Shown here one piece after another: positions 1 to 54,667 of a stretch of 54,667 nt of DNA. The stretch comes from Arcobacter sp. LC1 (GTDB taxonomy: Bacteria; Campylobacterota; Campylobacteria; Campylobacterales; Arcobacteraceae), in the NCBI GenBank assembly GCA_021378565.1, contig JAACJU010000002.1, positions 143,777 through 198,443 of the forward strand. The letters are read 5' to 3'. The notes below the pieces were generated by a model, which ran no database searches, was not told the origin of the DNA, and saw nothing but the letters and a program-made list of their open reading frames with translations. Within the stretch, counting starts at the first letter, position 1, and each line of letters opens with the position of its first letter. The position numbers and the translations under genes were made by a program.

Positions 1-309
1 ATTTTAGCAAAAAGTTTTTCTACTATTCATCTTGGAACTTTTGATATTTTTACTTATAAAGGCATAGCAATCGCTATTACAGAAGTAAAAAGAATGTTTG
101 CTTTTGCATTCGCTTTTGCTTTTCCTTTGTTTTTTATATCTTTTGTTTTAGATGTTTATTATGGTTATGGAACAAAATCTATGCCAGCATTTTCTCCTTT
201 TGTTGTAACTTTTCAGCTAAAATTTGCTTTAATATTTTTGTTTATTCTTTTAGGTATGCATAGTTTTGCTATGAATTTTAAAGATTATTTTTTAAATAAT
301 TTAGGTTAA
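1..309 (+). CDS. fliR: Flagellar export gate protein FliR, C-terminal part
   Basis: The reading frame is open from the first base of the window, so this is the last 102 residues of a gene that starts upstream. The visible part has two hydrophobic segments separated by a short polar stretch that includes P-x-F-S-P-F and FQLKF, typical of the FliR/SctT C-terminus. FliR is an inner-membrane subunit of the flagellar type III export gate, forming the channel with FliP and FliQ. The stop is five bases before flhB, as in many bacteria where fliR and flhB are adjacent. A run of alternating Phe-Ala codons begins at base 94. The identification leans on the flhB context as well as on sequence. Confidence 0.85.
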   Translation: MLAKSFSTIHLGTFDIFTYKGIAIAITEVKRMFAFAFAFAFPLFFISFVLDVYYGYGTKSMPAFSPFVVTFQLKFALIFLFILLGMHSFAMNFKDYFLNNLG

Positions 310-314
310 ATTAA

Positions 315-1364
315 ATGGCTGATGACGAAGAAAAAACAGAGCAACCCACAGGCAAGAAGCTTGGAAAAGCAAAAGAAGAAGGAAATGTTGCAAAATCTGT
401 TGAAGTAGTAGGTGCTGGAGTTTTACTTTTTGGTACTTTATATTTATTTTATCTATCAGCATTTACTTTTAAAAAGATTGAAGAAATGATGGTTTATGAT
501 TTTTCTTTTATTGGTAAAAATTTAAATCCTGGTTTATTTTTTGATATAACTTTAAAAATAGTACTTAGTGGTTTTTATGTCTTGTTACCTTTATTTGCTT
601 TAGTAATATTTCTGACTTTTGCATTAAATTGGGCACAATTTGGTATTATTTTTGTTCCACTTAAACTAGAATTATCAAAAATAAATCCAATCTCAGGCTT
701 TGGTAGCTTATTTACTTTCAAAAAATTAATCGAAGCTTTAAAACTTAGTGCAAAATTAGTTGTTATTTTCATAGTTATGAGTTTTATTTTTATGTCAATC
801 GGCTCTAAGCTCTTAGCTATGATGAATATGTCAACTAGGGCGTCTTTGTCCTTAATCGCTGACTTGTTAGCATATTTTTTGGGAGCTATTTTGTTTATTA
901 TAATTCTTTTTGCTACAATTGACTTTTTCTTTGTAAAGTTTCATTATATTAAATCTCTTAAAATGAGCAAACAAGATATAAAAGATGAGTTCAAAGATTC
1001 TGAAGGAGACCCACAAATTAAGGGGCGAATTAGAAATATACAGATGAAAATGGCAAGGCAAAGAATGATGAGCGCTGTACCTGATGCTGATGTTGTCATC
1101 ACAAACCCAACGCATTACGCAGTTGCTATGAGATTTAATAAAGACAAAGAAAATGCACCTGTTATTTTAGCCAAAGGTATAAATTTTCTCGCTTTACAAA
1201 TTAGAGATAAGGCTAGAGAAAATGACATAACAATTATAGAAAATCCACCTTTAGCTAGGGCACTTTATGAGCAAGTTGAAGTAGAAGAAGAGATTCCAGA
1301 AGAATTTTATGTGGCTCTTGCTGAGATTTTCCGTTATATTTTTGATTTAAAAAGTAAAAAGTAA
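315..1364 (+). CDS. flhB: Flagellar export switch protein FlhB
   Basis: FlhB is the export-gate component that switches substrate specificity from rod/hook to filament proteins. The 349-residue length is normal. The polar N-terminus (EEKTEQPTGKKLGKAKEEGN) is the family signature; about four hydrophobic segments follow between residues 30 and 215, then a cytoplasmic domain. The self-cleavage motif NPTH is at residues 264-267, followed by YAVAMRF. Cleavage between Asn264 and Pro265 is expected from the family. It lies five bases after fliR and 12 bases before the TPR gene, so it is part of one flagellar operon. Confidence 0.97.
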   Translation: MADDEEKTEQPTGKKLGKAKEEGNVAKSVEVVGAGVLLFGTLYLFYLSAFTFKKIEEMMVYDFSFIGKNLNPGLFFDITLKIVLSGFYVLLPLFALVIFLTFALNWAQFGIIFVPLKLELSKINPISGFGSLFTFKKLIEALKLSAKLVVIFIVMSFIFMSIGSKLLAMMNMSTRASLSLIADLLAYFLGAILFIIILFATIDFFFVKFHYIKSLKMSKQDIKDEFKDSEGDPQIKGRIRNIQMKMARQRMMSAVPDADVVITNPTHYAVAMRFNKDKENAPVILAKGINFLALQIRDKARENDITIIENPPLARALYEQVEVEEEIPEEFYVALAEIFRYIFDLKSKK

Positions 1365-1376
1365 AAGAAGGTAAAA

Positions 1377-3368
1377 ATGTTTTTTAGATTAGTTTTGTTG
1401 ATTATACTACCACTTATGATTTTTGCAAAAGAGAACTATTATTATAGTTTTATAAATGCTAAGGGTAAGCTGATTAGCGTTAGAAAAAAAGATATGATAA
1501 CACAAGGTTTTCAAAAATTAAAATACATAAATACCTTACTAAGAGAAGGTAAAATCGTTAAGGCCAAAAATGAGATTGCTCTTTTTAAAAAGGATAATAA
1601 AGTAAAAATTTTAAATTCTGATATACTTTTATTAGATGCGAAAATTTTATTAAGTACTAAGTTGTTAGGCGATGCAAAAAAAGCAGATGATGTTTTGGAG
1701 CTTGGAATTGATTCTTCAACAATATATGAAAATGATTTGGCAAAAGCTTATTTGCTTTTGGCTAAGGCAAATATAAAATTAAATAAAATAAAAAAAGCTA
1801 GATTTTATGCTAAAAGTGTAATTGATAATTTTAAAGATCCTTATATTGTAGCCTTGGGAAAAATTGCTTATGCTGAAACTTATGCTGCTAGATTAGATTA
1901 TAATGGTGCAATAAGAATACTTTATGGGGCGCTTATAAAAACAAACGATATAAAGGTTGCAGATCTTCTTGGAGATGAACTTTTCAATGTCTATGTTTTA
2001 AATAAACAAAGAAAAAAAGCATATTCTTTAATAAACCAAATTATGGATGGAAGCAAAGATTTTTATATAAAACACCTAAGTTTAGCAAAAAGAAAAATAA
2101 AGATTTTACAAACACATAATATGCCAAAATTTGCTGTAAGAATAATTAAAACTTTAATCAAAGAAACAAAAGATACTAAGCTAAAAGATAAATTAAATTT
2201 TGAATTAGCTGGAATTTATATGTCAATGTATGATAAGACTCCAAAATATTTAAATAAAGCAAAAAAAATATATAGATCATATTTAGCTTATGGCAAGAAA
2301 AGTATATATGAGAAAAAAGCCCAAATGTATTTGGATGAAATTTTAATGAGAGAAGGTGAAATTTCTACTGTTATGGTTGTAAAGAGATATAAAGATTCAG
2401 TGATTATGAAACAAAAAGCTTTACTTCAAGAATTGTTAGTTTATAAAAAAAAGAAAGATTTTGAAGATATAATAAAATCTGAAAAAGTTTATAGACAGAT
2501 TTCAGATAGAGTTGCTAGGCGTTTTGATTATCCTTCTGTTCAGGCAATTTTTAATATGGTAGACATTTTAAAATTTAGAACTCTAGCAAAAGATGGTAAG
2601 TGTCAAGAAATAAATAGATATATACCTATTACAAATCAAACAGTTTTTGACAATTTGGAAAAAAATAAAAGTGATTTAAAAAGTCTTTTTGTTTGTTTAA
2701 GCGATTATCCAAAGCTTAGTTCTTATAAAAAACTAAAGCATGTTTATGTAACTAAAAAAAATGTTTTAATTTATAGATATTTAGAAAAGATGGCATATAA
2801 ATTGGGTAAAAGCCGAGATGCTTATAAATACTCAATATCAGTTGATACTTTAGGCACACAAGAAGATAAGAAAAAAGAATTTTTAGATAAATTCAAAGTT
2901 TTTTTGCAAACTAAGAACCCAAAATTTATAAAAAAGTTTTTTATTTATGCTTCAAAGCATAAAGATTATATAGAGTATAATCAAAATAATCCTGTAATTA
3001 TAGATTTTTATTATCAGTATTATTTATATTTATTGCAAAATAATAAAAAATTACAAGCTAGAATTATTTTAGATAAATTGTATAAAAAACAAGTAGAATA
3101 TAAAGCTAGGGTATATTCTCCTTTTGTGGAGCTTGAGCTTGCCGAAGAAGAGAGTGAGAATAAAAATTATAAAAAAGCCTTGGTTTATTTAGAACAAGCA
3201 CTAAAGTTTAATAAGTCTAATAAAAATCTTCCAAAAATTTACTATAAAGAATCAAAATTTTATGGTTTTCTAAAAGAGCCTGAGAAGAAAAAAGAAGCTA
3301 TTAGAAAATGCAAAAATATAAAAGGGCTAGATGGAAATATGTATAAAAAAATGTGCGATTTGCTATGA
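1377..3368 (+). CDS. Secreted TPR-rich protein in flagellar operon (PflA-like candidate)
   Basis: This 663-residue protein begins with a clear signal peptide (hydrophobic residues 2-16, then A-K-E). The rest is Lys-rich, mostly helical and built of repeated helix pairs resembling TPR units, for example around residues 125-155, 265-300 and 600-640. It sits between flhB and fliI, 12 bases after the first and overlapping the second, so it is very probably a flagellar protein. In Campylobacter, PflA is a periplasmic TPR protein that scaffolds the motor stator disk; size, export signal and repeats fit that role, but I could not align it to PflA. A ribosome binding site GAAGG precedes the ATG. Confidence 0.6.
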   Translation: MFFRLVLLIILPLMIFAKENYYYSFINAKGKLISVRKKDMITQGFQKLKYINTLLREGKIVKAKNEIALFKKDNKVKILNSDILLLDAKILLSTKLLGDAKKADDVLELGIDSSTIYENDLAKAYLLLAKANIKLNKIKKARFYAKSVIDNFKDPYIVALGKIAYAETYAARLDYNGAIRILYGALIKTNDIKVADLLGDELFNVYVLNKQRKKAYSLINQIMDGSKDFYIKHLSLAKRKIKILQTHNMPKFAVRIIKTLIKETKDTKLKDKLNFELAGIYMSMYDKTPKYLNKAKKIYRSYLAYGKKSIYEKKAQMYLDEILMREGEISTVMVVKRYKDSVIMKQKALLQELLVYKKKKDFEDIIKSEKVYRQISDRVARRFDYPSVQAIFNMVDILKFRTLAKDGKCQEINRYIPITNQTVFDNLEKNKSDLKSLFVCLSDYPKLSSYKKLKHVYVTKKNVLIYRYLEKMAYKLGKSRDAYKYSISVDTLGTQEDKKKEFLDKFKVFLQTKNPKFIKKFFIYASKHKDYIEYNQNNPVIIDFYYQYYLYLLQNNKKLQARIILDKLYKKQVEYKARVYSPFVELELAEEESENKNYKKALVYLEQALKFNKSNKNLPKIYYKESKFYGFLKEPEKKKEAIRKCKNIKGLDGNMYKKMCDLL

Positions 3369-4675
3369 TTGATTTAGAAAATATTTTAAACAATATTGAT
3401 GAAAATAGACTTATCACACCTTTTGGAAGAATAGCAAATATAAGTGCCACAAGCCTAAGTGTAATTGGGCTTGAGGTTTGTGTTGGTGATATTGTAAGAG
3501 TTGAAGCCTTGCATACAACTTATAAAGTTTTAGCTATGGTTGTGAGCATAGATGGAAAAAAGTTTCAAGCCATAGCCTTTTCTTTTGTAGAAGGATTAAG
3601 CATTGGTGCAAAAGTTTTTTTACAACAAGATGGTTTAAATGTTCGTTGTGGGGACGCTTTGCTTGGTAGGGTTTTAAATGCTCTTGGTGAACCAATCGAT
3701 AACAAAGGAGCTTTACACGGACTAGATTTTACAGCTAGTATTAATAAACTTGCTATGAGCGCTCTAGATAGAGGAGTGATTAAAGAAAGATTTTCTACAA
3801 GTGTAAGAGCTATTGATTCCATGCTAACTTCAGGAAAAGGGCAAAAAGTTGGGATTTTTGCGGGTTCTGGTGTAGGAAAATCAACTTTAATGGGAATGAT
3901 TGTAAAAGGCTGTGAAGCACAAATAAAAGTGATAGCTTTAATCGGAGAAAGAGGCAGAGAAATTCCTGAGTTTATTCACTATAATTTAAATGATAATTTA
4001 GAAAATACTATAATTGTAGCAGCTACAAGTGACGAATCTGCACTTATGCGAAAATATGGAGCATTTACAGCTATGGCGATAGCTGAATATTTTAGAGATA
4101 AAGGCAAAGATGTGCTTTTGATGATGGATTCAGTCACAAGATTTGCTATGGCTCAAAGAGAGATTGGACTTAGCACTGGTGAGCCACCTGTTAGTAGAGG
4201 TTATCCTCCTTCAGTTTTTTCACTCTTGCCTCAACTAATGGAGAGAGCTGGAAATGCTAAAATAGGTTCAATTACAGCATTTTTTACTGTGCTTGTTGAT
4301 GGTGGGGATATGAATGAGCCTATTGCTGATCAAAGTCGTTCTATTTTAGATGGACACATAGTCTTGACAAGAGAATTAACTGAACAAGGCTTTTATCCTC
4401 CTATTGATTTGTTACAATCTACTTCTAGAGTAATGGATAAAGTCGTAGATAAAGAGCACTATAAAGGCTTTTTAAAGTTAAAAAGGGTATTATCACTTAT
4501 AAAAGAGAATGAAATTCTTATTAGAGTAGGTGCATATAAAGCTGGTATGGATTTAGAGTTAGACCACGCTTTGGAAAAGCGAGAGCAAATAAGGCAGTTT
4601 TTAACTCAAGATATAAGCGAAGTGCAAAGTTATGATGAAATAGTTGAACTTTTTAAGGAGCTTGTAAATGATTGA
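3365..4675 (+). CDS. fliI: Flagellar export ATPase FliI
   Basis: FliI is the cytoplasmic hexameric ATPase that feeds substrates to the flagellar export gate. Of 436 residues, the Walker A motif GSGVGKST is at 167-174; a Walker B stretch (VLLMMDSVTRFAMAQREIGL) and the family-specific GEPPVSRGYPPSVFS follow. I prefer the ATG at 3365, whose ATGA overlaps the stop of the TPR gene and suggests translational coupling; an in-frame ATG at 3353 would add MRFA. Its stop overlaps the start of flgL by eight bases. Confidence 0.95.
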   Translation: MIDLENILNNIDENRLITPFGRIANISATSLSVIGLEVCVGDIVRVEALHTTYKVLAMVVSIDGKKFQAIAFSFVEGLSIGAKVFLQQDGLNVRCGDALLGRVLNALGEPIDNKGALHGLDFTASINKLAMSALDRGVIKERFSTSVRAIDSMLTSGKGQKVGIFAGSGVGKSTLMGMIVKGCEAQIKVIALIGERGREIPEFIHYNLNDNLENTIIVAATSDESALMRKYGAFTAMAIAEYFRDKGKDVLLMMDSVTRFAMAQREIGLSTGEPPVSRGYPPSVFSLLPQLMERAGNAKIGSITAFFTVLVDGGDMNEPIADQSRSILDGHIVLTRELTEQGFYPPIDLLQSTSRVMDKVVDKEHYKGFLKLKRVLSLIKENEILIRVGAYKAGMDLELDHALEKREQIRQFLTQDISEVQSYDEIVELFKELVND

Positions 4676-5786
4676 TACATCACAACAAATGGATTACAGA
4701 CTTACAAATTTAGATAATAAGCATTATCGCATTAATTATCAAATGAGTACAGGTAAGAAGATTAATCAAGGTAGTGAAAATTCAAGGATTTATGGAAGAG
4801 AAATTTATATCGAAAATAAAATACGAACATATAAAGGACTTAAAAATGAAATTGATAAAACAAATTCAGAAAATTCAGTTTCAGATACTGCAGTAACTAA
4901 TATAAAAGTATTGATAGATAGTATAAAAGTTTCTGTATTAAAAGCATTAAATTCAGGAATGACACCACAAAATAAACAAGCTGTTGCTTCAAATATTGAA
5001 GGTATGAAAGATAATATTTTGACTATGTCAAATACAAAAGTGCACGGTGAATATGTTTTTACAGGTTCAGATACTACGATTGAGCCTTTTATTGAAGATA
5101 GCAAGGGAAATGTAACTTACAAAGGAAATGGTGTTTTAAAAAAGATTGCAGTTGCTCCAAATGATTATAGAGATAGGGGAGTTACGGGTGCTGATATTTT
5201 GATGTATAGCACAAGTATGGCAGAAAAAACCCAAACACTAAAGTTCAAAGATGATGAAAGAATTTATGACCAAAATGGGCTAGAGTGGAAAATGAATGCA
5301 GCAAAAACTCAAGTTGAGCAATATGATAGAGAAAATAAATTAACAGGAAATGCTTTGGCAATTATAAGTGCAGTTGGAACTCCACCTGTATATACGACAG
5401 CAGCTGTAAATACAGCAAGTGGATATACAAATGATTTTACACTAAGAGCTAAGCATAATTTTTTTGATGATATGAATTCTATAATCAAAGCCTTAAAAGA
5501 TAATGATGATACAACTTTGAGAAATTCTTTAGATGAGATTGACCAAGCTTATTCAGCTACAAATGTAGCACATGCGAAACTAGGTGGAAGAAATAAATCT
5601 TTTGAAGAAGCTGGTGAGCATATGGAAGCAAAACTTACGCATTATAGGATATTAGATCAAGAAGTTTCAAGTGCAGATTTATCTAGGGTTGCTATGGAAT
5701 CTAAAGCCTTAGAAATGACTTATTCTGGTTTGTATTCTACAATCTCAAAGATGAACACCTTAAGTTTAGTTAATTTTCTAAGATAA
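4668..5786 (+). CDS. flgL: Flagellar hook-filament junction protein FlgL
   Basis: FlgL (HAP3) is the exported junction protein between hook and filament. The 372-residue product has flagellin-like heptad helices at both ends: the N-terminal part holds YQMSTGKKINQGSENS and the C-terminal part ends with a flagellin-like helix (ALEMTYSGLYSTISKMNTLSLVNFL). The GEYVFTGSDT stretch near residue 125 is typical of FlgL. The length is that of ordinary FlgL, not the much longer Campylobacter jejuni form. It overlaps fliI by eight bases. There is no signal peptide, as expected for a type III export substrate. Confidence 0.88.
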   Translation: MIDTSQQMDYRLTNLDNKHYRINYQMSTGKKINQGSENSRIYGREIYIENKIRTYKGLKNEIDKTNSENSVSDTAVTNIKVLIDSIKVSVLKALNSGMTPQNKQAVASNIEGMKDNILTMSNTKVHGEYVFTGSDTTIEPFIEDSKGNVTYKGNGVLKKIAVAPNDYRDRGVTGADILMYSTSMAEKTQTLKFKDDERIYDQNGLEWKMNAAKTQVEQYDRENKLTGNALAIISAVGTPPVYTTAAVNTASGYTNDFTLRAKHNFFDDMNSIIKALKDNDDTTLRNSLDEIDQAYSATNVAHAKLGGRNKSFEEAGEHMEAKLTHYRILDQEVSSADLSRVAMESKALEMTYSGLYSTISKMNTLSLVNFLR

Positions 5787-5804
5787 AGGAAGTTCTTGGA
5801 AGAA

Positions 5805-5864
5805 ATGAAGACTTATTATATTCCAAGATATATTTTACAAAACTTTTTAATTAAGTTCTTTTGA
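5805..5864 (+). CDS. Possible 19-residue leader peptide before flhA
   Basis: In the 79-base gap between flgL and flhA there is an ATG preceded by GGAAG, opening a 19-codon frame (MKTYYIPRYILQNFLIKFF) whose TGA ends one base before the flhA ATG. The position suggests that translation could be coupled to flhA, which has no strong ribosome binding site of its own. Codon bias cannot be judged over so few codons, so it may be chance. Confidence 0.25.
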   Translation: MKTYYIPRYILQNFLIKFF

Positions 5865-5865
5865 T

Positions 5866-7974
5866 ATGAACATTAAAAAAATTTTATCAAAAGACTTGAT
5901 AGCTGTCGCATTTTTTGTGGCAATTTTACTTATAATTATAGTACCTTTACCAAAGGCTATGCTAGATTTTTTTCTAGTTGTATCTTTGTCTATGTCTTTG
6001 TTGATTTTGCTTATTTCTTTATATATTCAAAAACCTTCAGATTTAACCACTTTCCCTACCTTGATTTTAATTTTAGCACTTTTTAGACTTTCGCTAAATA
6101 TCGCAACTACGAGGTCGATTTTAAGTGTTGGCCATAAAGGACCTGAGGCAGTTAGTGCCATAATCTCAGCCTTTGGAAACTTTGTCGTTGGTGGAAATAT
6201 GGTTATTGGAATTGTAGTTTTTACAATTTTGGTGCTTATAAATTTTATGGTTGTAACGAAAGGTTCAACTAGAGTTGCTGAGGTAACTGCTAGATTTACT
6301 CTTGACTCAATGCCTGGAAAACAAATGGCGATTGATGCTGATCTAAATGCTGGTTTTATAGATGATGTAGAAGCGCAAGAGCGAAGAAAAGCCCTGATTT
6401 CTGAGGCTAGTTTTTATGGGGCGATGGATGGGTCTTCTAAGTTTGTAAAAGGTGACGCCGTTGCTGGTATAATAATTACTATAGTAAATCTTGTAGGTGG
6501 ACTTATGGTTGGAGTTTTTCAGCACAATATGAGTATTACTCAAAGTGGGCATATTTACACAATCTTAACTATTGGTGATGGATTAGTTGCGCAAATTCCT
6601 GCACTTGTTTTATCAACTGCAACAGCTATTATTATAACTCGTTCAAATATGGATGAAGAGCGTTTTGCAAATCAATCCATACTTCAACTTGGAAAAGATT
6701 CAAAATCTTTAGTTTTGGTTGGACTTGCCTTGGTGCTTTTTGGTTTTGTTCCAGGATTTCCTATGGGTATTTTGCTAAGTATGGGACTTTTACTTAGTTT
6801 TATTGGTTACTTAGTTTATATGGTTGATAATGACAAAGATAATGCTGTCACTAGATTTTTTAAAGCTAGCAAAGAGAGCGAAAAAGAAAAAACTATTGAA
6901 GAGAGAAAAAAACAGCAAAAAGAAGATGCTAAACCTGATGATAATTTAGTTATAGAAAAAATTATGAAAATGGAAGTTTTAGAGCTGAAATTAGGGCTTA
7001 GACTTTTAGAACTTGCTAAGCAAAATTCTGAGCTTTTAGATAAAATTAGAGGAATTAGAAAATCAGTTGCTACTGAGCTTGGATTTATTGTTCCACAGAT
7101 TAAGATATCAGATGACACAACCTTGCTAACAAATTCCTATTCATTTTTATTAAAGCGAATTCCTATTGCAAGTGGAAGCGTGGAAATTGATAAAGTACTT
7201 GCCATGGGAGGATTGGGTGGAGAATCTTTACCAGGTAAAAAAGTAAAAGAGCCTGTTTTTGGGCTTGATGCTTATTGGGTTTCACAAGATAGAAAAGAAG
7301 AAGCTTTGATGAAAGGTTTTACTGTTGTTGACGCACCAACTATAATCTCAACTCATATCTCAGAGCTTATCAAAAAACATGCTGAAGATATTATAACTAG
7401 ACAAGATGTGGTTAATATAATTGATAGGCTTAAAAAAGATTTTCCTATCGTAGTTGAAGAAGCTATGAAAGTTACTTCTTATGGAACTATACTAAAAGTA
7501 TGCAAAGATTTATTGCATGAAAAAATTCCTATTATTGATATGCTGACCATCATTGAGGCAATTTCAGATATCTCAGAATACACAAAATCACCTGATATTT
7601 TGCTAGAGCATGTTAGAGGTAAACTATATCGTTTGATTACAAATAAATTTAAGGGTACAGATGATATTTTACATCTTGTTACAATTAAGCCTGAACTTGA
7701 ACAGCAATTCTTAGGTAAGCTAAAAGAGCAAAATGGTATAAGTCAACTTAGTCTTAGTATTGGTGATATTAATAATCTTATAACAAAAACTAAAGAGTTG
7801 CTTGAGTCCATCGAGGCTAAAGGCTTTAATAAATTAGCTATAGTAGTTGATCCTTTGCTTAGAAAAAGACTTGTAGAAATTTATGAAAAATTTGGACTTG
7901 AAGTTTCAGTGCTTAGTCACGCTGAGCTTGATACTAGGGCAAACTTTTCTATAGAGGGAACTATCGAATTTTAG
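5866..7974 (+). CDS. flhA: Flagellar export gate protein FlhA
   Basis: FlhA is the large inner-membrane component of the flagellar export gate; its cytoplasmic ring docks chaperone-substrate complexes. The 702 residues divide into a membrane half with about eight hydrophobic segments (residues 13-320) and a cytoplasmic half from about 355. The FHIPEP-family signature is seen as TRFTLDSMPGKQMAIDADL-like sequence (here ARFTLDSMPGKQMAIDADLN) near residue 145. A charged linker rich in Lys and Glu separates the halves. It is the last gene of the flagellar run and is followed by a hairpin. Confidence 0.96.
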   Translation: MNIKKILSKDLIAVAFFVAILLIIIVPLPKAMLDFFLVVSLSMSLLILLISLYIQKPSDLTTFPTLILILALFRLSLNIATTRSILSVGHKGPEAVSAIISAFGNFVVGGNMVIGIVVFTILVLINFMVVTKGSTRVAEVTARFTLDSMPGKQMAIDADLNAGFIDDVEAQERRKALISEASFYGAMDGSSKFVKGDAVAGIIITIVNLVGGLMVGVFQHNMSITQSGHIYTILTIGDGLVAQIPALVLSTATAIIITRSNMDEERFANQSILQLGKDSKSLVLVGLALVLFGFVPGFPMGILLSMGLLLSFIGYLVYMVDNDKDNAVTRFFKASKESEKEKTIEERKKQQKEDAKPDDNLVIEKIMKMEVLELKLGLRLLELAKQNSELLDKIRGIRKSVATELGFIVPQIKISDDTTLLTNSYSFLLKRIPIASGSVEIDKVLAMGGLGGESLPGKKVKEPVFGLDAYWVSQDRKEEALMKGFTVVDAPTIISTHISELIKKHAEDIITRQDVVNIIDRLKKDFPIVVEEAMKVTSYGTILKVCKDLLHEKIPIIDMLTIIEAISDISEYTKSPDILLEHVRGKLYRLITNKFKGTDDILHLVTIKPELEQQFLGKLKEQNGISQLSLSIGDINNLITKTKELLESIEAKGFNKLAIVVDPLLRKRLVEIYEKFGLEVSVLSHAELDTRANFSIEGTIEF

Positions 7975-7980
7975 TATTAT

Positions 7981-8016
7981 AATTTTTCAAAATATTTAAT
8001 ATTTTCTTGAAAAATT
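7981..8016 (+). terminator. Hairpin after flhA
   Basis: A 10-bp perfect inverted repeat (AATTTTTCAA at 7981-7990 and TTGAAAAATT at 8007-8016) encloses an AT-rich loop and is followed by TTTA. It starts seven bases after the flhA stop and probably ends the flagellar transcript. The stem is nearly all A-T, so it may be weak. Confidence 0.55.
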
Positions 8017-8069
8017 TTTATGTTAAAACTTTAGATTTTAACTTAAGATGAAAATACACCCAAGTGTTG

Positions 8070-8075
8070 TAAAAT
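8070..8075 (+). promoter_or_regulatory. Candidate -10 box for the MFS gene at 8123
   Basis: TAAAAT preceded by TTG lies 47 bases before the start codon and downstream of the flhA hairpin. It fits the AT-rich Campylobacterota -10 pattern, but no -35 is recognisable, as is usual in this group. Confidence 0.35.
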
Positions 8076-8122
8076 CGCGTTCTAATATTAAAATTATTTT
8101 TATGATTTGAAAAAGGTGGCTA

Positions 8123-9304
8123 ATGACTTATAAAGAATTAATAAAATCAAACCTTGTAGTAAGACGAATTCTAACATTGCAGTTTATTGTATATTTTGGC
8201 GCTTGGTTTTCTGATGTTGCTATTTATTCTATGTTGGTAAAATATCATGCCTCGGCTTTTTTGATAGCTTCAGCTACAGCTATGCATTTCTTGCCTTCTA
8301 TTGTTTTAGCACCTTTTAGCGGGGCGATTATCGATACTTTTGATAGAAAAAAATTAATGATTGCTTTGTGTGTAATTGAGATTTTTTGTACTGCTGGGCT
8401 TTTTACAGTACATTCACTTGACTTAGCTTGGCTTTTGATGATTTTAGTTTTTATTAGAATGGGTGCTTCAGCAATGTTTTTTTTAAGTGGAATGTCAATG
8501 ACTCCTCAATTAGTTGAAGGGATTGCCTTACAAAGAACAAACGAACTACACTCAATAATATGGTCAGTAACTTACGCTTCAGGTATGGCTTTAGGTGGAA
8601 TTGTAGTAAACTTTTTTGGAATACAAGCATCTTTTATGATTGATATTTTATTTTTTATTCTTGCAATTTCAGTTTTATATATAACAAATTTTAATATCAA
8701 ACCCGCAGTTTTTAGGGAAAGTTTTTTAAAAACCATAAAAGATGGATTTAATTATATTATAAAAAATAAAGTAGTATTGAATCTAATCTTACTTCACGCT
8801 AGCGTAGGGCTAACTGCTTTTGATACCTTGGTTACACTTTTAGCTGATTATAGGTATAAATACATAATAGCTACGTCTTTAGCAATAGGCTTAACAAACG
8901 CAATAAGAGCCATAGCGTTAGCGATTGGTCCTGTTGTTTTAGGTAAGATTGTAAACAAAAAAATGCTTTTTTATATTTTTATTTTTCAAGGTTTGGGCAT
9001 AGCACTTTGGGGAGTTTTGCAGGGCAATTTTTATCTAGCTTTACTTGGAGTATTTTGTACAGGATTTAGCACAGCTACTTTATGGTCTTTTACTTACAAC
9101 TTAATCCAAACAAATATAGAACAAAAATACTTAGGCAGAGTTTTAGCTTATAACGATATGGTATTTATGCTATCAAATGTAGTAACTACTTTTTTTATAG
9201 GATTTGCATCATCATATATGTCTTTGCAAAATATTACTTTTTGCTTAGCAGGAATGTTTTTTATCGTGGCACTTTATTATAAAAAAGTTGTAAAATATTT
9301 TTAG
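8123..9304 (+). CDS. MFS transporter, EntS/MFS_3-like exporter
   Basis: The 393-residue protein has about twelve hydrophobic segments and the MFS loop between helices 2 and 3 (SGAIIDTFDRKKLM, near residues 70-83), in the form seen in the MFS_3 or enterobactin-exporter-like group. It probably exports a small molecule by proton antiport; the substrate cannot be read from sequence. The start codon follows AAAGGTGGC. It converges on the MFS/ATP-grasp pair at 9340-11737 with a 35-base gap, which hints at a shared theme of export but does not prove it. Confidence 0.8.
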   Translation: MTYKELIKSNLVVRRILTLQFIVYFGAWFSDVAIYSMLVKYHASAFLIASATAMHFLPSIVLAPFSGAIIDTFDRKKLMIALCVIEIFCTAGLFTVHSLDLAWLLMILVFIRMGASAMFFLSGMSMTPQLVEGIALQRTNELHSIIWSVTYASGMALGGIVVNFFGIQASFMIDILFFILAISVLYITNFNIKPAVFRESFLKTIKDGFNYIIKNKVVLNLILLHASVGLTAFDTLVTLLADYRYKYIIATSLAIGLTNAIRAIALAIGPVVLGKIVNKKMLFYIFIFQGLGIALWGVLQGNFYLALLGVFCTGFSTATLWSFTYNLIQTNIEQKYLGRVLAYNDMVFMLSNVVTTFFIGFASSYMSLQNITFCLAGMFFIVALYYKKVVKYF

Positions 9305-9339
9305 GATTTTAGGTTTTAGATTATAAATTCCTAAATTAT

Positions 9340-10545
9340 TTACATGCCACCATAATTTTTTAATATTTTCCTCATAAAAAATATAAATATAAAAAAGACT
9401 AAAAACACAACTATGCCTTGGAAAACAATATTTAACCAAAAGTATGGAGTCATATCTAAGTTTTTATAATAACCATATGTTAATCCTCCAATATATGAGC
9501 TAAGAGCTCCTCCAATACCTCCAGCTAATCTACTATATCCAAAGGAAATAGCTGGATGGTTTGGCATTTTTCTTAGCATCTCTAAATCTATTTTTAGTGC
9601 GGACATAAGCTCTGCAAAAGATATAAATATTACACCAATGAAGATTATAATTATGTTATGAATATAGAAGGTATAAAAACCTATGAACAGCATAATAAAA
9701 GATAAAAATATAATATATTTAAAACTTTTATTATTGATAAATTTAGACATTAAAGGCTGAAATATCATAACTATCAATGAATTTAATATCAACATATAAC
9801 TAAGTATCAAGGGTTTATTAAAAGCTATTATATATGGACCTTTATAGTTTTGGTAATAAAAATAAAAGTAAAAAGTTAGTAGCTTGATTATTAAAATAAT
9901 ATATACTAATTTAAAAGAATGGCTTGCACCATGCAGACTTTTTGTATCTTTATTTACAGGAAGTTTTACTATAAATAAATAATGAATAATCAAAATTATT
10001 AAAAATGATAAGCTAATAACGCCTATAGTAGCACGTGGATATGAAAGCAAAAAAAGACCACCTAATACAGGTGCAAAAACCATTCCAAAATTTATTAAGC
10101 TGCTTGAAATTGATAAGAAAAAAGCTCTATCTTTTTCTTTTACTATTCTTACCAAATATGATTTATTTGCAGGTAAATAAAAAGAGCCTCCAACAGGTAT
10201 TAGTATTATTGATATATATAATAAATAAATATTGTGCATAGCAAATACAAAAATGATAAAACCAATAAGCCTCGTAGTTAATGCAAATAGCATTATAACT
10301 CTTTCATTCGTTTTGTGTATTATAAATCCAGCTACAAAACTACCGCCAAATTGAATAAAAGTCATAATAAAAAGAATTATTCCAATAGTGCTAAAGGCTA
10401 AGTGTAGATTGCGGTCTAAAATGATTGGTAGAAATGGCAATAGAGTAAAAGAGCTTAGGGGTATTAAAAATGAAGATAAAAACAAAAACTTTAGATTTAA
10501 ATCTAAATTATAAAATTTTAAGAAAGCATTTTTTGCCATTCTCAT
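9340..10545 (-). CDS. MFS transporter partnered with ATP-grasp enzyme
   Basis: This gene encodes about 401 residues with roughly twelve membrane segments; the loop HKTNERVIML near residue 80 matches the MFS A-motif position, though the motif is degenerate. I chose the ATG at 10545 (GGAT six bases upstream); the longer frame would use TTG at 10551 and the next ATG is 10539. Its start lies inside the end of the ATP-grasp gene (overlap of about 38 bases), so the two are translated from one message. ATP-grasp ligase plus MFS pairs such as BacD/BacE of bacilysin synthesis make and export a dipeptide; export of the ATP-grasp product is the simplest reading here. Confidence 0.75.
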   Translation of the reverse strand: MRMAKNAFLKFYNLDLNLKFLFLSSFLIPLSSFTLLPFLPIILDRNLHLAFSTIGIILFIMTFIQFGGSFVAGFIIHKTNERVIMLFALTTRLIGFIIFVFAMHNIYLLYISIILIPVGGSFYLPANKSYLVRIVKEKDRAFFLSISSSLINFGMVFAPVLGGLFLLSYPRATIGVISLSFLIILIIHYLFIVKLPVNKDTKSLHGASHSFKLVYIILIIKLLTFYFYFYYQNYKGPYIIAFNKPLILSYMLILNSLIVMIFQPLMSKFINNKSFKYIIFLSFIMLFIGFYTFYIHNIIIIFIGVIFISFAELMSALKIDLEMLRKMPNHPAISFGYSRLAGGIGGALSSYIGGLTYGYYKNLDMTPYFWLNIVFQGIVVFLVFFIFIFFMRKILKNYGGM

Positions 10546-11737
10546 ATTCAATCCATATTTTTTGAGATATTTCGTTTGCTAATTTTAGTAATTCATCATA
10601 ACTTTTTGCTTGTAATAAAATCATACTTTTTATTTCATCATTGTTTTTAGGTTTTTTTACAAAATCACCTTGTTTAATCTTGAAATCAATATTTAAGATA
10701 TTTTTATTTTCTAGCAATTTTTCATAGCCACAAATTTTGGCAACTTTGCCAGTATCAGGAATAAATTTTAAAATCATACAAACACTATGCGTTTTAGGGT
10801 AATCACTTGGTAGTTTTATACTTGAGCTTAGATTGTCTAGTTCAAGCTCTATTTGGCTTATTTTTGTTGTAAGTTCATTCATTTTCCATATTCTAGCTCC
10901 ACCAACTCTAAGTTGTGTTTCGATTATATATGGTTTATTTCCATCAAAAATTATCTCAGTATGGCTTATTTCATTTGTTACGCCTATTTTAGTTAAAAAC
11001 CTATCCACTAGTTTTTTTATGGCTGATTTTTTTGCATCATCTAAGTCTGGAGCAGGAACTATAATTTTATTTATATAAGGGTTTATATTGCCTTTTACAT
11101 ATTCAAGGGCAGTGTTTAGTATACAATGCTTACCATCTTTTGATATGGTTTCTACACTGTATATTTTGCTTGAGTCTATAAATTTTTCTATGATATAATC
11201 TTTAAAATCATCAATATTAAATTTTTTTATAAACTTATCAAAAGTTATTTTGTCTTTGATTTGTACTATGCCTTTGCTTCCAGCTCCTGATATTGGTTTT
11301 AAGATAATCTTACAATGCTTTTTAAAAAATATTTTTATAGTTTGTTCACAGTCAAGATTTTTAAAAGGCAAGGATAGCTCCAAATCATCTGCTAATTCTT
11401 TTCTCATCAAATTTTTATAGCTTGATAAATATGTTGGCTTTATACCTAAGCCAGGTACTTTTAAATTATCAGATATTATAGAGGCTGTTTGTATGCCATA
11501 TTCTGTAAATGATGTAACTGCTGATAGTGACTTTTTGTTATTTATGATATTTGCAAAATACAAGCAAGTCGAAACCTCGCTTATATTTGCTTCTTTAGTA
11601 TAAGCACATTTTTTAAGTATTGAAGGATTGAAAGAATCACTTTTTTGAAAAGTTCCTATATATGATACCTCATACTTTTTTAGTGCAATTTGTAGTATTT
11701 CATTCCATCCACCAATAAGCAGTATATGTTTTTTCAC
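10508..11737 (-). CDS. ATP-grasp carboxylate-amine ligase-like protein
   Basis: The 409-residue protein has the three-part layout of an ATP-grasp enzyme. A Rossmann-like start (KKHILLIGG) is followed by a central ATP-binding part with KIILKPISGAGSKGIVQI near residues 143-160, and a metal-binding part with IIFDGNKPYIIETQLRVGGA near 262-281. Such enzymes join a carboxylate to an amine through an acyl-phosphate. It resembles the L-amino-acid ligase/carbamoyl-phosphate-synthase-like group rather than PurK, PurD or Ddl. It is first in a two-gene message with an overlapping MFS gene. The substrate is unknown; a peptide, a peptide-like metallophore or an amino-acid conjugate are all possible. Confidence 0.75.
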   Translation of the reverse strand: MKKHILLIGGWNEILQIALKKYEVSYIGTFQKSDSFNPSILKKCAYTKEANISEVSTCLYFANIINNKKSLSAVTSFTEYGIQTASIISDNLKVPGLGIKPTYLSSYKNLMRKELADDLELSLPFKNLDCEQTIKIFFKKHCKIILKPISGAGSKGIVQIKDKITFDKFIKKFNIDDFKDYIIEKFIDSSKIYSVETISKDGKHCILNTALEYVKGNINPYINKIIVPAPDLDDAKKSAIKKLVDRFLTKIGVTNEISHTEIIFDGNKPYIIETQLRVGGARIWKMNELTTKISQIELELDNLSSSIKLPSDYPKTHSVCMILKFIPDTGKVAKICGYEKLLENKNILNIDFKIKQGDFVKKPKNNDEIKSMILLQAKSYDELLKLANEISQKIWIEYENGKKCFLKIL

Positions 11738-12179
11738 CTTTAGTTCCTTAATTTATCTGACTTATATTGTGCCTTGTCCTTTTTAGCAATATTTACTTAA
11801 AGATTATCTAAAAATATCTTAATTCCATATTATTAAATTTAAAATTAATTTAATTTTTATCTTGATAAAAGAACTATTAAAAATGAAAATGAATTACTTG
11901 AGCCAATATACGATTTATCTATTTTCTTAACAGTCATGCTTAATGCCTTGATATGTCTTCCATTTGTTCATTACAATATTTTTTATACTTTTTTTCTTTC
12001 TCTTTTTGTTGATTTTTTGAGAAAAAGAAAAAAAGAAGAAATCACAAAAATAAATTTAATAAAAAAGCCTATAATCAATTATTTTAAATTATGATTTATT
12101 TTTATAAAATGATAAATTAATTTTAAATATATAAAGAAAAATATTTTTTATGTAGTTATAAAGTTTTTGGATTATTAAA
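11738..12179. other. Gene-poor gap with a purine/pyrimidine hairpin
   Basis: This 442-base gap lies upstream of the ATP-grasp gene and downstream of tRNA-Ser. Besides the doubtful ORF at 11936-12094, the only structure I see is an inverted repeat: a T-rich arm at 11988-12002 pairs with an A-rich arm at 12019-12035, with a two-base bulge. It could end the tRNA transcript (read on the minus strand) or a transcript on the plus strand. The promoter of the ATP-grasp gene must lie near its left end but is not obvious. Confidence 0.4.
11936..12094 (+). CDS. Doubtful 52-codon ORF in the gap before tRNA-Ser
   Basis: From an ATG at 11936 a 52-codon frame runs to TGA at 12094; the same frame is open back to 11849. 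The translation has a hydrophobic segment (about residues 2-24) and then a basic tail with RKRKKEE and INLIKK, the shape of a single-pass membrane protein or of the end of a larger one. There is no convincing ribosome binding site and a long hairpin lies inside it. It may be a gene remnant or chance. Confidence 0.2.
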   Translation: MLNALICLPFVHYNIFYTFFLSLFVDFLRKRKKEEITKINLIKKPIINYFKL

Positions 12180-12270
12180 TGGCGGACAGAGAGGGATTCG
12201 AACCCTCGGTACCATTGCTAGTACGCATCCTTAGCAGGGATGTGGTTTCAGCCAACTCACCCATCTGTCC
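12180..12270 (-). tRNA. tRNA-Ser, anticodon GCU
   Basis: On the minus strand the 91 bases fold as a class II tRNA. The acceptor arms are GGACAGA and TCTGTCC, the anticodon stem CATCC/GGATG encloses loop CTGCTAA with anticodon GCT, the long variable arm is typical of serine, and the T arm is GAGGG TTCGAAT CCCTC. The discriminator is G and CCA is encoded at 12182-12180. It reads AGC and AGU codons. It follows pyrF on the same strand but has its own promoter-like box. Confidence 0.97.
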
Positions 12271-12284
12271 TAAAAAAGAAAGGT

Positions 12285-12290
12285 ATTATA
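12285..12290 (-). promoter_or_regulatory. -10 box of tRNA-Ser
   Basis: Read on the minus strand, TATAAT ends 14 bases before the mature 5' end of the tRNA, with a T-rich stretch upstream. Spacing and sequence fit a housekeeping promoter for the tRNA. Confidence 0.6.
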
Positions 12291-12336
12291 TGTAAAATTT
12301 CTTAAAATACTGCTTAAATTCTTGCTTTTATAGAGA

Positions 12337-13020
12337 CTAAATAAATGCTAAGATTTTTTCAAGCACTTCTTTTGGGTTTTTATTTTCATAGATTGGACGA
12401 CCAACTACGATAAAATCAACTTCTTCTTTTTTTGCAAGTTTCAAATCTGCTACTCTTCTTTGGTCTCCTCTATCTTCATTAAAAGGTCTAATCCCAGGGC
12501 AAAGGCTTAAAAAGGTATTTGCAGTATGCTCTTTTATATCAAAGCTTTCAAAAGCAGAACAAACAACTCCATCAAGTCTTGCATCAAAAGCTAGTTTAGC
12601 AAAATGTCTAGTTTGTATAGCTAAATCTTGATTATAAATTGCTCTAAAACTTGTATTATCAAAGCTAGTTAGAGCAGTTACGGCCATGATTAAAGGTTGT
12701 GATTTTTGGGCTTGAACACTTCGTTTTACTAAGTCCATAGCTTCAAATCCACTAGAAGCGTGAACATTAAACATCTCAACAGGAAGTTTACAAATCTCTT
12801 TTGCTGCTTCAGCCATAGTGTTTGGAATATCATAAAGTTTTAAATCTAAAAATATTTTAAAATCAGGATTGATATCTTTTAATTCATGCAAAAGTTTTTT
12901 TCCTGAATTTATAAAACTTTTAAAGCCAACTTTTAGCCAAATATTATGCTCTTTTAATTCGTTGGCTAACTTCAGGTTTTCTTTTTTACTTTTTAAGTCT
13001 AGGGATACACAAAGTTTCAT
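12337..13020 (-). CDS. pyrF: Orotidine 5'-phosphate decarboxylase
   Basis: PyrF makes UMP from OMP, the last step of pyrimidine synthesis. The 227-residue protein has the catalytic stretch FLDLKLYDIPNT (Asp-Lys-Asp tetrad region, near residues 56-67), the start SLDLKSKK, and the phosphate-binding end VDFIVVGRPI. Its ATG overlaps the nusB stop (ATGA), so it is the last protein gene of the kdsA-ribH-nusB-pyrF set, an order common in Campylobacter and relatives. Confidence 0.95.
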   Translation of the reverse strand: MKLCVSLDLKSKKENLKLANELKEHNIWLKVGFKSFINSGKKLLHELKDINPDFKIFLDLKLYDIPNTMAEAAKEICKLPVEMFNVHASSGFEAMDLVKRSVQAQKSQPLIMAVTALTSFDNTSFRAIYNQDLAIQTRHFAKLAFDARLDGVVCSAFESFDIKEHTANTFLSLCPGIRPFNEDRGDQRRVADLKLAKKEEVDFIVVGRPIYENKNPKEVLEKILAFI

Positions 13021-13418
13021 AATTTCTCTTTTTTGATATTGTCTAAAATCGCATTAATAAATTTTGGTGCATTATCAGATGCTAATTTTTTTGCTAATTC
13101 AATGGCTTCATTTATAACCACAGGTTTATCAAGCTCACTAAATTTTATCTCAAATATTGCTAATCTTAAAATAGCTTTTTCAATATGCCCAATATCATCT
13201 AATCCTCTTTTGTTTAGGTGCTTTTTGATTTGCTCATCTAATTCTTCTAGCTTTGATTTCGCACCATTAAAAAGTGCTAGTGCAAATTCTTTTTGTTTAT
13301 TTCGTATTTTTTTTTCTTCTAAAATATCATCACAAAAATCACTAATTTCTTGATTTCCTAAATCATAAGCATACAATAAAGCTACAACAGCTTCTCTAGC
13401 TTGGGCTCTTGTAGCCAT
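13017..13418 (-). CDS. nusB: Transcription antitermination factor NusB
   Basis: NusB binds boxA RNA with NusE and supports rRNA antitermination. The 133-residue all-helical protein has the family start (TRAQAREAVVALLYAYDLG) and the C-terminal VVINEAIELAKKLASDNAPKFINAIL stretch in the usual places. It overlaps ribH by one base (TAATG) and pyrF by four. Confidence 0.95.
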   Translation of the reverse strand: MATRAQAREAVVALLYAYDLGNQEISDFCDDILEEKKIRNKQKEFALALFNGAKSKLEELDEQIKKHLNKRGLDDIGHIEKAILRLAIFEIKFSELDKPVVINEAIELAKKLASDNAPKFINAILDNIKKEKL

Positions 13419-13885
13419 TAATCAAGCTTTTTATAAAGATTAATTAGCTCTATAATGCTTAGCATTGCTTCGCTTCCTTTGTTTCCTGCTTTACTTCCTG
13501 CTCGCTCTATGGCTTGCTCTAAGGTATCAGTAGTTAAAACTCCATTAGCCACAGGATAGCCATATTTCAAAGCAACATTAGCGATACCTTTAGTAGCTTC
13601 AGCTGAAATATAATCAAAGTGCGGGGTTGAACCTCTTATAATTGCACCTAAGCAACAAACGCCATCATATTTTTTACTTTTTAAGACTTTTTCTAAAACA
13701 AAAGGTATCTCAAAAGCACCTGGGCATAAAGCAAGGCTAAGATTTTTTTCATTTCCGCCATGTCTTAAAAAACAATCTTTTGCACCTTCAACTAGTCTAT
13801 CAGTTATAATATGATTAAATCTTGAATTTATAATTAAGATTTTTTCGCTTCCATCAAGTTGTAATTTTCCTTCTAAAATATTCAT
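13418..13885 (-). CDS. ribH: 6,7-dimethyl-8-ribityllumazine synthase
   Basis: RibH condenses the ribityl-uracil amine with dihydroxybutanone phosphate to make lumazine, the riboflavin precursor. The product starts MNILEGKL and contains the PGAFEIP motif, then [16 protein letters not shown] with the active-site His, and the C-terminal [24 protein letters not shown]. An in-frame ATG 12 bases upstream (13897) is less likely, since its own bases supply the GGAG that sits eight bases before the ATG at 13885. The chosen start gives 155 residues, a normal length. No FMN riboswitch is visible upstream. Confidence 0.95.
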
Positions 13886-13924
13886 TTTTTTCTCCATTTT
13901 AATTATTTATTCTATTTATTTAGC

Positions 13925-14725
13925 CTAATTTCCTAATGCATCTTTTATAGCAAAAATATCATCAAGCGTTTTGTATAAATCTTCTATTTTAAGCATATTT
14001 GGCCCATCACTTTTTGCCTTACTTGGATCTGTGTGTGTTTCAAAGAAAAACCCATCAACTCCAACACTAGCAGCTGCTCTTGCTAAATATGGCACAAAAG
14101 CAGAATTTCCACCTGTTTTACCACCTGAGCTTGGTATTTGTACACTATGTGTTGCGTCAAAAATCACAGGAGCAAAATCTCGCAAAAGAATTAAATTTCT
14201 CATATCAACCACTAAAGCACCATAACCAAAAGTGTTTCCTCGCTCACAAAGCCAAACTTTGGCATTTTTGCTCTGCTCATAAGTTGCTTCTTTTACACTT
14301 CTAGTTTGCAATACTTTTTCAATAGGATACTTCATAGCCTTAGCTTCTAGAAATTGTCCTTTTTTGATATTTATTATAGCCTTTGTTTTTGCAGCTGCGA
14401 CTAATAAATCAGTTTGTCTGCACAAAAATGCAGGGATTTGTAAAATATCTGCTACTTCAGCCACACTTTTGGCCTGAAAAGGTTCATGAATATCTGTGAT
14501 GATTTTATAACCAAATTCTTTTTTAATCTTTTCAAAAATCTTCAAGCCTTTTTCTAGTCCTGGCCCTCTGTATGAATCTAGGCTTGTGCGATTTGCTTTA
14601 TCAAAAGAGGCTTTAAAATAAAAGTCAATTCTTTTGTCATTATTTAATTTTTCTAAGTTTTGTGCTATTTTAAAAACAGTTTCTTCATCTTCAAGGACAC
14701 AAGGTCCTGCTAGAAGTTTAATCAT
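13925..14725 (-). CDS. kdsA: 3-deoxy-8-phosphooctulonate synthase (Kdo-8-P synthase)
   Basis: KdsA condenses arabinose 5-phosphate and phosphoenolpyruvate into Kdo-8-phosphate for lipopolysaccharide. The 266-residue protein starts [10 protein letters not shown]; Cys9 at this place marks the metal-dependent class (the metal-free E. coli type has Asn). [33 protein letters not shown] and FDATHSVQ(I)P are the family motifs. Its ATG overlaps the end of the K+ channel gene by four bases, so it is co-transcribed with it. Confidence 0.95.
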
Positions 14726-16401
14726 TTTTTAACTCCTTTTTCATTGTTATAAACATAAGCGAATTCATCTTTATTGTTAATGATGTATTCAAGATCTAAG
14801 ATTGCATTTTCATCACCTGCAAATAAAATCTCATCGCCTATTTTTAATTTTTCATCTAAACTAGGTAATAGCCAAGATTTTTTATCTCTATAAATAAGCA
14901 AGGCTACTAAATTATTTTTTTCAAACTTATTATACAAAGATTTATGTAAAAGTTCTAAGTTTACTTCTAAACCTTGCTCTAGATTTCTGTATAATTCAAA
15001 AGCAGTTTTATTTGTAATTTTTAATTCATAAGTTAAAGGATTGTTATTTATAGTTTCAAGTAGCTTTTTTATTAGAACTTGAGCCCAATAATCTTCTTGG
15101 GTATATAAAAGATTTAAAAATCTATCACAAAGCGGATTGAAAAGTGCATTTATTGTTTTGTGAATTAATATTTTTGCAGGTATAAAAATAAAATCTATTT
15201 TAGCATGTAAAAAAACAGATAAATCATCAATCTCAACTTCTCTTACTAAAGTTGTGATTTTTGGATTTAGTTTTTTTGCTGTTGTTAATATGGATAGATT
15301 TGTAGTATCGTCATTTGTAAAAGCTAAAATGGCTTTAGCTTCGTGTATTTCTGCTTTGCATAATGCTTCTTTTGTATCTGCGTCAGCTAGAATAAAAATT
15401 TCTTTTTCATGTTCGCTTAAATCTTGAAATTTATTTTTATCAATCTCAATAAAATACATTTTTATATCACTTAGTTTTTTTGACATATCATAAATATATT
15501 TTCCAAGTCTTCCATATCCACAAACAATATAAATACCTTTTGAGGGCAAACTTGGCATATGTGAGCTTAGAATATCAAGACTATATAACCATTTTTCAAG
15601 TTTTAGTGAATGTGGATAGGAAATTGCCATTTTTACTTGATTTGTAATTACTTCAAAAGGATTTTCGATAATCTCAACATTTGCATCAAGCAAGTTTTCT
15701 ACTTTGTTTGGGCTAGTTGATTTTATCGCTAGTTTTATATTTTTATTCAGTATTTTTGAGACTATTGCAATCCGTAAATTTAGTTTATCTTCTTCAAAAA
15801 GAGATACTACACCTTTGCAATTTTTGTATTTTATGCCTGCGTAATCAAGCGATTTTATAGCACTTGCATTGCTTACAAGTACAGGAATAGTAGGAGTAAA
15901 ACTTTCAGCTATAAGCTCATTTGCTCTGTCTTGGTTATGCTCAATTACTACAACTCTTGTATCTCTTTCTATGGATTTTTTTATAATCTCTAAGGTAATT
16001 GCATTGTATCCTAAGATTATAATAAAATTTCCTCTAATTCTATCTAGGGAATGTTTAAATCTTAGCTTAGCAACTTCGTTTAAAAATAGTTTATTTTGAA
16101 GCAAAGAAAGAAGCGAACCTATGGCGTAAAACCAGCCAATAACGGTAAGATAAATACAAAAAACCACCCAAATTTTTTGAGCATAGGTAAAGTCAAAAGG
16201 GCTTTCTCCAAAGCCTATGGTTGTTGAAGTATAGCTTATGAAATAAAAAGCATCAAAAATAGTCATATGATAAACATGACCATTTTTAGTAACTCCATCA
16301 ATTAACAAAAGTCCTGATATGGAAATCGTGTAAGTGCAAATAATTACAATAAAAGGGATACGCATTTTATGCAAAATTATCCATAGAGAATTATTTTTCA
16401 T
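14722..16401 (-). CDS. Two-helix K+ channel with tandem RCK (TrkA-N) domains
   Basis: The 559-residue protein has two membrane helices (about 15-35 and 75-98) around a pore loop with TIGFGE at residues 61-66, a variant of the K+ filter TVGYGD. Two cytoplasmic RCK units follow. The first Rossmann start ([15 protein letters not shown]) has lost the glycine pattern, while the second ([16 protein letters not shown]) keeps GYGRLG and probably binds a nucleotide. TrkA-C-like parts lie at the end. The layout is that of GsuK- and MthK-type gated K+ channels. It is flanked by an unknown membrane gene 19 bases upstream and overlaps kdsA by four bases. Confidence 0.85.
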
Positions 16402-16420
16402 AAAATCAATTTACCTTTGT

Positions 16421-16798
16421 CTATCGTTTGGATTTTAGCGTATCACCAATATAAAGCGTAACAGATACAAAATTTGCTAGTAGTGCACCGCCTGAAAGTG
16501 ATATAATTAATCCTATGATTTCGTTATCTATATGATAAGCATAAAAAGCTATTGTCCAAACAAATGCTGCTAAAATTAGCTGAATATCAGCAACTAAGCT
16601 AGTTGCTAATAATATTGAACCTGTTTGTGTTTTGTCTCCTAGCTTTAATGTTGTCGCAATTATATTTATGACAATGGCTGCAAATAATTCATATTTACTA
16701 TGATGTGTTAAGCTTGATAATTCTCCATAAAAAAACCCAAAGTTTAAGGTCATAGAAAAAATTATAAAAAACCCTGAAATTACTTTATCTAAGTTCAA
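16421..16798 (-). CDS. Small conserved-looking membrane protein (possibly DUF6394)
   Basis: The 125-residue protein has about four hydrophobic helices with polar turns (GELSSLTHHSKYELF, KLGDKTQTGS) and a basic C-terminus. I think it belongs to the DUF6394 family found in Campylobacterota but cannot confirm this. The start codon is TTG, whose TTGA overlaps the stop of the upstream FMN gene, so translation is probably coupled; the next Met is at residue 16, inside the first helix. Placement before the K+ channel suggests membrane or ion physiology, which is only an inference. Confidence 0.6.
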   Translation of the reverse strand: MNLDKVISGFFIIFSMTLNFGFFYGELSSLTHHSKYELFAAIVINIIATTLKLGDKTQTGSILLATSLVADIQLILAAFVWTIAFYAYHIDNEIIGLIISLSGGALLANFVSVTLYIGDTLKSKR

Positions 16799-18516
16799 TG
16801 TATTGGCTCTGAATCTTTTTTCAATCTTAATCTTGCATCAAATACCTCACAGATATCATCATAAACATTTTGATTTTTGTCAATAAAAATTAAGTTTTTA
16901 TGATTTAAATCTTTGACATTTTTAAGCCCCATAACTGCCAATAGTCCTTTTACATTTTTTAATAAGTTTCTGTGATAACTACTTACAAAATTTGAATGTC
17001 TTGTTACAAAATATTTTTTTCTTTTAGCTTTATTTTGAGTAGCTAAACCAACTGGGCATTCTTTTCCATTTATTCCTGCGCAGTATCTAGCTCTTATACA
17101 ACCCGCACTCATCATAAATCCTCTAGCAATTTGTAAAAAATCAGCACCAACAGCTAAAAGTATAAGCACATCATCAGGAGTTAAGACTTTTCCACTAGCT
17201 ACGATTTTTAACTTGTCTCTAATACCTAAATTTCTTAGTGTTTTATCAACTAAAAATATAGCATTTTTAACTTCAAGTCCTATTCGCTCCATCATTTCTA
17301 AAGGCGCTGTAGCTGAGCCTCCACTTCCTCCATCAACTGTGATAAAGTCAGGATACCCTCTACCTTCTTTGATTCTTTTTTTGATTTCTTGTGCATAAGG
17401 CAAGATATTGCTTTGGTCACTTATAACTATTTTGATGCCAACTGGCTTAGATGATAGTTCTTGTAACTGCTCTATAAAATCAAATAATTGCTCAACATTA
17501 TTTGCATAAGGAAAACGATTTGGAGAAAATAAATCTTTGTAAGGCTCAACTCCACGATAATATGCAATTGCTGGAGTTACTTTATTTCCTATTAGTTTAC
17601 CTCCACCTTGTTTTGCACCTTGAGCTATTTTTATCTCAGTCATTTTACAAAATCTCATAACTTTTTTATATCTTAAAGGATCAAATTTTCCGTGTTTGTC
17701 TCTAGATCCGTAAAGCCCTGAACTTATTTGATAAATAACATCAGGCATATCAACAGGCACATGTTTTGGAAAGTTTTCTAAGGGTGCGTCCCAATTTATT
17801 CTATAAAATCTTTCTAGCTTTTCATCATAAGAATAAGTCTCAGATGATAAGTCTTTTTTAAAAAGCATTCTTTTGTAAAGCTCAGTTGCTGTAAAGCCAT
17901 TAAATACTTTTTTTGTTATATCTTTTATCCTTTTTTGGTAAGCCTTACCTTCAACTATTGTCATATATTTTTCATCATAAGTTTGGTGAGTAAATAAGAA
18001 GTTTGAAGTTAGCCCACCTTCTCCTGTGTTTATAGGAAAATTACCCAAATAAGCACCCTTTGAAAATGCTCTAGTTCCCTCAGGTGAGATTGAACCATCA
18101 CTCATAGCACTTCGCCCTAAAATTGACTTGGTAATAAAAGGCATTTTTTTATCTGCTCCAAAGGTAACAGAAAAATCATTTTCAACTTCATTGTCATTTA
18201 ACACAAAAGTTGCATGCTTTAATAAAAATTTAGGAGCTGGTAATTGCTGAGTGGGTGAAAAGGAAGCATAATTTGGAATATCTCTAGCAGCTCTATAAAC
18301 CCAGTCTAGTTTATCTTTTGATTCAAAAAACTTTTCATCTCCAAAATATTGTCTAAAAGGTTCTCTAAATTCTTCAAAAAAATACCTAAGTCGCCCAATT
18401 ATTGGGTAGTTCACCAGTAACTGATGCCTTCTTTGAATATATTTGTCATAAACAAACCAATTAATTAAAATTAAAACAACAATAACTGTAACTACTTCAC
18501 CGATTGAAATTCCCAT
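16795..18516 (-). CDS. FMN-binding glutamate synthase-like protein
   Basis: The 573-residue protein has an N-terminal membrane anchor (residues 5-21) and then the central/FMN-binding part of glutamate synthase. Visible motifs are GAKQGGGKLIGNKVTP, ITVDGGSGGSATAPLEMMERIG and, near the end, GCIRARYCAGINGKECPVGLATQ with cysteines in the place of the Fe-S ligands. It lacks the glutaminase and C-terminal domains, so it is one of the stand-alone proteins whose in vivo reaction is uncertain. The ATG at 18516 has AGGAAG six bases upstream; a GTG at 18522 would add two residues. It starts just after the EamA stop. Confidence 0.85.
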   Translation of the reverse strand: MGISIGEVVTVIVVLILINWFVYDKYIQRRHQLLVNYPIIGRLRYFFEEFREPFRQYFGDEKFFESKDKLDWVYRAARDIPNYASFSPTQQLPAPKFLLKHATFVLNDNEVENDFSVTFGADKKMPFITKSILGRSAMSDGSISPEGTRAFSKGAYLGNFPINTGEGGLTSNFLFTHQTYDEKYMTIVEGKAYQKRIKDITKKVFNGFTATELYKRMLFKKDLSSETYSYDEKLERFYRINWDAPLENFPKHVPVDMPDVIYQISSGLYGSRDKHGKFDPLRYKKVMRFCKMTEIKIAQGAKQGGGKLIGNKVTPAIAYYRGVEPYKDLFSPNRFPYANNVEQLFDFIEQLQELSSKPVGIKIVISDQSNILPYAQEIKKRIKEGRGYPDFITVDGGSGGSATAPLEMMERIGLEVKNAIFLVDKTLRNLGIRDKLKIVASGKVLTPDDVLILLAVGADFLQIARGFMMSAGCIRARYCAGINGKECPVGLATQNKAKRKKYFVTRHSNFVSSYHRNLLKNVKGLLAVMGLKNVKDLNHKNLIFIDKNQNVYDDICEVFDARLRLKKDSEPIH

Positions 18517-18518
18517 TA

Positions 18519-19397
18519 TCACTTCCTAGATACTAAATATCCGCTAAAAATAATTAATGCAATACCAGCCAAAATATAAATGTTAGGTATAGCATCACCT
18601 AATAGTGTTCCCAAAAATATTGAAATTATTATATTCGAATAACTTATAGTTCCGATTATACCAACTTTTGTGCTGAAGTATGCTTTTGTCATAAAGATTT
18701 GTGCACAAGTTGCAAAAATTCCTAAAAAAAGTATATAAATCCACTCAATACCTTTTGGCATTATAAAAGGAGACAAAATAAAATCAAATTCTTTGCTGTG
18801 ATAAAAATTAGCTAAAACCATCAAAATCAAAGGCCCTAGCGTTCCTATTATCATAAAAGACAAAACAATAGCGCGACCTTCATAATAAGCGCTTAGTTTT
18901 TTTATAGTTGTATAAGCAAGTCCCGCTCCTAATGCACAAAAAATACCTAGCCAATCATTTTTATTTAGATTATCTAGGTTAAATCCTGTAATCATAAGAA
19001 CACCAAAAAAACCAAGCATTATCCCAAACCAAGCTTTTACAGACAATTTTTCTTTTAGCCAAAAAAATGCAAAAATAGCTGAGAAAAGTGGAGAGGCTTT
19101 TGAAAAAGTCATAGCTTCAGCTAGAGGTATTTTTGTGATATTGTAAAAATACATTAAAAGCGCAATAAATCCTATTAAGCCCCTTAGCGTAAGCAAAATA
19201 AATCTACCACCTTCTTGAGATAGGGGACGTTTATATATGGAGTAAACTATTATAATAACTCCTAAAATATTTCTAAAAAATACAATTTCTACGGAGTCAA
19301 GATTTGGGCTAAGAAGTTTTGCAAAAGCGCCAACAAGAGCAAAGAAGATTGACGCTATAAGCATATTGATTATGCCTTTTTTCATTGATGTATCCAT
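18519..19397 (-). CDS. EamA/DMT-family permease
   Basis: The 292-residue protein has ten hydrophobic helices in two halves, each with the EamA pattern: residues 13-140 with PLAEAMTFSKASPLFSAIFA, and 150-285 with GIIGTISYSNIIISIFLGTLLGD. Members export metabolites or amino acids; the substrate here is not deducible. A good AGGA lies seven bases before the ATG. It is the first gene of an eight-gene minus-strand run ending with pyrF. Confidence 0.85.
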   Translation of the reverse strand: MDTSMKKGIINMLIASIFFALVGAFAKLLSPNLDSVEIVFFRNILGVIIIVYSIYKRPLSQEGGRFILLTLRGLIGFIALLMYFYNITKIPLAEAMTFSKASPLFSAIFAFFWLKEKLSVKAWFGIMLGFFGVLMITGFNLDNLNKNDWLGIFCALGAGLAYTTIKKLSAYYEGRAIVLSFMIIGTLGPLILMVLANFYHSKEFDFILSPFIMPKGIEWIYILFLGIFATCAQIFMTKAYFSTKVGIIGTISYSNIIISIFLGTLLGDAIPNIYILAGIALIIFSGYLVSRK

Positions 19398-19607
19398 TTT
19401 TTTCCTATTTTGGTTCTTTAAATTTCGTAATTTTAGTATTTTAAATTCTTTGATTTTTCTTTTATTTGTTTGGAATATTAGCTAATTTTTCTTATTATAG
19501 CTTAAAAATAATTTTGTAAATTTTATTTTATGGTAAAGGCTAAGCAAAAATAAAAATAATATCTCAAAATACAAGAGCTTCAAAAAAAACTTAAAGTATT
19601 TTTAAGG

Positions 19608-19613
19608 TATAAT
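19608..19613 (+). promoter_or_regulatory. -10 box for mscS-murA
   Basis: TATAAT preceded by AAGG lies 23 bases before the mscS start, with A/T-rich blocks upstream. It is the best -10 in the divergent region between the EamA gene and mscS. Confidence 0.6.
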
Positions 19614-19636
19614 GAAAAAAATAGTAAAGGTAATAA

Positions 19637-20713
19637 ATGCTTGGGATAAAAATTTTTGGTGGTTTGGCTGATCAAATTATTTATGCTATTGTAATCTTCT
19701 TTTTTATTCAACTCCTTAAGTACCTTATAAAAAAATATGTCCATAAACTTTTTGATAATCTTGCAAATAAAACTGAATCAACTTTTGATAATGAAATTTT
19801 TGATATTTTACGAAAACCAATCGATGTTTTATTTTTAGTTCTTGGAATTAAATTTGCTATTGATGTTTTACCTTTTAGTTTAGGATTTATGTCTTATGTC
19901 GACGAAGCTATTCGTTCTGCTTTTGCTTTGATTATATTTTGGACTATTTATGAGCTTGTAAAACCTGTTTCAAATCTTATACAAAAATTCACTTCAAAAT
20001 TTGGCAAAAATATAAGTAATGATATAGCAAACTTAATAAAAAAAGTTTTACAAATCGTAGTTTTAGCCATAGGATTTGCTACGATTTTGCGAGGTTGGGG
20101 CTACAATATAAACGGGCTTATTGCCTCTTTGGGTCTTGTCGGTATGGCGTTTGCATTAGCAGCAAAAGATACAGCAGCGAATTTATTTGGCTCTTTGGTG
20201 ATTTTTACGGATAAGCCTTTTAAAGTAGGGGAATGGATAAACACTCCAAATGTTGATGGTATAGTTGAAGAAGTTGGAATTCGCTCTACTAAAATTCGCA
20301 CCTTTGCCCAAGGACTTGTAACTGTACCAAATGCTATTTTGGCAAACTCAGCAATACTTAATTGGTCAAAAATGGGCAAAAGAAGAATAAAAATGCAAAT
20401 AGGCTTAACATACAATACAAGTCCAGCACAAATGCAAAAAATCTTAGATGAAATAAGGCTTATGCTAAAAAATCATCCTGATGTTCATAAAGATGTGATT
20501 TATGTTTATTTTACAGATTTTTTGGATTCTTCTCTTGGAGTTTTTTGCTATTATTTTACAAAAACTACAAATTGGCAAAAATATATGCAAGTAAAAGAAG
20601 ATACAAATCTAAAAATTATGCAAATTATAGAAAATAATAAATCAGGTTTCGCTTTTCCAAGTAGGTCAGTTTATTTAGAAAAACATAGAGAAAATTATAA
20701 GGAATTAGGATAA
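19637..20713 (+). CDS. Small-conductance mechanosensitive channel (MscS family)
   Basis: MscS-type channels open under membrane tension and release solutes in hypo-osmotic shock. The 358-residue protein has an N-terminal helix, two or three more hydrophobic helices, and the pore-lining helix and beta domain signature: [20 protein letters not shown] near residues 159-178, then [21 protein letters not shown]-like [15 protein letters not shown] and [16 protein letters not shown] follow, as in YnaI- or MscS-like proteins. Its stop is two bases before the murA ATG. Confidence 0.92.
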
Positions 20714-20715
20714 AT

Positions 20716-21981
20716 ATGGAGTATTTAAAAATAAAAGGAACAACGGATCTTCAAGGTAGTGTAGAAATATCAGGGGCTAAAAATGCAGCTTTGCCTTTGC
20801 TAGCTTCTAGTATTTTAGCAAGTAATACTGTGAAAATAGGAAATTTGCCTGATGTAGCTGATATAAATACTATGGTTAAATTGCTCAAAAATTTAGGTAG
20901 TGAAGTTGAAGTGCTTGATTGCAATACTATTAAAATAAATACCCAAAAATTACAAGAAACTAAAGCAATTTATGACATAGTTAAAACTATGCGAGCTTCT
21001 ATTTTAGTTCTTGGCCCCTTGCTTGCTAGGTTTGGGCATTGTGAAGTATCTTTGCCTGGAGGTTGTGCAATAGGTCAGCGTCCTGTGGATTTACACCTAA
21101 AAGCGCTAGAGCAAATGGGTGCAAAAATTGTCATCAAAAAAGGCTATATTATAGCTCAAGCAAAAGATGGCCTAAAAGGCGCAACTATTGTTTTTGATAA
21201 AGTTAGTGTCACAGGAACTGAAAATATTATCATGGCAGCAGCATTAGCAAAAGGAACAACAACGATAATTAACGCTGCTAAAGAGCCTGAGATTGTTCAG
21301 TTGTGCGAAGTCTTAGCAAAAGCTGGTTTGCAAATCGAAGGAATAGGCTCTGCTAAGTTAGAGATTATAGGAAGAGCTAGAAGCTTATTAAATTTTTGTG
21401 ATTTTGATATAATCCCTGACAGGATTGAAGCTGGAACTTACCTTTGTGTTGGAGCGATAACTAATAAAAAATTAAAAATTACAAAAGCAAATGCTTCGCA
21501 TTTAAGAGCAGTTTTAGCAAAATTCGAAGAAATGGGCTATAAGATTTTAGAAGATGAAGATTGCATTAGTATATTGCCTGCAAAAAAAATAAAAGGTGTG
21601 CATATAGTAACTCAAGAATATCCTGGGTTCCCAACTGATATGCAAGCACAATTTATGGCTCTTGCTACTCAAGCTAGCACTCCAAGTATTATAGATGAAA
21701 GACTTTTTGAAAATCGTTTTATGCATGTAAGTGAACTTAACCGAATGGGAGCTGATATTTCTTTAAATGGAAGCGTAGCTTCTATTGCACCTGGGGCTAA
21801 GTTAAATCCTGCTGATGTTATGGCTACTGATTTAAGAGCGTCTTCAGCTCTAATTTTAGCAGCTCTTGTTGCTAAAGGCGACACTAATATTCATAGGATT
21901 TATCATCTTGATAGAGGATATGAAAAAATAGAGCAAAAGCTTAGTCAAATTGGTGTGAGTGCAAAAAGGTTTAACGAATAG
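20716..21981 (+). CDS. murA: UDP-N-acetylglucosamine 1-carboxyvinyltransferase
   Basis: MurA transfers enolpyruvate from PEP to UDP-GlcNAc, the first committed step of peptidoglycan synthesis in the cytoplasm. The 421-residue protein has the family start ([20 protein letters not shown]), the substrate loop [22 protein letters not shown] with Cys117, the residue attacked by fosfomycin in this family, and the PEP-binding [18 protein letters not shown] near the end. It lies two bases after mscS. Confidence 0.97.
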
Positions 21982-22062
21982 TGGACTTAGAACAAGCTAT
22001 GTTAAACTATATCAAATTAACTTAAGCTTTATAAAAAATAAAAATATTTTAAAGGAATTGTC

Positions 22063-22674
22063 ATGCAACTTGGTTTAGCTTATATTTTAATTGCTTCTTT
22101 TTTAATTATAGTTTTGATTTTTCCTTTATACGTCTATAAGGCAAAAAAGACGAAAAATAAAAAAAGAATTATAGATATTCAATTTGCCAAACAACTAAGA
22201 ACTTTTTTAAGAAAAAGGTATCCAACATATAGATTTAAATTTTTAAAAGCTGGTAGAATTAAGAGTCAAAATAAACAAATTGCGCAGGTTTTACTTGTAG
22301 AGAGTTTAGCAAAACAATTTGCAAATTTTAGCTTTGAACTTAGAACGCAAAAAACTATAGAGAATAATAAATTATGGGAAAGTTATCAGAATAATTCAGT
22401 AAGCAATACTAAGCTTCCAAGTGATTGGCCTAGAAGAAGAGAGCTTGTTTGGCAAAGAGATGAAAAAGTTTGTCAAAGGTGTAAAAGGTCGCTAAAGCTA
22501 GATGAGGTACAAATATTTTTTTTAAGAAATATAGAAGATGGAGGAACTTATTATTTTGAAAACATGCTAGAACTTTGCATAGATTGTTCTAAGATTTTAT
22601 CTACACCACAAGGGACTAGCGTTTGGCAAACTTTACCACTTTATGATGAATTGATGGATTTTGTAAAAAATTAA
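22063..22674 (+). CDS. Membrane-anchored protein with degenerate HNH/zinc domain
   Basis: The 203-residue protein has one N-terminal membrane helix (residues 4-25), a Lys/Arg-rich segment (about 27-75), and a C-terminal domain that reads like an HNH endonuclease: R-RREL-W-RD, then Cys137-x2-Cys140, a spacer with EDGGTYYFENMLELC, and Cys172-x2-Cys175. The two zinc pairs and the FEN Asn167 remain, but the catalytic DH pair is replaced by hydrophobic residues near 150-153 and no His follows the last Cys. A nuclease role is therefore doubtful; a zinc-structured nucleic-acid or protein-binding role is possible. AAAGGA precedes the ATG. It follows murA by about 80 bases. Confidence 0.6.
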   Translation: MQLGLAYILIASFLIIVLIFPLYVYKAKKTKNKKRIIDIQFAKQLRTFLRKRYPTYRFKFLKAGRIKSQNKQIAQVLLVESLAKQFANFSFELRTQKTIENNKLWESYQNNSVSNTKLPSDWPRRRELVWQRDEKVCQRCKRSLKLDEVQIFFLRNIEDGGTYYFENMLELCIDCSKILSTPQGTSVWQTLPLYDELMDFVKN

Positions 22675-22700
22675 AATTCAAAAAATATTATTCATTTTAA

Positions 22701-22731
22701 AATACTAAACTAATTTTATTTAGTGTTTTTT
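22701..22731. terminator. Bidirectional hairpin between HNH-like gene and ydeP-like gene
   Basis: AATACTAAA (22701-22709) pairs with TTTAGTGTT (22719-22727) with one G-T pair, and a T-run follows on the plus strand. It lies between two convergent genes and overlaps the end of the ydeP-like frame, so it can serve both. Confidence 0.6.
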
Positions 22732-24950
22732 AGGCTTATATCAATAAATTTATAAGCTGGAGTAAAACTTTTTTTATCATGGTGTTCTATGGATATTAAA
22801 GGATTGGCTTCAGGAAAATAAGCTCCTGCGCAACCTTGCTTTATATCATAAGATATTATTTCAAACCCTTTGACACTTCTTCTTATATTATCTTTGCTGT
22901 GCGAATAAATATCAACTAAGTCGCCATTTTTAAAGCCAAGTAATTCTATGTCTTTTGGATTAATAAAAATAATTTTTCTTTTATTTTTTATACCTCTATA
23001 TCTATCATCTTTAGCATAAACAGTTGTATTAAATTGATCATGCGAACGCATAGTCATTAACGCTAGGTGCTTAGAGTTTAGTTTAAGATTTGGTATAAGA
23101 TTGCTTGAGAAATTTGCTTTTTTCGTGTCTGTATTCCATATTCTTTTGCTTGCAAGGTTTTCTAGGACAAAGCCAGAGGAGTTTTTTATTTTTTTATTAT
23201 AGTCTTTAAAGATTGGTAAAACTTCTTCAATTTTTTCTCTTATTTTATCATAATCACTAATTAAGTCTAAAAAATCAATTTTATTTTTTCCTAAAGTAGC
23301 ATCTGCAATTTTAGCAATAATTTCACTTTCAGATTTTAAAAATGAACTTATTGGTTTGTTTCTTCCTTGTGAACTATGAACTATACTCATAGAATCTTCG
23401 ACACTAAGACTTTGTTTGCCAGAGCTTTGAATATCAATCTCAGTTCTTCCAAGACAGGGTAAGATTAGGCTAGATTTTCCGCAAAGCAAGTGACTTTTAT
23501 TTATGTGCGTTGAAATGTAAACACTTAAATCACAAGCTTCCAAGGCCGCGTAGCAAAGTTTTGAATCAGGCGCGGCTTCTGCAAAATTTCCACCAAGAGC
23601 TATAAAAACTTTATTTTTTTCTTTTGCTATAACTTTTATAGCATTTACTACATTTACCCCATGTTTTCTTGGCGATTTAAATGAAAAAGCTTTGTCTATA
23701 CTTTTTAAAAAATCTTCTTTTGGCATTTCATCAATACCCACAGTTCTATCACCTTGGACATTACTATGGCCTCTTACGGGGCAAGCTCCAGCGCCACTTT
23801 TTCCGATATTTCCTTTTAATAATAATAAATTTATCACTTCTTCGATGCTAGCAACTCCATGTTCTTGTTGCGTTAATCCCATAGCCCAACAGCAAATAGT
23901 TTTATCTGATTCTAGGTATAAATCTGCAATTTCTTTAATTTCTTTTTTACTAAGTGAAGAGTGTTTGACTAAGTTTTTAAAGTCTTGAGATAAAATATGT
24001 TTTTCATAATCTTCAAAACCATGACAATGTTTTTCTATAAATTCAAAGTCTAGTTTAGTTTTATGATGTTTTAAAATATAAAAAATTACAGCTTGTAAAA
24101 CAGCCATATCGCTACCTAAACTTACTTGATAATAATGTGTACTTATTTGACTTGGAGTTTTAAAAAGCATTGATTTGAAATCTTTTGGATGGATAAATCC
24201 TAGCAATCCTGCTTCTTTTAAAGGGTTAAAACTTAAAATTTTAGCACCATTTTTCCTAGCTTCTTGTAAGCTTGCTAGCATTCTAGGATGGTTTGTTGCT
24301 GGATTTTGTCCAAAAACCATGATAAGTTTTGCTTTTTTAAAATCTTCTAATTCTACTGTACCTTTTCCTACTCCTATATTTTTATTCATAGCAACACTGC
24401 TCGATTCATGGCACATATTAGAGCAATCTGGAAAATTATTAGTTCCTAGAAGTCGTCCAAAAAGTTGGTATAAAAAGGCTGCTTCGTTTGAAGCTCTACC
24501 TGAGGTATAAAGTATTGCATCATCTGGAGTTTTAAGTTTTTTTAGATGTTTTGCAATAAGTGAAAATGCCTTATCCCAAGAGATGGCTTCATAAATATCT
24601 TTTTGTTTATTGTAGCTTAGCGGCTCACAAAGTCGCCCTTTTTGACTAAGTTCATAAACTTCAAGTTTAGCTAAATCTTTTACTTTATTGTTAGCAAAAA
24701 ATTCTTTTGAAGCTCTTTGCTTGGTTGTCTCATATGTTATAGCTTTGACTCCATTTTCACAAAATTCTGCAAAAGAGCGTTCTTTTGGATTAGGGTCAGG
24801 CCAAGCACAACCAGGACAATCACAGCCCTTAACTTGGTTTAGTTTTAAAAGACTTTTACTTGATTTTATAAAGTCATCTCTTAGAATAAATTTTATGGAG
24901 GAGCTAAGCGCTCCTGCTCCTCCTGCATATGTTAAATTTTCTTTATTCAT
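22716..24950 (-). CDS. FdhF/YdeP-family molybdopterin oxidoreductase
   Basis: The 744-residue protein belongs to the formate dehydrogenase-alpha-like YdeP group. It has the N-terminal KGCDCPGCAWPDP motif of that group, the mid-part PDCSNMCHESSS followed by VFGQNPATNHPRM, and a C-terminal molybdopterin-binding part with MTMRSHDQFNTTVYAKDDRYRG. There is no twin-arginine signal, so it is cytoplasmic. YdeP-type enzymes have uncertain substrates (YdeP of E. coli is tied to acid resistance). I start it at the ATG 24950, which has GGAG six bases upstream; a TTG at 24962 opens a longer frame. It is the last gene of the ridA-to-ydeP run, 25 bases after the unknown 802-residue gene. Confidence 0.88.
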   Translation of the reverse strand: MNKENLTYAGGAGALSSSIKFILRDDFIKSSKSLLKLNQVKGCDCPGCAWPDPNPKERSFAEFCENGVKAITYETTKQRASKEFFANNKVKDLAKLEVYELSQKGRLCEPLSYNKQKDIYEAISWDKAFSLIAKHLKKLKTPDDAILYTSGRASNEAAFLYQLFGRLLGTNNFPDCSNMCHESSSVAMNKNIGVGKGTVELEDFKKAKLIMVFGQNPATNHPRMLASLQEARKNGAKILSFNPLKEAGLLGFIHPKDFKSMLFKTPSQISTHYYQVSLGSDMAVLQAVIFYILKHHKTKLDFEFIEKHCHGFEDYEKHILSQDFKNLVKHSSLSKKEIKEIADLYLESDKTICCWAMGLTQQEHGVASIEEVINLLLLKGNIGKSGAGACPVRGHSNVQGDRTVGIDEMPKEDFLKSIDKAFSFKSPRKHGVNVVNAIKVIAKEKNKVFIALGGNFAEAAPDSKLCYAALEACDLSVYISTHINKSHLLCGKSSLILPCLGRTEIDIQSSGKQSLSVEDSMSIVHSSQGRNKPISSFLKSESEIIAKIADATLGKNKIDFLDLISDYDKIREKIEEVLPIFKDYNKKIKNSSGFVLENLASKRIWNTDTKKANFSSNLIPNLKLNSKHLALMTMRSHDQFNTTVYAKDDRYRGIKNKRKIIFINPKDIELLGFKNGDLVDIYSHSKDNIRRSVKGFEIISYDIKQGCAGAYFPEANPLISIEHHDKKSFTPAYKFIDISLKNTK

Positions 24951-24975
24951 TTGAAGCTCCAAATCATTTCTTTCT

Positions 24976-27384
24976 TTATTTCTCTACAATTCCACCAGCA
25001 TTTTCTCTTGAATTTTTACTTGGTTTAACAAAAATAGAGCTTGAAATTTCTTTCACTTCTTCCCACATTTTTGTATCAACTAGTACTCCATCTCTTATTG
25101 TATGTTTTAGATTTTGTTCTAGCTCTTTTGCAGGTATACAAAGATCATAAGCTAAACAATCTTTTTTGAAATCATCTTTGCTAATTTCTATTTTTAAAGT
25201 ATCTCCTGCTTTATCTTTTCCATCTTTATTAAAATGAACATGAGGAAACTCTTCATTTTTATTTATTGTATATTCTACAAATTCTTTTGTGCAAGAATCA
25301 TAAAAACTAAATTTTGCACTAAGACCTTTTTTAGCTAATCTTCTTAATTGTCTATAAACAAGATGTTGATTATGGCAAGCTTTAATCTCAATAGTGATAT
25401 TAGAATAATTTTGCATATAATCAAGTGCATAAGCTGTGATTAGCTGAATATATAATAAAACACTTCCTTCATTTAAATTAATATTTAATTTAGGACCATT
25501 TTCTTTGATGCAAATTTCTTGACTTTTATTATTTTTAAGATTTTTTAAGGCATGTAAATAATGTTTGAAACCATTAAGCCCAACCATTTGTGAATCTATT
25601 ACCATATGTGAGATTATATCAGCTTCACCTCTGTCAAGTTGAAGAGCAGAAAATGATTGCATGCATAAAGATCTTAGCTCATTTTTTGATACTACTATTT
25701 TGCTTTTGTCATCTAAAATATTTTTTTCAAGTATTGGAAATAGCCACTCATCTTCAGTAATCTCATCTAACAATGGTGCAGATTGGAAGAATGTTGCTTG
25801 AACCCATTTGTCAGATCTTGGGTCAAATTTAGTAGCTCCAAAAATTGCTAATTTAGCTCTTAATAAATCAAGTGCAAAAAAGTCATCTCCTAATAAGTTT
25901 GCTTGAATATCACCCATATGGCAAGCTCCAAGTGTCCAAACTCTTCTTAAAATTGATGAATAACTTGGATTTTTTAGTAAAAATTTACTAGCAAATTCTT
26001 CACTTGGTTCATCTTTGATTTTGTCATATAAGCTTGAAGCTGCTCTAGCAATTCCTAAAGGCATTTCAAGTTCAGCGCCTTCATCAACACCTCTAACACC
26101 TAATCTTGGTTCACCTTTTTCAGCTGAACTATACCAAAAATGGCAAGAGTTTTCTTTCTTAGAAAAGTCAATATTTAAAGCCCAATAGTATTTTCGTTCA
26201 AGAAGAGTTTTAAGTTCACAAATTTTAACACTTGATAACTCCAAAGGTTTTTCACTAACATTCATATGATTTTCAAACTCATCAACCAAACTAGGGTAAA
26301 GCTCTAAAATGCAAGCTAATAGAATTTCTTGAGCATCATAAGAATATTTTTCAGTAAAACTCATTAAGTCTTTCCATTTGTAATTTTGTCCCATTACAGC
26401 TTTTATTTTTTGTATGATTTCATCTAATTCTTTATTAGCTTTTTTGTTTAAGCTATCTTGTTGCTTATCAATTATGATTAAATCTTCAAGATGTTTTTGA
26501 GCTCGTTTTAGAAAAGAAAGTATTTCATAAGCTTTTTTATCAGTTATTTTTTTAGAACTTGCTTTTGCAATAGCTAGCTCTCTTTGGTACATCCAAGTAT
26601 CGATTAGTTTAGAATGCTTAATCATATAAGGAGCCATTCCAAGTCCAGTTGCATTTCCAACACCTAAATATCTAGCTAAATTTTTAGCTAGTCTAACTGA
26701 CTTTTTGCCACCTTTATTTTTAGCAAGGAAATTAACTAAATCAATACTAAATTCTCTTAAAATATAAACAGCACACATTTCAGCTTCAAAGCTTTGTGCA
26801 AAATCTTTATAATTTTTTGTATTATCAAAATCATTTATACCAAATTTTCCAGACCCATAAACTGCTGTAGTTCTTAGTATATATCCTACTTTTTTAAGCT
26901 CAAGTTCATCTGGTTGTTTTCCACTAGCTAAGGAGTCAACTAAGTGAGAAAAGATTCTTACACTTTTATTTGCTCTTGCTAAAACTAAGGCTTTATTACA
27001 ATTTCTTCCAGCTTCTTGCAAAGGCACATTTGCGTCAAGTCGCTCAAGTAAATCTTCACTCACTTCACCTTTTATTAAAGTAAAAGTAACATCCCATTTA
27101 TTTGCAATTACTCTATCAGTTCGCTCATCATCTTTAATATGCCTTGAAAAAATTACTAAGTTATAGATTCCATTTGGAGTTTGAATTTTATAAATTGCTT
27201 TTCCGTAGCCTTCTTTGCATAAATCCCAAAGACTTTTTGAAATTTGCCAATTTTCTCTAGCCATTTTTCTCACTAAACTTCTAGTAAAACTAATTCTACT
27301 TTGTTGCATTGCACCCATTCTTCCTAAATTCATAACACAACTTGCATCTCTTGTTTGTGCAGTAGTACTTGATTCTTTGCTCAT
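24976..27384 (-). CDS. Unrecognised 802-residue protein in catabolic cluster
   Basis: I do not recognise a named family with certainty. No signal peptide or membrane helix is visible. The first ~330 residues carry blocks that look conserved: RTDRVIANKWDVTF, ANVPLQEAGRNCN, LRTTAVYGSGKFGI and GNATGLGMAPYMI. The middle is helical and charged. From Val565 (SKNELRSLCMQSFSALQLDRGEADI, then VGLNGFKHYL and later HNQHLVYRQLRRLAKKGL) the tail faintly resembles either DUF3726 or the N-terminal part of Ldh_2-type malate/lactate/imine reductases. The ATG 27384 follows AAAGGAAG and is preferred to a TTG at 27423. It lies between the BCCT gene and the ydeP-like gene, so a role in the same catabolism is likely. 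Confidence 0.7.
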   Translation of the reverse strand: MSKESSTTAQTRDASCVMNLGRMGAMQQSRISFTRSLVRKMARENWQISKSLWDLCKEGYGKAIYKIQTPNGIYNLVIFSRHIKDDERTDRVIANKWDVTFTLIKGEVSEDLLERLDANVPLQEAGRNCNKALVLARANKSVRIFSHLVDSLASGKQPDELELKKVGYILRTTAVYGSGKFGINDFDNTKNYKDFAQSFEAEMCAVYILREFSIDLVNFLAKNKGGKKSVRLAKNLARYLGVGNATGLGMAPYMIKHSKLIDTWMYQRELAIAKASSKKITDKKAYEILSFLKRAQKHLEDLIIIDKQQDSLNKKANKELDEIIQKIKAVMGQNYKWKDLMSFTEKYSYDAQEILLACILELYPSLVDEFENHMNVSEKPLELSSVKICELKTLLERKYYWALNIDFSKKENSCHFWYSSAEKGEPRLGVRGVDEGAELEMPLGIARAASSLYDKIKDEPSEEFASKFLLKNPSYSSILRRVWTLGACHMGDIQANLLGDDFFALDLLRAKLAIFGATKFDPRSDKWVQATFFQSAPLLDEITEDEWLFPILEKNILDDKSKIVVSKNELRSLCMQSFSALQLDRGEADIISHMVIDSQMVGLNGFKHYLHALKNLKNNKSQEICIKENGPKLNINLNEGSVLLYIQLITAYALDYMQNYSNITIEIKACHNQHLVYRQLRRLAKKGLSAKFSFYDSCTKEFVEYTINKNEEFPHVHFNKDGKDKAGDTLKIEISKDDFKKDCLAYDLCIPAKELEQNLKHTIRDGVLVDTKMWEEVKEISSSIFVKPSKNSRENAGGIVEK

Positions 27385-27460
27385 TTTATCTTCCTTTAGT
27401 TTTTTTTTGTGTGATTCCTTCAAAATATTTCTAGCTATTTCCAGCCATCTCTAATCATTC

Positions 27461-27481
27461 CTAAGATTTTGTAAATCCTAG
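27461..27481 (-). other. Hairpin in the BCCT-802aa intergenic RNA
   Basis: On the minus strand CTAGGATTT and AAATCTTAG pair over nine bases (one G-U) around a three-base loop, starting a few bases after the BCCT stop. No U-run follows, so it looks like an RNA stability or processing element, or a weak partial terminator, rather than a full terminator. Confidence 0.4.
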
Positions 27482-27487
27482 AAGGCA

Positions 27488-29080
27488 TTAAGCCTTTTTA
27501 GGATCTTTTCCTTCTCTCGCTTCTTTTTCTTGTTCTCTTGCCATTTTCATAGCAAGTTGTGGACCATTCCATAAAGTTGGTAAAATTATAATCGAAACTG
27601 GAACGGCCGCTATTATAATAAACGATTGAATGGCTGAGACGCCACTAGAGCCAATAGAAATAAGTGCTATTGCCATAGCGCCCATCAAAATTCCCCAAAA
27701 AGCTCTCAAATATGGATGTGGATGTCTTCCACCACCTGTAACAACTGAGATAGTATAAGTGATTGAATCACCTGTTGTAACAATAAAAGCAACACTTAAA
27801 ATTAAAAATAATATTGACATAAGAGTTCCCCAAGGTAAAGCTTCAGTTATTGCTAAAAGTGCAGCTGGAAGATTAAATCCAGTAAAAGGACCTGAGATTA
27901 TTCCAGGATGTGCAATCTCAGCAGCTAGTCCTGAACCACCTACAATTGTGTACCAAAAAAATGTGATTAAAGGTGCTAAGATTGAAACTGAAAGGATTAG
28001 CGTTCTAACACTTCTACCTCTTGTAATTGTTGACATAAAAACAGCCATTATAGGACCAAATCCCATAAACCAACCCCAGAAAAATACAGTCCAAGCATTT
28101 ACCCAACCTGTGTCACCTCTGTATAAAGCCATAGGCACAAGATGTTGTATGACTGAACCTAAACCTTGAGTAAAGCTATCTATTATAAATTTTGTTGGTC
28201 CAAAAAGGAATATAAATACCATTAAAAATATTGCTAAAATTGTATTCCATTTTGAGAGAAAAGTAATCCCTTTTGCAAGTCCTGTTAAAGCACTAACTGT
28301 ATAAATTAACATAGCAGCTAAAACAATTATAACTTGCGCGGTAAAATTATCAGGTATATGAAATAAAAATTTTAAACCATAAGAAATTTGAAGTCCCAAA
28401 AATCCAATGGGTCCAATAGTCCCAGCAGCCGCTCCAACTATACAAAAAGCATCAACTACAGAACCAACCCAAGAATCTATAATTCTTTGTCCAAAAAGAG
28501 GATAAAGAATAGTTCTAGGTTTTAAAGGTAAGCCTTTGTCGTAATGCAAATGCATCAAAACAATAGTTGTCAAAGTTCCTAAAATTGCCCAAGCTAAAAA
28601 TCCCCAGTGCATAAAAGAAGTTGATAGTGCATTTACAGCTTTTTGAAAAGGATCACTTGTAACTGCAAACATAGGATCAGGAGACATAAAATGCGCAATA
28701 GGTTCAGCTCCAGCCCAAAAAACTCCACCACCAGCAAGTAAAGTACACATAATAATTGAAAGCCATTTAAAGGTGCTCATTTCAGGTTTACCATCTTTGG
28801 TTCTTCCTAAAACTGCATTTCCTCCTGTGCTAATTGCTAATACTAGACCTATAATAAAAGTAGCTAGTAATAAAATTTGCCAATAAGCTCCAAAAAATTG
28901 CGTAGAGTATTTAAACCCTAAATTTACGACACTTGTCATAAAATGCGAATCAAAAATAGTAAATATTACAAATACAAGTAAAAAACCAGCACTTAAAATA
29001 AGAGTTACTTTGTCAAGCTCTTTAAGACTGTAACTTTTTTCTGAAATATTTTCTTCAATAAAATCTTTCTTGTGTTCCAT
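27488..29080 (-). CDS. BCCT-family transporter
   Basis: The 530-residue protein has twelve membrane helices and BCCT hallmarks such as GGGVFWAGAEPIAHFM (near 117-132), SFMHWGFLAWAI and WTVFFWGWFMGFGP. BCCT carriers take up quaternary-ammonium compounds (betaine, choline, carnitine) or related zwitterions. In the helix-8 signature the second and third Trp seen in betaine carriers are Phe here, so the substrate may differ. The charged cytoplasmic tail ends EKEAREGKDPKKA. AAAGGA precedes the ATG. It lies ten bases after the M19 gene and is most simply the uptake system for the cluster's substrate. Confidence 0.92.
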   Translation of the reverse strand: MEHKKDFIEENISEKSYSLKELDKVTLILSAGFLLVFVIFTIFDSHFMTSVVNLGFKYSTQFFGAYWQILLLATFIIGLVLAISTGGNAVLGRTKDGKPEMSTFKWLSIIMCTLLAGGGVFWAGAEPIAHFMSPDPMFAVTSDPFQKAVNALSTSFMHWGFLAWAILGTLTTIVLMHLHYDKGLPLKPRTILYPLFGQRIIDSWVGSVVDAFCIVGAAAGTIGPIGFLGLQISYGLKFLFHIPDNFTAQVIIVLAAMLIYTVSALTGLAKGITFLSKWNTILAIFLMVFIFLFGPTKFIIDSFTQGLGSVIQHLVPMALYRGDTGWVNAWTVFFWGWFMGFGPIMAVFMSTITRGRSVRTLILSVSILAPLITFFWYTIVGGSGLAAEIAHPGIISGPFTGFNLPAALLAITEALPWGTLMSILFLILSVAFIVTTGDSITYTISVVTGGGRHPHPYLRAFWGILMGAMAIALISIGSSGVSAIQSFIIIAAVPVSIIILPTLWNGPQLAMKMAREQEKEAREGKDPKKA

Positions 29081-29090
29081 CTTTTTTCCT

Positions 29091-30083
29091 TTACGTTAAT
29101 TTTGTCAAACTGTTTTCTAAGAATTTCAACCAATTCTCACCCATAACTTTAACTATTTCTTCTGCTTTAAAGCCATACTTTTCTAGACCTAAATAGATAT
29201 TTTTCATGCCACTTGGGTTTTTAAACCAGGGCAAGCCATCAGGCCAACCACTATCATTTGCATTTCCTTCGCCGTAATCCATATCCTTAGACCAAGTACC
29301 GTTTCTCATCCACTCTAGAATTGATTTTGGTTGGTTAAGACATAAATCACTTCCAATGCCTAGGGCATCTATGCCAATCAAATCAGCAGTTTTTGCAATC
29401 ATTTGACAAAAATCGTCCAAGGTGCAAGCACTTTTGTTTGGCAAGTGAAAAGGATATAAAGAAAATCCAAGTAAGCCACCTTTTTTAGCCAAGGCTTTTA
29501 AAACTTCATCAGATTTATTTCTAAGTCCTTTGTGTGCAAATAAAGGATTTGCATGACTTATGCAAATAGGGCGTGAAGAAATATCAATAGCTTCAAGAGT
29601 TGATTTTTGGGCGCTATGTGACATATCAATTATCATGCCAACTCTATTCATTTCTTTTATAGCTTGCTTACCAAATCTTGTAATCCCGCTATCTGTATTT
29701 TCATAGCACCCAGTTGCAAGCAAGCTTTGATTGTTGTAAGTTAATTGCATAATCAAAAGTCCAAGTTTTCTCATGACTTCAATCATTCCAATTTCACAAT
29801 CAATTGGGCTACAATTTTGCGCCCCAAAGAAAATCCCTACTAAATTGTTTTTCTTAGCAAGTAAAATATCATCAGCATTCATAACAGGCATTATCAAATC
29901 AGTATTTTGTTCAAATAGTTTGTTCCACTTTGCAAAGCCACTAAGAGTTTGTCTTGTGTCTTCGTGGTAAACTAAAGTTACGTGAACAGCTGTAATATTT
30001 GCATCTTTTAAGCCTTGAAAATATTTTCTGTCAGCTTTGCAATATTGTAAACCGTCAATAATTATTTGATTTTCATACATCAT
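29091..30083 (-). CDS. M19 membrane-dipeptidase-like protein with altered metal site
   Basis: The 330-residue protein follows the renal dipeptidase (peptidase M19) fold: NRVGMIIDMSHSAQ (His156), RPICISHANP (His177), GGLLGFSLYP and IGSDLC (Asp246) align with the family. Other ligands are changed: the HxD of the DGHND motif reads DGLQY (10-14), the bridging Glu of the EGG motif is a Phe (GIFFGAQN), and the His of LTHS is Tyr116. It may therefore hydrolyse something other than a dipeptide, with a single metal, or be non-hydrolytic. There is no signal peptide, so it is cytoplasmic. It sits six bases after the aldehyde dehydrogenase gene. Confidence 0.82.
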   Translation of the reverse strand: MMYENQIIIDGLQYCKADRKYFQGLKDANITAVHVTLVYHEDTRQTLSGFAKWNKLFEQNTDLIMPVMNADDILLAKKNNLVGIFFGAQNCSPIDCEIGMIEVMRKLGLLIMQLTYNNQSLLATGCYENTDSGITRFGKQAIKEMNRVGMIIDMSHSAQKSTLEAIDISSRPICISHANPLFAHKGLRNKSDEVLKALAKKGGLLGFSLYPFHLPNKSACTLDDFCQMIAKTADLIGIDALGIGSDLCLNQPKSILEWMRNGTWSKDMDYGEGNANDSGWPDGLPWFKNPSGMKNIYLGLEKYGFKAEEIVKVMGENWLKFLENSLTKLT

Positions 30084-30089
30084 GTTTTC

Positions 30090-31538
30090 CTAATATGGCT
30101 TTTGATAAGCTGTTTTTACAACAGTATAAAATTCTTTTGCATAAGAGCCTTGTTCTCGTGGTCCAAAGCTTGATTCTTTTCTACCTCCAAAAGGTACATG
30201 ATAATCAGTTCCAGCTGTTGGCAGATTTACCATCACACAACCACTTTTAACATTTTTTTTGAATTTTGCTGAGTATTCTAAGCTTTTAGTTACAATTCCA
30301 GCAGTTAAGCCAAATCTTGTATCATTTACAGTTTTTATAGCTTCGCATAAATTTTTAACTTTAATAATACAAGCTAGGGGAGCAAAAACTTCTTCTTGAT
30401 TTATATCCCATTCGTTTTTTGTGTCTGTAAATAAAGTAGGTTCCATATAAAAACCTTCTTTTTCTAGTTTTAGCTGTTTCCCACCAAAAACTAAAGTAGC
30501 GCCCAGCTCTTTTCCTCTTTGTACCCATTTTAAGTTTGATTGTAATTGTTTTTCATCAACAACAGGACCCATAAAGTTACCCTCTTCAAGAGCATGTCCA
30601 ACTTTTAGTGTTTTAAGTTTTTTTGTAAGTGCAGATAAATATTTATCATAAATACCTTCAAAAACAACTAATCTAGCTGAAGCTGTACATTTTTGTCCAG
30701 TTCCACCAAAAGAGCCACCAATAGTGCAAGTTATTGCAGTGTCAATATCAGCGTCATCAGCAATAACAAGGGCATTTTTACTTCCCATTTCAAGTTGGCA
30801 TTTTACAAAATTTGCAGCAGTTGCTTTTGCAATACCACGTCCAACTTCAACTGAACCTGTAAATGAAAGTGCTGAAATATCTTTTGAATTTATCAAAGCT
30901 TCCCCAGCACTTCTACCAGAGCCTAAAATTAGATTAAAAGTTCCATTTGGCAAATCATGCTTGTCTATTATTTTTGCTAATTCCACAGCTGAAGCAGGAG
31001 TGACATTTGCAGGTTTCCAAATAACAGCATTTCCATAACAAAGTGCAGGAGCTATTTTCCAAACAGCAGTTGCAGTTGGGAAGTTCCAAGGAGATATGAT
31101 ACCAACAACACCTACAGCTTCTCTTGTGATTTCTATGTTAACTCCTGGTCTAACAGAGCGAGCGTTCTCACCAATTTGTCTTAGCACTTCAGCGCTATAA
31201 TATTGAAAAAATTGTCCAGCTCTATATATCTCACCTTTTCCCTCAGCCTTAGTTTTGCCTTCTTCACGTGCTAGAAGTGTTCCAAGTTCCTCGCTTCTTT
31301 GGATTAATTCATCTCCAATTGCTTGTAAGATATTTACTTTTTTTTCTAGTGGAGTTGCTTCCCAAAGAGGTTGAGCGACATTTGCTGCTTTTATAGCTTG
31401 TTCTACTTGAGACACACTAGCTTGAGCGAAATCTCCGATTTTATCTGAAATATCAGAAGGGTTAATATTTACAATAGTTGAAGTTCCCTCGAGCCATTTT
31501 CCGTCTATATATAAACTTTTTTTATAATCTGTTTGCAT
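30090..31538 (-). CDS. Aldehyde dehydrogenase, 2-oxoglutarate-semialdehyde type
   Basis: The 482-residue NAD(P)-dependent aldehyde dehydrogenase has catalytic Cys284 (GGTGQKCTASARLVV), general base Glu250 (CQLEMGSKN), the IISPWNFPTAT cofactor stretch and FTGSVEVGR. The C-terminal GTDYHVPFGGRKESSFGPRE, followed by EFYTVVKTAY, closely recalls 2-oxoglutarate (alpha-ketoglutaric) semialdehyde dehydrogenases of hydroxyproline, arabinose and glucarate breakdown. I infer that the pathway delivers 2-oxoglutarate; other semialdehydes are possible. AAAGGA precedes the ATG and it lies nine bases after ridA. Confidence 0.9.
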   Translation of the reverse strand: MQTDYKKSLYIDGKWLEGTSTIVNINPSDISDKIGDFAQASVSQVEQAIKAANVAQPLWEATPLEKKVNILQAIGDELIQRSEELGTLLAREEGKTKAEGKGEIYRAGQFFQYYSAEVLRQIGENARSVRPGVNIEITREAVGVVGIISPWNFPTATAVWKIAPALCYGNAVIWKPANVTPASAVELAKIIDKHDLPNGTFNLILGSGRSAGEALINSKDISALSFTGSVEVGRGIAKATAANFVKCQLEMGSKNALVIADDADIDTAITCTIGGSFGGTGQKCTASARLVVFEGIYDKYLSALTKKLKTLKVGHALEEGNFMGPVVDEKQLQSNLKWVQRGKELGATLVFGGKQLKLEKEGFYMEPTLFTDTKNEWDINQEEVFAPLACIIKVKNLCEAIKTVNDTRFGLTAGIVTKSLEYSAKFKKNVKSGCVMVNLPTAGTDYHVPFGGRKESSFGPREQGSYAKEFYTVVKTAYQKPY

Positions 31539-31547
31539 TTTTTTCCT

Positions 31548-31937
31548 TTACTTGCATTGTGCATAAACTACTAATTCAACTAGCATCTCTTCTCTAGCTA
31601 GTCCAGCTACGATAACCGCAGCACGGTTTGGATAGGGTGCTTTAAAATACTTAGCATAATTTTCGTTGAAAGTTTTTAAGTATTCTCTTTTTGTTACATA
31701 AATAAGAACTTGCAATACATTGTCTGTATTAAGTTTTGCAGATTCTAGTGTATGAACTAGGTTGTCCAGCACTTGCTTACTCTGAGCCTCTATCCCACCA
31801 TCAACAACTTTACCTTCCTTGTTTATAGGAATTTGCGCAGTATATAAAACATTATTTGCTGTGATTGCCCACTCTAGGGGTGCTTTTGAGGCAAAAAGCT
31901 CTGTCTTTATAGCTTTTTTTAGCTCTTTGTCTTGCAT
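31548..31937 (-). CDS. RidA/YjgF-family imine deaminase
   Basis: RidA-family proteins hydrolyse reactive enamines and imines left by amino-acid breakdown. The 129-residue protein has ANNVLYTAQIPIN, SKQVLDNLVHTLESAKLNTDNVLQV and PYPNRAAVIVAGLAREEMLVEL; however, the usual CxxR-type Arg context is modified (PNRAA is present, supporting an active RidA-like site). I start it at 31937, where AAAGGAG lies six bases before ATG; a TTG at 31967 opens a longer frame. First gene of the cluster, it fits a pathway with an imine intermediate. Confidence 0.88.
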   Translation of the reverse strand: MQDKELKKAIKTELFASKAPLEWAITANNVLYTAQIPINKEGKVVDGGIEAQSKQVLDNLVHTLESAKLNTDNVLQVLIYVTKREYLKTFNENYAKYFKAPYPNRAAVIVAGLAREEMLVELVVYAQCK

Positions 31938-31995
31938 TTTTTCTCCTTTAAAAAATAATTCAGTCAAAGTTTACTTGATAATTACTTAATGAATA

Positions 31996-32013
31996 CTTAA
32001 AATATATTTTAAG
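31996..32013. promoter_or_regulatory. 18-bp perfect palindrome upstream of ridA, candidate operator
   Basis: CTTAAAATATATTTTAAG is a perfect 18-base palindrome 59 bases before the ridA start. Its place between the gntR terminator and ridA makes it the best candidate operator for the cluster, possibly for the neighbouring GntR protein. AT-rich palindromes arise by chance in such DNA, so this is only a candidate. Confidence 0.45.
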
Positions 32014-32100
32014 AAATAATGAAGTTTTATTTTTTAATATTAGAAGCCCTAAAACTAAGGTAGTGAAGCGATATTTTTTATAATATATAATATCTTAATT

Positions 32101-32142
32101 AAAACTATTATAAATTATTTTAAACAATTTTTTAATAGTTTT
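32101..32142 (-). terminator. Terminator-like hairpin after gntR
   Basis: AAAACTATTA (32101-32110) and TAATAGTTTT (32133-32142) form a perfect 10-bp inverted repeat about 25 bases after the gntR stop. It separates the regulator's transcript from the ridA cluster, which then needs its own promoter. Confidence 0.5.
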
Positions 32143-32166
32143 TTTGTGAATTTATTTTGTTAAAAT

Positions 32167-32814
32167 TTAAATAGTATATTTTTTTACTATATTTTCTATA
32201 TAGTTTATTATCTTGTCAGCATTTAAAAGAGCATTTACTTTGTCTTGTTTTAAAACAGATTTTAAAATATTTTTATGAAAGTTTTTTACAGCTTCATGAT
32301 TTTCTTTTGTAGCGTAGTAATAAAAAAATCTCCGTGATAAGCCTTGTGAATTTCGCAAACTCTCAAAGATAAAATAATTTTTTGAAGCCTTTCCTAGAAC
32401 TTCTTGTCTTTTTTCTAACCATGCAAAAACTTCTTTATCACTAAGATTGTCAGCTTTATCAAGTAAATCTTGTATGCTATCTTTGTCAGTTTGAGTTAAA
32501 CGCATAATAGCGCATTCAACACAAGTTTTTAAAATCGGGCGTCTAGCTTCTAATAATTGCAATTGTAAGCTAGCATTCATTTGTGGTATCATAATCCCTG
32601 CTTTTGAAATATTTACTAAAAATCTTTTCGATAAAAGCAAAAGAGCTTCTCTTACAGGTGTTCGCCCAGCTCCTAGCATTTCGCATATTTTTTTTTCAGT
32701 CAATATGCTTCCTGGTTCTATTTCACAAAATATTATTTTTTTCTCTAGTTGTTCATAAACTTGCTCTGTTAAGGTTTTGTCTTTTGAACGTTTTATTTTT
32801 TTTACTTTTTCCAT
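32167..32814 (-). CDS. GntR-family (FCD) transcriptional regulator
   Basis: The 215-residue protein has the GntR winged helix at residues 10-75 (TLTEQVYEQLEKKI, EPGSILTEKKICEMLGAGRTPVREALLLLS) and a helical FCD-type effector domain after that. Such proteins usually repress a nearby catabolic operon until a small organic acid or amine binds. It is upstream of and on the same strand as the ridA-to-ydeP run and divergent from cmoA, so it probably controls that run. The FCD metal-binding His residues are not all obvious, so the effector type is uncertain. Confidence 0.88.
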   Translation of the reverse strand: MEKVKKIKRSKDKTLTEQVYEQLEKKIIFCEIEPGSILTEKKICEMLGAGRTPVREALLLLSKRFLVNISKAGIMIPQMNASLQLQLLEARRPILKTCVECAIMRLTQTDKDSIQDLLDKADNLSDKEVFAWLEKRQEVLGKASKNYFIFESLRNSQGLSRRFFYYYATKENHEAVKNFHKNILKSVLKQDKVNALLNADKIINYIENIVKKYTI

Positions 32815-32841
32815 TATTTTTTACCTAAGTTTTAGATGTGT

Positions 32842-32868
32842 TATTATAATTAAGTTAAACTTATAATA
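32842..32868 (-). promoter_or_regulatory. gntR -10 box within an inverted repeat
   Basis: TATTATAA (32842-32849) and TTATAATA (32861-32868) form an inverted repeat. On the minus strand its inner part gives TATAAT at 32848-32843, 28 bases before the gntR ATG. A repressor bound here would block gntR transcription, so autoregulation is plausible. Confidence 0.4.
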
Positions 32869-32967
32869 GCTAAAGATTATAATATTTATAGCCTACCCAA
32901 ATAAAATATCAAAACAAAGCTTAATGCATCTTAAGAGTTTTAAAAAATTATTTAAAGATTTTTTTGC

Positions 32968-32973
32968 TATAAT
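32968..32973 (+). promoter_or_regulatory. Extended -10 box overlapping the cmoA 5' end
   Basis: TGCTATAAT with a T-run before it is the classic extended -10 of this group. It ends only five bases before the cmoA ATG at 32979, which would place the transcription start on or beside the start codon and make the message leaderless. Confidence 0.6.
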
Positions 32974-32978
32974 TGCTA

Positions 32979-33683
32979 ATGATTGATAAGATATTTACAC
33001 AAAAAAGACACAAGCATTTTGAATTTGATGAAGAAGTTGCTTTGGTTTTTGATGATATGCTCTCTCGAAGCATTCCTTTTTATGAGCAAAATCTTGATTT
33101 GTGCGTAGCTTTGGCAAAAACTTATCTAAAAGATGGAGATTTGGTCTATGATTTAGGCTGTTCGACGGGAAGTTGCTTGATAAAACTTGCTAAGCAGGGT
33201 TTGGCGCTTGATTTGTGTGGCATAGATAATTCAAGCTCGATGCTTGAAATTGCTAGAAAAAAAGCCCATGCTTTTGGAGAAAAAATATCCTTTTTGAAAG
33301 CCGATATTTTTAATATGGATTTAAAAAAATCAAAAGTAGTGTTTGCATCTTATACTTTGCAGTTTATTCGCCCTTTGCAAAGGCAAGAGTTGATTTGTAA
33401 AATTTTTGAAAGTTTAGAAGTTGGTGGAGTTTTTATTTTTTGCGAAAAAGTTATTTCAGAAAATAAGAACTTAAATAAAAGTTATATTGAAAAATATTAT
33501 CAATTTAAAGAAGATAAGGGATATTCAAGATTTGAAATAGCACAAAAAAGACAAGCGCTTGAAGATGTGCTTATTCCTTACACGATAGATGAAAATAAAA
33601 AAATGCTAAAAAAAGCAGGCTTTAGCCATAGCGAACTTATTTTTAAGTGGGCTAATTTTGCTTCTTTTATAGCTATAAAATAA
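32979..33683 (+). CDS. cmoA: tRNA uridine carboxy-S-adenosylmethionine synthase CmoA
   Basis: CmoA converts S-adenosylmethionine and prephenate to carboxy-SAM, used by CmoB to modify wobble uridine 34 of tRNAs. The 234-residue protein has VYDLGCSTGSCLIKLA (motif I), a DNSSSMLE loop, and FASYTLQFIRP, all as in CmoA. The start is ATG 32979; a TTG six bases before it would add two residues. No ribosome binding site is present and the -10 box is immediately upstream, pointing to a leaderless start. It leads a run with bcp, the pgbA-like gene, glcD and yihY. Confidence 0.9.
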   Translation: MIDKIFTQKRHKHFEFDEEVALVFDDMLSRSIPFYEQNLDLCVALAKTYLKDGDLVYDLGCSTGSCLIKLAKQGLALDLCGIDNSSSMLEIARKKAHAFGEKISFLKADIFNMDLKKSKVVFASYTLQFIRPLQRQELICKIFESLEVGGVFIFCEKVISENKNLNKSYIEKYYQFKEDKGYSRFEIAQKRQALEDVLIPYTIDENKKMLKKAGFSHSELIFKWANFASFIAIK

Positions 33684-33693
33684 AAGGATAAAA

Positions 33694-34194
33694 ATGTTAG
33701 AAATAGGGACAAAAGCACCGCAATTTTGTTTGCCAAACCAAGATGAGGTAGAAATTTGCCTAAGAGATTTACAAAATAAATGGGTAGTTCTTTATTTTTA
33801 TCCTAGGGATTTAACTCCAGGGTGTACAAACGAAGCTATAGACTTTTCTGCTTTAAACGAAGAGTTTGAAAACTTAGGCGCTGTTATCTTAGGAGTTAGC
33901 CCAGATAATCCTAAAAAGCATAGGTCATTTATAGAAAAAAAAGATTTAAAAATCACGCTTTTAAGTGATGAAGATACAAGTTTATGCCAAAAATATGGTA
34001 TTTGGGGAATGAAAAAATTTATGGGTAAAGAATTTTTAGGGGTAAATAGAACCACTTTTTTAATAAATCCAAAAGGTGAGATAGCTCGTATTTGGGAAAA
34101 AGTAACAGTTAGAAAAAAGAAGAAAATTGATGGTGAAACTTGCCAAGTTTTTCATGCTCGTGAAGTCAAAAAAACCTTAGAGGAGTTGAGTTAA
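33694..34194 (+). CDS. bcp: Thioredoxin-dependent peroxiredoxin, Bcp type
   Basis: The 166-residue protein is an atypical peroxiredoxin reducing H2O2 and organic peroxides. The active site TPGCT has peroxidatic Cys44. The Cys five residues later that resolves the sulfenic acid in E. coli Bcp is Ile here (CTNEAI), so this is a 1-Cys form or uses another Cys, such as Cys97-region LCQKYG. Lys-rich end KVTVRKKKKIDGETCQVF. It lies ten bases after cmoA. Confidence 0.92.
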   Translation: MLEIGTKAPQFCLPNQDEVEICLRDLQNKWVVLYFYPRDLTPGCTNEAIDFSALNEEFENLGAVILGVSPDNPKKHRSFIEKKDLKITLLSDEDTSLCQKYGIWGMKKFMGKEFLGVNRTTFLINPKGEIARIWEKVTVRKKKKIDGETCQVFHAREVKKTLEELS

Positions 34195-34195
34195 G

Positions 34196-34933
34196 ATGAA
34201 GTTAAAAAAAATTTACTTTTGTATTTTTATTTTTTGTATTTTTATTTTTGGTGCTAGTGCAAAAGATTTTTCAAATCAATATATTAGGCTAGAAAGTGTA
34301 AAAAATAATACTGCTAAAATAGCGCAAACGCATTTAAAAATAGGGCAAAGTGGGATAATAATACACAAGTATAGAAATACCAAATTGCAGTCTATTTTAT
34401 CAAATGCTATAGTTTTTAAAAGTAATGGCAATGGCTCTTATTTAAAACTTAGCCCATTTAATGATTTAGATCAAAGTGCTTTGCCAAAGTCTAAACTTAA
34501 GCCTCAAAGGGGTGATATTTTTATTTTAAATTATCTTTATCATAATTCTTTATTAATTGCACCAAATGAAGACAGTATAAAAGTTGTAAGAAATAAGTTT
34601 AATAATTTTAACTTTATTCAAGGAGATATTTTTGCAGCGTATTTGAAATTTCAAAATGAGCCATTTGCAAGCGAAGCTACCTTTAAAGCTTTTGCAAAAA
34701 CTCATAATCTTGGGACTATATTTTTTGTTATTGGAAATTATTCTTATATGCTTGATGCAAAAAGTTTTAAAATTTTACAAAAAACATACCTTTTTCATCA
34801 AGAAAAAAAACAAAGCCTACCTTTTTATACAAGAATTACAAATATAGAAAGTAATTTTTGGAATATTTCTTTTGAAAAAAATCATAAGCAATCTTATAAT
34901 TCTTATTATAAATATCTCATAGGAATAAAATAA
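34196..34933 (+). CDS. Secreted PgbA N-terminal-domain-like protein
   Basis: The 245-residue protein has a signal peptide (hydrophobic residues 6-20, then GASAKD) and a domain reading VKNNTAKIAQTHLKIGQSGIIIHK, then LKPQRGDIFILNYLYHNSLLIAPN. This matches my memory of the N-terminal domain of PgbA, the plasminogen-binding surface protein of Helicobacter. The charged C-terminal repeat part of PgbA is absent, so plasminogen binding should not be assumed. One base separates it from bcp, and its stop overlaps the glcD start. Confidence 0.7.
   Translation: MKLKKIYFCIFIFCIFIFGASAKDFSNQYIRLESVKNNTAKIAQTHLKIGQSGIIIHKYRNTKLQSILSNAIVFKSNGNGSYLKLSPFNDLDQSALPKSKLKPQRGDIFILNYLYHNSLLIAPNEDSIKVVRNKFNNFNFIQGDIFAAYLKFQNEPFASEATFKAFAKTHNLGTIFFVIGNYSYMLDAKSFKILQKTYLFHQEKKQSLPFYTRITNIESNFWNISFEKNHKQSYNSYYKYLIGIK
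34220..34249 (+). repeat. 15-bp in-frame tandem duplication in signal peptide
   Basis: TGTATTTTTATTTTT occurs twice in tandem, giving Cys-Ile-Phe-Ile-Phe twice in the hydrophobic core of the pgbA-like signal peptide. The unit is five codons, so gain or loss of a copy would keep the frame but change core length. Confidence 0.8.
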
Positions 34934-36345
34934 TGCTAGCAAAGAAAGATTTGGAGCATAAAATGTTAGAGCAAAAAGATTTAGATTATTTTAAAAGTAT
35001 TCTAGGTAAAGAAAATGTAAAAGCAGATAAAGCGCACTTAATAGCTTTTTGCTATGACGCTACTAAAGAGAGATTTCTGCCTGAATGTGTGCTTTTTCCA
35101 AGAGATGAAGAAGATGTTTCAAAGATTTTAAAATACTGTAATAATGCCAAAATCACACTTGTGCCAAGAGGTGCAGGAACTGGGTTTACTGGCGGAGCTT
35201 TGCCTTCAAGCGGTGGCGTGGTGCTATCTTTGGAACGGCATATGAATAAATTGCTTGAAATTGATGAGCAAAATATGTTAGCTAGAGTGCAACCTGGTTT
35301 AGTAAACAAAGATTTTCAAAATGCGGTTGAGAAAATTGGGCTTTTTTATCCACCTGATCCTGCTAGTGAGGATTATTCTACACTTGGTGGAAATGTTAGT
35401 GAAAATGCAGGGGGAATGCGAGCTGCAAAATATGGAATTACTAAAGAGTATGTACTTGCTTTGCGTGCTGTACTTCCTAATGGAGATATAATTAGAGCGG
35501 GCAAAAAAACTATTAAAGATGTAGCAGGATATAATATCGCAGGAATTTTAATAGCAAGTGAGGGAAGTTTAGCTGTAATTACTGAGATAACTTTGAAGCT
35601 TATTCCAAAGCCAAAATACAAAAAAACTTATATGGGATTTTTTCCTGATGTAAAATCAGCTATGAATGCTGTGTTTAAATCTTTGGCATCTGGCGCTTCA
35701 CCAGTAGCTATGGAATTTTTAGATGCTTTGGTTGTAAGAGCTTTGCGAGAAAAACTAAATATTGATTTACCTAGTGATTGTGGCGCTGTTTTGATAGGTG
35801 ATGTTGATGGAAATTTGGAAGCTGAACTTAGATTTAGTCTTGATATTTTGGAAAAATCGTTCAAGGAAAATGGTGCAAGTGAGTTTAAGATTGCAAAAAA
35901 TGAAGAAGAATCTGCTAAGCTTTGGTTTGGACGAAAAAATGCTTCTCAATGCACTACGATGTATGGTTCAAAAAAATTAAATGAAGATATTTCAGTTCCA
36001 AGGTCAAAACTTCCTGAAGCACTAGAAGGCATTTACAAAATTTGTAAAAAATACGATTTAAAAGTGCCTTGTTTCGGTCATGCAGGAGATGGAAATATTC
36101 ATGTAAATGTGATGGTTGATAAAGAGAATAAAAAAGAGCTTGAAGATGGGCATAAGGCTATTGAGGAAATTTTTGCCTTTGTTATTAAACTTGAAGGAAC
36201 TTTAAGTGGGGAGCATGGTATTGGTTTATCAAAAGCTCCTTTTATGAAATTAGCCTTTAGTGAAGCTGAAATGACGCTTTTTAGGACTATCAAAAAAGCT
36301 TTTGATCCAAATAATATCTTGAACCCCCACAAAATGGGACTTTAG
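34933..36345 (+). CDS. glcD: FAD-linked glycolate/lactate oxidase subunit GlcD-like
   Basis: The 470-residue flavoprotein has the PCMH-type FAD-binding domain, with TLVPRGAGTGFTGGALPSSGG near residues 75-95 and YPPDPASEDYSTLGGNVSENAGG near 139-161. The FAD-oxidase C-terminal domain follows, with PCFGHAGDGNIHVNV and LSGEHGIGLSKAPFM. It probably oxidises glycolate or D-lactate and passes electrons to quinone; no GlcE or GlcF partner is next to it. Its ATG overlaps the previous stop (TAATG). A second ATG 30 bases on is possible. Confidence 0.9.
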   Translation: MLAKKDLEHKMLEQKDLDYFKSILGKENVKADKAHLIAFCYDATKERFLPECVLFPRDEEDVSKILKYCNNAKITLVPRGAGTGFTGGALPSSGGVVLSLERHMNKLLEIDEQNMLARVQPGLVNKDFQNAVEKIGLFYPPDPASEDYSTLGGNVSENAGGMRAAKYGITKEYVLALRAVLPNGDIIRAGKKTIKDVAGYNIAGILIASEGSLAVITEITLKLIPKPKYKKTYMGFFPDVKSAMNAVFKSLASGASPVAMEFLDALVVRALREKLNIDLPSDCGAVLIGDVDGNLEAELRFSLDILEKSFKENGASEFKIAKNEEESAKLWFGRKNASQCTTMYGSKKLNEDISVPRSKLPEALEGIYKICKKYDLKVPCFGHAGDGNIHVNVMVDKENKKELEDGHKAIEEIFAFVIKLEGTLSGEHGIGLSKAPFMKLAFSEAEMTLFRTIKKAFDPNNILNPHKMGL

Positions 36346-36354
36346 GTTAGAATT

Positions 36355-37128
36355 TTGTTTTATATTTTTAGATATTTTTATTATATTATAAAATCATTTT
36401 TTAGTGATGATACGACTTTTTATGCAGCAAGCCTTAGTTTTTTTACGATTTTCTCAATATTGCCTATTATGGCTTTAATTTTAGCAATTTTTTCAAACTT
36501 GCATTTTTTTGATCAATATTCAAATAAAATCTTAGCTTTTTTGCTTGACATTTTAAACCCCTCAAATTCAAATGAATTCTTAGCAATAGTAAAACACTTT
36601 TTATCAAATATCTCAAAACTAGGATATTTTGGCATAGGATATATAATCGTAGTATTTGCACTTTTTTTTAAAAACTACGAATATGTTGTAAATAAAATCC
36701 ATAAGACAAAAAGAAAAAGTATCTATTCATCTTTTATCTTTTATTTATTTTTCTTACTTTTCTTACTTTTTGCTATTGCTTTGTTTATTTTTTCTCAAGG
36801 ATTTTATAAGAGTTCTTTTTTAACTTTGTTAGCTTCTTTTGTGTTTTCATTTTGTATTATTTTTTCTTTATTTAAATTTTCTGTTAATAAAAAGATACCA
36901 AATAAAGCAGCATTTTTTTCAGCATTTATTACAACTTTAGTTTTAAGTTTTACAAAAAATTCATTTTATTATTATATTTATTACAACAAAACTTACGCTA
37001 CAATTTACGGCTCTTTTGCAACGTTATTTTTCTTTTTCTTTTGGATTTATGTTTCTTGGATAATTTTTCTTTATGGGGTTAAATTTTGTTATAAACTTGA
37101 TAAAACTGCCACAGAAGAAAATATTTAA
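36355..37128 (+). CDS. YihY/BrkB-family membrane protein
   Basis: The 257-residue protein has about six membrane helices and the family start FFSDDTTFYAASLSFFTIFSILPIMAL. The C-terminus holds YGSFATLFFFFFWIYVSWIIFLYG, which is the YihY/virulence factor BrkB pattern. Old annotations as ribonuclease BN are wrong for this family; function is unknown. The start is TTG at 36355, nine bases after glcD; the first in-frame ATG is at residue 39, which would cut off the first conserved part, so TTG is favoured. Confidence 0.85.
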   Translation: MFYIFRYFYYIIKSFFSDDTTFYAASLSFFTIFSILPIMALILAIFSNLHFFDQYSNKILAFLLDILNPSNSNEFLAIVKHFLSNISKLGYFGIGYIIVVFALFFKNYEYVVNKIHKTKRKSIYSSFIFYLFFLLFLLFAIALFIFSQGFYKSSFLTLLASFVFSFCIIFSLFKFSVNKKIPNKAAFFSAFITTLVLSFTKNSFYYYIYYNKTYATIYGSFATLFFFFFWIYVSWIIFLYGVKFCYKLDKTATEENI

Positions 37129-37209
37129 AAATAGTTTATAAAACTACTTTTAAAATAATAGATTTTTACTTAATTTTCTTATTAAAGGAAAATTTAATAC
37201 TTAATCTTG

Positions 37210-37215
37210 TAAAAT
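37210..37215 (+). promoter_or_regulatory. Candidate -10 box for the lipoprotein gene
   Basis: TAAAAT preceded by TTG lies 23 bases before the ATG at 37239 in the gap after yihY. It fits the local -10 pattern. Confidence 0.4.
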
Positions 37216-37238
37216 CCACCTTTAGACTAAGGAAAAAT

Positions 37239-37859
37239 ATGAATAAAATAATTAAAAATAAAGTTTTACAAATTCTATGTGTTGGTGCCTTGCTTGGCTT
37301 TTCTGCTTGTGGTAGTAGCTCAGATGATTCGGTACCACCATTATCTGCAAGTTTGATACAAGGTCATGTAATGGGAACTTTGAAGCTTACTTGGACTCCA
37401 CAGAATAATGTCCCTAGTGTTCCTATATTAAATGGAAAATTATCAAACGATTTAAATGATATTGAAAATATAGTAGTTGTTCCTATCAATTTTAATTTTA
37501 AAGATGCAAATTTGACTAAGATGCAAATTATAGGTTGGCCAGGAGATCAGAATATACTTCTTTCTAGTAGTTCAATAGAAATAAATGCCAAAGGCATAGA
37601 GCAAGAAACCGATTGCAAAACACAAAAACCGCAAGCTCCTAAAAACTTAGTCTATAGCTGTGTAAATGCCCTAGATATGAATCCAGCGCATGATATCAAA
37701 CCTTTAATACTTGATACTATGGGTTCATATGATGTTGTGTATATAACAAAAACATATGATCCTCTTTTAGGCATTATTAAAGTAAAAAAAATAAAAACCC
37801 TTTATACTATAGGAGCATATTATTACGCAGATCAAAAATGGGCTGGAATAGATGAGTAA
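37239..37859 (+). CDS. Putative lipoprotein of unknown function
   Basis: The 206-residue protein starts with a basic n-region, a hydrophobic core (residues 9-23) and GFSAC, giving a lipidated Cys24 followed by a Gly/Ser/Asp-rich linker. The mature part is predicted mostly beta, with one likely disulfide pair in the segment ETDCKTQKPQAPKNLVYSC. I do not recognise the family. It is flanked by its own promoter-like box and by a strong terminator, so it is a single-gene unit. Confidence 0.75.
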   Translation: MNKIIKNKVLQILCVGALLGFSACGSSSDDSVPPLSASLIQGHVMGTLKLTWTPQNNVPSVPILNGKLSNDLNDIENIVVVPINFNFKDANLTKMQIIGWPGDQNILLSSSSIEINAKGIEQETDCKTQKPQAPKNLVYSCVNALDMNPAHDIKPLILDTMGSYDVVYITKTYDPLLGIIKVKKIKTLYTIGAYYYADQKWAGIDE

Positions 37860-37902
37860 TAATATTTAATCTATAAACCTTTAAATATTACTCTAAAGGT
37901 TT

Positions 37903-37938
37903 AAAAAGTAAAGAAATATTTTTATTTCTTTACTTTTT
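37903..37938. terminator. Strong bidirectional terminator, 16-bp perfect stem
   Basis: The arm at 37903-37918 pairs perfectly with 37923-37938 around a TTTT loop, with A- and T-rich flanks on both sides. It lies between two convergent genes, and on the minus strand overlaps the stop codon of the helicase gene. A second hairpin, AAACCTTTA/TAAAGGTTT at 37875-37902, sits just before it. Confidence 0.85.
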
Positions 37939-39966
37939 AGCGATTAGTCCAGCTTCTTGTAAAAATATCGAAGGTACAAAGTCTTGCTTCTTTATTTTAT
38001 CATATTTTGCGTAGCTAAGGTAAAGTTCATCCTTAGCTCTTGTAACTCCCACATAAAATAATCTTCGCTCTTCTTCTAAGCTTCCACCCTTGCTTATTAA
38101 TTTTAGATTTGGAAAACGTCCTTGCATAATATCTATGATATAAACTTCTTTAAATTCTAGTCCCTTAGAAGCATGAATACTTAAAAGATTTACTCCTTTT
38201 GTGCCACTAAGTTCAGAGCCTCCTAAAATCATAGAATTTAAAAATTTATTCAAATCAGTATAATGCTTTGATAAATTTTGGAGCAAAACCACTTTGGCAG
38301 ATATTCTGCTTTGTGCAAGTTCTAGAGCATTTGGATTTATACTTCCATCTTTTTGTGTGGCTCTTTTTGTACAAAGTTGTTTTAAAATATCATTAAAAAT
38401 ATCACTTGTTGAAATATGTTTTATTATCGAACTTGGATTTTTTAACTTCTTTAAATCTTGGAATAAAAGATAAAAATCATAAAAATATTTTGCACCTTTT
38501 GGATTTAATTTTGGATGTTTTATGACAGGATTTGCTAAGAATTTTTCTTCAAAATTTAGTCCTTTAAATTTAGAAACTGAACCAAGTTCTAAAAAATCAT
38601 CAAAAAGCCCTAGTTGTATATTTCTTTGTCTTGTTTTTTCATAAGGATTTTTTATATCTTTATTTGGGTTTAAAAGTCCTTGTAATAAATCTCCATTTCC
38701 TAGCTTAATAAGTGCGTCAAATATATCTTTTGCACTTGCTTTTCCTATGCCATTGCCATATTCAATTATAGAAATAAAAGCCATCATGTCATTGTGATTT
38801 AGGATTAAAGTCAAGCTATTTAAAAAAAACTTTACCTCTAAAGAGTCAAAAAAACTCATTCCACCTTTTCGGTTTGAAGGAATATCATATTCTCTTAAAT
38901 TTGCTTCTATGCCATCAGCTGAAGCATTATTTCTATAAATTACTGCTATTTGCTCATGCTCATTTTTTGAGTTTGATATTTGCTCACTTAAATATTGATA
39001 TTGCGTAAATAACTCATCAAAAACAAGTAATTTAGGAGGCATGCCTTTTTCTTCTCGCATAACTTCAAGATTTTTTTCATAAATTCTTTCATTATTTTCG
39101 ATAACTTTAGAAGCTAAATCTAAGATTGGACTTAAAGAGCGATAATTTTTTCTAAGGGTAAAAACTTTTGCACTCGGATATCTTTTTGCAAAAGTGCTTA
39201 TTATTGAAATATCTGAGCCATTAAAAGCGTAAATTGATTGGTCATAATCACCTACACAAAATAGTGATTTTGGTGAAAAAGCATCTAGAAGTTTACCTTG
39301 TAAGGGATTTGTATCTTGGTATTCATCAACCAAAATTTCTTTAAAATCAAAATGGTTAGTTTTTAAATTCTCTAACATCAAAACAAGTAAATCATCAAAA
39401 TTGACATAACCATATTGTTTTTTTAGCTCATTAAATTCTTCAAAAACATCTTCATAAATTTCACAATAAAATTCTTGTGATTCATTTTTTTCACAAAGCC
39501 AAGTTGTAAAACTTTCTTCTTGTTTGGTGTTTAAATATAAAGAATATGAATCATACAAATACGAGCCATCATAGGGTTTGCTTCTTTCATCACGATTTAA
39601 AAAAACTCTTTTTTCATAAATTGATTTGAAAAGTGTTTTAAGCTCACTTGGTTGCTTAAGCATAATTTTTTTATCAAGGCTTTTTAATAGTTTATAAGAA
39701 ATGCTATGAAAAGTACCAGCTTGAATATTTTTTGCAACTTTGTCATCAAAAATACTAGCAATTCGGCTTAGCATTTCACTCGCTGCTTTATTTGTAAAAG
39801 TAAGTAGTAAGATTTCTTTTGGGTCAATATTTTGTTTTAATAAATGTGCAATTCTAGCGACAATTGTAGAAGTTTTTCCAGTACCTGCACTTGCAATTAT
39901 TAAATTATATCCAAGCGGGCAAGTTGCTGCTTTTTGTTGCTCTTCGTTTAGGTTTAAAGACGCCAT
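37930..39966 (-). CDS. UvrD/PcrA/Rep-family DNA helicase
   Basis: The 678-residue superfamily 1A helicase unwinds DNA 3' to 5' in repair or replication restart. Motifs are seen in order: Q-motif LNEEQQKAA, Walker A ASAGTGKTST (about 26-35), LLLTFTNKAASEM, Walker B ILVDEYQDTNPLQ, GDYDQSIYAFNGS, TLRKNYRS, and near the end LLSIHASKGLEFKEVYI and EERRLFYVGVTRAK. The C-terminal extension of UvrD is short. Whether it is UvrD, PcrA or Rep cannot be settled by eye. It overlaps cvfB by one base. Confidence 0.92.
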   Translation of the reverse strand: MASLNLNEEQQKAATCPLGYNLIIASAGTGKTSTIVARIAHLLKQNIDPKEILLLTFTNKAASEMLSRIASIFDDKVAKNIQAGTFHSISYKLLKSLDKKIMLKQPSELKTLFKSIYEKRVFLNRDERSKPYDGSYLYDSYSLYLNTKQEESFTTWLCEKNESQEFYCEIYEDVFEEFNELKKQYGYVNFDDLLVLMLENLKTNHFDFKEILVDEYQDTNPLQGKLLDAFSPKSLFCVGDYDQSIYAFNGSDISIISTFAKRYPSAKVFTLRKNYRSLSPILDLASKVIENNERIYEKNLEVMREEKGMPPKLLVFDELFTQYQYLSEQISNSKNEHEQIAVIYRNNASADGIEANLREYDIPSNRKGGMSFFDSLEVKFFLNSLTLILNHNDMMAFISIIEYGNGIGKASAKDIFDALIKLGNGDLLQGLLNPNKDIKNPYEKTRQRNIQLGLFDDFLELGSVSKFKGLNFEEKFLANPVIKHPKLNPKGAKYFYDFYLLFQDLKKLKNPSSIIKHISTSDIFNDILKQLCTKRATQKDGSINPNALELAQSRISAKVVLLQNLSKHYTDLNKFLNSMILGGSELSGTKGVNLLSIHASKGLEFKEVYIIDIMQGRFPNLKLISKGGSLEEERRLFYVGVTRAKDELYLSYAKYDKIKKQDFVPSIFLQEAGLIAKK

Positions 39967-40820
39967 TAATTTTCTTTGTTTTTCAAACTAAGTTTGCTAC
40001 CATCTAAGCAAATTTTATTTTGTTCTAGTAAAGTAGTAAGTGTTTTTTTAAAAGCTTTTTTGCTGAGATTAAAAGTATTTTTTATATCTTCTGGTTTTGA
40101 TTTATAGCAAAAGTCTATTTTTCCATCATGGCGCTTTAAAACATTTAAAATTTGTTCGCAGTCTTTATCTCCAGCTTTTTGCCCAATTTCTCTAAGATTT
40201 AAATCTATCTTTTTATCAGGGCTAATAAATTTTATAAAAGCTTTTGTTTTTGTGCCTATTTGAATATCTTGAAAAATTTCATTATGAAAAATCATACCTT
40301 CAAAAGAATTATTTATTATGCACTTGAAGCCCATGGGTGTTTTGGCAAAAACCAAGATAGATACTTCATCGTTTTCCTCTAGGGTGCAATCTTGATTATG
40401 TAAAAAACTTGTGATTTTTTCAACACCTATAAGCCTCTCACTTTTTTCATCTATAACTATCCTTACTATTCTAAATTCATCTAATCTAAAAGGTCTTTTT
40501 TGTCTATTTTTTGGAACAAGTAAATCTTTTTCTAATCCAATATCAACAAAAGCCCCAAAATTTTCTATACTTACAACTTGTGCGTAGATAAATTCATTTA
40601 CAAAAGCCTTTGGGAAAACATTTGTAGCGATTAACCTATCTTCTGAGTCAGTATACACAAAAACTTCAAGCTCATCTCCAAGTTGGGCATTCTTTGGACA
40701 AAATTTCTTAGGCAGTAAAATGGCTTCTTCATCTTCTCTTCCGCTTAGAAAAAATCCATGAGGGGAGTCTCTAAGAATTTGCAGAGTATTTAGCTCGCCA
40801 AGTTTTATATCATCATTCAA
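39966..40820 (-). CDS. CvfB/YitL-like S1-domain RNA-binding protein
   Basis: The 284-residue protein has tandem S1-type OB folds, seen best at GFFLSGREDEEAILLPKKFCP (about 22-42) and VVSIENFGAFVDIGLEKDLLVPK (81-103), and a C-terminal winged-helix-like part (EDIKNTFNLSKKAFKKTLTTLLEQNKICL). This is the CvfB plan; such proteins bind RNA and affect virulence gene expression in Gram-positives. It starts a two-gene run with the helicase. Confidence 0.85.
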   Translation of the reverse strand: MNDDIKLGELNTLQILRDSPHGFFLSGREDEEAILLPKKFCPKNAQLGDELEVFVYTDSEDRLIATNVFPKAFVNEFIYAQVVSIENFGAFVDIGLEKDLLVPKNRQKRPFRLDEFRIVRIVIDEKSERLIGVEKITSFLHNQDCTLEENDEVSILVFAKTPMGFKCIINNSFEGMIFHNEIFQDIQIGTKTKAFIKFISPDKKIDLNLREIGQKAGDKDCEQILNVLKRHDGKIDFCYKSKPEDIKNTFNLSKKAFKKTLTTLLEQNKICLDGSKLSLKNKEN

Positions 40821-40909
40821 TCTATGTCCTTTTGCCTTGTCCGTTTGAGTGTAGATTATAGCATAAAAACATCTCGAAAAAGTATATTTAGGATACGGAT
40901 TTTAAGTGC

Positions 40910-40915
40910 TAAAAT
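40910..40915 (+). promoter_or_regulatory. Extended -10 box for galE-galU
   Basis: TGCTAAAAT ends 48 bases before the galE ATG in the divergent region with cvfB. It matches the extended -10 pattern used in this window. Confidence 0.45.
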
Positions 40916-40963
40916 GTTAAAATACGCTTAGAAACACAGCTAAAAAAATAGTTAAGGGACTAG

Positions 40964-42019
40964 ATGAAAATACTAATAACAGGTGGGGCTGGCTACATTG
41001 GTTCTCACGTCGCAAAACAGATTTTAGAAAAAACAAAAGATGAATTAGTGATTTTAGACAACCTAAGCACAGGTAGCGAAAAAACACTAAAAAGCTTAAA
41101 AAAAATAAGAGATTTTGAGTTTATAAAACTTGATTTGAGCGAATTTTCAAAAGTAAAAGAGCTGATTAAAAATGCTTATTTTGACGCAATTATACATTTT
41201 GCTGCTAGTATAGTAGTTCCAGAATCAGTTGAAAATCCTATAAAATATTATATGAATAATACTGTAAATACTAGCAATTTGATAAAATATGCTGAAAAAT
41301 TTAAGGTTAAAAAATTTATTTTTAGCTCCACAGCAGCAGTTTATGGAGAGCCAAGTGAAGTTCCTAAAGTTGGAATAAGTGAAGATTTTATTACAAAACC
41401 TATCAATCCATACGGGCAAAGCAAGCTAATGAGCGAGCAAATTTTACAAGACGTATCAAAAGCAAGTGAAAATCTTAAATTTGTTATTTTTAGATATTTT
41501 AATGTTGCAGGTGCTGACGCATTTTATGAAGATGGTAATATACTAAGTCCTAGAATTGGGCAAAGCTTTCCAAGCGCTACACATTTAATAAAAATAGCTA
41601 GTGAATGTGCTATAAATGCAAGAAAGAAAATGTATATTTTTGGAGATTCTTATCCAACAAAAGATGGGACTTGCGTAAGGGATTATATTCATGTTGATGA
41701 TTTAAGTACAGCGCATATTCAAGCTCTTAAATATCTTGAGTTAAATCCAAGCGATATTTTTAATATTGGTTACGCACGAGGATTTTCTGTAAAAGAAGTA
41801 ATCAAAGAAGTTAAAAAAATATCAAAAAATGATTTTAAGGTGGAGCTTGCACCTCCAAGAGCTGGTGACCCTGCTTTTTTGATAGCTAATAATACAAAAA
41901 TAAAAGAAAAAATGTCTTGGGTGCCAAAACATGATAATTTAGAGCAAATTTGCAAAAGTGCCCTTGCTTGGGAAGAGGTGCTAAAAAAAGAAAAATCAAA
42001 TAATTCTAAGGCTAAATAA
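40964..42019 (+). CDS. galE: UDP-glucose 4-epimerase
   Basis: GalE interconverts UDP-glucose and UDP-galactose (or the GlcNAc/GalNAc pair) for surface polysaccharide. The 351-residue protein has the NAD motif GGAGYIGSH (7-15), the catalytic STAAVYG and YGQSK (Tyr-x3-Lys), and RYFNVAGA and CVRDYIHVDDL. Its TAATG overlap with galU shows that the two are co-translated, a logical pair because GalU makes the UDP-glucose that GalE uses. Confidence 0.93.
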   Translation: MKILITGGAGYIGSHVAKQILEKTKDELVILDNLSTGSEKTLKSLKKIRDFEFIKLDLSEFSKVKELIKNAYFDAIIHFAASIVVPESVENPIKYYMNNTVNTSNLIKYAEKFKVKKFIFSSTAAVYGEPSEVPKVGISEDFITKPINPYGQSKLMSEQILQDVSKASENLKFVIFRYFNVAGADAFYEDGNILSPRIGQSFPSATHLIKIASECAINARKKMYIFGDSYPTKDGTCVRDYIHVDDLSTAHIQALKYLELNPSDIFNIGYARGFSVKEVIKEVKKISKNDFKVELAPPRAGDPAFLIANNTKIKEKMSWVPKHDNLEQICKSALAWEEVLKKEKSNNSKAK

Positions 42020-42858
42020 TGAAAACCAAAAAACTAAGAAAATGCTTATTTCCAGCAGCTGGTTATGGTACTAGATTTTTACCAGCAACCAAAGCGATGC
42101 CTAAAGAAATGCTACCAGTTTTAACTAAGCCGCTTATTCAGTACGGAGTTGAAGAAGCGCTTGAAGCTGATTTTAAAACTATGGCAATAGTTACAGGGAG
42201 AGGTAAAAGAGCTATTGAAGACCATTTTGATATTTCTTATGAATTAGAGCATCAAATAAAAGGAAGTAACAAAGAAAATTTACTTAACAATATAAGAGAT
42301 ATTATTGGTAAATGTACTTTTTCATATACTAGGCAAGTTCAAATGAAAGGACTTGGGCATGCTATTTTGTGCGGTGAGACTTTAATTGGAGATGAGCCTT
42401 TTGCTGTACTTTTGGCTGATGACTTATGCGATAATTTGGAAGGCAAGGGAGTTTTGAGTCAAATGCTTGAGCTTTATTACAAATATTCTTGCTCAATTGT
42501 GGCTATTGAAGAAGTTCCAAAAGAAGATACAAATAGATACGGAGTAATCTCAGGCGAACAGATTGAGGAGGGTATTTATGTTATCAAAGATATGGTTGAA
42601 AAGCCAGAGCCAAAAGATGCACCTAGCAATCTAGCAATTATTGGAAGATATATTTTGACTCCTGATATTTTTGATTATATTAAAGATACAAAAGCAGGCA
42701 AGGGTGGTGAGATTCAAATAACAGATGCACTGCTAAGCCAAGCAAAAGAAAAAATGGTTTTGGGTTTTAAATTTGAGGGAAAAAGATTTGATTGTGGAAG
42801 TGTTGACGGTTTTGTAGAAGCTACAAATTATTTTTATAATAAATCGCATAAGAAGTAA
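42019..42858 (+). CDS. galU: UTP-glucose-1-phosphate uridylyltransferase
   Basis: GalU makes UDP-glucose from UTP and glucose 1-phosphate. The 279-residue protein has LFPAAGYGTRFLPATKAMPK at the start, VLLADDLCDN, ISYELEHQIKGSNKE-like DEFE region, YVIKDMVEKPEPKDAPSNLAIIGRY, and GKGGEIQITDAL, all in the family order. It overlaps galE by one base. Confidence 0.96.
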   Translation: MKTKKLRKCLFPAAGYGTRFLPATKAMPKEMLPVLTKPLIQYGVEEALEADFKTMAIVTGRGKRAIEDHFDISYELEHQIKGSNKENLLNNIRDIIGKCTFSYTRQVQMKGLGHAILCGETLIGDEPFAVLLADDLCDNLEGKGVLSQMLELYYKYSCSIVAIEEVPKEDTNRYGVISGEQIEEGIYVIKDMVEKPEPKDAPSNLAIIGRYILTPDIFDYIKDTKAGKGGEIQITDALLSQAKEKMVLGFKFEGKRFDCGSVDGFVEATNYFYNKSHKK

Positions 42859-42903
42859 TCTTAGAGATTTTTAAAATTTTGCTTGTGAAATTTTGCTTGA
42901 GAG

Positions 42904-43712
42904 CTAATCTTTTCTAATATGCAAAAAAGAAGCAAATTTTGGTTTATTGTTTTTGCTAAAACCTAGATATTTAAAGGTAACAATATCATTTATTTTAGGT
43001 GGATTTTCTCTTGTATTTTTGTTAAATCCTGAGCCTAGAGAAAATATTACTCCATTTTTTAAACGAAGTTTTAGGCTTGATAATAAATTTGTTTTTTTGT
43101 TTAGTTTAATTGCAATAACTGTGCCTTCCATATCTCTTGCTTGTTTTAGCTTTAAAATATTTTTACTTCTACCTGTAAAATAAAGCAAGTGAGGATTTTT
43201 TAAAACTACCCCTTCACCATTTTTTGCTACTATGCTTTTAAGAACTTAGCTAGATTTGCTTTAGAAATAAAAGGTTTTTGTGGAATTATTCTTATGTATT
43301 TATTTGGGTGAAGTTTTAGCCAAGTTCTTAGCTTATTTAGTCTTTGGTAAAAATCGCCCTTTGCATCAGGTACTTCAAAAATATTATAAGTGATTTTATT
43401 CCAATCTTCACTAGGGTGCTTGTCCATAACTATGGATTGAATAGTTTCAAAATCATGCCGTTTAGTCCAAAGTTCGCCATCAAGTTTAAAAGAAGGAAAG
43501 CCTTTTAGAAACCATTTAGGTGCGTGTAAGATTTTGCCTTTTCTGGTTTCTAAAATTTTGCCATCATAATATCCTCTTATTCCATCAAGTTTTTCACTTA
43601 TTAGCCAAGTTTTAGTGTCTATGCTTGACTTGTATATTTTTGGTCTTTGTAAGTTAAGAGCAAAAGAATTTATAAAGATTAAAGAAATTATAAATATTAA
43701 TTTTATTATCAT
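42904..43712 (-). pseudogene. Periplasmic ATP-dependent DNA ligase (LigE-like), frameshifted
   Basis: The first frame (43712-43230, 160 codons) has a signal peptide and the ligase adenylation motifs: ISEKLDGIRGY with Lys41, and FKLDGELW. It stops at TAG just after KFLKA. The next frame then continues as SIVAKNGEGVVLKNP (motif IV) and LKLKQARDMEG (motif V) and the OB domain (IFSLGSGFNKNTRENPP) to a stop at 42904. Adding one A to the short A-run read from forward-strand 43236-43239 restores a single frame of about 270 residues. As given, the product lacks motifs IV and V and should be inactive. A sequencing error or frameshifting during translation are alternatives. Confidence 0.85.
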
Positions 43713-43843
43713 AGCAATATCTTAGCATAAAGTTTTAAATTTAGCAATATTTTAGCGAAATTTAGTATTTTTTAAAAAGTAAGCTTTAGCACTTCTGATT
43801 TAATAATTTTATGTTAACATTATATCTTTAAAAGGGGTAAGCT

Positions 43844-44521
43844 ATGGATATACTTGAAGAATTAAAAAGCCTTTCTGATGAAAACTATAAAAAATTTGTT
43901 TTAAAAATAAATCCTACAAAATATGAAATTTTAGGGATTAGAATGCCTGTATTAAAACAGTTTGCTAAAAAAATTATTAAAGAATCACCATATGAGTTTT
44001 TGGCTCTAGACAAAGAAGGTATCTGTGAAATGATTATGCTAGAAGGCTTAGTTATTTCATCCCTTAAAACTCCATTCTCTAATCTTATTTTATATACTGA
44101 AAATTATATGAAAAAGATTGACAATTGGGGACAAGTGGATTCTTTTGTAATTAACTTCAAGGGTATCAAAAAAGAAAAGGAACTTGTATTCACTAGCTTA
44201 AAAATTTGGTTAAATTCAAAAGAAGAGTTTGTTGTTAGGACTGCTCTTGTTATGCTTCTTTGCTATTATATAAATAAAGAGTACCTTCAAAAGATATTTG
44301 ATATTTCTAATAAAATAGCCCATAAGGGGTATTACGTTTTTATGACTAATGCTTGGCTTATTTCTGTGTGTATGGCTAAATTTCCAGAAGAAACTATCGT
44401 ATTTTTAAAGGATAATCAATTAGATAAAATTACTCACAATAAGTCTATTTTAAAATCACACGAAAGTAGCAGGGTTAGTGAAAATCATAAGATACTTTTG
44501 CAAACTTTAAAAAGATTATAA
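43844..44521 (+). CDS. AlkD-like DNA alkylation repair protein
   Basis: The 225-residue all-helical HEAT-like protein matches the DNA alkylation repair (AlkD) family: YEILGIRMPVLKQFAKKI, IDNWGQVDSF with the Trp and Asp of the AlkD catalytic cleft, EEFVVRTALVMLLCYYI and HESSRVSENHKILL-like end. AlkD excises bulky or cationic alkyl-purines. A purine-rich AAAAGGGG precedes the ATG. It is a single gene between the broken ligase and valS. Confidence 0.85.
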   Translation: MDILEELKSLSDENYKKFVLKINPTKYEILGIRMPVLKQFAKKIIKESPYEFLALDKEGICEMIMLEGLVISSLKTPFSNLILYTENYMKKIDNWGQVDSFVINFKGIKKEKELVFTSLKIWLNSKEEFVVRTALVMLLCYYINKEYLQKIFDISNKIAHKGYYVFMTNAWLISVCMAKFPEETIVFLKDNQLDKITHNKSILKSHESSRVSENHKILLQTLKRL

Positions 44522-44593
44522 CTTTAAATATTTTTTTAAACTATTTAGATGCATATGGTTTAGCGATTTTTTTTGCAATAAGTTAGTTTTTGA

Positions 44594-44599
44594 TATAAT
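44594..44599 (+). promoter_or_regulatory. -10 box for valS
   Basis: TATAAT, preceded by TTTTTGA, lies 29 bases before the valS start. It is the clear promoter element between the AlkD-like gene and valS. Confidence 0.55.
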
Positions 44600-44628
44600 G
44601 CGAGCTTATATGATACTTAGGATTTTAA

Positions 44629-47271
44629 ATGAGCGATAAATTCGAGCCTTCAAAGATAGAAGAAAAATACTATAAGATTTGGGAAGAACGTGGATATTTT
44701 GAAATAGATGGAAACAAAGAAATTCAAGAAAAAGATAAAACTTTTGCTTTGATGATGCCCCCTCCAAATGTCACAGGGGTTTTGCATATTGGTCACGCCC
44801 TAACTTTTACTTTGCAAGACATAATAATACGGTATAAAAGAATGGATGGCTATAAAACTCTTTGGCAAGCTGGGATGGATCACGCGGGAATTGCTACTCA
44901 AAATGTGGTGGAAAAACAGCTTTTAGCAAAAGGCCAAACAAAAGAAGAATTAGGCAGAGAAAAGTTCTTAGAAAAAGTTTGGGAATGGAAAGAATTTAGT
45001 GGCGGGAGCATAAACCATCAAATGCGAAAATTAGGCATCAGCCCAGCTTGGTCAAGAGAAAGATTCACCATGGATGAGGGGCTAAAACAAGCTGTAAAAG
45101 AAGCCTTTGTTAAGCTTTTTGATGAGGGTTTGATTGAGCAAAATAATTATATGGTAAATTGGTGCACTCATGATGGAGCGCTTAGTGATATAGAAGTTGA
45201 GCATGAAGAAATACAAGGGCATTTTTATCATATACGGTATTATTTCCCTGATTCAGATGAGTTTATTGTTGTGGCTACTACTAGACCTGAGACTTATTTT
45301 GGAGATAGTGCTATTATGGTTCATCCTGAAGATGAAAGGTATAAGCATTTAATCGGTAAAGAAGTTTGCTTGCCTTTAGTTGGAAAAAGATTAAAAATCA
45401 TAGCTGATAAATATGTAGATATGGATTTTGGGACAGGAATTGTAAAAGTAACTCCAGCACATGATCCAAATGACTACGAAGTAGGGCTTAGACATAAGTT
45501 AGAATTTATTAGAGTTTTTGATAAAAAAGGGATTTTGAATAATAATTGCTTGGATTTTGAGGGGCTTGAACGACTAGAGGCACGAGATTTAATAGTTGCA
45601 AGATTAAAAGAAAAAGGCTTTATTGAAAAAATAGAAGAACATAAGCATCAAGTAGGGCATTGTTATAGATGTAAAAATATTGTTGAGCCTTATATTTCAA
45701 AACAATGGTTTGTAAAAAAAGAAGTAGCTAAACAAAGTATAGAAAAAACATACGAAGGTTTAACAGAGTTTTTTCCTGCTCATTGGCTAAATTCTTATAG
45801 AGCATGGATGGATGAGCTTCGTCCTTGGTGTATTTCAAGACAACTTTGGTGGGGACATAGAATTCCTGTTTTTACTTGTAAATCTTGTTTGCATCAATGG
45901 GCAGATGTACAAGAGCATCCTAAAACTTGCCCAAAATGTAATAAATCAAGTGAGATTATCCAAGACCCTGATGTTCTTGATACTTGGTTTTCTTCTGCAC
46001 TTTGGTCTTTTTCTACACTTGGCTGGGGAAACAACAAAACAATGCAAGGCACTTATACAAAAGATGATTTAAAAGATTTTTATCCAAACGCTTTGCTAAT
46101 CACTGGTTTTGATATTATGTTTTTTTGGGTAGCTAGAATGATGATGATGGGCGAGCATTTTATGGGTGAACTTCCTTTTAAACATATTTATATGCATGCT
46201 CTTGTAAGAGATGAGCATGGTGCAAAAATGAGTAAATCAAAAGGAAATGTTATTAATCCACTTGATGTGGTAGAAGAATTTTCAGCTGATATTGTAAGAT
46301 TTTCCCTAGCTTATCTTTGCGTTCAAGGAAGAGATATAAAACTTGGTAAAAAACATCTTGAAATTTACAGAAATTTTACAAATAAGCTTTATAATGCTGT
46401 AAATTTTTTACAATTAAATCAAGAAGTTTTTCCAAACTTAGATGAAATAGAGCTTAAAACTCCACTTGGAATTTATATGCAAACTAGACTAAGTTTTGCT
46501 CTTGAAGAGCTAAGAAGTAGTTTAGATACCTATAAATTCAATGACGCGGCAGCTGTTATGTATAAATTTATTTGGAATGAATTTTGTGATTGGGGAATAG
46601 AATATTCTAAAGTTGACACAGATTCAATAAATGAACTTGGTGCAATATTTAAAGAGATCTTAAAGATGTCTTCGCTTTTTATGCCTTTTATTTGCGAGTA
46701 TTTATTTCAAAAATTAAATGGTACAAGTCTAGAAGATTCAAGTTCAATTATGATACAAAAATTTCCAAAAAATATCAAAAAAGATTTAAAAATGCAAGGA
46801 ATTTTTAGTCTAATTCAAGAAGCAATAGTAAGTATAAGAAGAGCAAAAACTTTGATTGATATGGGCAATTCAAAAATAGAACTTGCTTTTATAAGATTGG
46901 AAATAAAACTAGAAAAAGATAAAAGCTTTGATAAAGAACTAGCTAAAAAATATATACAAAGATTGGCAAAAGTTGAAAAGATAGAATTTGTGAGAGAAAA
47001 AATCAAAGAAAAATGCCTAAGTGATTTAAGTCAAAATCTAGAAATTTATATTCCAACAGCTAGTGTAGATTTGAGCCTTTTGAAAAATAAATTACAAAAA
47101 CAAGATGAGAAGATTGAAAAAGAAATTTTTAAATTAAACTCAATGCTTTTGAATGAAAAATTCTTAGCTCGAGCTCCAAAAGAATTGGTAATGGAAAATA
47201 AAGAAGCCTTGGAAAGTGCGAAAGAAAGACAAGAAAAAATAAAAAAAGAACTAAGTTTACTTGAAGTTTAG
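44629..47271 (+). CDS. valS: Valyl-tRNA synthetase
   Basis: ValS charges tRNA-Val. The 880-residue class I synthetase has the HIGH motif in PPPNVTGVLHIGHAL (about 44-58), the editing domain with TTRPETYFGDSA, the zinc-type CKSCLHQWADVQEHPKTCPKC segment, GFDIMFFWVARMMMM, and KMSKS in GAKMSKSKGNVINP (about 528-541). The C-terminal coiled coil (KNKLQKQDEKIEKEIFKLNSML) that binds tRNA is present. Confidence 0.97.
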   Translation: MSDKFEPSKIEEKYYKIWEERGYFEIDGNKEIQEKDKTFALMMPPPNVTGVLHIGHALTFTLQDIIIRYKRMDGYKTLWQAGMDHAGIATQNVVEKQLLAKGQTKEELGREKFLEKVWEWKEFSGGSINHQMRKLGISPAWSRERFTMDEGLKQAVKEAFVKLFDEGLIEQNNYMVNWCTHDGALSDIEVEHEEIQGHFYHIRYYFPDSDEFIVVATTRPETYFGDSAIMVHPEDERYKHLIGKEVCLPLVGKRLKIIADKYVDMDFGTGIVKVTPAHDPNDYEVGLRHKLEFIRVFDKKGILNNNCLDFEGLERLEARDLIVARLKEKGFIEKIEEHKHQVGHCYRCKNIVEPYISKQWFVKKEVAKQSIEKTYEGLTEFFPAHWLNSYRAWMDELRPWCISRQLWWGHRIPVFTCKSCLHQWADVQEHPKTCPKCNKSSEIIQDPDVLDTWFSSALWSFSTLGWGNNKTMQGTYTKDDLKDFYPNALLITGFDIMFFWVARMMMMGEHFMGELPFKHIYMHALVRDEHGAKMSKSKGNVINPLDVVEEFSADIVRFSLAYLCVQGRDIKLGKKHLEIYRNFTNKLYNAVNFLQLNQEVFPNLDEIELKTPLGIYMQTRLSFALEELRSSLDTYKFNDAAAVMYKFIWNEFCDWGIEYSKVDTDSINELGAIFKEILKMSSLFMPFICEYLFQKLNGTSLEDSSSIMIQKFPKNIKKDLKMQGIFSLIQEAIVSIRRAKTLIDMGNSKIELAFIRLEIKLEKDKSFDKELAKKYIQRLAKVEKIEFVREKIKEKCLSDLSQNLEIYIPTASVDLSLLKNKLQKQDEKIEKEIFKLNSMLLNEKFLARAPKELVMENKEALESAKERQEKIKKELSLLEV

Positions 47272-47283
47272 TTTATAACAATT

Positions 47284-47318
47284 TAAAAAAATATTTTATT
47301 TTAGGATTTATTTTTTTA
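47284..47318 (+). terminator. AT-only hairpin after valS
   Basis: TAAAAAAATA (47284-47293) pairs with TATTTTTTTA (47309-47318), and a T-rich tract follows. It lies 12 bases after the valS stop. Confidence 0.4.
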
Positions 47319-47376
47319 TTCAATTTTTTTTATTCTTTTTAAAATACCTTGTAGCTTTCGGCTAGCTAAGCTTTAA

Positions 47377-47574
47377 TTATTTATAGCAGCTTGCTATTAT
47401 TGCTAAGCCTCCATAAACTCCAACAGTGAATGGTAAAAATAGAATATAAGGTGCAAAAAGCAAAAGGACAATTCCAACAATTACACTACCAAAACATAGT
47501 GCTAACCATGAAATTTCTAGTAATATCCCACCAACTATCATTGTTATACCTATAAGAAATTTTAAAATACACAT
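47377..47574 (-). CDS. Small two-helix membrane protein, unknown
   Basis: The 65-residue protein is almost entirely hydrophobic, with two or three Gly-rich helices and a short polar end (SCYK). The ATG 47574 has AAGGTGA six bases upstream; a GTG at 47589 would add five residues. I do not recognise the family. It stands alone between valS and a long gene-poor gap. Confidence 0.5.
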   Translation of the reverse strand: MCILKFLIGITMIVGGILLEISWLALCFGSVIVGIVLLLFAPYILFLPFTVGVYGGLAIIASCYK

Positions 47575-47589
47575 TTGATCACCTTTCAC

Positions 47590-48256
47590 AATAAATAAGT
47601 AATATTGTATGACTTCAATTAACTAGGTATCTATTTAATCAATAATAATTCACTATTCTAGACTTTAAATATTTTATCTTTTTCCAAATTAAGAGAACGT
47701 AAAACTAGAATCTAAACTTTTAAACTTAAGTTTATAAGTTAAAATCCAAAGTAAGGTAATTTGAATAAATCATTTACTAAGATTAATTTTAGAACGATTT
47801 GGATTTAATAATTATCCAAATTTAAGAAGAATATTTTTAAAGGTTTAAATAATTTAAAAAATGACTTAATAAAATTGTAAAAATTAAGCTAAAACTTAGT
47901 TAATTTTACTTATATAATCATTATTAATATTAGCTAAAAATACTAGATAAGAATATTATTATTTCCTAAATTCAAAGATGAATTTTAGTAACTTCTCGCA
48001 TCTTTTTTGGTAACATTTTTATATTTTCTTGAATTTTATTTACATTTTCTTGTACAATGAAATTATAAATAAGTTTTTTAATATATTTTTGCATTAATAT
48101 TTATTTTTTTAAATACAATACAAGAAGCTGTACGGATATTCTTAATAAAATGGTTTGCTACGATTTTAATCCACAGCATTATTGAATTTTTTTATGTTTA
48201 TTAAAGACTGAGATTTACAAGGTGAGGAAATATTAATACAAATAGGAGAAACAATC
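47590..48256. other. 667-base gene-poor gap with several palindromes
   Basis: No ORF, RNA gene or mobile-element end is recognisable. Structures seen are a perfect 14-base palindrome TAAACTTAAGTTTA (47721-47734), an inverted repeat ATTTGGAT/ATCCAAAT (47797-47821), and a longer imperfect one (47878-47909). The last bases carry AGGAG for pepT. This region may hold the regulatory site of pepT or an unrecognised small RNA. Confidence 0.35.
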
Positions 48257-49498
48257 ATGAGTACTAGAATAAATATTGATGAAATCACAAAAACATTTTT
48301 AGATTTAACTTTGATAAACACTACTTCAGTGCCTGGCTCTTTAGTCTTGCCTAGTTCTAAAAATCAAATTCTTTTAGCAAAGCATGTATCTAAGATTATA
48401 AAAGATTTTGGGTGTGAACACATTATTATGCAAGATAATGCCATAAGTATATTTGAGCTAAAAGCTAATGTAGAAAATTATCCATCTATTTCATTTTTTG
48501 CCCATTTAGATACAGCTTCAGACCATGGGAGCGATACAAAAGCATCAATACTTCATAACTATAAAGGTGGAGATATTACCTTAAAAAATGGTACTGCTAT
48601 AAAAATCAAAGATAATCCTTATTTGCCTGATTATATAGGGCAAGATTTATTAGTAACTGATGGAACAAGCTTGCTAGGTGGAGATGATAAGTCAGCTATA
48701 GCATCAGGAATGCACGCAGTTAAATATATGTTACAAAATCCTGATTTTAAACATGGGAATATTAAGTTTGTTTTATTGCCTGATGAAGAAATAGGATTGC
48801 AAGGTGCTAAGGCACTTGATGTCAAGGCTTTAAAATCAGATTTTGGAATTTGCTTGGATTGTTGTGGAGTAGGTGAATATGTTACTGAAAATTGGTTTGC
48901 AGCGGAGGCAGTTGTTTCGTTTAAAGGTGTTACTGCTCACCCAATGAATGCCAAAGGAAAGCTAGTAAATTCATTAACGATTGCAACAAAATTTATTGAA
49001 AGTCTTCCATCTAGTGAACGTCCAGAACATACAGAAGGTAGAGAGGGATATTTTTGGTGTAAAAAAATTGAAGGTGATACAAGTGAAACTAAGCTTGATG
49101 TATTTATACGTGACTTTGATGAAGATACTTTTGAAGATAGAAAAAAGCTTTTGAAAAAAACAGTTAAAGATATGAATAAAGATTTAAAGAATGAATATGT
49201 AAAAATTGAAATAAAAGATACTTACATAAATGTTAAAAAAGGTTTACAAGAACAACCTGAAATTCTTGATTATATAACTAACGCCATGAAATCTTTGGAT
49301 ATAAAACCAAAACCATTGATAATGAGAGGTGGGTATGATGGTAGTGTGATAACTAATAAAGGACTAACTACTGCTAATATTTTTACAGGCGCACATAACT
49401 TTCATGCAATTACTGAATTTTTACCAACTAAGTCTTTGCAATTAGCTAGTGAAATGATTTTAGAAATAATAAAACAATCAGCTGGGAGCAAATCATGA
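48257..49498 (+). CDS. pepT: Peptidase T (M20 tripeptidase)
   Basis: PepT removes the N-terminal residue of tripeptides in the cytoplasm using two zinc ions. The 413-residue protein has FFAHLDTASD (His/Asp ligands, near 81-90), VTDGTSLLGGDDKSAIASGMH (bridging Asp), and LPDEEIGLQGAKALD (catalytic Glu pair), with TANIFTGAHNFHAITEF near the end. AGGAG lies nine bases before the ATG. Its TGA overlaps the MFS start (ATGA). Confidence 0.92.
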   Translation: MSTRINIDEITKTFLDLTLINTTSVPGSLVLPSSKNQILLAKHVSKIIKDFGCEHIIMQDNAISIFELKANVENYPSISFFAHLDTASDHGSDTKASILHNYKGGDITLKNGTAIKIKDNPYLPDYIGQDLLVTDGTSLLGGDDKSAIASGMHAVKYMLQNPDFKHGNIKFVLLPDEEIGLQGAKALDVKALKSDFGICLDCCGVGEYVTENWFAAEAVVSFKGVTAHPMNAKGKLVNSLTIATKFIESLPSSERPEHTEGREGYFWCKKIEGDTSETKLDVFIRDFDEDTFEDRKKLLKKTVKDMNKDLKNEYVKIEIKDTYINVKKGLQEQPEILDYITNAMKSLDIKPKPLIMRGGYDGSVITNKGLTTANIFTGAHNFHAITEFLPTKSLQLASEMILEIIKQSAGSKS

Positions 49499-50691
49499 AT
49501 AAATGGATAATTGAGTTTATACTTTTTGTTGTTTACTGTGTATTCAGTATATCTTGGGCTACAACTGGGGCTGTAATGCCTCAGATAATGACGGATTTTC
49601 ACTTAAATGTCAGTCAAGCAGCCCTTATGACCAATATTATATTGTGGGCTAAGGTGGTTGGTTCTATTTCCACCGCTGCACTTAGCTATAAAATCGGAAT
49701 AAAAAAAACATACGCTTTAGGTTGTTTTTTAATCGGTCTGTCCGTATTTATCCCATTCGTTAATGGTTACGCTATGTTGCTGGTTATTAGATTCTTAGGT
49801 GGATTTGGTGGAGCAATATGTCTTATAGCTTTGGTTCCTACAGTAACTAAATACTTTAGTAAGGAAGCAGCACCAGCTATGAATAGTGTGAACTGCACTT
49901 CTAATGTAATTGGAACAATTATAGCTCTAGTATTGTCTGTGTATTTATCTAGCATTTTAGGTGGTTGGAAAAATATTCTTGCAATATATGGAGCTGTAAT
50001 TTTGATTCTTGGAATACTTTGGTATTCAGTTGTAGAGGAAGAAGAAAAGAAAACCAAAGATATGCAGTCAACTGCTGATAAGCTTAAAATTATCAAAAGA
50101 GCAATCTGCAACCGTATAGTATGGGGAATGATTGTCCAATATTTTGGTGCGATGATAATGACAACATTTGTGTTTACATATTTGCCAACTTACTATGCTA
50201 AATATGGTCATTTTGGCGCTGATTCAATTGCACACTATTCAACTAGTGCTAATGCAGTCGGTATATTAGTAGGCGCACTTTTATCTCCACTTATCAAAAA
50301 AAGAGGTTACAACTTTAGAAATTGGCTATTTTATACAAGTATTGTGATGGCCATAGCAACTTTTGTTATGTTGTTTGCTAAAAATGATATATTAGTTTTA
50401 GCTTGCGCATTTATAACTGGAATGTCTTTTGCTTCATGGTTCTCGTTTATGTTTGCCTTGCCTTCAGAAGAGCTAAAGGATGCAAGTACGACTATGATAA
50501 CATATGTAATGGCTTTATTCTGGCTTCTTACATTTATTGGAGCTTCATTAAATTCTCAACTAATTGCATGGACAATAGATGCAACAGGAAAATTTACAGT
50601 AGGTTTTTCTTACGTCTTTGCTTTAATGATAATAGCACCAATAGCCGCTAAATTTATATTTCCAAAAAAACAAGCTATTATAAATATATAA
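49495..50691 (+). CDS. MFS transporter coupled to pepT
   Basis: The 398-residue protein has twelve hydrophobic helices and an MFS fold: WATTGAVMPQIMTDFHLNVSQAAL, then ALSYKIGIKKTYALG as the A-motif loop, and RFLGGFGGAICLIALVPTV. A cytoplasmic loop EEEEKKTKDMQS divides the halves. The four-base overlap with pepT suggests it imports a peptide or a product handled by PepT, but substrate cannot be read from sequence. Confidence 0.85.
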   Translation: MNKWIIEFILFVVYCVFSISWATTGAVMPQIMTDFHLNVSQAALMTNIILWAKVVGSISTAALSYKIGIKKTYALGCFLIGLSVFIPFVNGYAMLLVIRFLGGFGGAICLIALVPTVTKYFSKEAAPAMNSVNCTSNVIGTIIALVLSVYLSSILGGWKNILAIYGAVILILGILWYSVVEEEEKKTKDMQSTADKLKIIKRAICNRIVWGMIVQYFGAMIMTTFVFTYLPTYYAKYGHFGADSIAHYSTSANAVGILVGALLSPLIKKRGYNFRNWLFYTSIVMAIATFVMLFAKNDILVLACAFITGMSFASWFSFMFALPSEELKDASTTMITYVMALFWLLTFIGASLNSQLIAWTIDATGKFTVGFSYVFALMIIAPIAAKFIFPKKQAIINI

Positions 50692-50709
50692 TCATAAATA
50701 ACAAATAAT

Positions 50710-50748
50710 AAAAAGTCCTTTTCTCTAAAATAGGGAGAGGCTTTTTAT
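50710..50748 (+). terminator. Terminator after pepT-MFS
   Basis: AAAAAGTCC...TCTC pairs with GAGAGGCTTTTT with small bulges, and a T-run is part of the right arm. It lies 18 bases after the MFS stop and is the most GC-containing hairpin nearby. Confidence 0.65.
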
Positions 50749-50901
50749 TGGGCTAGGGTAGTTTTATTCCTTTGCTCTAATAAGTTATTTATGCTAGTTT
50801 CTATCTTAGACTAACACATGGTTTTTTAAGATTGTGAAGAAGATTAAAAATCAAATAATTCTATTTAAAATATTTTTATAAAAATTTAGAATTTTTGCCT
50901 T

Positions 50902-52230
50902 TTAATCTAAATTTTTAGATGGGCTTTCAAGCTCTAGAGTATCTGAATTAATAATATTTTTAGGATTTATACTAGCTTTCTCTTTGAAAAGGTCAATCTG
51001 TCTTAGTATATTTCCTTGCCCAGTGCTTAGCTTTTTGTATGCATCTTCATATTTTTTATCTGCAGTTTTTACAGCTTTACCAATGTCTTCTAAATCTTTT
51101 ATAAAGTTATAAAATTTTGCGTATAAAGCCTCAGCTCTTTTTGCAACTTCTTTTACATTTTGAGCTTGTTTTTCATATCTCCAAGTATTCTCAATGGCTT
51201 TTAATGCGACAAGCAAAGTATTTGGGCTTACTAAAACAATATGTTGCTTAAAGGCTTCATCATAAATGCTAGGTTTATTTTCAAGTGCAAGACTTAAAGC
51301 GCCTTCAATCGGTATAAACATAAAGATAAAATCTAGCGTATTTATGCCTTTTAAATTTTCATAATTCTTTGCACCAAGCCCTTTGATATGCTCATGCAAA
51401 GACTTAAGATGCAAAGACAAAAAGTTTTCTTTTTTGCTCTCATCATCTTCATTCACATATCTTTCATAAGCATTTAGGCTTGTTTTTGCATCTATTATAA
51501 TATCTCTATTATTTGGCATTGACACGAGCACGTCAGGGCGGAAACGATTATTATCAGCATCTTTTAAAACCAATTCTTTTTTGTATTCGTGATTTTCTCT
51601 AAGTCCTGAACTTTGTAAAACTTTTTCTAAAATCATTTCTCCCCAAGTACCTTGAGTTTTATTTTCACCCTTTAACGCATTTGTTAATCTAAGTGCTTCT
51701 TCGCTTATTTGAATATTTAAGTCTTTTAAAGATTTTATTTGGGTGCTTAGCTCAGTTCTATCTTTGCTTTCTTTATCATAAACATCTTCAACTTTTTTTC
51801 TAAAGTCTACGATTTGCTCTTTAAAAGGATTTAGAAGTATGTTTAAATTTTCCGTATTACTCTTAGAAAATTTCTTTGAGTTATCTTCTAGGATTTGATT
51901 TGCTAAAAGTTTAAATTCTTTATTTAATTCTTCTTTATTTTCTTTTAAAAAGTTTATTTTTTCATTTAAAGAAGAATTTTGTTCATCAAGTTTTGTGCTA
52001 AGAATTCCAAGCTCTTTTTCATTTTCAATATTTCTTGATTCAAGTCTAGCCTTATCTTTATTTAGGCTTAAATTTTGCACCTCTAAAGCTTCAAGCTTTT
52101 GCTTAAACCTTGTACTTTCCAAAATGTTTAGATTTTGTATTTCTCTTTTTTTCATAGAAAAGAAAAACGCAATAAAAGCTAGGATAAAACAAAGTGCTAA
52201 TAAACTAATAACAAGGATACTCAAATTCAT
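50902..52230 (-). CDS. rmuC: RmuC-family DNA recombination protein
   Basis: The 442-residue protein has an N-terminal membrane helix (residues 3-25), a long coiled coil (about 30-170) and the RmuC nuclease-like domain with TQGTWGEMILEKVLQSSGL, RFRPDVLVSMPNNRDIIIDAK (Asp and Asp-x-Lys of the nuclease core) and IDAKTSLNAYERYV. RmuC limits inversions at short repeats. It is 23 bases after yqeY on the same strand. Confidence 0.92.
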   Translation of the reverse strand: MNLSILVISLLALCFILAFIAFFFSMKKREIQNLNILESTRFKQKLEALEVQNLSLNKDKARLESRNIENEKELGILSTKLDEQNSSLNEKINFLKENKEELNKEFKLLANQILEDNSKKFSKSNTENLNILLNPFKEQIVDFRKKVEDVYDKESKDRTELSTQIKSLKDLNIQISEEALRLTNALKGENKTQGTWGEMILEKVLQSSGLRENHEYKKELVLKDADNNRFRPDVLVSMPNNRDIIIDAKTSLNAYERYVNEDDESKKENFLSLHLKSLHEHIKGLGAKNYENLKGINTLDFIFMFIPIEGALSLALENKPSIYDEAFKQHIVLVSPNTLLVALKAIENTWRYEKQAQNVKEVAKRAEALYAKFYNFIKDLEDIGKAVKTADKKYEDAYKKLSTGQGNILRQIDLFKEKASINPKNIINSDTLELESPSKNLD

Positions 52231-52253
52231 ACTCCTTTTTTAATTGCCAAAAA

Positions 52254-52697
52254 TTAGCCTAAAATCTTTTTGACAGCTTCATTTATTCTTTTACCATCAG
52301 CCACACCAGCTAAATCTTTTGAAGCAAGCCCCATGACCTTGCCCATATCTTTTAGACTACTTGCTCCAACTTTAGAAATAATCTCTTTGATTTTTTGGCT
52401 TAACTGGGCATCACTTAATTGTTTAGGTAAATAATGCTCAAAGATTTTGATTTGCTCTTCTTCAACGATTTGTAAATCTTCTCTATTTGCATCTTTGTAT
52501 TGCACGGCAGCTTCTTGTCTTTGCTTGATACCTTTTTGGATTAGCTTTATAACATCTCCATCATTTAAATCTTTTCGCTCATCAACTTCGATTTGTTTTA
52601 TCATGGTATTTATCGCTCTTATGCTATCTCTTTTTTTGACTTCTTTTGCTCTCATAGCATCTTTTAAATCGCTTTTTAAAATTTCTTTTAAACTCAT
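52254..52697 (-). CDS. GatB/YqeY domain protein
   Basis: The 148-residue protein has the YqeY pattern: SLKEILKSDLKDAMRAKEVKKRD, IKQRQEAAVQYKDANREDL, and the end part SSLKDMGKVMGLASKDLAGVADGKRI, like the tail of GatB that binds tRNA. Function is not established; a link to tRNA-dependent amidation is inferred from GatB. The ATG 52697 has AAGGAA upstream and gives a typical length; a longer frame reaching 52778 is not supported. Confidence 0.9.
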   Translation of the reverse strand: MSLKEILKSDLKDAMRAKEVKKRDSIRAINTMIKQIEVDERKDLNDGDVIKLIQKGIKQRQEAAVQYKDANREDLQIVEEEQIKIFEHYLPKQLSDAQLSQKIKEIISKVGASSLKDMGKVMGLASKDLAGVADGKRINEAVKKILG

Positions 52698-52749
52698 TCT
52701 TATTCCTTTTTGATTTTTTCTAACTTCACTTATAAGTTTATATAAAACT

Positions 52750-54667
52750 CTATTTAAAACTTTCTTGAAGCTGGGCAAGTTCCAAAAATTGCTCTATTTT
52801 TTGCTCATAAGTCTCTTCAGTAACTTGGAGCTCTTGTCCTAGTTTTGATATTCCTATTTCTTCATAATACTTAGGATTTTCTAAAAAGGACTTTAACTCT
52901 TTAATCTTTTCTTCAAGATTTTGTATTTCTTTCTCCAAGCTTTCATAAAGTCTTTTTTCTTTATACGTTAATTGGGTTTTTACTTTTTCTTGGATATTTT
53001 CTTTTTTAGGTACTTTTGTTGTATTAATATTTTGCTCTTTTGCAAAAGCTTGAAATGATTTTAGCTCTTTTTCTTCTTCTAAATATGAAGAATATCCCTC
53101 ATGGCTTTCTATTATTTTGCCTTGTTCTTGAAAAATAAATAACTTACTTGCGACTTTATCTACAAAATATCTATCATGACTAACAAAAATCAAAGCCCCT
53201 TGAAAGTTTTGCAAAAATTGCTCTAAAATATTAATCGTTGGAATATCCAAATCATTCGTAGGTTCATCCAAAATCAAACAATCCATATTTTTTGTAAACA
53301 AAAGTGCAAGGGCAACTCTATTTTTTTCACCACCACTTAAAACACCTAGTTTTTTATCAAGGTATTCTTTGGGAAATAAGAAATTTTTTAAGTAGCCATA
53401 AACATGCATAGATTTACCATCATTTAGATAAACTCTATCTCCGCCATTTGGACAAAAAATCTCCATTAAGTTTTTGGAATTATCAAGCATTTTTCTTTGC
53501 TGGTCAAAATATCCTATCTTAAAATCACCTTTTTTGATAAGCCCTGAATCTATCTTTTCTTCGCCTAGTAAAATCTTGAGTAAGGTTGATTTTCCACTTC
53601 CGTTTGCACCAACTATAGCTATCACATCTTTTTGGACAATTCTAGTGCTAAAATCATTTATTAGCTCTTTATCACCTAGTTTTTTGCTTATATTCTTAAG
53701 CTCAAAAAGCATTTTTTTCTTAGATAAACTTTTTTGATTTTGGAAGTTTTTTTGCTCTCTTTGAAGGTCTAGACTTATTTTATTTATTTTTGCAGGGTTT
53801 GTTTTGATTTGTTTTTTCAGCTCAAAATACTTAGCTTTTCTTAGCTCATTTCTTTTTCTTCTAGCAGTAACTCCGCCTTGCATCCAGTGCGCTTCTGCTT
53901 TGTAAGCTTTGATTAGATTTTGGTGGTCTTTTTGCATAGCTTGTAAAAGCTCTTGTTTTTGCTCAAGATACTGGGTATATCCGCCATTAAATTTTCTTAA
54001 ATTTCCCCCATCAATTTCTATAATATTTGTAGCTAAGCTATTTATAAAATACCTATCATGACTTATAAAAAGTAAGGTAAAATCTTCTTTTAAAAGCATT
54101 TGTTCTAAAAATTCAATCATATAAACATCAAGATGATTTGTAGGCTCATCAAGCAAAAGGACATCAGGCTTGTTTAGCAAAAGCCCAGCAAGTCCTACTC
54201 TTCTTTGTTCTCCTCCACTTAAAAGTTCAATATCATTATCTTCATAAATCTTTAAGTCAAATTCTTTTAGTATTCTTTGAACTTTGTTTTCTAAATCCCA
54301 AGCATTGTGAAAATCAAGATAAGAAGCAAGGTCAGCTTGCTCATTTAAAAGTGTTTTATTTTCATAGTCTTCACTTAGTAAAATAGATATTTCTTCGTAT
54401 CGTTTTTTAGCATTTTTAAGTTCAAATAATTCTTCTTCGATGGCTTGTTTTACTGTAAAATTTGGCTTAAATTTTGGAGCTTGGTCTAGCATTTTTATTT
54501 TTATAGACTTGTCAATAGCCATCTCTCCGCTATCAGCTTGCACTTGCTTCATAATGATTTTAAAAAGCGTAGATTTTCCTTGTCCATTTTGTCCTAATAG
54601 GCAAATTCTTTGCTTTGCTTGAAGGGTAAAATTGACATCTTTTAGGATAATTTTTATGTCATATTGC
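52750..54667 (-). CDS. uup: ABC-F ATPase, Uup type (5' end beyond window)
   Basis: The frame stays open to the right edge, so the start is missing. On the minus strand the first visible ABC domain has Walker A GQNGQGKST (within 54553-54610), signature LLSGGEQRR and Walker B LLLDEPTNHLD. The second has GANGSGKST, LSGGEKNR and LILDEPTNDLD. A C-terminal coiled coil (YKEKRLYESLEKEIQNLEEKI onward) is typical of Uup, which binds DNA or ribosomes and affects transposon excision. No membrane helices. It lies 52 bases upstream of yqeY. Confidence 0.9.
   Translation of the reverse strand, partial: QYDIKIILKDVNFTLQAKQRICLLGQNGQGKSTLFKIIMKQVQADSGEMAIDKSIKIKMLDQAPKFKPNFTVKQAIEEELFELKNAKKRYEEISILLSEDYENKTLLNEQADLASYLDFHNAWDLENKVQRILKEFDLKIYEDNDIELLSGGEQRRVGLAGLLLNKPDVLLLDEPTNHLDVYMIEFLEQMLLKEDFTLLFISHDRYFINSLATNIIEIDGGNLRKFNGGYTQYLEQKQELLQAMQKDHQNLIKAYKAEAHWMQGGVTARRKRNELRKAKYFELKKQIKTNPAKINKISLDLQREQKNFQNQKSLSKKKMLFELKNISKKLGDKELINDFSTRIVQKDVIAIVGANGSGKSTLLKILLGEEKIDSGLIKKGDFKIGYFDQQRKMLDNSKNLMEIFCPNGGDRVYLNDGKSMHVYGYLKNFLFPKEYLDKKLGVLSGGEKNRVALALLFTKNMDCLILDEPTNDLDIPTINILEQFLQNFQGALIFVSHDRYFVDKVASKLFIFQEQGKIIESHEGYSSYLEEEKELKSFQAFAKEQNINTTKVPKKENIQEKVKTQLTYKEKRLYESLEKEIQNLEEKIKELKSFLENPKYYEEIGISKLGQELQVTEETYEQKIEQFLELAQLQESFK

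Follow-up and report, generated by a model that had tools for sequence, protein, structure and literature searches.

The window analysed here, the whole stretch of 54,667 nucleotides from Arcobacter sp. LC1, contains an operon whose genes all lie on one strand, in the order GntR, RidA, aldehyde dehydrogenase (ALDH), M19, BCCT, fused protein and FdhF. We are concerned mainly with the fused protein, which occupies the following position among its neighbours:

22716..24962, minus strand: molybdopterin oxidoreductase of the FdhF/YdeP family (TIGR01701, 868 bits versus 582)
24976-27384, minus strand: open reading frame of the fused protein, 802 residues from an ATG start
27488..29080, minus strand: BCCT-family (betaine/choline/carnitine) transporter, by profile match; syntenic in relatives
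29091..30083, minus strand: amidohydrolase of the M19 membrane dipeptidase/dehydropeptidase family (E 4.7e-71)
30090..31538, minus strand: aldehyde dehydrogenase; the best models are alpha-ketoglutaric semialdehyde (alpha-KGSA) dehydrogenases, below the equivalog cut-off
31548..31967, minus strand: RidA/YjgF family (enamine/imine deaminase family), by family match
32167..32814, minus strand: GntR/FCD regulator, with LysR instead in most other lineages

From RidA onward the smallest intergenic gap is about 6 nt and the largest 64-103 nt, according to which start codon is taken. The open reading frame at 24976-27384 is real, coding and conserved. An alternative TTG start, 39 nt upstream of the ATG, extends the protein to 815 residues, and a reading-frame check finds the plus strand of the same interval full of stops. 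The protein recurs at 54-56% identity, essentially full length, in five other Arcobacteraceae genomes among 100 relatives, one of them Poseidonibacter ostreae as judged by contig identity; the M19 gene and the fused gene are found in exactly the same six of these 100. All six Arcobacteraceae loci are colinear, and FdhF adjoins the fused gene in each. Across 84,980 species genomes (the genome_contigs scan) relatives are encoded at no fewer than 578 loci, and the bacterial carriers of the cluster comprise hundreds of species, mostly marine and including SAR11. A search of viral contigs found no relatives.

The fused protein consists of two parts, which we call the N-half and the tail:

25717..27384, minus strand: N-half, residues 1-556, a conserved enzyme-like domain of unrecognised family and fold
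24976..25716, minus strand: tail, residues 557-802, a shortened, degenerate Ldh_2 fold (DUF3726)
25498..25692, minus strand: match to Pfam DUF3726 (PF12525), residues 565-629, 34.5 bits versus a gathering score of 22.1
25363..25377, minus strand: CHNQH stretch, residues 670-674, of which the Cys alone is invariant

The fused gene lies in an operon, and its subunits are separate genes elsewhere. In most relatives an N-half gene (about 560-620 residues) lies next to a DUF3726 gene (about 190-265 residues), a possibility that a first-pass annotation of this DNA had proposed to check; examples are Vibrio, Photobacterium, Psychrobacter, Moritella, Halomonas, Marinobacter, Pseudomonas and Phaeobacter. 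Campylobacterota and Mesorhizobium carry the fused form, and on the N-half tree at least two separate changes of fused state are needed. Judging from this tree, the halves appear to have been fused at least twice, independently. Repeated fusion is a classic sign of two proteins acting as one complex, and the two independent fusions therefore argue that the N-half and DUF3726 work as one. The halves were modelled and aligned apart; a joint alignment misplaced the short DUF3726 rows. Mean identity is 49% for the N-half versus 26% for the tail, and the N-half is the better conserved at 39 of 39 loci.

A faint resemblance of the tail, from residue 565, to DUF3726 or to Ldh_2 oxidoreductases had been remarked upon, and both likenesses are borne out. 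The tail belongs to DUF3726 by score, here fused to the N-half, and this family is matched in all 46 members of our alignment; the literature that we searched contained no description of its function. The match of the window's tail to the Ldh_2 family itself (PF02615) is weak, at 14.0 bits, below the cut-off of 38.8. Nevertheless, the AlphaFold (AF2) model of the tail (pLDDT 92.5) has the Ldh_2 fold, with Foldseek E-values down to 2.6e-9 and a TMq of 0.67. Every one of its 27 PDB matches at E<=1e-3 is an Ldh_2-type dehydrogenase, and they include enzymes of the malate/lactate, ureidoglycolate, sulfolactate, diketogulonate and delta1-piperideine-2-carboxylate types. The tail thus shares the fold of malate, L-lactate and ureidoglycolate dehydrogenases and of delta1-piperideine-2-carboxylate reductase (3uoe, 1xrh, 1wtj), but it differs from them in its length and in its catalytic positions. 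At 247 residues, versus 319-364 in solved Ldh_2 relatives, it aligns with large gaps; it is about 90 residues shorter than a working Ldh_2 enzyme (about 330 residues), and its central nucleotide-binding segment is incomplete.

We take the catalytic residues of Ldh_2 enzymes to be the His in SHG and the His in SNHFG. The first of these positions is N604 in the window and is His in 5 of the 46 sequences; the second is N672, with Asn in 39 sequences and His in one. The HNQH stretch (H671-N-Q-H674), which the first-pass annotation had equated with SNHFG, does not restore them: H671 is replaced (by K, R, S, C and others) in 11 of the 46, H674 is unique to the window sequence, and the only invariants of the tail alignment are C670, two glycines and one Trp. 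On these grounds we do not accept HNQH as catalytic. What the tail retains is a truncated Ldh_2 fold, from which the Ldh_2 catalytic residues have been lost. Its fold is what speaks for the alternative that it is a working Ldh_2-type oxidoreductase in which HNQH is catalytic, and we consider this extremely improbable given the two lost His positions, the roughly 90 missing residues of the nucleotide-binding part, the score of 14 bits versus 38.8, and the full-length Ldh_2 genes that stand beside DUF3726 in some clusters. Because it is shortened, has lost the catalytic His positions and evolves much faster than the N-half, we regard the tail as a subunit of Ldh_2 descent with a structural or gating role.

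The full-length Ldh_2 genes adjoining DUF3726 are found in Mesorhizobium, Aminobacter, Arenicella and an Oceanospirillaceae bacterium. The adjoining homologues at L007:10390-11409, L058:3983-5056, L075:12492-13517 and L098:14222-15223 carry SYN, SYS or SCN for the SNH/HHF of working Ldh_2 enzymes, which suggests a divergent subfamily that may be ancestral to DUF3726.

The N-half is far better conserved than the tail. The impression of patterned, conserved blocks in the first half of the protein is confirmed by 90 invariant residues among its 556 positions in 46 sequences; these are rich in Arg, Trp, Tyr and Asp, with aromatic side chains frequent and His invariant at one position only. Equally, the N-half matches no family that can be named: residues 1-556 have no match in Pfam or NCBIfam, a Pfam scan of the 46 members yields only scattered chance families, and searches of the PDB with the whole chain (phmmer) and with the N-half profile give chance matches only. 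The chain as a whole thus matches no single characterised family. One PDB likeness at this locus, to the solved M19 amidohydrolase 2i5g (E 8e-59, the closest solved structure to the operon's M19), belongs to the neighbouring gene and not to the fused protein.

The AF2 model of the N-half is confident (pLDDT 90.6, pTM 0.92), and a Foldseek search of the PDB at a threshold of E<=1e-3 returns no fold match (best E 0.33, TM about 0.1); nor does a fold search of the BFVD viral models. Structure prediction and fold search, part by part, therefore give an Ldh_2 fold for the tail and, for residues 1-556, a predicted fold that is undescribed in the two collections searched, PDB and BFVD: a candidate new fold, which is less than proof of one. 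Within this model we define low-confidence loops as interior ten-residue blocks with mean pLDDT <80, and these are:

27085..27144, minus strand: residues 81-100, with invariant R88, D90, R91, V92, I93, A94, W97 and D98
26995..27024, minus strand: residues 121-130, with the motif P.QE.GR, including P121, Q123, E124 and R127
26815..26874, minus strand: residues 171-190, with the motif RTTA.YG.GK.G..D, including R171-T173, Y176 and K180

Of the 90 invariant residues, 23 fall in these blocks, which span 50 positions in all (odds ratio 5.6, Fisher p 1.5e-7). Low-confidence loops of this kind often become ordered only around a ligand or partner, and so the over-representation of invariant residues in them is as expected for a ligand site. 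It bears on whether the N-half might be no enzyme but serve the operon as a scaffold, a sensor or an assembly factor. Such a role would agree with the lack of any fold or family match, but it is very unlikely in view of the 90 invariant residues and their concentration in the loops, and because this is the sole gene of the operon left for the ring-attacking step described below. The N-half is the conserved, enzyme-like part of the fused protein, and it is much more likely that the N-half is catalytic and the tail a degenerate partner subunit than the reverse.

We turn to the company that the gene keeps. Among 87 N-half loci, many of them clipped by contig ends, the neighbourhood contains M19 at 76, ALDH at 71, BCCT at 69, LysR at 63 and RidA at 53. 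The gene set and order are the same in Vibrio, Photobacterium, Psychrobacter, Moritella, Halomonas and Marinobacter; Neptunomonas and Marinobacterium have a variant order, and Phaeobacter and Aminobacter have reduced gene sets. The Aminobacter cluster has a glycine-betaine-type ABC transporter where the window has BCCT. NAD-linked formate dehydrogenase genes lie directly downstream at the Halomonas loci (TIGR01591, 675 bits versus a cut-off of 666 in L071). To our knowledge, not all FdhF/YdeP-family proteins are formate dehydrogenases.

A distant branch, on pSymB of Sinorhizobium meliloti (L097:11941-15387), has an N-half at 25% identity, an Ldh_2-like partner and M19. Close by are a class-III aminotransferase and two RidA genes, and there is no aldehyde dehydrogenase. 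Because this branch keeps them, the N-half, the Ldh_2-like partner, M19 and RidA form the apparent core module. By its gene content the branch probably performs related chemistry on another substrate.

The module looks suited to releasing formate, an amine and a C5 semialdehyde from a betaine. We consider a reading to which we give about an even chance: that the fused protein unites in one chain the two subunits of an operon's committed enzyme, and that this operon degrades a betaine, most likely homarine (N-methylpicolinate), where we infer both substrate and reaction. BCCT would import the betaine, and GntR or LysR would sense it. With the tail to steady or gate it, the N-half would use O2 and a reductant to attack C5-C6 of the N-methylpyridinium ring, giving an N-formyl enamide, N-formyl-N-methyl-2-amino-5-oxopent-2-enoate (C7H9NO4). 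From this N-formyl-N-methyl dehydro-amino acid M19 would release formate; among the enzymes of the M19 family are dehydropeptidases, which cleave dehydro-amino-acid amides. RidA, a family that acts on enamines and imines, would hydrolyse the N-methyl enamine/imine to methylamine and alpha-KGSA, or else a reductase would save it as a precursor of N-methylglutamate. The aldehyde would go to 2-oxoglutarate (or N-methylglutamate) by way of the aldehyde dehydrogenase, and the formate would be oxidised by the formate dehydrogenase encoded alongside.

The scheme gives every enzyme of the operon a step, and its elemental balances are exact: homarine + O2 + 2[H] = C7H9NO4 for the ring opening, and homarine + O2 + 2[H] + 2 H2O = formate + methylamine + alpha-KGSA overall. 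The ring-attacking step is given to the N-half and DUF3726 because they are the sole component of the operon that has no other assigned role. The first-pass annotation had supposed a new enzyme that handles the cluster's key intermediate; what survives is its place in a catabolic cluster, as the sole unassigned enzyme, while a catalytic dehydrogenase tail does not. We can only guess at oxygenase chemistry, and do so by elimination, since the N-half has no recognisable oxygen- or flavin-binding signature (and likewise no metal signature), a single invariant His and no fold match.

A known system offers the same logic. In the trigonelline pathway of Acinetobacter baylyi (TgnAB-TgnD) an N-methylpyridinium ring is converted to an N-formyl intermediate, which is deformylated, and the aldehyde is oxidised. 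There the ring is attacked by TgnA and TgnB, a luciferase-like monooxygenase and a flavin reductase, whereas the N-half matches neither, having no Pfam or fold match to luciferase-like FMN monooxygenases or to flavin reductases. It is quite possible, though we would stop short of calling it probable, that the N-half founds an enzyme superfamily with an undescribed fold, which would open N-methylpyridinium rings by means other than a recognised oxygenase or flavin domain, with a dead Ldh_2-fold protein as obligatory partner, and with at least two branches (marine/proteobacterial at 38-60% identity, rhizobial at 25%).

The same operon logic could serve a different betaine, such as another N-methylated heterocycle carboxylate (e.g. 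trigonelline, N-methylproline or pipecolate betaine), given that the transporters indicate no more than 'betaine' and that the S. meliloti branch, with an aminotransferase but without ALDH, implies a family not tied to one substrate. We think this unlikely: the ALDH resembles alpha-KGSA dehydrogenases, and a 2-carboxylated N-methylpyridinium would account for formate, a C5 semialdehyde and an amine better than would trigonelline or saturated betaines. Moreover, occurrence in SAR11 and other marine bacteria fits homarine, a ubiquitous and abundant marine osmolyte.

Alternatively, the same complex might act on homarine independently of O2, opening the ring reductively or hydrolytically to formate and N-methylglutamate semialdehyde, and thence N-methylglutamate. 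This route, from homarine + 3 H2O, is redox neutral and balances exactly. The tail derives from NAD(P)H reductases, including delta1-piperideine-2-carboxylate reductase (1wtj), and the N-half is free of metal or flavin signatures. Ferrer-Gonzalez et al. (2026, Nat Microbiol, doi 10.1038/s41564-026-02313-7), as cited in PMC13390433, describe a conserved homarine pathway in which N-methylglutamate dehydrogenase takes part in homarine catabolism, and the O2-free route would suit organisms with that enzyme. However, cleavage at C5-C6 needs an oxidised C5, so that pure hydration is chemically strained, and in the DUF3726 tail the central segment is missing, as are both catalytic His positions. The host genome, moreover, has no mgd-type gene above cut-off. 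On balance we regard the O2-free route as possible but rather unlikely, and prefer the oxygen-dependent opening.

A sarcosine-oxidase-beta-family (soxB/mgdA-type) gene scores above cut-off in 21 of 34 operon-bearing genomes, a count that is only suggestive of N-methylglutamate dehydrogenase because the family includes true sarcosine oxidases. Among 100 Campylobacterota relatives, the host included, no such gene exceeds the cut-off; the route through that dehydrogenase therefore cannot run in the host as described, and we reject it there. In a small, related sample of genomes (G100-G133), those with RidA-less operons (L047, L050, L054, L057, L062, L085) all have a sarcosine-oxidase-beta-family gene, and the 13 genomes that lack this gene all have RidA in the operon.

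The operon of the published homarine pathway is reportedly named homABCDER. Its six genes would presumably fit RidA, ALDH, M19, N-half, DUF3726 and a regulator, which we treat as a lead only; our literature searches for homarine genes and for DUF3726 yielded no description. Betaine transport, marine distribution and the frequent N-methylglutamate-dehydrogenase-type gene of operon-bearing genomes fit the homarine pathway, while the host differs in lacking an mgd-type gene, and the Campylobacterota version in being fused, GntR-regulated and attached to FdhF. The operon itself is thus probably already known; our own contribution is the structural reading of its two unnamed proteins, one with a fold undescribed in PDB and BFVD and the other a dead Ldh_2 partner, together with the link to formate dehydrogenase and the fused version in Campylobacterota.

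Marine algae and animals contain homarine as one of their abundant osmolytes, and the difficult chemistry in its breakdown lies in the first attack on the ring. If the preferred reading is true, it names a testable catalyst for that attack in hundreds of species, including SAR11, and accounts for a dehydropeptidase, RidA and an alpha-KGSA-type dehydrogenase travelling together. DUF3726 would be given a function, that of a partner subunit with a degenerate Ldh_2 fold, and the trait would extend to Campylobacterota, where the natural fusion eases purification of the complex.

Elsewhere in the window, positions 1377-3368 hold an open reading frame of 663 residues that has no Pfam or NCBIfam match. 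Positions 16795-18522 encode a 575-residue protein with a lone, weakly matching glutamate-synthase domain, and we rejected it as an N-methylglutamate synthase (or glutamate synthase subunit) since that match is too weak. Finally, positions 34196-34933 encode a full-length homologue of the N-terminal domain of the Helicobacter plasminogen-binding protein PgbA (PGBA_N, E 2e-56).
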